Source of the DNA: Paenibacillus alvei
GTDB taxonomy: Bacteria > Bacillota > Bacilli > Paenibacillales > NBRC-103111
Direction: 5' to 3'
Assembly (NCBI GenBank): GCA_945881905.1
Contig: CAMCVV010000014.1
Location: 1 to 46,299, forward strand
Length of the DNA: 46,299 nt
In this document: positions 1-46,299 of the stretch, piece after piece
How the letters are laid out: each line of letters starts with the position of its first letter
Position numbering within the stretch: position 1 is the first letter of the stretch
The notes under the pieces: generated by a model
Told to the model about the DNA's origin: nothing
Database searches by the model: none
Seen by the model: only the letters and a program-made list of their open reading frames with translations
Program-made: the position numbers and the translations under genes

Positions 1-1766
1 CCACAGCAGATGAAGTGACAGCTCTGATTGAGACAATCAAAAGCAAGCACCAATTGCGAGGGAACATCGGCATCGTCATTACAGAAGAAAAGGGTCGGTA
101 TTATCCAGGAAATACGTTAGCTGCTCACGTTATTGGTTATGTAAACAAAGAAGGCATTGCAGCGATGGGGCTTGAAGCGAAGTTAGATTCGACTCTGCGA
201 GGGACCTCTGGGGAAATCAATATGAATACAGACGCCAAAGGCGTTGAATTAATAGATTCTTCACGCACGTATGCGCCAGCGATACACGGCAATCATGTCC
301 GCTTAACAATCGATAAAAATATTCAATATTACATTGAAAATGCAATTACTGTCATCAACGAAAAATATAAACCCAAAAGCATTTCAGTTGTTGCAGTTGA
401 TCCTATGACGATGGAAGTGCTAGGAATGGCCAATCGGCCAACTTTTGATCCGAATCAATATTGGGCCATTGAGAATACGAATCAATTCAAAAATCATGCG
501 ATTTCATCTCAATATGAGCCAGGTTCTACATTCAAATTAATCACTTTAGCTGGTGTTGTGGAACGAGGATTATTTGATCCCAATCAGTTGTACAAATCAG
601 GGTCCATACGAGTTCCTGGAGCGACCTTACACGATCATAACCGAGTAGGTTGGGGTGAAATCAGTATATTAGAAGGGTTAAAGCGTTCGAGCAATGTCGC
701 ATTCGTTTCATTAGGATATGTTGCACTGGGCCCTGATCATTTGTTAGACTATATTCACAAATTCGGGTTTGGTGAGAAAACGAACATCGATATGTACTCA
801 GAACTTGCTGGACTCGTCGATATGCATTATCCTTCAGAATTCGCGACAGCAACATATGGACAAGGGAAAATCGTAACGACAAATATTCAAATGGCAACCG
901 CGTATGCAGCAATCGCTAATGGAGGCAAATTAATGTGGCCTCATGTGGTTAAAGAGATTATCGATTCATCCACAAACCAAGTGATTGAGTCCTTTGCTCC
1001 TCAAGTGATTAGACGTGTCGTGTCAGAGACTACAGCTAGACAAGTTAGTCAATACTTAGAGCAAACGGTAAGTGATCAATCCATCGGATCGGGTCGTCTC
1101 GCTTACATTCAGGGTTACCGTGTTGCAGGAAAAACAGGAACAGCGAACAAAGTAAGTGAAGACGGAGGGGGCTATATAAGTGGTCAATGGGTTGTTTCTT
1201 TTGTAGGATTTGTGCCTGCTGACAATCCGCGAATACTCATCAGTATTATTGTTGATGAACCTGACTTAGAAGAAAACTATCATCTTGCAAGTGGCGTAAC
1301 TACAAAGGCATTCACAGAAATCGCTTTACAAAGCTTACAATATTTGGGTGTACCTGCTTATGATGAACCCATCAATGTGACTTATCAAGATAACTCCACT
1401 ACGCCAAACAGTCAATTTATCGGTTTGTCCAAAAAAGCAACAATAGAAAAAGCGAAGTCACTTGGACTAAATCTTGAAGTGATCGGTACAGGGGATCAAG
1501 TTATGGAACAATTTCCTTCATCGAACATAGCAATACCTAAACATCAAACGTTATATGTGTGGATGCAACCCAAAGGCGAATTGATATTACCTAATCTTGT
1601 AGGTAAATCCAAACGCGAATCACTGGAGTTGTGCTCAATTGTAGGAGTTCACTGTGAAACAAATGGACAAGGCTATGTGCTGAATCAAAGTCCTCTTGGA
1701 GACACATTGGAGAAAAAATTCATCTTAAATTTGCAAGCCATACGTGGTAAAGTAATGTTAGAGTAA
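1..1766 (+). CDS. pbpB: Penicillin-binding protein 2B-type division transpeptidase (5'-truncated)
   Basis: Class B penicillin-binding protein, the septal D,D-transpeptidase of the divisome (PBP2B/FtsI type). The reading frame is open to the window edge (codons from base 3 read T-A-D-E before the first GTG at 15), so the N-terminal membrane anchor and part of the dimerisation domain lie outside. The transpeptidase motifs are all present in order: GSTFK (near 523-537), SSN (near 688-696) and KTGTA (near 1129-1143). The C-terminal part after about 1390 resembles two PASTA repeats, as in Bacillus PBP2B. A second class B PBP, spoVD, follows directly. The pair pbpB-spoVD upstream of murE is the usual Bacillales dcw order, which supports this being the vegetative enzyme. 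Confidence 0.93.
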   Translation, partial: TADEVTALIETIKSKHQLRGNIGIVITEEKGRYYPGNTLAAHVIGYVNKEGIAAMGLEAKLDSTLRGTSGEINMNTDAKGVELIDSSRTYAPAIHGNHVRLTIDKNIQYYIENAITVINEKYKPKSISVVAVDPMTMEVLGMANRPTFDPNQYWAIENTNQFKNHAISSQYEPGSTFKLITLAGVVERGLFDPNQLYKSGSIRVPGATLHDHNRVGWGEISILEGLKRSSNVAFVSLGYVALGPDHLLDYIHKFGFGEKTNIDMYSELAGLVDMHYPSEFATATYGQGKIVTTNIQMATAYAAIANGGKLMWPHVVKEIIDSSTNQVIESFAPQVIRRVVSETTARQVSQYLEQTVSDQSIGSGRLAYIQGYRVAGKTGTANKVSEDGGGYISGQWVVSFVGFVPADNPRILISIIVDEPDLEENYHLASGVTTKAFTEIALQSLQYLGVPAYDEPINVTYQDNSTTPNSQFIGLSKKATIEKAKSLGLNLEVIGTGDQVMEQFPSSNIAIPKHQTLYVWMQPKGELILPNLVGKSKRESLELCSIVGVHCETNGQGYVLNQSPLGDTLEKKFILNLQAIRGKVMLE

Positions 1767-1889
1767 TGTGTAACCCTATACAGAAGGTTCGAATATCGAG
1801 AAATCACTAGCAAGGCTTGTTCTAACTCTTTCTTCACACGAATAGTCATGTTCTTATCACTTGACTTTTGGAAGGGGAGCCTGCAAGTT

Positions 1890-3815
1890 ATGCGCAGAAC
1901 GAATATCACGATTCGTCGTCGAATATGGATCGCTTTCATCATGTGTATGCTGATGATTTGCCTGCTTGGGATTCGCTTAGGGTATGTCCAGTTATGGAAA
2001 GGACCTGAGATCACTCGTTTGGCCGAAGATAATTGGCGAAGGAACATACCCTTCGCAGCCAAGCGCGGAGACATCACAGATCGTAATGGGATTAAGTTGA
2101 CGTACAGTACCAGCACCCCAACGATTATGGCCATACCTGTACAAATCAAAGATCCACAAGGAGCCGCTACACAATTAGCACGAGTATTACATGCATCACC
2201 TGATCATATCTACAAGCAAATTACCAAACGAGCATTAATTCAGCGTATTCAACCTTCAGGGCGTCAGGTTTCGATAGAAACTGCTAATGCCATTCGTGCA
2301 TTACAGATTCCTGGAATTGTTGTTGCAGAAGACCATCGGAGAACCTATCCTTTCGGAACACTTGCTGCACATATCTTAGGGTTCTCGGGTATTGATAATC
2401 AAGGATTAACAGGCATTGAAGCGAAATATAACCAAGAGCTGATGGGTATTTCCGGTAATATTTCATTTATGGCTGATGCAGCAGGTAGAGAATTACGTGG
2501 AATGACGCAACAGTATGCCAAGCCCAAAGATGGACTGAACTTACAGCTGACGATGGATGTTCATCTACAGTCTGTGTTAGAGCGAGAACTCGACCAAGTG
2601 ATGATTCAATACCAGCCACTGCATGTGATTGCGATGATGATGGATCCGCGTACAGGGGAAATACTGGCTATGGGTAGCAGACCTACGTTCGATCCAGATA
2701 AATTCAAGTCGTATCCAGCTCACATCTATAATCGTAATTTACCGATATGGATGACGTACGAACCTGGTTCTACATTTAAGATCATCACACTTGCAGCAGC
2801 GATAGAAGAAAACAAAGTGAATCTACATCATGAGCATTTTCATGATCCTGGATTTATACGAGTAGCTGGTGCACGCTTGCGATGTTGGAAAAGAGGCGGA
2901 CATGGTCATGAAACCTTCCTGCAAGTCGTAGAAAATTCATGTAATCCCGGATTTGTTGTGATGGGGCAACGACTCGGTCAAAAGAAACTATTTGAATACA
3001 TCACTCGATTCGGATTTGGACGCAAAACAGGCATCGATCTAGCAGGAGAAGCAAATGGGATTATGTTCAAACCATCTAAGGTGGGACCTGTAGAATTAGC
3101 TACAACTTCATTTGGTCAAGGAGTTTCTGTGACACCGATACAACAAATTTCTGCAGTGTCCGCTGCGATCAATGGAGGCTTACTCTTTCAACCTTACATA
3201 GCTAAAGCTTGGCAACACCCAGAGACAGGCGAAGTTATTTACATGAAGCATCCGAAGTTGTTGCGACGAGTCATATCCGAAGACACTTCACAGAAAATCA
3301 GAGAAGCATTAGAAAGTGTTGTTGCCAAAGGTACAGGTCGCAACGCATTTTTGGATGGTTATCGCATTGGTGGAAAAACAGGCACAGCACAGAAAGTCAT
3401 TCAAGGCCGTTATTCGGCAAGTGAACATATTGTCTCATTCATTGGATTTGCGCCTGCAAATGACCCTCAGATAGTCATCTATGTAGCTGTGGACAATCCA
3501 AAAGGCATTCAATTCGGAGGTGTTGTAGCAGCTCCCATCGTGAAGAACATGATGGCTGATGCACTTCGATATTTGAAAGTAGCAACCGACAATCAGCAAA
3601 TGACACGTGCATATCGCTATGGAGAAACCCCTGTTGTTGACGTACCTGATTTAACAGGCTTCACTCTCGAAGACATCCATCATGATTTGCAATCACAATT
3701 TAGTATTGTGTCATCCGGACAGGGATCATATGTGATCAGTCAAGTACCCAAGCCAGGTTCGAGAATTGAGCGTGGTTCAACGATACGGATTTTCTTATCT
3801 GATCACAAACCATAG
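1890..3815 (+). CDS. spoVD: Stage V sporulation protein D (spore cortex transpeptidase)
   Basis: Sporulation-specific class B PBP that crosslinks spore cortex peptidoglycan in the mother cell. I chose ATG 1890 because it follows GAAGGGGAG (1871-1879); an upstream ATG at 1848 has no such site. The protein is 641 aa with an N-terminal membrane segment after a basic stretch, GSTFK with its serine at residue 294, SCN, KTGTAQK and one C-terminal PASTA domain. Two cysteines at residues 332 and 351 match in position and spacing the redox pair of B. subtilis SpoVD, whose disulfide is reduced by StoA. This also supports the start. It lies between pbpB and murE. Confidence 0.95.
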   Translation: MRRTNITIRRRIWIAFIMCMLMICLLGIRLGYVQLWKGPEITRLAEDNWRRNIPFAAKRGDITDRNGIKLTYSTSTPTIMAIPVQIKDPQGAATQLARVLHASPDHIYKQITKRALIQRIQPSGRQVSIETANAIRALQIPGIVVAEDHRRTYPFGTLAAHILGFSGIDNQGLTGIEAKYNQELMGISGNISFMADAAGRELRGMTQQYAKPKDGLNLQLTMDVHLQSVLERELDQVMIQYQPLHVIAMMMDPRTGEILAMGSRPTFDPDKFKSYPAHIYNRNLPIWMTYEPGSTFKIITLAAAIEENKVNLHHEHFHDPGFIRVAGARLRCWKRGGHGHETFLQVVENSCNPGFVVMGQRLGQKKLFEYITRFGFGRKTGIDLAGEANGIMFKPSKVGPVELATTSFGQGVSVTPIQQISAVSAAINGGLLFQPYIAKAWQHPETGEVIYMKHPKLLRRVISEDTSQKIREALESVVAKGTGRNAFLDGYRIGGKTGTAQKVIQGRYSASEHIVSFIGFAPANDPQIVIYVAVDNPKGIQFGGVVAAPIVKNMMADALRYLKVATDNQQMTRAYRYGETPVVDVPDLTGFTLEDIHHDLQSQFSIVSSGQGSYVISQVPKPGSRIERGSTIRIFLSDHKP

Positions 3816-3857
3816 TCCATACGTGTAGATACTTGAATATAAAGGAGTTGCTTACGG

Positions 3858-5348
3858 ATGAAGCTTCATGAACTAGCGTCGATCTTACGTATGAGTTGGA
3901 TACAAGGTGATCGCGATATCGAAATAACGGGTATTCAATTCGATTCTCGACGAGTCAAAGCAGGAGATCTATTTATTTGCGTGCCGGGACTCCTTTCAGA
4001 TGGACACGATTATGCACATCAAGCGGTTCAGCTAGGAGCTGTCGCGCTAGTCACTCAAAGAATTCTCGATATTCCTGTAGGACAACTCATTGTCAAAGAT
4101 GCGCGCTATGCTATGGCGATGATTGCAACTTATTTCTATGATCATCCCAGCCTGAAAATGAAAGTAATTGGGGTTACAGGAACAAACGGAAAAACGACAA
4201 CCACCTATTTAATCGAACACATTCTGCGAGAGAGCAGCTTTCGAACAGGTTTGATGGGCACGATTCAAATGAAAATCGGTTCGACAACTCAAGACATGTC
4301 GCGAACTACGCTAGAGTCAATCGACTTACACTATTATTTTCAACAAATGGTTGAACAACATACAGATTATTGCATCATGGAAGTATCTAGTCACGCTCTT
4401 GATCTTGGACGAGTGAAAGGAGTTCGATTTCGCAGCAGTGTGTTCACCAATTTAACACAAGATCATCTAGATTATCACTTGACCATGGAAAATTATAAAG
4501 CAGCCAAAGGCTTGCTTTTTTCGCGTTTAGATAATGGATTTATCGGGGATCCCGATGAGCGCCAATATGCGATTTTGAATAAAGATGACCCAGCATCAGC
4601 AGATTATGCCCACATGACAGCAGCACAAGTCGTCACGTATGGCGTGCATCCGGATTGTGATGTAAGAGCTGAAGATATTCATGTCACTGCCAAAGGCACA
4701 CAATTTCAACTACACACGTTTGCAGGTTCAACTCAGATTCAGATGAAGCTCGTCGGTAAATTCAATGTATACAATGCTCTTGGAGCAATCGCTGCAACGC
4801 TTATTGAAGGGATTTCACTTCAACATATCAAACAATCACTTGAACAAGTATTACCAGTAAGAGGAAGAATGGAAATGGTCAGTGAACCTCACCACCCCTT
4901 CTTGGTTTTAGTCGATTATGCACACACACCAGACGGACTCGACAATGCGTTATCGACTTTGTGTGAATTTGCTGAAGCAGATGTAATCACGGTTTTTGGT
5001 TGCGGAGGAGATCGTGATAAGTTGAAGAGACCACTAATGGCGAAAATCGTGGCTTCTTACAGTCAATATGTCATTGTGACTTCAGATAACCCGCGTACTG
5101 AACAACCTCTACAGATTATCGATGATATTGTAGCAGGCTTCCAAGAAATCGATTTTCCGCAATCGCATTATGAACTCATGGAGGATCGTCAGCAAGCGAT
5201 TCATAAAGCGATTGGTATCGCAAAAGCTGGAGATATCGTCTTCATCGCAGGCAAAGGACACGAAACCTATCAAGAAATCATGGGCGTACAGTTCGATTTT
5301 GACGATCGTCTCATGGCTCAAGATGCGTTAAGGAGTAAACGCTTATGA
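3858..5348 (+). CDS. murE: UDP-MurNAc-tripeptide synthetase MurE (meso-DAP adding)
   Basis: Cytoplasmic ATP-dependent ligase adding the third stem-peptide residue to UDP-MurNAc-L-Ala-D-Glu. It has 496 aa. The ATP-binding loop GVTGTNGKTTTT lies near residue 104, and the specificity motif DNPR at residues 410-413 is the one used by meso-diaminopimelate enzymes; lysine-adding MurE enzymes differ there. This agrees with a dapL gene at 29 kb. The start ATG follows AAAGGAG at 3841-3847. The stop overlaps the start of murF by four bases (ATGA), suggesting translational coupling. Confidence 0.97.
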   Translation: MKLHELASILRMSWIQGDRDIEITGIQFDSRRVKAGDLFICVPGLLSDGHDYAHQAVQLGAVALVTQRILDIPVGQLIVKDARYAMAMIATYFYDHPSLKMKVIGVTGTNGKTTTTYLIEHILRESSFRTGLMGTIQMKIGSTTQDMSRTTLESIDLHYYFQQMVEQHTDYCIMEVSSHALDLGRVKGVRFRSSVFTNLTQDHLDYHLTMENYKAAKGLLFSRLDNGFIGDPDERQYAILNKDDPASADYAHMTAAQVVTYGVHPDCDVRAEDIHVTAKGTQFQLHTFAGSTQIQMKLVGKFNVYNALGAIAATLIEGISLQHIKQSLEQVLPVRGRMEMVSEPHHPFLVLVDYAHTPDGLDNALSTLCEFAEADVITVFGCGGDRDKLKRPLMAKIVASYSQYVIVTSDNPRTEQPLQIIDDIVAGFQEIDFPQSHYELMEDRQQAIHKAIGIAKAGDIVFIAGKGHETYQEIMGVQFDFDDRLMAQDALRSKRL

Positions 5349-6748
5349 TCACTCGTTCTGTAGAGCAAATCAGTGAAATGCTAGGGTCTTTGTGCATATC
5401 ATCATCCAAAACACCTGTAGAAATAACAGGTGTTTCGACAGATTCAAGAACAACTGTAGCCGGAAATGCATTTATCCCACTCGTAGGTGAACATTTCGAT
5501 GGACATGCGCATATCGCACAAGCCATCGATAGAGGGGCTTCAGCGGTTCTCTGGCAAGCTGATCATGCTCAACCGCCCGAAGCTGTTCCGGTGATTGTAG
5601 TTCAAGACACACTTTTGGCGCTACAGCAGCTTGCACGAGCGTATCGTCAACAATTGCCAGTGAGGATCATCGCGATTACAGGTAGCAACGGCAAGACGAC
5701 AACCAAAGATATCTTGGCTTCTTTGTTCAGCACGACATTCCGTGTGCATAAGACAAAGGGCAACTTGAATAATCATATTGGAGTCCCCCTTACACTGTTA
5801 AGTATGCCTGAAGATACACAAATGGCTGTCATTGAAATGGGGATGAGTGCAGCAGGTGAAATTAAGACTTTATCAGAACTTACTCAACCTGACGCTGCTG
5901 TGATTACGATGATTGGTGAAGCACATATGCTTCAGCTCGGTTCACGTGAAGCGATCGCTTCTGCTAAATTAGAAATCCTCAGCGGACTTAACGTTCAAGG
6001 TGTGTTCGTATATGATGGTGATGATCCATGGATCGATCAATGTTTAACGCAACCCGGTTCTCCTTATGCGATCGAGAAATGCGAGAAACGAACGTTTGGT
6101 CGAACAACAAAGCAAGATTATTATCCTCTTGAAATCAATTTGAAAGACCAGGGTACACAATTTCAGATCAATCACTCACAATTCCCTACGCTGTATATGC
6201 CATTATTAGGAGAACATAATGTGATGAATGCTTTAGCTGCAATCGCTACAGCAACATATTATGGAGTCCAACCTGCGATGATTAAGCAAGGGTTACAATC
6301 GATTCAATTGACCAGTATGCGTATTGAACAATTACAGGCTCCTTCAGGCTTTACCATCTTGCATGATGCATATAATGCGAGCCCTTCATCTGTCATCGCT
6401 GCGATTCGATTAATGGAACAATTACACGGATATCAACGAAAGATCATGGTACTCGGCGATATGTTAGAATTAGGCCAAGATGAAGAGCAGTATCATCGAG
6501 AAATCGGTATGCAATTATCACCTGAGGTCCTAGCGTATGTATTTACGTATGGTGCGCTAGCTTCATATATAGCTATCGAAGCTTCGAAGAAATCATTCCT
6601 ACCTCATCAAGTAGCTGCATATGATCATAAACCTACGCTTATTCATGATTTACAAGCCATCTTACAACCAGGTGATGTCGTGTTAGTGAAAGCATCGCGG
6701 GGTATGCGTTTAGAAGAAATCGTGCAAGCATTACTAGCTCATTCATGA
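5345..6748 (+). CDS. murF: UDP-MurNAc-tripeptide-D-Ala-D-Ala ligase MurF
   Basis: Cytoplasmic Mur ligase that adds the D-Ala-D-Ala dipeptide to complete UDP-MurNAc-pentapeptide. It has 467 aa with the ATP loop AITGSNGKTTTKD near residue 110, the Mur-ligase central domain, and a C-terminal domain with HDAYNASP, typical of MurF. It overlaps murE by four bases and has AAGGAG upstream at about 5329. Its place between murE and mraY is standard for many Firmicutes, although B. subtilis keeps murF elsewhere. Confidence 0.96.
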   Translation: MITRSVEQISEMLGSLCISSSKTPVEITGVSTDSRTTVAGNAFIPLVGEHFDGHAHIAQAIDRGASAVLWQADHAQPPEAVPVIVVQDTLLALQQLARAYRQQLPVRIIAITGSNGKTTTKDILASLFSTTFRVHKTKGNLNNHIGVPLTLLSMPEDTQMAVIEMGMSAAGEIKTLSELTQPDAAVITMIGEAHMLQLGSREAIASAKLEILSGLNVQGVFVYDGDDPWIDQCLTQPGSPYAIEKCEKRTFGRTTKQDYYPLEINLKDQGTQFQINHSQFPTLYMPLLGEHNVMNALAAIATATYYGVQPAMIKQGLQSIQLTSMRIEQLQAPSGFTILHDAYNASPSSVIAAIRLMEQLHGYQRKIMVLGDMLELGQDEEQYHREIGMQLSPEVLAYVFTYGALASYIAIEASKKSFLPHQVAAYDHKPTLIHDLQAILQPGDVVLVKASRGMRLEEIVQALLAHS

Positions 6749-6779
6749 GCTTTGACTCGCTATATCAGGAGGAACAAAA

Positions 6780-7739
6780 TTGGAAAATGCTGTTTTATTC
6801 ACAATGGGTGTTGCGTTCATTATCGCTTTAATGGCAGGCCCGCTCTTTATTCCATTTTTGCGTAGAATGAAATATGGTCAACAAATTCGCACCGATGGAC
6901 CACAGGCACATCTCAAAAAACAAGGAACACCTACCATGGGTGGTATGATGATCTTGATCGCACTGACACTAGCTGTTTTGCCATTTGCTGAGAAGAAGCT
7001 CGACCTCTTGATCTTATTCATTGCCACGCTGGGATATGGACTGGTAGGCTTCCTCGATGATTATATCAAGATCGTCTTCAAAAGGTCACTCGGATTAACA
7101 GCCAAGCAAAAACTACTTGGACAATTGCTTATTTCAGCAATCGTATGTTTTTTACTCATTATGCAAGACCACAGTACAGCATTATATCTTCCTGGGTGGA
7201 ACGTTTCATTCTCATGGGGATGGTTATATTTCCCTTTCATGGCGATTCTGATGTTAGGTGCATCCAATGCAGTGAATTTCACAGATGGTTTAGATGGTTT
7301 ATTAGCAGGTACAAGCGCGATTGCATTTGGCGCCTATACAGTCATTGCGATACATCAAATACAGCCAGATGTCGCTATATTTTGTGCGGGTATGGTCGGT
7401 GCGGTATTGGGCTTCCTTATATTCAATGCACATCCAGCGAAAGTATTTATGGGAGATACAGGATCATTAGCCATTGGTGGTGGATTAGTCGCTGTAGCTG
7501 TATTGACGAAGCAGGAGTTGTTGCTCGCGATCATCGGTGGTGTGTTCCTCATCGAGATTCTATCAGTGGTCATCCAAGTGATTTCATTCAAAACAAGAGG
7601 AAAACGAATTTTCAGAATGAGTCCGATTCATCATCATTTTGAGTTAATCGGTTGGACGGAATGGCGAGTAGTGATTACGTTTTGGATAGCAGGGTTGATC
7701 TTAGCTTTGATTGGACTATGGATGAGTGGGGTGTTGTAG
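6780..7739 (+). CDS. mraY: Phospho-MurNAc-pentapeptide transferase MraY
   Basis: Integral membrane enzyme that transfers phospho-MurNAc-pentapeptide to undecaprenyl phosphate, giving lipid I. It has 319 aa and about ten hydrophobic segments. Family motifs are visible: GTPTMGG near the N-terminus, the aspartate pair in [23 protein letters not shown] and the C-terminal SPIHHHFE. The start is TTG at 6780, six bases after AGGAGGA; an ATG two codons later is a weaker alternative. murD follows after three bases. Confidence 0.97.
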
Positions 7740-7742
7740 CGG

Positions 7743-9137
7743 ATGAAACATCCAAGCGAGTATTGGAATGAAGAAGTGCTGGTGATGGGTTTAGCGAAAA
7801 GCGGAGTTGCTGCAGCAACATTATTTCATCAACTAGGTGCGCAAGTGATCGTTAATGACTATAAACAACGCGATGAATGCCCGGAAGCTGAGCAGCTTGA
7901 GAAGCTAGGTATTTGCGTCATTTGCGGATCGCACCCTGAAGAGCTTGTCCACAAAAACGTAGCGTTGATTGTGAAAAATCCTGGAATTCCTTACCATATC
8001 ACACCTATTGCACGAGCACTTGAACTCGGCATTGAGATCGTAAGTGAAGTGGAAGTCGCTTACCACATGAGTCTTGCGCCAATGATCGGCATCACAGGGT
8101 CAAATGGGAAAACAACGACGACCACACTCATTGGTTTGATGCTTGCTGCTGCAGGGAAATCACCGATCGTCGCTGGAAACATTGGACGAGCACTTACGGA
8201 AGCGGTCTCTGAAGCGCGATCTGATCAATGGCTTGTCGTTGAATTGAGTAGTTTTCAACTCAAAGGTACATCACAATTTCGACCTCGTATCTCACTCTTA
8301 TTGAACTTGTACGAGACGCATCTAGATTATCATCAATCCATAGAAGATTATATGGCTTCCAAGGCACGTATATTCCAAAATCAAACGATAGCGGATATCG
8401 CGATTTTGAACGCAGATGATTCGTTCTGCCAATCGATGATTCCACAAGTGAAAGCACAGATCGCTTTATTTTCTATGAAAGAAGAACTTCCTATTGGCGT
8501 GTACCTAGAGTCACAAACCCAAATGATTGTATATCGGAACTCGACTGGTGAACGTATACCTATCCTATCAGCTACCGATATCGGTATCCCAGGCGCGTAC
8601 AATATCGAGAATGCGATGGCAGCCATCAGTGTTGCACTGCATGTAGGCGTTGCTCCTGAAATCATGTCTCAAGTACTTCAAGATTTCCGTGGTGTCGAGC
8701 ACCGGCTCGAGTATGTGCGCGAGCTAGATGGCGTTACGTTCTACAACAATTCCAAAGCAACGAATCCTGCCGCAACGATCAAATCAATCGAAGCGTTCAT
8801 ACAACCGCTTATCTTGATCGCAGGAGGACTTGACCGCGGTTCGGACTATATGGAATTGCTTCCGATATTCGAATCCCGTATCAAAGGCATTGTGACCATT
8901 GGACAAACGAGCACGAAATTAAGAAAAGTAGCCGAGCGTGCTGGCATTCAGCACATCATAACGATTGATGGTGTCGGCAATTCCCAAGATGTAATTGCTC
9001 GAGCAGTGCGAGCGGCTCAATCATTATCAGTGCAAGGGGATATCGTATTGTTGTCACCTGCATGTGCGAGTTGGGATATGTTCACATCCTACGAACACAG
9101 AGGGAGCATGTTTAAAGATTGCGTGCATAATCTCTAA
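7743..9137 (+). CDS. murD: UDP-MurNAc-L-alanine-D-glutamate ligase MurD
   Basis: Cytoplasmic Mur ligase adding D-glutamate to UDP-MurNAc-L-Ala. It has 464 aa. An N-terminal Rossmann-like domain (VMGLAKSGVAAA) is followed by the ATP loop GITGSNGKTTTT and the C-terminal motif NNSKATNPAA, characteristic of MurD, with LIAGGLDRG and LLSPACASWDMF near the end. It starts three bases after the mraY stop. About 70 bases separate it from spoVE. Confidence 0.97.
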   Translation: MKHPSEYWNEEVLVMGLAKSGVAAATLFHQLGAQVIVNDYKQRDECPEAEQLEKLGICVICGSHPEELVHKNVALIVKNPGIPYHITPIARALELGIEIVSEVEVAYHMSLAPMIGITGSNGKTTTTTLIGLMLAAAGKSPIVAGNIGRALTEAVSEARSDQWLVVELSSFQLKGTSQFRPRISLLLNLYETHLDYHQSIEDYMASKARIFQNQTIADIAILNADDSFCQSMIPQVKAQIALFSMKEELPIGVYLESQTQMIVYRNSTGERIPILSATDIGIPGAYNIENAMAAISVALHVGVAPEIMSQVLQDFRGVEHRLEYVRELDGVTFYNNSKATNPAATIKSIEAFIQPLILIAGGLDRGSDYMELLPIFESRIKGIVTIGQTSTKLRKVAERAGIQHIITIDGVGNSQDVIARAVRAAQSLSVQGDIVLLSPACASWDMFTSYEHRGSMFKDCVHNL

Positions 9138-9206
9138 GTAGGCTAACCAACAAGGGATATGTTCGTGTTGAAGAGCCATTAACTTATGAGCTCGAGGTGT
9201 CAAAAG

Positions 9207-10304
9207 ATGGTCAAAGCTCGGTCTGCTCCAGATGTATGGTTAGTTCTCATTACGTTGCTACTTATAGGTATAGGTGTAGTGATGGTGTATAGCGCAAGCG
9301 CAGTTCTTGCCTTTCGAGAATTCGGCGACTCGTATTATTTTGTCAAACGACAAGCATTATTTGCAACTCTTGGTTTGATCATGATGTTGCTCATGATCCG
9401 TGTGGACTATCATATATGGATGAAATATGCGATGATCGGATTACTGGCTTGTTTTATTCTCCTCATTGTAGTGATGATACCTGGTATTGGTGTCGTCAGA
9501 GGCGGAGCGCGAAGTTGGCTAGCTATCGGCTCGTTTGGTATACAACCTTCAGAATTCATGAAAATAGGCATGATTGTGTACTTAGCCACATGGTTATCAG
9601 CGGCTGATGTGCGTATCGAAGATGGAGTGAAAGGACTATTCCCTCCATTAGGGATTTTGGGTGCAGCTTTTATCTTGATCATGATGCAACCCGACTTAGG
9701 GACGGGCGTAGTTTTAGTTGGCGCATCGATCTTGATGTTGTTTATTGCTGGAGCACGTATACAACACCTCTTGATCCTTGGAATGATTGGTGTAGCAGGG
9801 TTTGTGATGCTCATACTGATCGCTCCATATCGATTACAACGCATCACTGCTTTCTTAGATCCATGGCAAGACCCGTTAGGAGCAGGTTATCAAGCGATCC
9901 AATCGTTATATGCTATTGCTCCTGGGGGACTTGTGGGATTAGGGCTTGGTCATAGTCGACAAAAGTATAGCTATTTACCGGAGCCACAAACTGATTTTAT
10001 TTTCTCGATTATTTCTGAAGAATTAGGCTTTATCGGTGGTTGTTTGGTGCTATTGTTGTTTGCACTGTTGATTTATCGAGGCATGAAGATCGCGATCACG
10101 GCAACGGATCGATTCGGCAGTCTCGTCGCTGCAGGTATTGTAGGAATGATTGCTGTACAAGTCATGATCAATATCGGTGTAGTCATCTGTTTATTTCCCG
10201 TAACAGGTATCACATTACCATTCATTAGTGCTGGCGGATCTTCTTTGACATTAATGCTTACATCGATTGGAATTTTATTGAATATATCGCGCTTCTCGAG
10301 GTGA
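9207..10304 (+). CDS. spoVE: SEDS-family peptidoglycan polymerase SpoVE (FtsW/RodA type)
   Basis: Polytopic SEDS glycosyltransferase, here most like B. subtilis SpoVE, which polymerises spore cortex glycan with SpoVD. The frame opens at ATG 9186, but ATG 9207 is seven bases after GAGGTG and gives 365 aa, close to the usual 366, so I prefer it. It has about ten membrane segments and family motifs MVYSASAV, KRQ, IQPSEFMK, QPDLGT, YLPEPQTDFIF and the late PVTGITLPF followed by GGSS. The residue before GGSS is Ala where many homologues have Tyr. Its place between murD and murG is the normal spoVE position. Assignment as SpoVE rather than vegetative FtsW rests on order and similarity. Confidence 0.92.
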   Translation: MVKARSAPDVWLVLITLLLIGIGVVMVYSASAVLAFREFGDSYYFVKRQALFATLGLIMMLLMIRVDYHIWMKYAMIGLLACFILLIVVMIPGIGVVRGGARSWLAIGSFGIQPSEFMKIGMIVYLATWLSAADVRIEDGVKGLFPPLGILGAAFILIMMQPDLGTGVVLVGASILMLFIAGARIQHLLILGMIGVAGFVMLILIAPYRLQRITAFLDPWQDPLGAGYQAIQSLYAIAPGGLVGLGLGHSRQKYSYLPEPQTDFIFSIISEELGFIGGCLVLLLFALLIYRGMKIAITATDRFGSLVAAGIVGMIAVQVMINIGVVICLFPVTGITLPFISAGGSSLTLMLTSIGILLNISRFSR

Positions 10305-10305
10305 A

Positions 10306-11376
10306 ATGATGAAGACCATTGTATTTACAGGTGGGGGTACTGCTGGACATGTAACACCTAACTTGGCCATTATCGCTACATTACAACAAACCGGATGGGA
10401 TATTCATTATCTCGGTTCTGCTCGTGGTATCGAAAAAGAGATTATCGTTGCGCAAGGGATTCCATATTACACGATCGCATCTGGGAAACTGAGAAGATAT
10501 TGGGATTGGAGAAACCTTGTAGATCCGCTATATGTGCTCAAAGGTATATATGATGCGTATCGCTATATCAAGCAGTTACAACCTGCGATTGTGTTTTCAA
10601 AAGGTGGTTTTGTTTCCGTACCGGTCGTCTTGGCAAGTCGACTATGCCGAATCCCTGTCATGATTCATGAATCAGATATGACGCCTGGGTTAGCCAATCG
10701 CATCTCCATACCTTTTGCAAGTCGAGTGTGCGTAACTTTCCCGGAGACGCTGATTCATATGAAGAGTCAGAAAGCTGTTCATACAGGATTACCTATTCGA
10801 GATCAATTATTTCGAGGAAAAGCCGAACAAGGTTGGCTTCATTGTGGTTTTACGAAGCGAAAACCTGTTATCATGGTGATGGGGGGCAGCTTAGGTTCCC
10901 AAACCATTAATCGCGTTGTACGAGCCTGCATTCAGGAATTACTGCCTTCTTTCCAAATCATTCATATATGTGGCAAAGGAAATGTAGATCCAGGGTGGAT
11001 AGGACAAGCGGGCTATCAGCAATTCGAATATGTTTCTGAGGAGCTTCCTGATCTATACGCTATGGCATCGCTCATTGTTTCTCGTGCTGGATCAACCTCC
11101 ATATTCGAGTGTTTAGCTCTCCAAAAACCGATGTTGCTGATTCCCCTTTCACTGCAAGCGAGCAGAGGGGACCAGATCTTAAATGCACAATCTTTTCAAA
11201 AAGCAGGATTTGCGGATCTTTTACTCGAAGAACAACTTACATCACAACGACTTATCCAACGAATTCATCAATTATATGAAAAGCGCGAACGGGTCATCCA
11301 CAAGATGCAATCTGCTGCATCGGTGCATGCGACAGATCAGATTATTCATTGGATTGAGCACCACGCTCAAAAATAA
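10306..11376 (+). CDS. murG: UDP-GlcNAc:lipid I GlcNAc transferase MurG
   Basis: Membrane-associated GT-B glycosyltransferase converting lipid I to lipid II. It has 356 aa, an N-terminal GGGTAGHVTPNLAI loop, a middle MGGSLGSQTINR loop and the donor-site region SRAGSTSIFECLA with LQASRGDQ. Two adjacent ATG codons (10306, 10309) follow GAGGTG at 10298-10303; the second has better spacing. It starts two bases after the spoVE stop. Confidence 0.96.
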   Translation: MMKTIVFTGGGTAGHVTPNLAIIATLQQTGWDIHYLGSARGIEKEIIVAQGIPYYTIASGKLRRYWDWRNLVDPLYVLKGIYDAYRYIKQLQPAIVFSKGGFVSVPVVLASRLCRIPVMIHESDMTPGLANRISIPFASRVCVTFPETLIHMKSQKAVHTGLPIRDQLFRGKAEQGWLHCGFTKRKPVIMVMGGSLGSQTINRVVRACIQELLPSFQIIHICGKGNVDPGWIGQAGYQQFEYVSEELPDLYAMASLIVSRAGSTSIFECLALQKPMLLIPLSLQASRGDQILNAQSFQKAGFADLLLEEQLTSQRLIQRIHQLYEKRERVIHKMQSAASVHATDQIIHWIEHHAQK

Positions 11377-11437
11377 TTCCTATAGAATAGAGATACTGTC
11401 ACACACTTCTGGTTCTTACATACTCTATATGACAACC

Positions 11438-11467
11438 GTGACATACACCTATACGCCTTGCTTTAAT
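11438..11467 (+). promoter_or_regulatory. Possible sigma-A promoter before murB
   Basis: GTGACA (11438-11443), an 18-base spacer and TTTAAT (11462-11467). It lies in the 180-base gap between murG and murB, the largest gap in the upstream half of the cluster. A short stem GCTTTA/TAAAGC surrounds 11461-11480 but has no T-run, so it is not a clear terminator. The match is moderate, and the gap may simply be transcribed through. Confidence 0.3.
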
Positions 11468-11556
11468 GTCTAGCTAAAGCCTTGTTGATCAATCAAAATT
11501 AGATGAAACCCGAGGATAGCCTTATCAATGCCGAAGAACTGTGTAGGAGGTTTCCC

Positions 11557-12462
11557 ATGAAACAGTTGATTACTGACTTACAAGCACAACACATCGGTTA
11601 TATCTCTCAACAAGAAATCATAGCTCCGTATACAACATGGAAAATCGGGGGACCTGCAGATGTGTTTGTGATTCCTGAAGATAAGTCTGCTCTCATCCGA
11701 ATGATGAAGGTGATCACACAACATGGAGTCACTTGGACTGTCATTGGTCGAGGGTCTAATGTTCTAGTAACGGATAAAGGAATTCGAGGAATTGTCATTC
11801 TGTTAGGAGAAGCATTCGAAACGCTTCGATTCGAACAGCATGTGGTCGTGGCAGGTGCTTCACATTCCTTGATCAAATTATCTGTGCTTGCTGCAAAACA
11901 AGGTCTGACAGGTCTCGAGTTTGCAGGTGGCATTCCTGGTTCTGTAGGTGGAGCTGTATATATGAATGCAGGTGCTCACGGGTCAGATATGGCTAGAATA
12001 CTCAAACATGTTGAATTGATTTCTGCTGAAGGTGAATGTTTACTCATGCAAGCAGCACAACTTCAATATGAATATCGTCATTCGATTTTGCAAGCTAGAC
12101 CTCACATTGTGACAGAAGCCGTTTTTGAATTAGCGTATGGCGACCGCAAGGAAATTGCAGGTGCTATGGCTTCGTACAAAGACCGTAGGTTAAAAACACA
12201 GCCTTTGCAGCTTGCTTGCGCAGGGAGTGTGTTCAGAAACCCTGATCATCACTATGCAGCAAAATTGATAGAAGAAGCAGGATTAAAAGGAAGTCGTGTG
12301 GGTGATGCAGAAATCTCGCCTTTGCATGCTAATTTTATTGTCAATACAGGGAAAGCGACAGCTCAAGACGTTCTATCACTGATTAAGTACGTGCAACAAA
12401 CCGTACAAGACACAAGTGGAATACAACTCGTCCCTGAAGTCATGGTGGTAGGTGAACGGTAA
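11557..12462 (+). CDS. murB: UDP-N-acetylenolpyruvoylglucosamine reductase MurB
   Basis: Cytoplasmic FAD- and NADPH-dependent reductase making UDP-MurNAc. The frame opens at 11503, but ATG 11557 follows AGGAGG (11547-11552 region) and gives 301 aa, as expected for the Bacillus-type enzyme. Visible features are TTWKIGGPAD and GRGSNVL of the FAD domain, GLEFAGGIPGSVGGAV, and AGSVFRNP with the catalytic serine. The FAD domain is followed by the C-terminal substrate-binding domain ending at PEVMVVGER. Confidence 0.96.
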   Translation: MKQLITDLQAQHIGYISQQEIIAPYTTWKIGGPADVFVIPEDKSALIRMMKVITQHGVTWTVIGRGSNVLVTDKGIRGIVILLGEAFETLRFEQHVVVAGASHSLIKLSVLAAKQGLTGLEFAGGIPGSVGGAVYMNAGAHGSDMARILKHVELISAEGECLLMQAAQLQYEYRHSILQARPHIVTEAVFELAYGDRKEIAGAMASYKDRRLKTQPLQLACAGSVFRNPDHHYAAKLIEEAGLKGSRVGDAEISPLHANFIVNTGKATAQDVLSLIKYVQQTVQDTSGIQLVPEVMVVGER

Positions 12463-12477
12463 TTTGGGAGGTGGAGA

Positions 12478-13746
12478 TTGGATAAGTTAGTTATCGAAGG
12501 TGGTAAGCCTCTCAAAGGAACGATTCAGATTCACGGTGCAAAAAACGCTGCATTACCGATTCTTGCTGCATGCATTATGGCCAAAGGTACACATACATTG
12601 CAGAATATCCCACAGTTACTTGATATTGAAGTCATGCTGAAAATCCTGCATTCTTTTGGATGTACAATCCATCAAAATGAAGATGTCATATCACTTGACA
12701 CCACGAACATGTGTTCATCGCCGATTCCTGAAGATTTGATGAAGCAGATGCGATCATCGATATTTTTGATGGGTCCGATGCTAGCTCGATTTGGCCATGT
12801 AACGTTATATCAGCCTGGGGGATGTGCAATCGGAGAACGGAAAATTGATCTACACTTGAAAGGGTTAGAAGCATTAGGTGTTACTATCGAGCATTCAGGG
12901 AACCAGATTACATGCCAAGTTGATCAACTCATGGGTGCAGATATTGCTCTTGATTTCCCAAGTGTAGGTGCAACAGAAAACATCATGATGGCAGCTGTTT
13001 TTGCTCGAGGTATGACGACGCTCTTCAATGCAGCCAAAGAACCAGAAATTCAAGACCTTCAAAATTTCCTGAATAAAATGGGCGCCGATATTATGGGAGC
13101 TGGTACCAATACGATAACGATTCGCGGAATGACCCAACTCACCTCAGTCCATCATCGGATTATTCCTGACCGCATTGTAGCAGGCACATTACTTGTCGCT
13201 ACTGCTGCCACGAGAGGAAGCATAACGCTCGAAAACATCTATGCACCGCATTTAACTTCAGTGATCCATGTCCTCAAGCGAATGGGAGCACAAATCGCTA
13301 TCGATGATGATCGGATCACGATGACTTCTGCGACTAGACCCAAAGCGATAGATCGCATCGTAACTTCCCCTTATCCTGCTTTTCCAACTGATTTACAATC
13401 ACAGGTGATGGTGCTCATGTCACTTGCGGATGGGATAGGCATGATCAAAGAAACTATATTTGAAGGTAGATTTCAACATGTCGATGAATTGTCACGAATG
13501 GGTGCAGATATCTGTGTGCAGATGAATGTAGCGATGATTCGAGGTGTGTCGCGACTCTATGGTGCATCAGTAGAAGCCACAGATTTACGAGCAGGTGCTG
13601 CGCTTGTGATTGCTGGATTAGCTGCACAAGGAACAACCGTCATTGAACAAATCCATCACATTGACCGCGGGTATGCACAAATCGAACGAATGTTAACTCG
13701 TTTGGGAGCATGCATACGACGCTGTTCACTTGTTCCATCTGAATAG
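12478..13746 (+). CDS. murA: UDP-N-acetylglucosamine 1-carboxyvinyltransferase MurA
   Basis: First committed enzyme of peptidoglycan synthesis; it transfers enolpyruvate from PEP to UDP-GlcNAc. It has 422 aa, begins at TTG 12478 after GGGAGGTGGAG, and opens with the typical GGKPLKGTIQIHGAKNAALP. The loop PGGCAIGERKIDLHLKG holds the catalytic cysteine that fosfomycin alkylates, so the native enzyme should be sensitive. EPEIQDL and YPAFPTDLQSQ are further family signatures. Inclusion of murA in the dcw cluster is seen in some Firmicutes but not in B. subtilis. Confidence 0.96.
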   Translation: MDKLVIEGGKPLKGTIQIHGAKNAALPILAACIMAKGTHTLQNIPQLLDIEVMLKILHSFGCTIHQNEDVISLDTTNMCSSPIPEDLMKQMRSSIFLMGPMLARFGHVTLYQPGGCAIGERKIDLHLKGLEALGVTIEHSGNQITCQVDQLMGADIALDFPSVGATENIMMAAVFARGMTTLFNAAKEPEIQDLQNFLNKMGADIMGAGTNTITIRGMTQLTSVHHRIIPDRIVAGTLLVATAATRGSITLENIYAPHLTSVIHVLKRMGAQIAIDDDRITMTSATRPKAIDRIVTSPYPAFPTDLQSQVMVLMSLADGIGMIKETIFEGRFQHVDELSRMGADICVQMNVAMIRGVSRLYGASVEATDLRAGAALVIAGLAAQGTTVIEQIHHIDRGYAQIERMLTRLGACIRRCSLVPSE

Positions 13747-13831
13747 GAGGTGGAACTCCTCTCGGAGTATTGGAGAGAGGAAATGTTAGTCAGCATGATG
13801 CAGTATTTCGATATACGGAGGTGTATGGCGC

Positions 13832-14614
13832 TTGTTATCGTCTGATCAAGTTTCACATTTGCGAGTTGTTCAACCTGAGCCTCAACCAAAGCGGAAATGG
13901 AGACTACTTCTGATCACCGTGATGATCGCAAGCGGATGTGTTGTTTTTTTTCAATCATCCTACAGTAGAGTCAGTGAAATCGTGATCAGCGGTCAAGATT
14001 TCATTGATGAAGCAGAAATCAAGCGTGCATCAGGGATTAGAGAAGGCGAAGATCATTTCTTTGGGTTGTGGAATTCGACGATTGAACAAAACATTCTTTC
14101 GCAAATCTCAGCGAGCCAAGGAGTTGAAGTCACAAAAGATTTCCCGGGAAAGGTGAACATTGCAGTTCAATTAAAACCGAGAGTTGCCCATTTGATCGAT
14201 GCGGATGGGAACTATAACATTATTTTCAATGATGGTTCCTCATGGCCTATTGAGCGTAAACAAGCTTTATTCGAAATGCCTATTTTGACAGGTTGGTCGA
14301 ATCAAGACCCGAATATGTCTCGATTATGCATGGCGCTCTCAGAAATTCCTAAAGAACACTTAACGAATATATCTGAAATTATTCCATCCCCTTCCGTCTC
14401 ATATCCTGATCGGATATTGATCTACATGAGATCGCAATTCGAAGTGTACACGACAATTTCTTATATGAATCGTAAACTCATATATCTAGATGCATATATC
14501 GCTAGTCTTCAACAAAATCCTGTCGTTCCTGGAATTATCACTTTACTCGAAGTCGATAGTTATGCACCATTTGATCCTGAACAACAACCGCTAGAAGCTA
14601 TCTCCAATCCCTAA
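13832..14614 (+). CDS. divIB: Cell division protein DivIB (FtsQ)
   Basis: Bitopic membrane protein of the divisome linking early and late division proteins. It has 260 aa: a short basic cytoplasmic N-terminus, one membrane helix (about residues 24-42), then a POTRA-type domain (SEIVISGQDFIDEAEI) and a beta domain. The start is TTG 13832, preceded by GGAGGTGT. An overlapping 20-codon frame (13783-13845) ends inside it. The B. subtilis neighbours ylxW, ylxX and sbp that normally follow are absent here; ftsA comes next. Confidence 0.9.
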   Translation: MLSSDQVSHLRVVQPEPQPKRKWRLLLITVMIASGCVVFFQSSYSRVSEIVISGQDFIDEAEIKRASGIREGEDHFFGLWNSTIEQNILSQISASQGVEVTKDFPGKVNIAVQLKPRVAHLIDADGNYNIIFNDGSSWPIERKQALFEMPILTGWSNQDPNMSRLCMALSEIPKEHLTNISEIIPSPSVSYPDRILIYMRSQFEVYTTISYMNRKLIYLDAYIASLQQNPVVPGIITLLEVDSYAPFDPEQQPLEAISNP

Positions 14615-14673
14615 ATTCGATGTGTGAGAGGATTCAAACGATTGTACGCAAAATGACTACTCAAATATCACAA

Positions 14674-14702
14674 TTAATGATAAGATTAATTAATGGTATA
14701 AA
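14674..14702 (+). promoter_or_regulatory. Candidate sigma-A promoter of ftsAZ (extended -10)
   Basis: TTAATG (14674-14679), a 17-base spacer and TATAAA (14697-14702) with TGG directly before it, the extended -10 form. It lies in the 229-base AT-rich gap before ftsA. It is the upstream member of a likely tandem pair; the second site is a sigma-H-like promoter about 80 bases further on. Confidence 0.5.
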
Positions 14703-14755
14703 TTGTAGAAACAAGTCTGGGGTTATGAAATAATTCATAAAAAATATAGTAAAAA

Positions 14756-14784
14756 AAAGGGAAGATGGCATTTGTGTGGAATAC
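14756..14784 (+). promoter_or_regulatory. Candidate sigma-H promoter of ftsAZ
   Basis: A -35-like AAAGGGAAG (14756-14764) and GTGGAATAC (14776-14784) with an 11-base spacer. This resembles the sigma-H pattern RnAGGAwww then RnnGAATww; the -10 is good and the -35 has two mismatches. In B. subtilis ftsAZ has a sigma-H promoter that raises FtsA/FtsZ levels at sporulation onset, so the position fits. Not experimentally shown here. Confidence 0.45.
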
Positions 14785-14843
14785 AATAAACAAGAAACTA
14801 AATGATCGTATGTATTTATTATGTAAGGGGAGGTGCCTAGGCT

Positions 14844-16085
14844 TTGAGCAACAATGATTTCATTGTTAGTTTAGACATTGGTACATCCAAAGTACGTGTG
14901 ATTATTGGTGAAATCGTGAATGGAACGATCAATATCATCGGAGTGGGTTCTTCTGAATCAGAAGGATTACGAAAAGGTGCGATTGTAGATATCGATCAAA
15001 CCGTTCATTCAATTCGCCAAGCAGTAAGTCATGCCGAAAGAATGGTTGGCATACAAATATCGCAAGTGTACGTGGGTATTAATGGTGGTCATATAGCCCT
15101 TCTTGCAAGCTCGGGAGTAGTGGCTGTTGCCAATGAAGATCGAGAAATTGGTGGAGAGGATATCGAAAGAGTAATTCAAGCTTCTCGCGTGATTGCATTG
15201 CAACCAGATCGCGAAATTATAGATGTAGTTCCCAAACAATTTATCGTCGATGGACAAGAAGGAATCAATGACCCTCGCGGGATGATTGGTACTCGTCTAG
15301 AAATAGAAGCCACAATGATTACGGGAGCGAAGACATTCATACATAATTTATTCCGAGTTGTGGAGAAATCTGATCTAAAAGTTGCAGACCTTATCTTAAT
15401 GTCTTTAGCTTCTGGTCAATTAATCTTATCCAAAGACGAGAAATCTGTAGGAACAGTTCTTGTCGATATAGGAGCAGGTTCTACTACGATTGCTATATTC
15501 GATCAAGGACATATCGTAGAAACGTCGATTGTGCCCATCGGTGGCGACTTTATTTCCAATGATATTTGTATCGGTTTGCAGACGCAGATGGATATTGCTC
15601 AAAAAATAAAATTGAAATACGGTTGTGCATCAATCGATTATTCATCGAGTGATATTACATTTCGTGTAACGCGAATGGGTAGCACTGTAGAAAAAGAGTT
15701 CAGTCAAATCGATTTAGCGCATATCATTGAACCTCGCGTACAAGAAATGTTTCAAATGATTCACGATGAAGTTGGCAGACTAGGCTATGCCAAAAAAGTA
15801 AGTAGCTATGTGCTGACAGGTGGCACAGTTTCATTATCTCATATTCTCGTGATTGCTCAAGAAGAGCTTCATTTCCCCGTTCGAATCGCAACACCTGATT
15901 TTATTGGAGTCAGAGATCCATCATTTAGTAATGGCGTAGGGATTATTCAGTTTGTAACGAAGTATAAGAAACATCGCAGCACACAAACCCTATCATCCAA
16001 AAAACAGACTAAAGGCTATAAGTCGCAATCCCCAAAGCCTAGCCTTTTTGAACGGTTCAAAGAATTATTTAAAGATTTTATTTAA
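14844..16085 (+). CDS. ftsA: Cell division protein FtsA
   Basis: Actin-like ATPase that tethers FtsZ to the membrane. It has 413 aa. It opens with the phosphate-1 motif [15 protein letters not shown], then the SHS2 insertion, and has the second phosphate loop [14 protein letters not shown] and the adenosine-site GTV region ([10 protein letters not shown]). The C-terminus [14 protein letters not shown] is an amphipathic helix, the membrane-targeting sequence. The start is TTG 14844, nine bases after GGGGAGGT. The gene ends 25 bases before ftsZ. Confidence 0.96.
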
Positions 16086-16110
16086 AAGGGAAAGGGGGAC
16101 AAAAACGAAT

Positions 16111-17289
16111 ATGTTTGAATTTAATATAGATCTAGATCCCTTAGCACAAATTAAAGTAATTGGTGTTGGTGGTGGTGGAAGTAACGCAGTGAACCGAATG
16201 ATCGATGGTGGATTAAAAGGCGTTGAATTCATCACTGTAAATACCGATGCACAAGCGCTCCATTTATCTAAATGTGCACATAGATTGCAAATTGGTGATA
16301 AACTTACCAGAGGATTAGGTGCAGGAGCAAATCCAGAAGTAGGTAAGAAAGCTGCAGAAGAATCCAAAGAGCTCATTATCAACGCACTTCGTGGTGCGGA
16401 TATGGTTTTTGTTACAGCAGGTATGGGTGGTGGCACAGGTACTGGTGCTGCACCGATTATTGCTGAAATTGCAAAAGAATGCGGCGCTTTAACAGTTGGT
16501 GTCGTTACACGTCCTTTCACATTCGAAGGTCGCAAACGTTCATTGCAAGCAGAACAAGGGATTATGGCACTAAAGGAAAAAGTAGACACGCTGATTATTA
16601 TACCTAACGATCGCTTGCTCGAAATCGTAGACAAAAAAACACCGATGCTAGAAGCATTTAAAGAAGCAGATAATGTTCTTCGTCAAGGCGTTCAAGGCAT
16701 CTCGGATCTGATTGCTGTTCCCGGACTGATTAATCTCGATTTCGCAGATGTGAAGACGATCATGACAGAGAGAGGTTCTGCATTGATGGGAATCGGTATA
16801 GCATCTGGGGAAAACAGAGCAACAGAGGCCGCAAAGAAAGCCATCATGAGTCCTTTATTGGAAACTTCGATTGAAGGAGCCAAAGGCATTTTGATGAACA
16901 TCACAGGCGGTAATAATCTGAGCTTATATGAAGTGAATGAAGCTGCAGATATTATTGCATCTGCATCTGATGCAGACGTCAATATGATTTTTGGTGCTGT
17001 GATTAATGAGAATTTAAAAGAAGAAATCATTATTACAGTGATTGCTACAGGTTTTGATAACAAAACACCTACACCTTTTAATTCGAAGAACATTCCAACT
17101 GCTCACAAACCGCAACCACCTATACCCAAAATGCCGAATATTCGACCGTTGGGTATGAATCAAGCTTCAGGTGATCAATTAGATATCCCTACATTTCTAC
17201 GAAATCGAAATCGAAATGCAAGTCTTAGTGCAAACCCAAGTGACGTGAGTAAAACCAAAGATTCAGAACTGGGAACGACAGATAAGTAG
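16111..17289 (+). CDS. ftsZ: Cell division GTPase FtsZ
   Basis: Tubulin-like GTPase forming the Z-ring. ATG 16111 follows AAAGGGGG (near 16091-16098) and gives 392 aa starting [20 protein letters not shown]. The nucleotide loop GGGTGTG lies near residues 105-112, and the T7 loop [11 protein letters not shown] is present. A Pro/Asn-rich linker leads to the C-terminal peptide [10 protein letters not shown]. About 26 residues follow that peptide, rich in Ser/Asp/Lys and ending GTTDK; in B. subtilis only a few basic residues follow. A terminator lies 50 bases downstream. Confidence 0.97.
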
Positions 17290-17339
17290 ATATTGAGAAT
17301 TTTCAACATGTACGAGTGAAAATTTCAAAATCATATATG

Positions 17340-17379
17340 CCGAAGGCTAAGGAAATTTCCTAAGCTTTCGGTTTTTTTT
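17340..17379 (+). terminator. Rho-independent terminator after ftsZ
   Basis: An inverted repeat of about 16 bp (one G-U pair, one mismatch) with almost no loop spans 17340-17371 and is followed directly by eight T (17372-17379). It separates the dcw cluster from spoIIGA-sigE. Confidence 0.92.
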
Positions 17380-17440
17380 GTCATCTGGATCAGTGGACTT
17401 GCGCGATATGACAATAAAACTAAGAAGAGACAGCCACGAT

Positions 17441-17473
17441 TAGACAGACTTTGAAATTTCACTCTATTATACT
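17441..17473 (+). promoter_or_regulatory. Possible spoIIG-type promoter (long spacer)
   Basis: TATACT at 17468-17473 is a good -10. The best -35-like element, TAGACA (17441-17446), is 21 bases upstream instead of 17. In B. subtilis spoIIG has a sigma-A promoter with a 22-base spacer that requires Spo0A, so the oversized spacer is suggestive. No perfect TGTCGAA box was seen here; TTTGAAA and TGACAAT are only partial matches. Confidence 0.4.
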
Positions 17474-17502
17474 GAGTAAGTGGCATGAGGAGGTATAAGA
17501 GA

Positions 17503-18423
17503 ATCGTTGTTTACGCTGATTTACTGTTTATGTTTAATCTACTCATGGATACAATCTTGTTATGGTTGACAGCATCGATTCGTAAAATATCATATCGCAA
17601 ATGGAGAATTCTCGTTGCTGCAGGTTGCGGAGCCAGTTATGTCGTTTTATTGATTTTCCCGCCTTTATCGATGGGCTATTCGCTCATAGGAAAATGTTTA
17701 TTCGGTATGCTGATGATATGGATTGCGTATGGATTCGTAAGTGTGTCTCAGTACTTCAAGAATATAAGTACATTTATGATGATGAATTTTTCAGTGGCGG
17801 GAGGGATTTGGGGATTACATTATTTGCAACAGCCCATCAGTCACATATTCGATGACGTGGTGTATTCATCTGCTCAAGAAACCGTGTATCTCTATCGCCC
17901 AACAAAGTTATTCGTGTTGATTGGACTTGCTTTAGGTTTGACCTTGTGGCTCTTCTTTTTCTATCGGGGCACAAGAGAAAGGCAAATGTTAACTACATGC
18001 TTAGCAGATATCGTGATTGAGATTGGAGAAGATCGGTCCATGTGCAAAGGTCTTGTAGATACAGGGAATCAGTTATACGAACCGTTAACGAGAATGCCTG
18101 TGTTAATCGCTGAAGCATCGTTATGGGAAGCGAAGATTCCTCTTTCATGGATGCAGAGCATTCGCAACTCGAATGTGGACACATTGTTTGCAGATGTGCA
18201 TGATGAACCATTTGCATGGCAAGACCGCTTAAGGCTGATTCCCTATCGAGGCGTGAATCGCAGTACGCAATTCATGATCGCCGTGAAGCCTGATCGCGTG
18301 ATCATTACACATCAAGAAACCCAGTATGAGACATCTCAAGTTCTAGTTGCTTTTGACGGTGGCGTATTAAGTGCACGTGGGGATTATCAAGTCATTATTC
18401 ATCCTGCGCTGCTCAATCCCTAA
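17503..18423 (+). CDS. spoIIGA: Sigma-E processing aspartyl protease SpoIIGA
   Basis: Membrane protease that cleaves pro-sigma-E in the mother cell. It has about 306 aa, five predicted N-terminal membrane segments, and a C-terminal aspartyl protease-like domain with LVDTGNQLYEPLT (active-site Asp) and LIPYRGVN, both conserved in SpoIIGA. The start is uncertain: the frame's first ATG (17485) lies on top of the only good ribosome site, AGGAGGT (17487-17493). With that site the expected start is ATC 17503, giving a protein that begins VVYADLLF, as homologues do. Taking ATG 17485 adds six residues. sigE follows after about 70 bases. Confidence 0.9.
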   Translation: MVVYADLLFMFNLLMDTILLWLTASIRKISYRKWRILVAAGCGASYVVLLIFPPLSMGYSLIGKCLFGMLMIWIAYGFVSVSQYFKNISTFMMMNFSVAGGIWGLHYLQQPISHIFDDVVYSSAQETVYLYRPTKLFVLIGLALGLTLWLFFFYRGTRERQMLTTCLADIVIEIGEDRSMCKGLVDTGNQLYEPLTRMPVLIAEASLWEAKIPLSWMQSIRNSNVDTLFADVHDEPFAWQDRLRLIPYRGVNRSTQFMIAVKPDRVIITHQETQYETSQVLVAFDGGVLSARGDYQVIIHPALLNP

Positions 18424-18493
18424 GACCATCCATCTCACGAAGACATCTAGCTAACGCTATCGACACATCTGATTGCTCAAGGAGGAAATGTTC

Positions 18494-19216
18494 GTGTTAT
18501 TAAAATGGAAAATGCATCTATATCTATGTTATTACCGATTATTACTTATATTAAAATGGAAAGGAGAAGAAATATATTACATAGGTGGTAGTGAAGCGCT
18601 GCCTCCACCACTCACGCGTGAGGAAGAGGAAATCTTGTTAGGTAAATTGCAAACAGGTGATGTTGCGATTCGTGCGATGTTGATCGAACGTAATCTGCGT
18701 CTCGTGGTATACATTGCTCGCAAATTCGAAAATACGGGTATTCATATTGAAGATTTAGTTTCGATCGGTGCAATTGGTTTAATTAAAGCTGTCAATACGT
18801 TTGATCCAGACAAAAAAATAAAATTAGCGACGTATGCATCTCGATGTATTGAAAATGAAATCCTTATGTATTTGCGACGAAACAATAAGATCCGATCAGA
18901 GATCTCATTCGACGAGCCACTTAACATTGATTGGGACGGAAATGAGCTCTTATTGTCCGATATCCTAGGGACAGAGAATGATATCATTTGTCGAGGCATT
19001 GAAGAGCAAGTGGATCGGAAATTATTACAAAAAGCACTGGACAAATTATCTGATCGCGAGCGAATGATTATGAAACTCCGCTTTGGACTTCACGATGGTG
19101 AAGAAAAGACACAAAAAGAAGTCGCTGATCTCTTAGGTATTTCACAATCTTACATTTCTCGATTGGAAAAACGAATTATCAAACGTCTCAAAAAAGAAAT
19201 TAATAAAATGGTGTAA
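18494..19216 (+). CDS. sigE: RNA polymerase sigma factor SigE (pro-sigma-E)
   Basis: Early mother-cell sporulation sigma factor. The frame extends up to 18473, but AAGGAGGAA (18479-18487) points to GTG 18494, giving 240 aa, very close to the B. subtilis length. The first roughly 25 residues are a hydrophobic and basic pro-sequence that keeps it at the membrane until SpoIIGA cuts near [14 protein letters not shown]. Sigma-70 regions 2 ([15 protein letters not shown], then [15 protein letters not shown]) and 4 ([20 protein letters not shown]) are intact. It lies directly after its protease gene, as in other spore formers. Confidence 0.97.
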
Positions 19217-19238
19217 CTCATATTCGCAAGAAACCATC

Positions 19239-19266
19239 GCATAAAAACATCTTCCTCGGGGATAAT
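19239..19266 (+). promoter_or_regulatory. Sigma-F/sigma-G-type promoter of sigG
   Basis: GCATA (19239-19243), a 14-base spacer and GGGGATAAT (19258-19266). This fits the forespore pattern GYWTA then GGnRAnAnT. The predicted start lies just before the ribosome site GAGGAGG at 19286. B. subtilis sigG is likewise read from a sigma-F promoter between sigE and sigG. Confidence 0.7.
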
Positions 19267-19300
19267 GTACAATAATGTTTGCTCCGAGGAGGCATGCTTG

Positions 19301-20083
19301 GTGAGTCGTAATAAAGTAGAAATATGTGGTGTAGATACAGCGAAACTACCAGTGATCTCGAATTCGGAAATGCGATGCTTGTTTGTAGAACTCCAGCAAC
19401 ATAAAGATCAGACAGCTAGAGAGAAATTAGTAAATGGTAATCTCAGACTTGTCTTGAGTGTGATACAACGGTTCAATCACCGCGGGGAATGTGTCGATGA
19501 TTTGTTTCAAGTTGGCTGTATTGGTCTGATGAAAGCCATCGATAATTTTGATTTGGGTCAAAATGTGAAGTTCTCCACCTATGCTGTTCCTATGATTATC
19601 GGTGAAATTCGCCGATATCTTCGTGATAATAATCCGATCCGTGTATCGAGATCATTGCGAGATATTGCATATAAAGCATTGCAAGTTAGAGATAGTTTGA
19701 CGTACTTAAACAGTCGTGAACCGACAATTACTGAAATAGCTCAAGCGATCAACATACCAAAAGAAGATGTCGTGTTTGCTTTGGATGCGATTCAAGATCC
19801 CGTATCACTTTTTGAACCGATCTATCAAGATGGGGGAGATCCGATATATGTGATGGATCAGATTAGTGATGATCGAGACAAAGACCTCTCATGGGTTGAA
19901 GCGATTGCTATCAGAGATGCCATGCAAAAATTAAATGGACGTGAAAAACTCATATTATCTATGCGGTTTTTTGATGGCAAAACACAAATGGAAGTAGCAG
20001 AAGAAATTGGCATTTCTCAAGCTCAAGTATCTCGTTTAGAAAAAACGGCTATAGCGCAAATGAAAAAATTCGTGAATCAATAA
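19301..20083 (+). CDS. sigG: RNA polymerase sigma factor SigG
   Basis: Late forespore sigma factor. GTG 19301 is eight bases after GAGGAGG and gives a 260-aa protein beginning SRNKVEICGVDTAKLP, which matches the family N-terminus; the frame extends 12 codons further up without support. The region 2 core (FQVGCIGLMKAIDNFD, KFSTYAVPMIIGEIRRYL), region 3 and the region 4 helix-turn-helix (QMEVAEEIGISQAQVSRLEK) are complete. A forespore-type promoter precedes it. Confidence 0.97.
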   Translation: MSRNKVEICGVDTAKLPVISNSEMRCLFVELQQHKDQTAREKLVNGNLRLVLSVIQRFNHRGECVDDLFQVGCIGLMKAIDNFDLGQNVKFSTYAVPMIIGEIRRYLRDNNPIRVSRSLRDIAYKALQVRDSLTYLNSREPTITEIAQAINIPKEDVVFALDAIQDPVSLFEPIYQDGGDPIYVMDQISDDRDKDLSWVEAIAIRDAMQKLNGREKLILSMRFFDGKTQMEVAEEIGISQAQVSRLEKTAIAQMKKFVNQ

Positions 20084-20167
20084 CCCAGATGAGGACATTT
20101 TCTAAACTCATGACATATACTGAAATCGTGAGATGAAAAACCTTTGAAGGTTTGTGGTGATTAAACA

Positions 20168-20467
20168 ATGAAGATATCTGATTTTCAAACCAAAGATGTC
20201 ATTAATATTGTGGATGGCAAGAAACTTGGTCAAATCACTGATTTATTGCTCGACTTACGTCTTGGACGTATTGAATCCGTAGTTGTGCCCCATCAAGGTA
20301 GGTTTTTTGGTTGGTTTGGAAGTCAAGGGGATGTGATCATTCCTTGGAAAAACATCATCAAGATCGGTATGGATGTCATTCTCGTCAAACTTGATGATAC
20401 ACGAATATATCGCAATGTAGATGCAGGTGATGTCATATACGAAGTCAACCATCCTAATCGAGAATAG
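20168..20467 (+). CDS. ymxH: YlmC/YmxH family PRC-barrel protein
   Basis: Small 99-aa protein with one PRC-barrel-like domain (KISDFQTKDVINIVDGKKLGQI at the N-terminus). In Bacillus and relatives this gene follows sigG. Its molecular role is not established; a sporulation link is inferred from neighbourhood only. The ribosome site is weak (GGTGAT). The last codons and stop lie inside the stem of a terminator. Confidence 0.85.
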   Translation: MKISDFQTKDVINIVDGKKLGQITDLLLDLRLGRIESVVVPHQGRFFGWFGSQGDVIIPWKNIIKIGMDVILVKLDDTRIYRNVDAGDVIYEVNHPNRE

Positions 20468-20479
20468 GGTGGTTTTTTT
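20447..20479 (+). terminator. Terminator at the 3' end of ymxH
   Basis: AACCATCCTA (20447-20456) pairs with TAGGGTGGTT (20465-20474) with one G-U pair, followed by seven T in total (20473-20479). The stop codon is within the hairpin. The T-run touches the -35 of the next promoter. Confidence 0.85.
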
Positions 20480-20506
20480 GTATCCTTGGGTATATTCAGG
20501 TATAAT
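20478..20506 (+). promoter_or_regulatory. Sigma-A promoter of ylmE-sepF-ylmG-ylmH
   Basis: TTGTAT (20478-20483), a 17-base spacer and a perfect TATAAT (20501-20506). It directly abuts the ymxH terminator, so ylmE and downstream genes form a separate unit with a leader of about 85 bases. Confidence 0.8.
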
Positions 20507-20595
20507 GAAATTATCCCGAGACCACGAATTGTCAATCATTAAGCAGGAATTATGTCTCCATATAGCGAATGATAACCTTAAGGAGCTTACTAGAT

Positions 20596-21342
20596 ATGTC
20601 GATGGAAGATCCTATGCTGATAGATCGCATTACGCAAAGAATTGCAGCAGTAAACCAACGAGTCGCATACGCTTGTCAGCGGTGTGGTCGTAACGAATCC
20701 GATGTGCAAGTGATTGCAGTGACGAAGTATGTTTCTTTAGATACGACACGCGCAGGATTCCAAGCGGGGCTTTTGCACATTGGGGAAAATCGATGGCAAG
20801 ACGTGTTGCCAAAGTGGGAAGCTTTGCACGAACAAGGAACATGGCATTTCATCGGACATGTACAGTCGAACAAAGTGAAAGACATCGTCGGTAAGTTTAC
20901 TTACATCCATGCGCTAGATCGACTTTCGCTAGCTAAAGAAATACACAAACATGCCGAAGCCATGGGGATTACAGTGAAATGTTTTATACAAGTTAATATC
21001 TCTAAAGAGCAGACGAAATTCGGCGTGGATCCTCAGGATATTACTGAGTTGGTTAATGGACTGCTCCCTCTTCATCATATTCATGTTGTTGGCTTAATGA
21101 CGTTGGCTCCTTACACGACTGATGCGGAATTATCTCGCCCTATATTCAGGAGCCTCAAGCAATTGCGTGATAAGCTGAATGAGCAAGCGTTGTTGCCTTA
21201 TGACATCACCCATTTATCGATGGGGATGTCGAATGATTTCGAAGTAGCGATCGAAGAAGGCGCGACTTGGATTCGACTTGGTTCTGTATTGATGGGTAAA
21301 GAACTAGATGAAAGGGGAAATCGTGATGGGCCTGATGAATAA
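20596..21342 (+). CDS. ylmE: YggS/YlmE family PLP-binding homeostasis protein
   Basis: Pyridoxal-phosphate-binding protein of the PROSC/YggS family, which buffers PLP and affects amino acid pools; no enzyme activity is established. ATG 20596 (or 20602) follows AAGGAG at 20579-20584 and gives about 248 aa. VIAVTKYVS carries the PLP lysine, with [10 protein letters not shown] and the late [18 protein letters not shown] as family signatures. The gene overlaps the sepF start by 17 bases. Confidence 0.93.
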
Positions 21343-21757
21343 ATTCTTTCATTTTCTAGGTATACAAGCAGAACAAGATGAGCTTGAAAAAACGAATTAT
21401 TCCGATTCTTTAGATGAATATGAAACCCAAGCCACAGATAAACGTAATAAATACAAAACGAATATCGTAAGTATTCATTCGCAGAAAAACTTAAGAGTCG
21501 TATTGAGTGAACCTCGAACTTACGAAGAAACACAAGAAATTGCAGATCATCTGCGGAACAAACGAATGGTGGTTGTAAATCTTCAACGACTTCGTCCCGA
21601 GTTAGCGGTTCGCTTGGTGGATTTTTTGACGGGAACGGTATATGCTATTAATGGAGCGATATCAAAAATCGGTCCGAATATTTTTATTTGTACTCCTGAC
21701 AATGTAGATATCAGCGGACACATCGGCGAAGTGATGGACGGGGAGTCTTGGTCCTAA
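21326..21757 (+). CDS. sepF: Cell division protein SepF
   Basis: FtsZ-bundling membrane anchor of the Z-ring. ATG 21326 follows AAAGGGGAAA and gives 143 aa: an N-terminal amphipathic membrane-binding segment ([12 protein letters not shown]), an acidic linker, and the conserved C-terminal domain ([17 protein letters not shown], then [16 protein letters not shown]). It can partly substitute for FtsA in Bacillus. It is coupled to ylmE. Confidence 0.95.
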
Positions 21758-21781
21758 TTATATGATGAGGTGAAAATTATT

Positions 21782-22045
21782 GTGATTTCGTTAATTGATT
21801 TTGCTGGAAATATTTACCGCTATTTGATTATCGGCTATATTTTATTATCGTGGTTTCCCCATGCGCGAGAAAGTTTCGTGGGTTCTTTACTGAGTAAAGC
21901 CGTAGAGCCTTACTTGAGTATATTCCGTAGGTTCATCCCGCCACTCGGCATGATTGATTTATCACCGATTGCTGCTTTATTTGCACTTTATTTTGTCATT
22001 AATGGAGTTAAAGGAATACTTAGATTCTTGGTTCCAGGCTTATGA
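21782..22045 (+). CDS. ylmG: YggT family membrane protein YlmG
   Basis: Small membrane protein of about 87 aa with two hydrophobic segments and the family motif (YILLSWFPHARES, then EPYLSIFRRFIPPLGMIDLSPI). The frame opens at GTG 21770, which overlaps its ribosome site; GTG 21782 is nine bases after GAGGTG and is preferred. The role is unclear, with links to division or membrane organisation through the sepF neighbourhood. The stop overlaps the ylmH start. Confidence 0.9.
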   Translation: MISLIDFAGNIYRYLIIGYILLSWFPHARESFVGSLLSKAVEPYLSIFRRFIPPLGMIDLSPIAALFALYFVINGVKGILRFLVPGL

Positions 22046-22830
22046 TTATGAAGAAGGAAATGTATGTACATTTCCATGCAGATGAGCATCGGTTTGTTGA
22101 TCAAGCCCAAGAATGGATAGATCGAGCAGCGCATCATCATTTGGTGAAACGAACAGACTTCCTCGATCCTCGACAGAAGTTCATTCTCGATTCTCTTGTC
22201 CATCGTTCAACAGGTGTCCAAATTCGATTTGATGGTGGCTATGAACATGCTGAACGCATGAGAGCGATCATAGCACCTGATGACGGGTCAATCGAAGATC
22301 AAGACTCACTGATTGGTGTGTTAGCTGTGGAACTTCGTGATCGCAAATTGGTGACGCTTGAGCATCGTGATTATCTAGGAGCCATTCTTGGTTTAGGGAT
22401 GAAACGCGACAAAATTGGCGATCTGCATTTGTTAGAAAATGGCTGTCATTATTTAGTTACCGTTGAAGCAGGACAATACTTACATACGCACTTATCTCAA
22501 ATCCATAAGCACCATGTATATACTGAATTAACCACAGTAGATCAATTGCAATGGACACCATCTACTTACGAAGACATGATGATATCTGTTGCTTCGATGC
22601 GACTTGATAGTATCGTAAGTGATGTTCTTCATCTCAGTAGAGCCAAAGCACTAATTCCGATTCAAGCAAAGCGATGTCGTGTGAATTGGAGAGTAATTGA
22701 GGATCCTAGCTACTTCGTAAAAATAGATGATTTAATATCTGTGCAAGGTTTCGGTCGGTTCAAGGTTTTAGATGTCGAAGGATTGTCAAAAAAAGGACGA
22801 ACACGAGTAAAAGTCGGTAAATTGGTTTGA
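22042..22830 (+). CDS. ylmH: S4-domain RNA-binding protein YlmH (RqcP)
   Basis: 262-aa protein with a C-terminal S4 RNA-binding domain (MRLDSIVSDVLHLSRAKALIPIQ region). B. subtilis YlmH/RqcP works with RqcH in ribosome-associated quality control, stabilising the peptidyl-tRNA during alanine tailing. The N-terminal half is the YlmH-specific domain. Two starts are possible, ATG 22042 overlapping the ylmG stop and ATG 22048. Confidence 0.92.
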   Translation: MIMKKEMYVHFHADEHRFVDQAQEWIDRAAHHHLVKRTDFLDPRQKFILDSLVHRSTGVQIRFDGGYEHAERMRAIIAPDDGSIEDQDSLIGVLAVELRDRKLVTLEHRDYLGAILGLGMKRDKIGDLHLLENGCHYLVTVEAGQYLHTHLSQIHKHHVYTELTTVDQLQWTPSTYEDMMISVASMRLDSIVSDVLHLSRAKALIPIQAKRCRVNWRVIEDPSYFVKIDDLISVQGFGRFKVLDVEGLSKKGRTRVKVGKLV

Positions 22831-22942
22831 TTTATTTGAAAGTTTAGGACTCGCAAAGAAGGATAATCTAGATATTTGTCGAATTCAAAAAATATAGAAG
22901 TTTGTTAAATGTTTACAAATCATACTTGCAGGAGGTGTGCAC

Positions 22943-23422
22943 ATGCCGTTAACACCATTGGACATTCACAACAAAGAGTTCTCAAGAACTTTCCGTGGGT
23001 ACAACGAAGATGAAGTGAATGAGTTTCTTGACACTGTGATCAAAGATTTTGAATGGTTAACTCGTGAGAATAAAGAATTAGTTACTCAAGTTACGACACT
23101 TCAAGAGAGATTGAACCATTTTGTATTAATTGAAGAATCGCTTAGTAAGACGATCATCATTGCGCAAGGAACTGCAGATGAAGTGAGAAACAATGCCAAA
23201 AAAGAAGGGCAATTAATCGTCAGCGAATCCGAAAAAAATGCAGATCGAATTATTAATGAATCATTAGTTCGTTCTCGCGAAATTTCTATGGAAATAGATG
23301 ATTTAAAGAAACAAGCAATGGTTTACCGCTCCAGATTCCGCAGCATGCTTGAAGCTCAAATCTTGATGCTATCAGATGGTCACTGGGATGATGCAGGAAC
23401 GTATACAGAAAAAGCAGAATAA
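22943..23422 (+). CDS. divIVA: Septum site-determining/polar protein DivIVA
   Basis: Coiled-coil protein that senses negatively curved membrane at poles and septa. ATG 22943 follows GCAGGAGGTGT and gives 159 aa. The membrane-binding N-terminus PLTPLDIHNKEFSRTFRGYN is typical, followed by NEDEVNEFLDTVIKDFE and a long coiled coil. In spore formers it also anchors the chromosome at the pole. The 112-base upstream gap contains a perfect TGTCGAA (22877-22883), the consensus Spo0A box, of unknown significance. Confidence 0.95.
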   Translation: MPLTPLDIHNKEFSRTFRGYNEDEVNEFLDTVIKDFEWLTRENKELVTQVTTLQERLNHFVLIEESLSKTIIIAQGTADEVRNNAKKEGQLIVSESEKNADRIINESLVRSREISMEIDDLKKQAMVYRSRFRSMLEAQILMLSDGHWDDAGTYTEKAE

Positions 23423-23471
23423 GATTTCGAGTTTCTTACTCAGATGAAGATTCGTTTGCACAACCAAGACA

Positions 23472-23500
23472 TTGACGAATGTGTAGCGATTCGGTATACT
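23472..23500 (+). promoter_or_regulatory. Sigma-A promoter of the ileS T-box transcript
   Basis: TTGACG (23472-23477), a 17-base spacer and TATACT (23495-23500). The predicted start is near 23507, just before the T-box RNA. It overlaps nothing coding. Confidence 0.8.
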
Positions 23501-23506
23501 TTCAAA

Positions 23507-23813
23507 AAAAGAAATAACGTTAAAACGAAGATAAGGAACAGTAAGCCGTCAATGATGTTGCAGCGAGTTAGGGATGAGTGGAAGCCTAATGACATCAACG
23601 TGCTGAATATCACCTTAGAGCATCTCTTGAAATTGCGAAGTAAAGAGAATCGGGTCATACCGTTATCTATGATAAAGAGAAAAACAACAAATGCCTGTTC
23701 CATGCTGGTATGGAATAGATTTTGAAATTGGCGTGATGTTGAATTTTTGAATTAGGGTGGTACCGCGAGTAGCTTCTCGTCCCTTTGGGATGATTAGCTA
23801 TTTTCGTTTTTAT
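23507..23813 (+). promoter_or_regulatory. T-box leader (isoleucine) controlling ileS
   Basis: Riboswitch that senses uncharged tRNA-Ile. Stem I carries the AGTA element (near 23538-23541) and a distal arm TTAGG/CCTAA with a GTGGAAG loop. The 3' side has GAATATCACC, with ATC at 23609-23611 as the likely specifier codon; a second ATC at 23594-23596 is less well placed. The universal T-box AGGGTGGTACCGCG is at 23754-23767. The competing terminator pairs TAGCT and TCGTCCC with GGGATGA and AGCTA (23770-23800), followed by a T-rich run. Uncharged tRNA-Ile should favour the antiterminator and ileS expression. Confidence 0.93.
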
Positions 23814-23836
23814 TTACATATTGGAGGTGTTGGCTT

Positions 23837-26608
23837 GTGGACTATGGGAAAACGATTCATTTATTACAGACGGGATTTCCGATGAGAGGTAACTTACCTC
23901 AAACTGAACCCAACATTCAAGCAGCGTGGGATGAACAAGATATGTATACATTGGTACAAAAAAGTCGCGAGCATAAACCCAAATTCATTTTACATGACGG
24001 CCCCCCTTATGCGAATGGGGATATTCATATCGGTCATGCGCTGAATAAAATAATCAAAGATATCATTGTTCGTTACAAAACACTGGCAGGTTTTGATGCA
24101 CCCTTTGTACCCGGATGGGATACTCATGGTTTACCGATCGAACAAGCGATATCCAATAGCGGTAAAGTCGATCGCAAGAAAATGAGCGTTCATGAATTTC
24201 GTCAGTATTGTGCAGCCTATGCACAAGAATGGGTAGAAAAACAAAAAAATGAATTCAAGCGATTAGGTATTCGTGGAGATTGGGCGCATCCATATATTAC
24301 GTTGCAACCCAAATATGAAGCTGCACAGATTCGTGTTTTTGGCAAAATGGTGAACAAAGGCTATATATATAAAGGCTTACGGCCGGTGTATTGGTCACCT
24401 TCATCGGAAAGTGCATTAGCTGAAGCAGAAATCGAATACAAAGACAAAACATCGAATTCGATCTATGTAGCATTTCCTGTAAAAGAAGGCAAAGGCATAG
24501 TACCTCAAGATACAGCGTTCGTGATCTGGACAACAACTCCATGGACAATTCCAGCAAACTTAGGAATTAGTGTACATCCTGAATATGAGTATGTAGTTGT
24601 AGCTCAAGGTGATCGTACGTATCTCGTTGCTCATGGTTTATTAGATCAAGTCATTAGCGAATTGAATTGGTCGGATACGCGTATCATTGCCACAGTCAAA
24701 GGCAGTGAATTAGACCATTTGACTTGTCGACATCCTTGGTATGATCGCGAGTCGCTTGTCATGGTGGGTCAGCATGTGACGCTCGATGCAGGCACAGGAT
24801 GTGTACACACAGCGCCAGGACATGGGGAAGACGACTTCGCTATTGGTCAACGGTACAACATTGGTGTATTGTGTCCAATTGATGATCATGGTCATTTTAC
24901 AGAAGATGCTCCCGGATTTGAGGGTATGTTCTATGAGAAAGCGAATAAAGTCGTTGTCGACAAACTGCTTGAATTAGGTTTACTGCTCAAGCAATCTGAA
25001 TTCACGCATTCATTTCCACACGATTGGCGAACCAAAAAACCCGTCATTTATCGGGCGACGGAGCAATGGTTTGCTTCCAGAGATAAATTCCGCAAAGAGA
25101 TGCTTGACGAAATTACGAAGGTGCATTGGGTCCCTCACTGGGGTGAAATTCGTTTGCACAATATGATTGCTGATCGAGGAGATTGGTGCATATCTAGACA
25201 AAGAGCGTGGGGTGTGCCGATTCCAATCTTTTACTGTCGCTCATGTAATGAGCCGCTAGTGAATGAGGCAACGATTGAGCATGTAGCTGAGATATTTGCA
25301 ACTGAAGGTTCTGATGCTTGGTTTGTCAGAGAAGAAAGCGAATTATTACCTCAGGGTACTTCTTGCGCACATTGTGGAGGTAATGCCTTCCGCAAAGAAA
25401 CGGACATCATGGATGTATGGTTTGATTCTGGATCGAGTCATGTAGCTGTATTAGCAGAGCGTAAGGAGTTACAATGGCCTGCAGATCTGTACGTAGAAGG
25501 ATCAGACCAATATCGCGGTTGGTATAACTCATCGATGATTACAGGTGTAGCTGTGTATGGACAGTCGCCTTATAAGGGAATCCTAAGCCATGGTTTTACG
25601 CTCGATGGCGAAGGACGTAAAATGTCGAAATCTCTAGGAAATACCATAGATCCTAATGTCGTGTGCAATAAACTAGGTGCAGATATTTTGCGACTGTGGG
25701 TTTCTTCCGTAGATTATCAATCGGATGTGCGAATTTCTGACCATATCTTGAACCAAACGACAGAGGTTTATCGTAAGATCCGCAATACGTTGCGTTTTCT
25801 ATTAGGTAATCTGCATCAATTTGATCCGTTGCAGCATCGAGTAGCGATCGAACACATGTCGGAATTAGATCGTTACGCATGGCTTCGCTTACAGCGCATG
25901 GTGATGAAAGTCACGCAAGCGTATGATAAGTATGAATTCCATGTCGTTTATCAAACGATTCATCATTTTTGTGCTATAGAAATGAGTTCATTTTATCTAG
26001 ATGTATTAAAAGATCGGCTCTATGTGGAAGAAGCCAATTTGCCTGCTCGTAGAGCAGCGCAAACGATATTATATGAAGTTCTGCTTGCAGTGACCAAGTG
26101 CATGTCCCCCATCTTGCCACATACAGCTGACGAAGTGTGGCAATATATTCCGGGAGTCGATGAATCAAGCGTTCAATTAACGACATTACCTGTGATTGAC
26201 GATTCCTCGCTAGATGAGCAACTTGAAGCAAAGTGGATGCGCTTCTTAGAGATTCGAGATGAAGTGCTCAAAGCATTAGAAGAAGCCCGCAAAGAAAAGA
26301 TTATTGGCAATTCACTAGGAGCTTCAATTCACTTATATGCCAATGAAGAAACCTACACCTTACTTCAACAGTTTGATCGACTAGATCAATTATTGATTGT
26401 CTCTCATGTGCAGTTGTTTCCGCCAGGAAGTGTGGTTCCACATACTGCTTATACTCATAAAGATCTATCGATCAGCGTGCAAGTCGCAGCAGGTGACAAA
26501 TGTGAACGATGTTGGATTGTAACTCCTGAAGTTGGGCATAGCGAGCCACATCCTACATTATGTAAGAGATGCGAACGCGTTATCTCTCAGATATCAGACA
26601 TCACTTGA
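23837..26608 (+). CDS. ileS: Isoleucyl-tRNA synthetase
   Basis: Class I aminoacyl-tRNA synthetase of 923 aa, charging tRNA-Ile. The HIGH motif is at residues 64-67 and KMSKS at 595-599. The CP1 editing domain lies between them, with WTTTPWTIPAN and GTGCVHTAPGHGEDDF. A C-terminal zinc site uses Cys 889, 892, 909 and 912. The GTG start at 23837 follows GGAGGTG. The size and zinc finger fit the bacterial type usually sensitive to mupirocin. Expression is under the T-box upstream. Confidence 0.97.
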   Translation: MDYGKTIHLLQTGFPMRGNLPQTEPNIQAAWDEQDMYTLVQKSREHKPKFILHDGPPYANGDIHIGHALNKIIKDIIVRYKTLAGFDAPFVPGWDTHGLPIEQAISNSGKVDRKKMSVHEFRQYCAAYAQEWVEKQKNEFKRLGIRGDWAHPYITLQPKYEAAQIRVFGKMVNKGYIYKGLRPVYWSPSSESALAEAEIEYKDKTSNSIYVAFPVKEGKGIVPQDTAFVIWTTTPWTIPANLGISVHPEYEYVVVAQGDRTYLVAHGLLDQVISELNWSDTRIIATVKGSELDHLTCRHPWYDRESLVMVGQHVTLDAGTGCVHTAPGHGEDDFAIGQRYNIGVLCPIDDHGHFTEDAPGFEGMFYEKANKVVVDKLLELGLLLKQSEFTHSFPHDWRTKKPVIYRATEQWFASRDKFRKEMLDEITKVHWVPHWGEIRLHNMIADRGDWCISRQRAWGVPIPIFYCRSCNEPLVNEATIEHVAEIFATEGSDAWFVREESELLPQGTSCAHCGGNAFRKETDIMDVWFDSGSSHVAVLAERKELQWPADLYVEGSDQYRGWYNSSMITGVAVYGQSPYKGILSHGFTLDGEGRKMSKSLGNTIDPNVVCNKLGADILRLWVSSVDYQSDVRISDHILNQTTEVYRKIRNTLRFLLGNLHQFDPLQHRVAIEHMSELDRYAWLRLQRMVMKVTQAYDKYEFHVVYQTIHHFCAIEMSSFYLDVLKDRLYVEEANLPARRAAQTILYEVLLAVTKCMSPILPHTADEVWQYIPGVDESSVQLTTLPVIDDSSLDEQLEAKWMRFLEIRDEVLKALEEARKEKIIGNSLGASIHLYANEETYTLLQQFDRLDQLLIVSHVQLFPPGSVVPHTAYTHKDLSISVQVAAGDKCERCWIVTPEVGHSEPHPTLCKRCERVISQISDIT

Positions 26609-26638
26609 TCAAGCCGGACATGACTTGTTCTACGTGGA

Positions 26639-27394
26639 TCATTCAGGATTCGAGGCTTCGTGATCCGCATATTCCGGATCACGTTCTAGTAAAGGTTCGC
26701 CTTCCCCTTGTGCGATATAATCACGATAAGCTTGATTACGCACAATCTGGGTTTGGTTACCATATAGATCCGTTGCAACAAAACTTTCGTAAGGTTCCAT
26801 GTAGCCGTTTTGCTTTTCGATTTCTGTAAACATGTCGTAGAAATCATCGACATTGGGGTTTTCTGCCATAGCAGGTGAATCGGAATTCCCCCAACTTTCT
26901 ACGATTTTCCAAGCTTCCTCATGTTCGAATTGGTGTTCATCACGATGCGTGAGTTGGTTTTCTGTTCCGTAAGAAGTCGTCATGATCTGCTCTTCGATCG
27001 GTCGTCGATTGAGGATGGCATCGTCCTCGGCATGTTGCATGCACGTCGTCGTGCTCGGAATCGCATCAAGTCGTTCGATGTCAATCGCTTCATGGCATCG
27101 TGTACAAGTTCCATACGTGCCTGCTTGAATTAGTGTTAAAGCATCAACAACTAAGTGCCAGCGGTTTTTGGCATGATGATAGATGGCGATATCTTTCGAT
27201 CTTTCGGACAAATCCGTAGCTGTATCAGCGGGATGATTATCGTACATCGACAGTTCTTGTGTAGCTTCTCTTTGAGGATGGGTGTACCCTGATTCAGGAT
27301 CTAGATCGAAGTGTTGTTCTAATTCTTTTTTTTCCTCCAGGAGTAGCAAGTAATTCTTGCGAACCTGAGTTGAACTGATGTGATTTTTCATCAT
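26639..27394 (-). CDS. TraR/DksA-type zinc finger protein (YteA/YlyA-like)
   Basis: Leftward gene of about 251 aa with start ATG 27394, eight bases after AGGTG on that strand; two further ATGs lie upstream and one next to it. The N-terminal half is charged and probably helical. The middle holds a DksA/TraR-like finger CTRCHEAIDIERLDAIP ending CMQH, so the metal set is C-C-C-H, as in the Bacillus YteA sporulation-family proteins. B. subtilis has a related gene, ylyA, at this place between ileS and lspA. The target is probably RNA polymerase by family analogy, which is not shown. It converges on ileS with a 30-base gap and no clear terminator. Confidence 0.82.
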   Translation of the reverse strand: MMKNHISSTQVRKNYLLLLEEKKELEQHFDLDPESGYTHPQREATQELSMYDNHPADTATDLSERSKDIAIYHHAKNRWHLVVDALTLIQAGTYGTCTRCHEAIDIERLDAIPSTTTCMQHAEDDAILNRRPIEEQIMTTSYGTENQLTHRDEHQFEHEEAWKIVESWGNSDSPAMAENPNVDDFYDMFTEIEKQNGYMEPYESFVATDLYGNQTQIVRNQAYRDYIAQGEGEPLLERDPEYADHEASNPE

Positions 27395-27433
27395 AGCGTA
27401 AGCACCTTTCATCAAAAAGAGGATGTAGCGTTA

Positions 27434-27462
27434 TTGTGAGCCATCTGCGCACACATTAATAA
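27434..27462 (+). promoter_or_regulatory. Possible sigma-A promoter of lspA-rluD
   Basis: TTGTGA (27434-27439), a 17-base spacer and TAATAA (27457-27462) in the divergent gap between the TraR/DksA-like gene and lspA. Moderate match. Confidence 0.4.
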
Positions 27463-27511
27463 TGGTAGATATAGGACAATACGTGTCATTGAAGCTAAAG
27501 GAGATGTTGAA

Positions 27512-28030
27512 TTGAGATATTATGGGATAGCTTTTCTCATATGTGTGATCGACCAAGTATCGAAGCTAGCGATTGTGCGCAATATTCCACTTCATGAAAC
27601 CCGCTCGGTGATCGGTGATTTCTTCTTATTGACATCACATCGTAATCGAGGAGCAGCATTCAGTATCTTGCAAGACCAAAGATGGTTCTTTGTTAGCATC
27701 ACGATCGTGGTCATGATCGTTCTCGTGTGGTATATCAGACACCTCCTCAGCATCGGGAAGAAACAATTACCGCTTGCACTTGCCTTCGTATTAGGAGGTG
27801 CAATGGGTAATTTCTTGGATCGACTATTACAAGGGGAAGTTGTTGATTTCTTGCAATTCAACTTCCGCTTCACGATTTTTGATCAATCCATTGACTACAC
27901 GTTTCCGATATTTAATGTCGCGGATTCCTTTATCGTGATCGGCGTTATCTTAATTATTATCGATTCACTTATCGATTGGATCAAAGAAAAGAAGGGAGCT
28001 GCACATGTCCATCAATCCGAACTCGAGTGA
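27512..28030 (+). CDS. lspA: Lipoprotein signal peptidase LspA
   Basis: Membrane aspartyl peptidase that removes lipoprotein signal peptides after diacylglyceryl transfer. It has 172 aa, four membrane segments, and the two catalytic aspartates in NFLDRL and VADSF. The TTG start at 27512 follows AAGGAG with eight bases between. The C-terminus is a little longer than usual and overlaps rluD by 26 bases, indicating coupling. Confidence 0.95.
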   Translation: MRYYGIAFLICVIDQVSKLAIVRNIPLHETRSVIGDFFLLTSHRNRGAAFSILQDQRWFFVSITIVVMIVLVWYIRHLLSIGKKQLPLALAFVLGGAMGNFLDRLLQGEVVDFLQFNFRFTIFDQSIDYTFPIFNVADSFIVIGVILIIIDSLIDWIKEKKGAAHVHQSELE

Positions 28031-28955
28031 AGAAGACAAGGAGTGGTTCGATTGGATTGTAGATCTTGCGCATGTCGGTCAACGCATAGATAAGTTCGTT
28101 GCAGAAGCTTTGGAGGAGACAGTATCTCGTACACATATCCAACAATGGATGGCAGATGGCTATGTGAAACTGAACAACAAGTTCGTAAAGCCAAGCGAAA
28201 AAGTAGCTTTAGATGATGAAATTACTTGCATCATTCCCGATCTCGAACCTTTATTACAAATGCCAGAACATATCCCTCTTGACGTGTACTATGAAGATGC
28301 TGATGTGATTGTGATTAACAAACCCAGAGGGTTAGTGGTTCACCCAGCACCTGGACATTATACAGGAACTTTAGTAAATGCTTTGCTGTATCATTGTCAA
28401 GACTTGTCAGGAATTAATGGGGTATTACGTCCAGGCATTGTTCATCGGATTGATAAAGATACCTCGGGGCTCATCGTAGTAGCCAAGAGTGATCATTCCC
28501 ACGCTGGTCTTGCTGAGCAATTCAGAGCACACACAGTCGTTCGCAAATATGTCGCGATCGTACACGGCAAGCTTGCACATGAACATGGAACGATTGATGC
28601 TCCCATCGGACGAGATGCAAAAGATCGCAAGAAATACGCGGTTACAGATCGAAATAGTAAATCAGCGATTACTCACTTCGTTGTTCTCGAACGATTTTCT
28701 ACCTACACGATGGTTGAGTTAAGTCTAGAAACAGGTCGCACTCACCAGATTCGCGTACACATGAAATTCATTGGTCATCCCCTTGTAGGAGACCCGCTAT
28801 ATGGCAAAAGTAAAAGTATCACGATGGATCATCCAGGACAAGTCCTTCATGCAGCTATTCTTGGATTCAAACACCCCATCCATCATCACATGTTGAATTT
28901 TGAAGCGCCATTACCTCCTGATATCGAACAACTATTGCTTCGAATCCGAGGGTGA
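28005..28955 (+). CDS. rluD: 23S rRNA pseudouridine synthase, RluD family
   Basis: RluA/RluD-family pseudouridine synthase (YlyB in Bacillus). It has 316 aa with an N-terminal S4 RNA-binding domain (RIDKFVAEALEETVSRTHIQ) and a catalytic domain with HRIDKDTSG, whose aspartate is the nucleophile. ETGRTHQIRVHM is another family motif. ATG 28005 follows GGGAG. It lies directly after lspA, as in B. subtilis. The exact rRNA target is inferred from the subfamily. Confidence 0.93.
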   Translation: MSINPNSSEEDKEWFDWIVDLAHVGQRIDKFVAEALEETVSRTHIQQWMADGYVKLNNKFVKPSEKVALDDEITCIIPDLEPLLQMPEHIPLDVYYEDADVIVINKPRGLVVHPAPGHYTGTLVNALLYHCQDLSGINGVLRPGIVHRIDKDTSGLIVVAKSDHSHAGLAEQFRAHTVVRKYVAIVHGKLAHEHGTIDAPIGRDAKDRKKYAVTDRNSKSAITHFVVLERFSTYTMVELSLETGRTHQIRVHMKFIGHPLVGDPLYGKSKSITMDHPGQVLHAAILGFKHPIHHHMLNFEAPLPPDIEQLLLRIRG

Positions 28956-29036
28956 TGAATAGTTGCTAACACGTAGGTTTCATGATAAATTCAAATCAAC
29001 TGTAATTCAAATATAAAGAAATAGAGGTGAAGACAA

Positions 29037-30272
29037 GTGGCTAGAATTAACCAGCACTATTTGCAATTACAAGGCAGCTATTTGTTCTCTGAAATTGCTA
29101 AGAAAAGAAATGCTTTCATGAAAGAACATCCTGAAGCTCAATTGATTAGTTTAGGAATTGGTGATGTCACGCGAGCATTGCCTGAATCAGTTATCGGAGC
29201 TCTTCATCAAGCTGTGGAAGAAATGGCACATGAGAAAACATTTCGCGGATACGGACCTGAACAAGGGTATGACTTCTTGATTCAAGATATTATTCATCAC
29301 GACTATCAATCCCGCGGAATAGAAATCAACACGAATGAAGTGTTCGTGAGTGATGGTTCCAAATGCGATGTAGGGAATATCCAAGAAATATTCAGTCAAG
29401 ATAGCATTGTCGCTGTACAAGATCCCGTATATCCTGTGTATGTAGATACCAATGTCATGGCGGGACGAGCAGGCCTTTTTGTGAAAGATTCGAATCGATA
29501 TGAGAAAATCGTGTATTTGCCTTGCCATGCACAGAACAACTTCAAACCTGATCTACCTACACAACACGTAGATTTAATTTATTTATGCTATCCGAATAAC
29601 CCTACAGGCATGACATTGACCAAAGAAGAGCTGCAAGTATGGGTGGATTACGCTAGAGAACATCGTTGTATATTACTCTTTGATTCAGCGTATGAAGCGT
29701 ATATTCAAGAGAAAGATGTTCCGCGAAGTATATATGAAATCGAAGGAGCCAAAGAAGTAGCTATCGAATTTAGAAGTTTGTCAAAAACCGCAGGTTTCAC
29801 AGGTACGCGCTGTGCATATACAGTTGTACCTCGAGAATTGAAAGCTTATGATGAACAAGGAAATGCAATCTTAGTGAATGACTTGTGGAATCGCCGCCAT
29901 TCGACGAAATTCAATGGAGTCTCTTATATTACACAAAGAGGTGCTGCTGCGATATACTCCGAACAAGGGAAAGCACAGATAGCTACAATTGTAGACTACT
30001 ACATGACGAATGCAGGGATTATTCGTGAAGGCATCCGATCATTAGGTATGGAGGTGTATGGCGGTGTGAATGCACCTTACATCTGGTTGAAAACCCCGCA
30101 TGGATTGGGTTCATGGGAATTCTTCGATAAATTACTGAATGAAGTTCATATAGTCGGGACACCTGGTGTAGGATTTGGTGCTAATGGACAAGGCTATTTT
30201 CGATTGACGGCTTTTGGAAGTAGAGAAAATACTGAGAAAGCAGTAGAACGATTCAAACAACTGAACATATGA
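29037..30272 (+). CDS. dapL: LL-diaminopimelate aminotransferase
   Basis: PLP-dependent aminotransferase converting tetrahydrodipicolinate directly to LL-DAP, bypassing the succinyl or acetyl steps. It has 411 aa; the GTG start at 29037 follows GAGGTGA. DapL-like features are [33 protein letters not shown] and [13 protein letters not shown] with the PLP lysine. Product specificity is inferred from these signatures. It would feed MurE in the upstream cluster as well as lysine and, in spore formers, dipicolinate metabolism. About 50 bases downstream starts the pyr regulatory region. Confidence 0.93.
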
Positions 30273-30325
30273 TGGCATGTTCGACAATAGCGCAGATCGG
30301 AATCCCTTGTGTCGAATGGTTTCAA

Positions 30326-30354
30326 TTGACTTATGAAGCTGATCATGGGATAAT
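30326..30354 (+). promoter_or_regulatory. Sigma-A promoter of the pyr operon
   Basis: TTGACT (30326-30331), a 17-base spacer and GATAAT (30349-30354). The predicted start is near 30361, so the leader to pyrR is about 205 bases and contains the attenuator. Two TGTCGAA boxes in inverted order lie just upstream (30280-30316). Confidence 0.85.
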
Positions 30355-30385
30355 GCAATAAATCATAACATCTATATCATCATAA

Positions 30386-30536
30386 CCTTTAAATTCAGTC
30401 CAGAGAGGCTGGCAAGGTCACATATACACGTAAGCGATGTCCTCAGTGAAATGAGGATGACATCGTCTAGCGAAGTCTAGAGAAACTTACTTTTTCGTAT
30501 ATACCACTCCTTGCGCACCTTGCAAGGAGTTTTTTG
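30386..30536 (+). promoter_or_regulatory. PyrR-dependent attenuator of the pyr operon
   Basis: The PyrR-binding anti-antiterminator contains AGTCCAGAGAGGCT (30397-30410), close to the Bacillus consensus, within a stem closed by CCTT (30386-30389) and AAGG (30414-30417). An antiterminator can form instead when CAAGG (30413-30417) pairs with CCTTG (30509-30513), extended by pairing between a TATA-rich stretch and GTAAG/CTTAC. The terminator is ACTCCTTGC (30506-30514) with GCAAGGAGT (30522-30530) plus six T. Known mechanism: UMP-bound PyrR holds the first hairpin, the terminator forms and transcription stops. Confidence 0.92.
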
Positions 30537-30554
30537 CTTGAGGACCAGCATTGA

Positions 30555-31120
<566 letters not shown>

Positions 31121-31121
<1 letters not shown>

Positions 31122-32434
31122 TGGGTATTTGGATCTTGAACGGCAGCTACGTGGATCAAGCGAATCATCGAACAAAGAAACATCTGTTCATCGAAGACGA
31201 TCGCATCGTGCGTGTGATCGAGACAACTGAACGTAGCGGGAGCCTTGTACCGAATCAAGATCTCCCTGATACAGCACACCATCAAGTGATCGATGCGAGA
31301 GGGAAGCTAGTGGTACCTGGACTTATCGATATGCACGTACATTTAAGAGAACCTGGATATGAACATAAAGAAACGATTGCAACGGGAACACGCTCAGCCG
31401 CGAAAGGTGGTTTCACGACGATTGCTTGTATGCCCAACACGAAACCTGTGATCGATACTGTACAAGGTGTTGCGTATGTTCGTGACAAAGCCCAACAAGA
31501 AGGTGTCATTCGCGTCTTGTGCTATGGCTGTATTACCAAACATCAATTAGGTAAAGAATTAACTGATTTTGCAGCACTACAACAAGCAGGTGTTATTGGT
31601 TTCACTGATGATGGCGTAGGTGTGCAAAGCGCTCAAATGATGAAAGATGCGATGCATGTCGCAGCGAAGCTAGGGTTGCCAATCATTGCTCATTGTGAAG
31701 ATAACACATTAGTCGAAGGAGCTCCTGTAGCGGAAGGGAAATTCGCTACGAAGCATGGGTTCAAAGGAATTCCTAACGAATCCGAAGCAATACATGTAGG
31801 TCGAGATATTCTACTCGCTGAAGCGACAGGTGTGCATTACCATGTGTGTCATGTCAGTACGGAGCAATCCGTTCGCTTGATTCGTCATGCGAAAGCGATT
31901 GGAATCCGTGTAACAGCTGAAGTATGCCCTCATCATCTTGTGTTATCTGAAGAAGATATCCCGGGTCTAGATGCGAATTGGAAGATGAATCCACCCCTTC
32001 GTTCACTGCGAGATGTGCAAGCGGTCATTGCTGGACTAGAAGATGGAACCATTGATATATTGGTCACAGATCATGCACCTCACTCAGAAGATGAGAAAGC
32101 AAAAGGGATGATGTTAGCACCATTTGGCATCCTTGGATTTGAAACTGCTTTTGCGCTGTTGTATACCCGATTTGTCCTAACGGGCAAGTGGACGTTGGGG
32201 TTTCTGATCGATAAGTGGACAGCTCGACCTGCAGAAGTATTTCAACTTGATGTGGGCCGGATTGCTGAAGGTTGTATCGCAGACATCACGATCATCGATC
32301 TAGACATCGAACAAGAAGTGAAGAAAGAAGAGATCGTCTCCAAAAGCAAGAACAGTCCATTTATCGGTTTGAAGCTTACAGGTTGGCCTGTGATCACTAT
32401 ATCAGCTGGTCAAGTGGTCTGGTCAGCGAATTGA
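31121..32434 (+). CDS. pyrC: Dihydroorotase PyrC
   Basis: Zinc amidohydrolase interconverting carbamoyl aspartate and dihydroorotate, the third step of UMP synthesis. It has 437 aa (class I type). The metal motifs are DMHVHLREPGYEHKE, HCED, HVST and TDHAPHS. The ribosome site GGAGGG lies inside the end of pyrR. The enzyme making its substrate, aspartate transcarbamoylase (pyrB), is not encoded in this window. Confidence 0.96.
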
Positions 32435-32467
32435 GAAGAAATTGAACGCACAAGGAGGATGGTAACT

Positions 32468-33625
32468 ATGCAAGCTCGATTAATTCTAGCAGACGGCACT
32501 GTGTTTAATGGTCAATCATTTGGTAGTGAGAATGCATATACGGGGGAAGTGGTGTTTAATACAGGGATGACAGGGTACCAAGAAGTGCTGTCGGATCCTT
32601 CTTATTGTAGCCAAATCGTTACTATGACATACCCATTGATCGGAAATTATGGGATTTCGCGAGATGATTTCGAGTCGATTCGCCCTTATATATATGGTTT
32701 TGTTGTCAGATCGTATGAAGATTCACCTAGCAATTGGCGAGCGCAATGGACATTAGGTCACATCCTAAAAGAATATCAGATTCCAGGTATCCAAGGGATT
32801 GATACACGGATGTTAACGCGCAAAATTCGGTATTATGGTGTAATGAAAGGCATGATTACTTCGTCACATGAATCATTGCCAGCACTCATGGAACAATTGG
32901 ATGCACATGTGCTTCCGACGAATCAAGTTTCTCAGGTCTCTACCAAGCAGATCTTTAGTGCACCTGGAACGAAAGAGAGAATTGTCGTGATGGATTTCGG
33001 TTCCAAGAGTGGAATCATCCGAGATCTCTCCAAACGAAATTGTGAAGTCATCGTCGTTCCGCATGATACGACCTCAGAGCAAATACGTAAGCTCGTCCCC
33101 GATGGCGTGCTTTTATCGAATGGTCCTGGTGACCCCAAAGATGTGCCTCATGCAGTTCGCACAATACAAGAGCTTCTCGGTGAAATCCCGATTTTCGGTA
33201 TTTGTTTGGGTCATCAATTATTCGCATTAGCGTGTGGCGCAGATACCGATAAATTGAAGTTCGGTCATCGCGGAAGTAACCATCCTGTGAAAGATATTGA
33301 ATCGGGTCGATGTTATATCACTTCAAAAAATAAAGGCTACAAAGTCAAAGAAGAATCGATTATCGTAACGCCGCTCGTGGTCACACACATCAATAATAAC
33401 GACCGCACCATAGAAGGATTGAAACATCAGATGTATCCTGCATTTTCTGTGCAATATCATCCAGAAGCTGCTCCGGGGCCTTTTGATTCTAGCTACTTAT
33501 TCGATGAATTTCTCACGATGATCCATGATTTCAAACAGAATAACCCATCATTACCGCGACAAGTTCAGATGTTAGCTGCATCTCGAACGCTTCCTCACGC
33601 CCATACTCAGTCAGGGAGGGTTTAA
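32468..33625 (+). CDS. carA: Carbamoyl-phosphate synthase small subunit
   Basis: Glutaminase subunit supplying ammonia to CarB. ATG 32468 follows AAGGAGG and is preferred over ATG 32459, which sits too close to that site; it gives 385 aa. The N-terminal CPSase domain is followed by a class I amidotransferase with GICLGHQ (catalytic Cys) and YHPEAAPGP (His, Glu). It is slightly longer at the C-terminus than the Bacillus PyrAA. carB begins one base after the stop. Confidence 0.95.
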
Positions 33626-33626
33626 T

Positions 33627-36600
33627 ATGCCGAAAAATCTTGAAATCAAAAAAATCCTAGTGATTGGTTCAGGTCCTATCATTATCGGACAAGCTGCTGA
33701 ATTCGATTATGCAGGTACGCAAGCATGCCAAGCGCTAAAAGAAGAAGGATACGAAGTGGTGCTGATTAACAGTAATCCCGCTACGATCATGACCGATACC
33801 AACATGGCACACAAAGTATATATCGAACCCATTACACTTGAATATGTGACACAAATTATTCGAAAAGAACGTCCTGATGGATTATTACCTACATTAGGTG
33901 GGCAGACAGGCTTAAACATGGCAGTTGCTTTGGCACGAGCAGGTGTGTTAAAAAACGAAAATGTCAAGCTATTGGGTACGCAACTGACTGCAATCGAAAA
34001 AGCAGAAGACCGTGATTTGTTCCGAAATTTAATGAGAGAACTCGAGCAACCTGTTCCTGATAGTGTGATTGTCACCGCAGTAGAGGAAGCTGTACAATTT
34101 TCCAGAGAAATCGGGTTCCCGATTATTGTCCGACCTGCCTATACATTAGGTGGAACCGGCGGTGGCATATGTCATTGCGAAGAAGAATTGGTTGAAACCG
34201 TATCCTCAGGCTTCCGTTATAGTCCCATCGGGCAATGTCTCGTGGAACGAAGTATTGCTGGAATGAAAGAAATCGAGTATGAAGTCATGCGTGATGCGAA
34301 CGACAACTGTATTGTTGTCTGTAATATGGAGAATTTCGATCCTGTCGGTGTGCACACTGGCGATAGCATTGTTGTTGCACCAAGCCAAACATTATCTGAT
34401 CGCGAATACCAGATGCTTCGTTCTGCTTCGATCAAAATTATTCGCGCCTTACAAATTGAAGGTGGATGTAATGTGCAATTCGCACTTGATCCGCATAGCT
34501 TTCAATATTATGTGATCGAAGTGAACCCGCGCGTAAGTCGTTCTTCAGCACTTGCTTCCAAAGCTACCGGATATCCGATTGCTAAGATGGCTGCAAAGAT
34601 TGCTGTAGGGTATACGTTAGATGAATTGATGAATCCTGTTACAGGTCAGACGTATGCATGTTTTGAACCTGCTCTTGATTATATCGTATCCAAAATTCCG
34701 CGGTGGCCTTTTGACAAATTCACATCAGCGAATCGTTTGCTGGGTACGCAAATGAAAGCAACAGGTGAAGTCATGGCCATCGGGAGAACGTTCGAAGAAT
34801 CGATTCATAAAGCGATTCGTTCTCTTGAAATCGGTGTGCATCGGCTGTTTCTCAAAGACACACATTTGATCGAGCAAGCTACCTTAGAGCTTCGTTTGCA
34901 AAAACCCGATGACGAGCGTATGTTTCTGATTGCAGAAGCTTATCGAAGAGGTTACACGATAGACCAGGTACAAGAATTGACGAAGATTGACTGGTGGTTC
35001 TTGCATAAACTCGAGAAAATGATCAACTTTGAAGCTCAGCTGACCATGCTGACATTGACTCCGGAAGTTCTTCTAGAAGCCAAGCGTATGGGCTTCACAG
35101 ATCGCGCGATTGCAGAGATTCGTTCCTTGGTGATCACGACTCCTGCACTATCGCTGACGAAAGAATCTGAAGTAAGGGCCTACAGATTGGCACATCAAGT
35201 CAAGCCTGTGTATAAGATGGTAGACACGTGTGCAGCGGAATTCGAAGCATCGACACCTTATTATTATTCAACTTATGAAATGGAAGATGAAGTCACAAGC
35301 ACGGACAAACCTAAAGTCGTCGTACTCGGCTCAGGTCCTATTCGTATCGGTCAAGGCATCGAATTTGACTATTCGACGGTTCATGCGGTGTGGGCCATTC
35401 AAGCAGCAGGCTATGAAGCCGTCATTATTAACAATAATCCAGAAACCGTATCTACGGATTTCAGTATTTCAGACCGATTGTATTTCGAGCCTTTATTTTT
35501 TGAAGACGTCATGAACGTGATTGAGCGCGAGCAACCGATTGGTGTCATTGTGCAATTTGGCGGACAAACCGCGATAAATCTTGCGGCACCTTTAGCTCAA
35601 GCAGGTGTGCGTATCCTTGGTTCAGACTTGGATAGTATTGATTCAGCGGAAGACCGCAAGAAATTTGAAGCTTTGCTTCGAAAATTAGGAATCGCTCAAC
35701 CGCCAGGAGGCACGGTCACTTCGATCGATCAAGCTGTAGGTGTCGCTTCACAATTCGGTTATCCCGTGTTGGTTCGTCCTTCCTATGTCCTTGGTGGCCG
35801 CGCGATGGAAATCGTATATTCAGATGAAGAGCTACTCGGCTATATGACCTACGCGTTACAGATCAATACCGATCACCCAGTGCTCATCGACCGCTACATG
35901 CAAGGCAAAGAAATCGAAGTGGATGCGATCTGTGACGGGGAAACTGTCCTCATCCCAGGTATCATGGAACATGTAGAACGAGCTGGTGTGCATTCTGGGG
36001 ATTCGATAGCAGTGTATCCTCCACAGTCTTTGTCTGAGGAAGTGAAGCAAGACATCGTAAGGATCACGACAGAGATTGCGTTAGAATTACGTATACGAGG
36101 ACTCGTAAATATCCAGTTCGTGCTAAGTAAAGAACAGATCTATGTGATCGAAGTGAATCCACGTTCATCTCGAACGGTTCCTTTTCTTAGTAAAGTCACG
36201 AATATTCCGATGGCGAATGTCGCAACTCGTGTCATACTCGGTCAAACCCTGAAAGAGTTAGGGTACCCTCAAGGATTATGGCCTGAAGATGAGTTTGTAT
36301 CTGTGAAAGCACCTGTATTTTCATTCGCTAAACTCAGAAGTGTCGATACTACACTAGGACCTGAAATGAAATCCACTGGCGAGGTCATGGGGCGTGATGT
36401 GAATTTTGCAAAAGCGTTATACAAAAGCTTAATAGGTTCAGGAATGAAAATACCGCCTGCAGGCAACATCGTTGTCACAGTTGCAGATAAAGATAAAGAA
36501 GAAGCCATCGATATATTTGCAGGATTTCATCGCTTAGGATACAAAATTATCGCGACAAGTGGTACCGCAGAGCACTTACAGCGTGCAGGATTGCCTGTGA

Positions 36601-36863
36601 CGATAGTGAGTAAATTAAGCGAAGGCTCTCCGAATATTCTAGATTTAATTCGTAGCGGTGAAGCGCATTTCGTAGTGAATACCTTAACCAAAGGTAAAAC
36701 ACCAGAGCGGGATGGTTTCCGTATTCGTCGTGAAGCAGTAGAGAATGGCATCGTCTGTATGACATCACTCGACACGGTGAGAGCATTAATGATTATGTTA
36801 GAATCGATTAATTTCTCATCTACAGCTATGCCTACACATGTAGCGCAATTACCGATCAGGTAA
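33627..36863 (+). CDS. carB: Carbamoyl-phosphate synthase large subunit
   Basis: ATP-dependent synthase of 1078 aa making carbamoyl phosphate for pyrimidines (and arginine if no second copy exists). Two homologous halves are clear: [20 protein letters not shown] near the start and [19 protein letters not shown] in the middle, each followed by an ATP-grasp domain with EVNPR. The C-terminal MGS-like allosteric domain ([13 protein letters not shown], then [15 protein letters not shown]) is present, so regulation by UMP or PRPP is likely. pyrF follows about 30 bases later. Confidence 0.97.
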
Positions 36864-36893
36864 GCACAAATCATGCTTGAAGGAGGAAACCAG

Positions 36894-37637
36894 ATGAAGC
36901 AGTCGATGTTTACTGTGGCTGAGCGAATTATGGTGGCATTGGATTATTCTTCTGCAGAGGAAGCCGAACGTCTCATGATTCAACTCGAAGGTATTCCTTG
37001 TACGATGAAAGTGGGTATGCAGTTATTTTACTCAGCAGGACCTTCATTTGTAATTGGACTCAAAGAACGGGGATACCATGTGTTCTTGGATTTGAAATTA
37101 CATGACATCCCTCATACCGTTGAAGGTGCAGCACAAAGCATCACTCGTCTGGGTGTGGATATGTTTAATGTGCATGCGGCAGGCGGTATCGCGATGATGC
37201 AAGCAGCGTTAATTGGAGTAGACAAAGGGCTTTCCTCAATGTCCCATGCTCAGAAAAAGAAGCCAAAAGTTATTGCTGTGACGCAATTAACAAGTACTGA
37301 CCAACGCATGCTCAATGAAGAAATATCGATTCTAGGTTCGGTAGAGCAAGCCGTCATTCATTACGCCCAACTGTGTAAAACAGCAGGGCTAGATGGTGTT
37401 GTCGCTTCGGCACATGAAGTCAAACCGATCAAAGCTGTGTGCGGACAAGCATTCCTTACAGTTACTCCTGGCATCCGTCTAGCTGGTGACGCAACAGGCG
37501 ACCAATCACGTGTGATGACCCCTCAACAAGCACTAGCTGAAGGCACAGATTACATGGTAATCGGTCGTTCGATCACACAAGTTGCTGATCCTCGACAACG
37601 ACTCGAATCGATGATTGATTCATTACTTCATACGTAA
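36894..37637 (+). CDS. pyrF: Orotidine 5'-phosphate decarboxylase
   Basis: Last enzyme of UMP synthesis. ATG 36894 follows AAGGAGG and gives 247 aa; the frame also has an upstream ATG at 36873 without a site. The TIM-barrel catalytic motif FLDLKLHDIPHTV carries the Asp-Lys-Asp set, and VTPGIR lies near the phosphate loop. In B. subtilis pyrK and pyrD sit between carB and pyrF; here they do not. Confidence 0.96.
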   Translation: MKQSMFTVAERIMVALDYSSAEEAERLMIQLEGIPCTMKVGMQLFYSAGPSFVIGLKERGYHVFLDLKLHDIPHTVEGAAQSITRLGVDMFNVHAAGGIAMMQAALIGVDKGLSSMSHAQKKKPKVIAVTQLTSTDQRMLNEEISILGSVEQAVIHYAQLCKTAGLDGVVASAHEVKPIKAVCGQAFLTVTPGIRLAGDATGDQSRVMTPQQALAEGTDYMVIGRSITQVADPRQRLESMIDSLLHT

Positions 37638-37692
37638 ATGCAGGATCACATTCGTCACAAGTTCATCCAAATCGGAAAAGGAGATCGAGTCA

Positions 37693-38340
37693 TTGACAAC
37701 TAAATCGGATGCCACTTCTCAGCATATCGCAGCTTCATTATTAGACATTGGAGCAGTCACACTTCGTCCGCACCAACCATTTACTTGGACATCAGGGATT
37801 CAATCACCGATTTATTGTGATAATCGATTAACGATGTCTTATCCTGCAGTTCGCGAGCAAATCGCCGAAGGCTTCGTTCAATGGATTCAACAGCACTATC
37901 CGCAAGTGGAAGTCATTGCAGGTACAGCTACAGCGGGAATTCCTCACGCAGCGTGGGTGGCACAGAAACTTCAACTTCCGATGGTGTATGTTCGAGATAA
38001 AGCAAAAGGACATGGGAAAGAAAATCTCATCGAAGGCGTTGTTCATGAAGGGCAGCACGTTGTTGTGATCGAAGACTTGATTTCGACAGGTGGTAGTTCA
38101 TTGAAAGCAGCTCAAGCCATGCAAGCAGCTCAAGTGCATGTGCTAGGTGTCATCGCGATATTCACCTATGAATTTGAACAAACGCGACTTGAATTTCAGC
38201 AGGCAGGTATACCACTTCATACTTTGACGTCGTATGGCACACTGATTCAAGTTGCTTTGGAACGTAATCAAATCAATCAAGAAGATCTGACATTACTCCA
38301 ATCATGGAGAGCTAATCCCAAAGCGTATCGTGTGAATTGA
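37693..38340 (+). CDS. pyrE: Orotate phosphoribosyltransferase
   Basis: Makes orotidine 5'-phosphate from orotate and PRPP. The long frame opens inside pyrF, but AAAGGAG (37677-37683) points to TTG 37693, giving 215 aa, near the B. subtilis length. The PRPP motif VVVIEDLISTGGSS and the flexible loop KDKAKGHGKEN are present. It is the last gene of the operon and is followed by a terminator. Confidence 0.95.
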   Translation: MTTKSDATSQHIAASLLDIGAVTLRPHQPFTWTSGIQSPIYCDNRLTMSYPAVREQIAEGFVQWIQQHYPQVEVIAGTATAGIPHAAWVAQKLQLPMVYVRDKAKGHGKENLIEGVVHEGQHVVVIEDLISTGGSSLKAAQAMQAAQVHVLGVIAIFTYEFEQTRLEFQQAGIPLHTLTSYGTLIQVALERNQINQEDLTLLQSWRANPKAYRVN

Positions 38341-38342
38341 TC

Positions 38343-38371
38343 ATCACACTCCACTTGGAGTGTGATTTCTT
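38343..38371 (+). terminator. Terminator of the pyr operon
   Basis: ATCACACTCCA pairs with TGGAGTGTGAT around a very short loop, followed by a T-rich TTTCTT. It lies between the converging pyr operon and M20 peptidase gene, though the T-run is only on the + strand side. Confidence 0.85.
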
Positions 38372-38423
38372 GCACATATCATTGAAGAAGATGACGTGAA
38401 GGATTAACTTTGGCGTCTAAGGT

Positions 38424-39797
38424 TTACTTTTGGCGTGGAAGATTGATCCAGAATCGGCTAATCGTTTGCAATCCTTTACGCCAATTATCCAAATGGAAGT
38501 GTTCATTGGGTGCATGTGGGTTCTCAGAAGGTAGCCCAAAGCCTAGCATCACGACAGGTGCTCGTAAAATTCTTGCTAGTGTTTCGACGATCGGTATCGA
38601 GCCACCACCCCGGGTATACACAGGCCAATTCCCATACACCGCTTGGTAAGCTTGCCCGGCTGCTACCATATACGGGTGATCGGTCGGTGACAAGAAGGGT
38701 TGACCCACCATACGGCCATGCACAGTTACTTTGACACCAACAGGTGCATGTTGATGCACATGAGCTTCAACTGCTCTTAAGATGGCTTCAGGGTCTTGTG
38801 CGACAACTAATCGACAAGCAATCTTAGCTGTAGCGAGTCGGGGAATGATCGGTTTGATGCCTTCTCCCATAAACCCACTGTGGATCGACGTGATTTCAAG
38901 CGTCGGTCTTGCTGTTGTGCGTTCATAATACGAATAACCGGTTTCACCATAGAGCGCATCGAGGTGTAGCTCTTTTTTGATGTCTTCATCTTCAGGCGCG
39001 AACTTCAGGAATGATCGACGCTCTGCATCAGTGAGTTCAACGACATCGTCATAGAAACCTTGGACGTTGACACGGCCATCTGCAGTGTGGAACGTATGCA
39101 AAAGTCTGGTCAACGCATGGATGGGGTTAGGTATCCCTCCGCCATATATACCCGAATGTAAATCGGTCTTGGCTCCTTCGACTTCAATTTCTAAGCCAGC
39201 TAATCCTCGCAAACTATACATTAAAGCCGGTTGTGTCGCTGATAACAGTGTAGTGTCAGATAGCGTAATGACATCGGCTTGTAATTTCTCTTGGTGCTTA
39301 TCTATATATGCTGTTAGATGATCGCTAGCGATTTCTTCTTCCCCTTCAATGCAAAACTTAATATTGATCGGTAGACTTCCCACCGTACGGAGGAATCCCT
39401 CGACGGCTTTGATATGGAGCAAGAGTTGACCTTTGTCATCAGTTGCTCCGCGCGCATAGATCTTGTCATCTCGCACATGTGGGTCGAAGGGTGGAGTATC
39501 CCAAATCTCAAGTGGATCAGCAGGTTGCACATCGTAGTGACCATACACGAGAACCGTAGGTTGACCGACTGCGTGTAGCCAATCTCCATATACAACTGGA
39601 TAACCTTCGGTAGACATCACTTCGACATGCTCAAGTCCAGCATCTCTCATGGCTTGTGCAGTCCACTGTGCAGCTTGGTGAAGATCTGCATGGTGCTCGG
39701 TTAATGCACTGACACTAGGTATTCGTAAGAATGCTTGCAAATGCTCGATATGTAGCTGTTCAAATTGCTTGAAATACTCATCTAACGACGTGTTCAT
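38424..39797 (-). CDS. M20 family dipeptidase
   Basis: Leftward gene of 457 aa for a zinc-dependent M20 peptidase, probably a cytosolic dipeptidase of the CNDP/DapE-like group. Metal-ligand motifs YGHYDVQPAD, GATDDKGQ and EGEEEI are in order, with the dimerisation domain in the middle. ATG 39797 follows GAAGGGGAG on that strand. It has no functional link to the pyr genes beyond convergence. The exact substrate cannot be read from the sequence. Confidence 0.92.
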   Translation of the reverse strand: MNTSLDEYFKQFEQLHIEHLQAFLRIPSVSALTEHHADLHQAAQWTAQAMRDAGLEHVEVMSTEGYPVVYGDWLHAVGQPTVLVYGHYDVQPADPLEIWDTPPFDPHVRDDKIYARGATDDKGQLLLHIKAVEGFLRTVGSLPINIKFCIEGEEEIASDHLTAYIDKHQEKLQADVITLSDTTLLSATQPALMYSLRGLAGLEIEVEGAKTDLHSGIYGGGIPNPIHALTRLLHTFHTADGRVNVQGFYDDVVELTDAERRSFLKFAPEDEDIKKELHLDALYGETGYSYYERTTARPTLEITSIHSGFMGEGIKPIIPRLATAKIACRLVVAQDPEAILRAVEAHVHQHAPVGVKVTVHGRMVGQPFLSPTDHPYMVAAGQAYQAVYGNWPVYTRGGGSIPIVETLARILRAPVVMLGFGLPSENPHAPNEHFHLDNWRKGLQTISRFWINLPRQK

Positions 39798-39867
39798 AGG
39801 TAGGGACTCCCCTTCTCACAACATACACAGCAGATCTTGGTGTACGCAAGTATTGACTTGTTTCCTC

Positions 39868-39896
39868 ATTATACATGTTCTCCAAGTGATGAACAA
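39868..39896 (-). promoter_or_regulatory. Sigma-A promoter of the M20 dipeptidase gene
   Basis: On the - strand: TTGTTC (39896-39891), a 17-base spacer and a perfect TATAAT (39873-39868). It reads into the M20 gene with a leader of about 65 bases. Confidence 0.75.
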
Positions 39897-39929
39897 CCGA
39901 AGTGATGCAGCATAGCAGGGAGTATAAAG

Positions 39930-40173
39930 CGAGTGGGGAAATAACTTTAAATTACAATAATTTGTTATATTATTATAATATTAGAAAACAATTATAATAT
40001 ATTTACAAAATAATGTTGATAACATATTTAATTTATGTTACCATTTATGTAATATATTTGTTATATTTTATTAAATAAAGTTTATTTTACATATATAACC
40101 ACACAGAGATTCATGACGTATATCCGAAAACGCATATCCGAAAATCTATTTTCATAAAGAGAGGGATTGTTTG
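39930..40173 (+). promoter_or_regulatory. AT-rich leader of the SLH surface-protein gene
   Basis: About 160 bases (roughly 39940-40100) are almost only A and T. At least one sigma-A-like site is visible, TTTACA then TATTTA with a 17-base spacer (near 39998-40026); several others overlap, so no single one can be chosen. Close to the gene, ATATCCGAAAA is repeated in tandem at 40120-40130 and 40134-40144 (14-base period), placed like an operator or mRNA leader element. The ribosome site is GAGAGGG before ATG 40174. Confidence 0.5.
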
Positions 40174-43107
40174 ATGCGAAAGATGCGCATATGGATATCG
40201 AGATTCATGGTAGCGGTGTTATGTATAACAACGCTTCAGCCATTCGCCTATGTAACAGTGAAGGCAAGTGGATTGGATGCTGAAGCAACGCTGCGCACGA
40301 AGATCGAACACGTGTATGCGTTCCTTTCTCCTGAAGAGAAAGCAGTTGTTCGTTCAGCTATACACGATGCGATGAACAATCCAGAGATCTTCAATGCAAT
40401 CAATGAAGAGATGTTGTGGAATAAGATTAGACCCAAAATAATCGGAAGTAACTTACTGAGTCAAGAGGAGAAGGCATATATCACCAAGTCAAGATTACGC
40501 GATGTGGGTACCTATCTCCTCACACAGATCTTCCCTTGGGATGAAGCATTTCAAGAAATTCCTGCGAATCAATTACATACACTTACGATTTTGGCTAAGG
40601 CCGTAAGCGTAGATCTTGAAACGACCTCGAGGGAAGAATTAGCCCATATTCCATTAGATATCGAGGAATTCATGACAGACTATGTGACTGAGTTAGCGAA
40701 CCCCGAATCGGGTCAGTTGACTTTACTTGAACTGGTTATGAAGGTATTACCCGATACGGAATTGAACTCCGGAGCCATAATCGAAGACTATGTTGAAATG
40801 GTGATTCAAGCGATTTCAGATGAGATCCAAGTCAATGGTGAGCGATTTCCGACGATCGAACTGATCATCGAGGTATTGATGAGCTATGGCATTGATACAG
40901 CTGGATTAACAGCCTTCATGATTCAACTCCTTCGTCAGGTAGAAGCATGGAATGAGGGTGTGATGGAAATCATTGCACTTGGTTTCATTCGCTCAAAAGG
41001 TTCTTTTGAGACGGTTCATGAATACTCGCCATCGACGAACAGCAAAACCATTAAAGCGGAGATTTTTGATCTACACTTGAATGGTAATCTCGTTGATTGG
41101 CGTGTAATGCGTGATGATGTAACGATAGAAATGGATGATTACGGATATGTGCTTCTTAAACCCCGAAGCACGTATTCAGCGAGTAGTGTAACACTTGAAG
41201 GAACGACGAACTTCAATATAGGCAATCATAATTCGCTGCTGAACAACCTATTGAACACGCGAAAGATCATTCAGTTAAATATTCCTTTAGTGGTTCCTGT
41301 TGTGCCAACACCAACACCAACACCAACACCAACACCAACACCAACACCAACACCAACACCGACACCAACACCGACACCGACACCAACACCAACACCAACA
41401 CCGACACCGACACCGACACCAACACCGACACCAACACCAACACCGATTGAGATCACTACGAAAGAATTAGAAGATACGATCAATAAGCTGAACAATGCTT
41501 CACTAACGGATATGGTCACTCAAGTCGCTACCGTGATTACCCAATTAAATACAGTCGTATCCGGCATTAAATCCGAAGCTGAAGCGATACGTGTGCTCGA
41601 ATCATTCTCGAATATTTTCGGAGGTGTGGCTTCAATTATTCAAAAATCGACCGTGACTGCGCTGAATCTAGAAGTAAAACAAAAGCTCTTAAATGATCTC
41701 AATGATCAAGTAGCAGATCTAGTCAAACTCTCCGTCCTCGTATGCAGTAACATTGAATCGCCTGAAGAATTAAAGAAAAGTGCTGTTATGTTGGTTCGAA
41801 AAATCTCTGATGTATATGAATTGTCAAATGATGAGGTGTCTAGAGAAACCTCAGGTGTGAATCGTCTCTTAAGAGAAACGAATCAAATGATTACCGAAGT
41901 AGCAATACTTGCAGGTAAGCAGACAGTTACTGCGCAAAACATCACACAATCAGGTAACACCGTGTCGGCGACCATAGATTTAACCATATTAACTTCGGCT
42001 CGAGATGAAATGACAGCAATGACCGTGTACTTAACTACAGAACTGAAGAATCGGAATATCCCGATTGATCGAGCGGTTCCGCGTATCGCTCCAATTGAAG
42101 TGCCCTTATCAGAGGGCGGAAACAAGATGGTCATCAAGCTGCCGTCCAATGAACTTACATTTGCCCAAGTCGATGAAGTGAGAATCTCTTCACCATTAGG
42201 GATAATCCAGTTTGATCAGAATACGTTCGGTCGAGATGCGACAATATCACAACTTGAAATCGATATCGAAAATGTGAACAGAAATTCAATCACACCTGCA
42301 CAGTTAAAACAAGTTCCAGAAAACAGTACAATTATTGACATTAAAGCAAAAATCGGTTCTACGAGGATCACTTCACTGCCAGGTGTAATTCAGATCTCCA
42401 TTCCATATCAGCGAAAACCAGGGGAAGCCAAAGACAAAATCACGGTATACTTCATTTCAACTGAAGGTGAAATCGAATCGATTACAGGTACCTATGATGG
42501 ACAGTACGCCCACTTCTTCACGAACCATTTCAGCAATTATTATATACATGTATCGACAACAAGTTTTGAAGACCTTGGTGGAGTGGGTTGGGCTCAAAAT
42601 GCAATCGAATCGCTAGCAGGTAAAGGGATTCTGTTGGGAAAAAGCCGCGGGAAATTCAATCCTTCGGATAACATCAACCGAGCGGAATTCACTGTTATGT
42701 TGACTCGAATCCTTGCACTGCCTTCAAGTGATACAAGCACTTTACCTTTCACTGATGTGGAAACAAGTGATTGGTTCTTTCAACAACTTGCTGTAGCATA
42801 CAGAGCGGGATACATTACAGGACGTAATTTGACGTTATTTGACCCGTATAGTGTAATCACACGTGAAGAAATGGCGACGATGCTGTCTCGTGCTCTCGTC
42901 AAATTGGGGTATCTCCCAGGCGATCTTCAGGAACTCATTCCGTACAAAGATAGAGAGAAAATATTGAATTACGCAAAAATCCCTGTCGCAATGACGATTC
43001 GACAAGGGATCTTTAACGGATATCCCAGCGGAGAGTACAAACCGCAACATGCAGCGACTCGTGCAGAAGCAGCTGTCGCGATGTATCGATTCTTAGAAAA
43101 CAAATGA
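40174..43107 (+). CDS. Secreted SLH-domain surface protein with Pro-Thr linker
   Basis: 977-aa exported protein starting at ATG 40174. It has a signal peptide (basic MRKMR, hydrophobic core, likely cut near VKASG). Residues about 35-370 form an acidic, probably helical region that I do not recognise. Then comes a linker of 23 Pro-Thr dipeptides (41305-41442), a second, largely helical region with beta-rich parts, and three C-terminal SLH domains (from about 42570 to the end: FEDLGGVGWAQNAIESL, FTDVETSDWFFQQL, and one ending AAVAMYRFLENK). SLH domains bind pyruvylated secondary cell wall polymer, so the protein should be displayed on the surface. Function beyond that is unknown. Confidence 0.9.
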   Translation: MRKMRIWISRFMVAVLCITTLQPFAYVTVKASGLDAEATLRTKIEHVYAFLSPEEKAVVRSAIHDAMNNPEIFNAINEEMLWNKIRPKIIGSNLLSQEEKAYITKSRLRDVGTYLLTQIFPWDEAFQEIPANQLHTLTILAKAVSVDLETTSREELAHIPLDIEEFMTDYVTELANPESGQLTLLELVMKVLPDTELNSGAIIEDYVEMVIQAISDEIQVNGERFPTIELIIEVLMSYGIDTAGLTAFMIQLLRQVEAWNEGVMEIIALGFIRSKGSFETVHEYSPSTNSKTIKAEIFDLHLNGNLVDWRVMRDDVTIEMDDYGYVLLKPRSTYSASSVTLEGTTNFNIGNHNSLLNNLLNTRKIIQLNIPLVVPVVPTPTPTPTPTPTPTPTPTPTPTPTPTPTPTPTPTPTPTPTPTPTPTPIEITTKELEDTINKLNNASLTDMVTQVATVITQLNTVVSGIKSEAEAIRVLESFSNIFGGVASIIQKSTVTALNLEVKQKLLNDLNDQVADLVKLSVLVCSNIESPEELKKSAVMLVRKISDVYELSNDEVSRETSGVNRLLRETNQMITEVAILAGKQTVTAQNITQSGNTVSATIDLTILTSARDEMTAMTVYLTTELKNRNIPIDRAVPRIAPIEVPLSEGGNKMVIKLPSNELTFAQVDEVRISSPLGIIQFDQNTFGRDATISQLEIDIENVNRNSITPAQLKQVPENSTIIDIKAKIGSTRITSLPGVIQISIPYQRKPGEAKDKITVYFISTEGEIESITGTYDGQYAHFFTNHFSNYYIHVSTTSFEDLGGVGWAQNAIESLAGKGILLGKSRGKFNPSDNINRAEFTVMLTRILALPSSDTSTLPFTDVETSDWFFQQLAVAYRAGYITGRNLTLFDPYSVITREEMATMLSRALVKLGYLPGDLQELIPYKDREKILNYAKIPVAMTIRQGIFNGYPSGEYKPQHAATRAEAAVAMYRFLENK
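41305..41442 (+). repeat. Hexanucleotide tandem repeat (CCAACA/CCGACA)x23
   Basis: 138 bases of a 6-base unit, CCAACA or CCGACA, encoding 23 Pro-Thr dipeptides. Unit variation A/G is at a third codon position and is silent. Loss or gain of units stays in frame, so linker length could vary between strains without frameshift. Confidence 0.97.
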
Positions 43108-43221
43108 CATCTAGAAATGATTCGTGGATAGGGGTAACTAACTTTTATTCATGATCTGAGATCGGAGCGAACATTCATGTGCACATCAAGTTTCATCATG
43201 AGATGTCTAGATTATCTCAAC

Positions 43222-43251
43222 TTGACTTATCATAGGAATGTAGTGTATATT
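43222..43251 (+). promoter_or_regulatory. Promoter of the tRNA genes
   Basis: TTGACT (43222-43227), an 18-base spacer and TATATT (43246-43251). The expected start is about 20 bases before the first tRNA. An inverted repeat TCAAGTT..TGAGAT / ATCTCAACTTGA (43186-43225) runs into the -35. Confidence 0.65.
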
Positions 43252-43280
43252 AATGTTTGTCGCTGTTGAAAGCTTACTGA

Positions 43281-43354
<74 letters not shown>

Positions 43355-43388
43355 TTCATTTCTCTCTCAATCCATGGTTTCTGTATAA

Positions 43389-43462
43389 GGGCCCTTAGCT
43401 CAGTTGGTTAGAGCAGTCGGCTCATAACCGATAGGTCGGGGGTTCGAGTCCCTCAAGGCCCA
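43389..43462 (+). tRNA. tRNA with CAT anticodon, probably tRNA-Ile2
   Basis: 74 bases without CCA; anticodon CAT in CTCATAA. The acceptor begins with paired GGG, so it is not an initiator. The D-arm and anticodon-arm sequence resemble Bacillus tRNA-Ile2, whose C34 is changed to lysidine by TilS so that it reads ATA; elongator tRNA-Met is the alternative. The acceptor stem has a C6/A67 mismatch, where the homologue as I recall it has a T-A pair. Confidence 0.85.
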
Positions 43463-43734
43463 GTTGTATATATTAATTTCCATAGCATTCATTCAACGAA
43501 TCATGAGAGAAATGAAATTTATTGGCAGTCATTTCCTTCATTCACAAATGGGAATCGATTGCCTTATTTATTAGAAGAATCATTGAAGAAATACGTAAGT
43601 GATATATCGATGTTCGAGAAGTATTGATGTGGGTAGAATAAGTATCCTATCGGAAATTCCTGAAAGAGGATATTGCAATCCTGTGAAGAATAAGAACCAG
43701 ACGAATCAAGATCAGATACATATCGTTAATATGA

Positions 43735-43820
43735 GCCGGAGTGGCGGAATCGGCAGACGCACAGGACTTAAAATCCTGCGGTAGGTGACTACCGTACCGG
43801 TTCAAGTCCGGTCTTCGGCA
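43735..43820 (+). tRNA. tRNA-Leu (TAA)
   Basis: 86 bases without CCA. It is a class II tRNA with a long variable arm (GGTAGGTGACTACC region). The anticodon TAA lies in ACTTAAAAT, decoding TTA/TTG. The acceptor pairs GCCGGAG with CTTCGGC (one G-U). The 270 bases between this and the previous tRNA show no supported gene. Confidence 0.93.
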
Positions 43821-43903
43821 TTAAGGCATGACAGCGTAGATAGAGTAGAAGGATGCTTCAATTCAACTCGATGGAGAGTATACGCAAAATGAACTTTCAT
43901 TTT

Positions 43904-43949
43904 CTTGTAACACGCGAAGGAATCTTGTTTGCGGTTTACAAGTTTTTTT
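43904..43949 (+). terminator. Terminator after tRNA-Leu
   Basis: CTTGTAA (43904-43910) pairs with TTACAAG (43936-43942), with further inner pairing (CGC/GCG, AAG/CTT), followed by seven T (43943-43949). Confidence 0.85.
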
Positions 43950-44213
43950 GTGTTTCTGAGAGTTGATAGGTTTAATGGGTTTAAGAGATTTAAGGAAGTT
44001 ACGATCGTACCCGACCTGAATATCTCAATTATACAGGTATATTCGGGGATACGTAGGAACATTTTCTTATATGATTGCAAGTAAGACTGCGGTGATATGA
44101 TCTATTGAACCGACTGATCGTAGTGAACAAATCACAATTCAAATTCCTCATCAAGATGATGATTTTCATGGAGTACACGCTTTTCATACTCAAAGATAAT
44201 ACATCGAACAATG
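43950..44213. other. Intergenic stretch with no supported gene
   Basis: Together with its flanks this is the longest gene-free part of the window (43821-44353). The short leftward frames here lack ribosome sites and recognisable content. A transcript end is visible on each side (43904-43949 and 44213-44247). I see no IS end, no direct copy of a tRNA 3' end and no other repeat. Confidence 0.5.
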
Positions 44214-44247
44214 GGAGATTGAAAAACCTGTAAAAGTCTCCTTTTTT
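44213..44247 (+). terminator. Terminator-like hairpin before the oxygenase operon
   Basis: GGGAGATT (44213-44220) pairs with AGTCTCCT (44235-44242, two wobble pairs), followed by six T. It would insulate the oxygenase promoter from upstream reading. The loop is long (14 bases), so strength is uncertain. Confidence 0.6.
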
Positions 44248-44273
44248 GAATTAAACACAATTTTTGATGTACA

Positions 44274-44302
44274 TTGACATTAAATAATTCAAACATTATA
44301 AT
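44274..44302 (+). promoter_or_regulatory. Perfect consensus sigma-A promoter of the oxygenase operon
   Basis: TTGACA (44274-44279), a 17-base spacer and TATAAT (44297-44302): both hexamers are exact consensus with ideal spacing. Such promoters are very strong and usually need a repressor; a palindrome lies directly downstream. Confidence 0.9.
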
Positions 44303-44304
44303 CG

Positions 44305-44319
44305 TTATATTAAATATAA
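44305..44319. promoter_or_regulatory. 7-1-7 palindrome over the transcription start (likely operator)
   Basis: TTATATT-A-AATATAA is a perfect 7-1-7 inverted repeat beginning two bases after the -10 and covering the predicted start near 44309. The architecture is that of Fur-family boxes; it differs from the PerR consensus TTATAATnATTATAA at one symmetric position per half. The region is AT-rich, which raises the chance of coincidental symmetry. Confidence 0.55.
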
Positions 44320-44353
44320 TTTAGAATACTGAATTTAAGAGGTGGGGTTAATT

Positions 44354-45190
44354 ATGAATCTTAGCAATAAGTATTACCAGCTGATTAAAGAAGGTTATTG
44401 TGTTTTTGAAAATGTATTAGATAAAAGGATGATTCAGTCGTTAAGTATATTAGCAGAGAATATTTTGGGAAATCAGACAAACGAAGAAAAGGAGAAATTT
44501 CGTTCTCAAGGAAGTTTAGTTCCTGTTTCAATAGATCCAATATTCGCAGAGTTGATATCGTATCCGGCTGCTATCCAAGCTCTTGGTTCACTTGGATATA
44601 AGGATCCAAAATTTATGAGTGGGTACATCATTAGCAAACCACCTAAGAGTCCAAGACTATTCTGGCATTCTGATTTCATGATGTATAACGAATCTGGAGT
44701 CATGGATAAATACCCGGAACAATTATTTCTCATGTATTATATTCAAGATACTACTGCGCATAATGGATGCTTGAGAGTCATTCCAGGATCGCATTTAGCT
44801 GAGAATCCTTTGCATCATGAACTTGAAGATGCTCATGCAGAAACACTAGCAAGAGCAAACGACCTTTCTTTGCCAGCCTTCTCAACACGTTCTGATGAGA
44901 TAGACGTAAATATTCAAGCAGGAGATTTAATCATAGGGGATTCTCGTTTACTGCACGCTTCTCATTCAAATGAATCCAATCTTCGTAGAACGAATATAAC
45001 ATTGTGGTATTTACCAGAATTTCATCATTTGTCTGAATCCAAAAAAGCATTTTATGCAAGCGTACGTATGCAGACACCTGAACAATGGCCTTTAAATATG
45101 CAGAATTTGATAGAACCTGTTTTAGTAAATTATGATGGAAATGTCGAACCACTTCCTCAAAATAGAAATCGATTAACAACTAAAAAGTAA
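44354..45190 (+). CDS. Phytanoyl-CoA dioxygenase (PhyH) family Fe(II)/2-oxoglutarate oxygenase
   Basis: 278 aa; ATG 44354 follows AGAGGTGGGG. The double-stranded beta-helix oxygenase motifs are visible: H105-x-D107 in FWHSDF, a distal histidine at 201 in LLHASHS, and RRTNITLWYLP with an arginine suited to 2-oxoglutarate. GCLRVIPGSHL is typical of PhyH proteins. Substrate is unknown: the family hydroxylates acyl-CoAs, ectoine, natural-product intermediates and others. It is followed after 14 bases by a diiron desaturase-family gene, so the two probably act on one pathway. Sampled lines of this gene look more AT-rich than the housekeeping genes, compatible with acquisition. Confidence 0.88.
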   Translation: MNLSNKYYQLIKEGYCVFENVLDKRMIQSLSILAENILGNQTNEEKEKFRSQGSLVPVSIDPIFAELISYPAAIQALGSLGYKDPKFMSGYIISKPPKSPRLFWHSDFMMYNESGVMDKYPEQLFLMYYIQDTTAHNGCLRVIPGSHLAENPLHHELEDAHAETLARANDLSLPAFSTRSDEIDVNIQAGDLIIGDSRLLHASHSNESNLRRTNITLWYLPEFHHLSESKKAFYASVRMQTPEQWPLNMQNLIEPVLVNYDGNVEPLPQNRNRLTTKK

Positions 45191-45204
45191 ATAGGAGCAA
45201 AACT

Positions 45205-46293
45205 ATGCCTAACAAGATGAGAAGAAATTACAGTCTGATAGGTCCAGAAAATCAATCGGCTCAAGACAAAGGACTTGCAACAGCTGAATGGTATTCGAGC
45301 CCGATACCCCGTAAAAGACTTAAAGAGCTGATGGAGCGTAAAAATGGGCCAGCTATAAGAGACACTATTATTTGGTTTTCAGCACTCATAATTATCGGTT
45401 ATTTGGCGTATCTCTCATGGGGAACATGGTGGTCTGTTCCATTTTTTTTGATTTATGGTATTCTGTGGGCTTCCCCTGGTGATTCTCGTTGGCATGAATG
45501 TGGTCATGGGACAGCTTTTAAAACGCCATGGATGAATGAAGTCGTATACCAGATCGCTTCTTTCATGATTTTCAGACCAGCGACAGCTTGGCGTTGGAGT
45601 CATGCACGTCATCATACTGACACGATCATTGTGGGTCGAGATCCAGAGATCGTAGCACCAAGACCACCTGTTTGGCGCGTAATTTTAATGGAAATCTTCC
45701 GACTTTATTCCGTACCCAATGACCTGAAACGAACATTATTACATTTTATTGGTAAACTAGAAAAGCAAGAAAAGGATTACATACCATTATCAGAACAACG
45801 AAAAATATTTTTGGAATCACGTATATCAATCATCATCTTACTTGGCATCGTGATTTGGTCAATTTCGATTGAAAGTATACTGCCTGCTATGTTGATTGGT
45901 CTTCCAGTCTTGTATGGCAATTTCATTGTACTCTTATTCGCTAGTGCTCAGCACTTGGGATTAAATGAAGATGTGCTTGATCATCGTTTGAATACGCGAA
46001 CCGTCTATATGAACCCTATATCGAGATTCTTATATTGGAATATGAATTATCATATGGAGCATCATATGTTTCCAATGGTTCCCTATCATGCATTACCAGC
46101 TTTACATGAAGAGATGAAGGCAGATTGTCCGGCAGCAAGCCCTAATATAGGGGTAGCTCTTGGAGAAGTGTTCAATACACTTGTTAAACAACACAAAGAC
46201 CCTACATACACAGTAGTACGTCCATTACCAACCACAGCTCGCCCTTATAAGTATGGCCCACATCCCTTTGGCACAACGGTTAATGACAATTAG
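45205..46293 (+). CDS. Membrane fatty-acid-desaturase-superfamily hydroxylase (MocD-like)
   Basis: 362-aa membrane protein starting at ATG 45205 after AGGAG. Three histidine boxes of the membrane diiron superfamily are present: HECGH (97-101), HARHH (133-137) and HMEHH (283-287), with an extra QH at 249-250. Membrane segments lie near residues 55-90 and 205-250. The conserved N-terminal (KGLATAEWYSSPIPRKR) and LDHRLNTRTVYMNP blocks recall the bacterial group that includes MocD, an oxygenase component of rhizopine catabolism that works with a Rieske protein (MocE) and a reductase (MocF); this link is from memory and not tested. It ends six bases before the window edge, so a redox partner could follow. 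Confidence 0.85.
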   Translation: MPNKMRRNYSLIGPENQSAQDKGLATAEWYSSPIPRKRLKELMERKNGPAIRDTIIWFSALIIIGYLAYLSWGTWWSVPFFLIYGILWASPGDSRWHECGHGTAFKTPWMNEVVYQIASFMIFRPATAWRWSHARHHTDTIIVGRDPEIVAPRPPVWRVILMEIFRLYSVPNDLKRTLLHFIGKLEKQEKDYIPLSEQRKIFLESRISIIILLGIVIWSISIESILPAMLIGLPVLYGNFIVLLFASAQHLGLNEDVLDHRLNTRTVYMNPISRFLYWNMNYHMEHHMFPMVPYHALPALHEEMKADCPAASPNIGVALGEVFNTLVKQHKDPTYTVVRPLPTTARPYKYGPHPFGTTVNDN

Positions 46294-46299
46294 GTAAGT

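Follow-up and report, generated by a model that had tools for sequence, protein, structure and literature searches.

The window, the whole 46,299-nucleotide stretch of DNA analysed here, ends in two adjacent genes for iron-dependent oxygenases of different families. The initial annotation read them as one operon whose products oxidize a single lipid or small molecule in successive steps. We asked whether the two genes belong together, and what the second of them, which recalls MocD, might do. The answer is a divided one: the MocD-type gene is a further member of a known family, and its PhyH neighbour is not conserved.

The oxygenase pair at the end of contig C14

The first gene encodes a PhyH-family 2-oxoglutarate/Fe(II) oxygenase of 278 amino acids counted from its ATG (44354-45190, + strand; PF05721, E 3e-21). 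It is followed after a 14-bp gap, on the same strand, by the gene for a MocD-type membrane diiron oxygenase with the FA_desaturase fold (45205-46293, + strand; 362 amino acids in an ORF complete to its stop; PF00487, E 9e-41). Both ORFs are intact. The ATG of the PhyH gene is preceded by AGGTGGGG, and an in-frame GTG upstream would add four residues. In front of the pair lies a predicted sigma-70-type promoter (TTGACA-17 nt-TATAAT, 44274-44302, + strand) that matches the consensus at 12 of 12 positions, and before that a cluster of tRNA-Met (CAT), tRNA-Met (CAT) and tRNA-Leu (TAA) (43281-43820, + strand) recovered by both ARAGORN and Rfam, so that the order from 5' to 3' is tRNA cluster, predicted promoter, PhyH gene and diiron gene. 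The layout first described for this locus, two oxygenase genes 14 bases apart behind a strong promoter and downstream of three tRNA genes, was thus borne out. The PhyH and MocD-type genes probably share one transcript starting from the consensus promoter.

The window coincides with contig C14 in its full length, part of a draft assembly (2.40 Mb, 87 contigs, 99.6% complete), and ends at 46299, 6 bp past the stop codon of the diiron gene. A search of all contigs found the final 20 bases of C14 only once in the genome. No Rieske, reductase or transporter gene lies beside the pair on C14, which stops at that point. Upstream of the tRNA genes, positions 40171-43107 encode a large protein of surface type in which a long (TP)n stretch lies near 41271-41519; the DNA of this repeat has matches at many sites in relatives.

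The PhyH protein scored 77 bits against PF05721 (gathering cutoff 22 bits), and its Fe/2-oxoglutarate residues are intact (HSD at 105-107, H201 and R212). The HxD...H residues and the arginine that binds 2-oxoglutarate, namely H105, D107, H201 and R212, were invariant in 8 aligned sequences. It thus shares the fold and the active site of the PhyH/EctD-type oxygenases of PF05721, whereas it reaches no curated subfamily; against ectoine hydroxylase (TIGR02408) it scored 29.1 bits, with a cutoff of 336.5 bits. The structure model was of moderate quality (pLDDT 66) and matched the family as a whole, with PHYHD1, SnoN, SptF, SnoK, AviO1 and HygX as the best PDB fold matches, and it pointed to no substrate.

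Conservation of the PhyH-MocD arrangement

Neighbouring genes were counted at 50 loci of diiron homologs from the family Paenibacillaceae and at a wider set of 80 loci, 130 in total. These counts were made by tblastn, because simple ORF calling misses genes in G+C-rich loci. The PhyH-MocD tandem was present at none of the 130 other diiron loci. A pattern scan of the species genomes found no close relative of the PhyH gene, and 395 genomes of the order held one full-length homolog (54% identity, genome G386) and one truncated homolog (genome G055). Neither has a diiron gene alongside, though G386 carries three elsewhere in its genome; G055 carries none. In addition, both genes are absent downstream of the tRNA cluster in 13 relatives that keep this cluster. 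Considering the lack of a tandem elsewhere, the solitary state of the closest PhyH homologs and the 13 relatives without the cassette, the tandem is best seen as specific to this lineage. Thus, of the two expectations attached to the initial annotation, that redox partners would be found and that the pair would stay together across genomes, the first survives, as described below, and the second fails.

The same data bear on the proposal of a sequential pathway, in which the PhyH enzyme and the MocD-type enzyme would act in turn on one small molecule. The 14-bp gap and the single consensus promoter ahead of the pair speak for it, as does the second diiron copy, on contig C33, where a sugar-transporter cluster includes a PhyH gene at a distance of 5 kb. 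PhyH genes also lie within ~8 kb of 10 of the 50 family diiron loci; their density in the genomes (562 matches in ~248 Mb) would predict ~2. However, this enrichment counts loci that are related and not independent, both gene classes inhabit sugar clusters, and the PhyH genes in question belong to other subgroups and are only distant kin of the one in the window. Since the tandem was not found again at 130 loci and the G386 and G055 homologs stand alone, the sequential pathway is not supported. We regard such a dedicated two-oxygenase pathway as unlikely.

Another explanation is that two independently acquired oxygenases came to lie by the tRNA cluster in this lineage, with a common promoter and separate pathways. 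The 13 relatives that have the same tRNA cluster and lack both genes are consistent with it, and so is the uniqueness of the tandem in the survey. The G+C content differs along the region (35.7% in the PhyH gene, 33% in the region upstream, 40.8% in the diiron gene and 42.2% in the window), and about 15 PhyH genes are scattered over the host genome. Nevertheless, the tight, operon-like spacing and the intact catalytic residues of both genes suggest selection for co-expression, and no integrase was seen beside the pair. We therefore hold this explanation only tentatively; it can stand together with the reading of the MocD gene favoured below. PhyH genes were located on contigs C1, C4, C5, C13, C15, C26, C31, C33, C49 and C51, and their density in this 2.4-Mb genome is about three times that in larger genomes of the same family.

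Family and gene neighbourhoods of the diiron oxygenase

MocDEF is known chiefly from the use of rhizopines by legume symbionts, and the superfamily of the diiron protein also includes desaturases and amino-acid hydroxylases. The protein encoded in the window shows 51-55% identity, over ~95% of its length, to the mocD products of mocDEF-type operons from rhizobial and Acidiphilium plasmids, in which the genes follow the order mocD-mocE-mocF. It keeps the diiron boxes HECGH (97), HARHH (133) and HMEHH (283) as well as QH at 249, and the His boxes H97-H101, H133-H137 and H283-H287 are invariant across 22 aligned homologs from several phyla. These two lines of evidence confirm the resemblance to MocD noticed at the outset, and we assign the gene to the MocD family with very high confidence.

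Two other identities, a hydroxylase acting on a guanidino amino acid in the manner of GntB and a genuine fatty acid desaturase, would be suggested by weak matches to GntB arginine hydroxylase (NF041365, 2.6e-8) and to the fatty acid desaturase DesB (NF052549, 9.6e-15). Their scores of 33.7 and 54.7 bits are nonetheless far under the curated cutoffs of 380 and 500 bits, and across the family the surrounding genes serve sugar/inositol and C1 metabolism or encode MocE Rieske partners, which makes either identity very improbable. The score for carotene hydroxylase was also far below its curated cutoff. The structure model of the diiron protein, predicted from an alignment that left out the rhizobial rows, had no close solved relative. 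In the phylogenetic tree, the window copy fell outside every marked group; as it is unplaced there, the neighbours of sister genes do not fix its substrate.

Of 104 genomes of the host's taxonomic family, which includes Paenibacillus validus, P. caseinilyticus and P. aceris, 33 carry homologs of the diiron gene; the species genomes contain at least 583 stretches with such homologs. A MocE-type Rieske gene lies directly downstream on the same strand at 41 of the 50 family loci and 67 of the 80 wider loci. The MocD-MocE unit is widespread, occurring in Paenibacillaceae, Alphaproteobacteria, Verrucomicrobia, Acidobacteria, Bacteroidota and others, within sugar/inositol clusters. GFO/IDH/MocA dehydrogenases were nearby at 22/50 family and 39/80 wider loci, and IolE-like TIM barrels at 21/50 and 28/80, respectively. 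One further homolog, from R. leguminosarum, adjoins iolD/iolE and a Gfo/Idh/MocA gene and has no annotated Rieske neighbour. At one locus (L118, genome G094), the unit forms a tandem array of MocD-MocE-MocD-MocE-reductase with FdhA nearby. At another (L123, G086:C44), the diiron homolog is broken into two overlapping frames and is apparently a decayed copy.

Genes of C1 metabolism accompany a minority of the homologs. FdhA lies near 11 of the 50 Paenibacillaceae loci, and any C1 gene near 18 of the 80 wider ones; PanB is near 17 of these 80, joined by PurU in 3. None of FdhA, PanB and PurU was near any of 24 control loci. The mocDEF operons of Mesorhizobium huakuii and Agrobacterium run on into PanB, PurU and FolD, an arrangement that may represent a folate route for formaldehyde. 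Proteobacterial mocDEF genes followed by a PanB-like hydroxymethyltransferase, PurU and FolD were seen at L228:11721-14334 and L229:10665-13293. The survey thus revealed a MocD-MocE unit that is present in many phyla with two unrelated solutions to formaldehyde disposal, FdhA and PanB-PurU-FolD. Two unrelated C1-disposal routes beside one oxygenase are the best evidence here, from gene context, for the release of formaldehyde. Together with the inositol and sugar genes, they make oxidative O-demethylation, with a small polar methyl ether as substrate, more likely than the oxidation of a lipid; a lipid substrate, one of the two options in the initial annotation, is not supported.

Redox partners and the proposed reaction

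The whole assembly contains one MocE-type Rieske gene, which is located on contig C22, where an AraC regulator and the mocD remnant are followed by FdhA, MocE and FAD reductase. The Rieske protein scored 152.5 bits against the MocE family model TIGR02377 (cutoff 136.15 bits), and the FdhA protein scored 761.7 bits against the model of glutathione-independent formaldehyde dehydrogenase, TIGR02819 (cutoff 636.95 bits). Two internal deletions, together with a shift of frame, have removed His box 2 from the mocD gene of this contig (L012:3301-3989). The rest of the operon, with FdhA, MocE and the reductase, is intact, so that the module seems to have persisted after the loss of its own oxygenase. 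The intact mocD genes of the genome are three, on C14 (the window), C33 and C38, and the paralogs on C33 and C38 have no Rieske neighbour. Given a single MocE-type Rieske gene and intact copies that lack one alongside, a shared C22 chain is the economical reading: the three intact MocD oxygenases probably draw on it, and the MocD of the window likely depends on this module. The draft state of the assembly leaves room for a missing Rieske copy beside C14. Rieske and reductase partners had been suggested as possibly lying just past the window; they are indeed adjacent in most homologs and present in this genome, although here they are encoded on C22 and not on C14.

In rhizobia, mocDEF takes part in breaking down 3-O-methyl-scyllo-inosamine, which is a methyl ether (PMC10107442, PMC3538637), and the clusters that contain it are tied to rhizopine catabolism (PMC5789663). 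MocD has been described as the oxygenase that converts 3-O-methyl-scyllo-inosamine (3-O-MSI) into scyllo-inosamine (SI) (PMC2593844). The present system resembles MocDEF of Sinorhizobium/Rhizobium in its MocD family membership, in the MocE-family Rieske protein and FAD reductase of the host genome, and in the inositol- and sugar-type neighbours of its homologs. It differs in that the partners lie on another contig, with FdhA in the partner operon, and in that the window gene belongs to a Gram-positive host and has a PhyH gene directly upstream. In addition, neither the surroundings of the window gene nor the C22 module contain mocA, mocB, mocC or mocR, and the locus is therefore not classed as a rhizopine cluster of the mocCABRDEF type.

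In the mechanism that we propose, the MocD-type enzyme would be a Rieske-dependent membrane diiron monooxygenase that most likely acts on a small polar methyl ether, such as an O-methyl inositol or sugar, and hydroxylates its methyl carbon. Collapse of the hemiacetal would then yield the free alcohol and formaldehyde. The probable electron source is NAD(P)H, with the FAD reductase and then the MocE-type Rieske ferredoxin, both from C22, as carriers, and the formaldehyde would probably be cleared by the FdhA encoded beside them. On the basis of gene context, we favour such an O-demethylation with moderate confidence, in respect of both the demethylation and the class of substrate. The PhyH enzyme would be a lineage-specific addition that either oxidizes a related compound in an accessory step or has an unrelated role. 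A joint action of both enzymes on a single sugar or inositol that is O-methylated and perhaps multiply substituted, served by a distant redox and formaldehyde module common to several MocD paralogs, seems rather improbable to us.

It follows as a general prediction that MocDEF enzymes, which frequently carry the annotation of fatty acid desaturase, should demethylate methylated sugars and inositols and release formaldehyde in doing so. A parallel exists in marine Flavobacteriia, where a P450-ferredoxin-reductase system carries out the oxidative demethylation of 6-O-methyl-D-galactose (PMC10033563). The reaction logic is the one proposed here, with a monooxygenase and its redox partners yielding free sugar and formaldehyde, whereas that oxygenase is a haem P450 of an unrelated family and the window enzyme is a membrane diiron protein.
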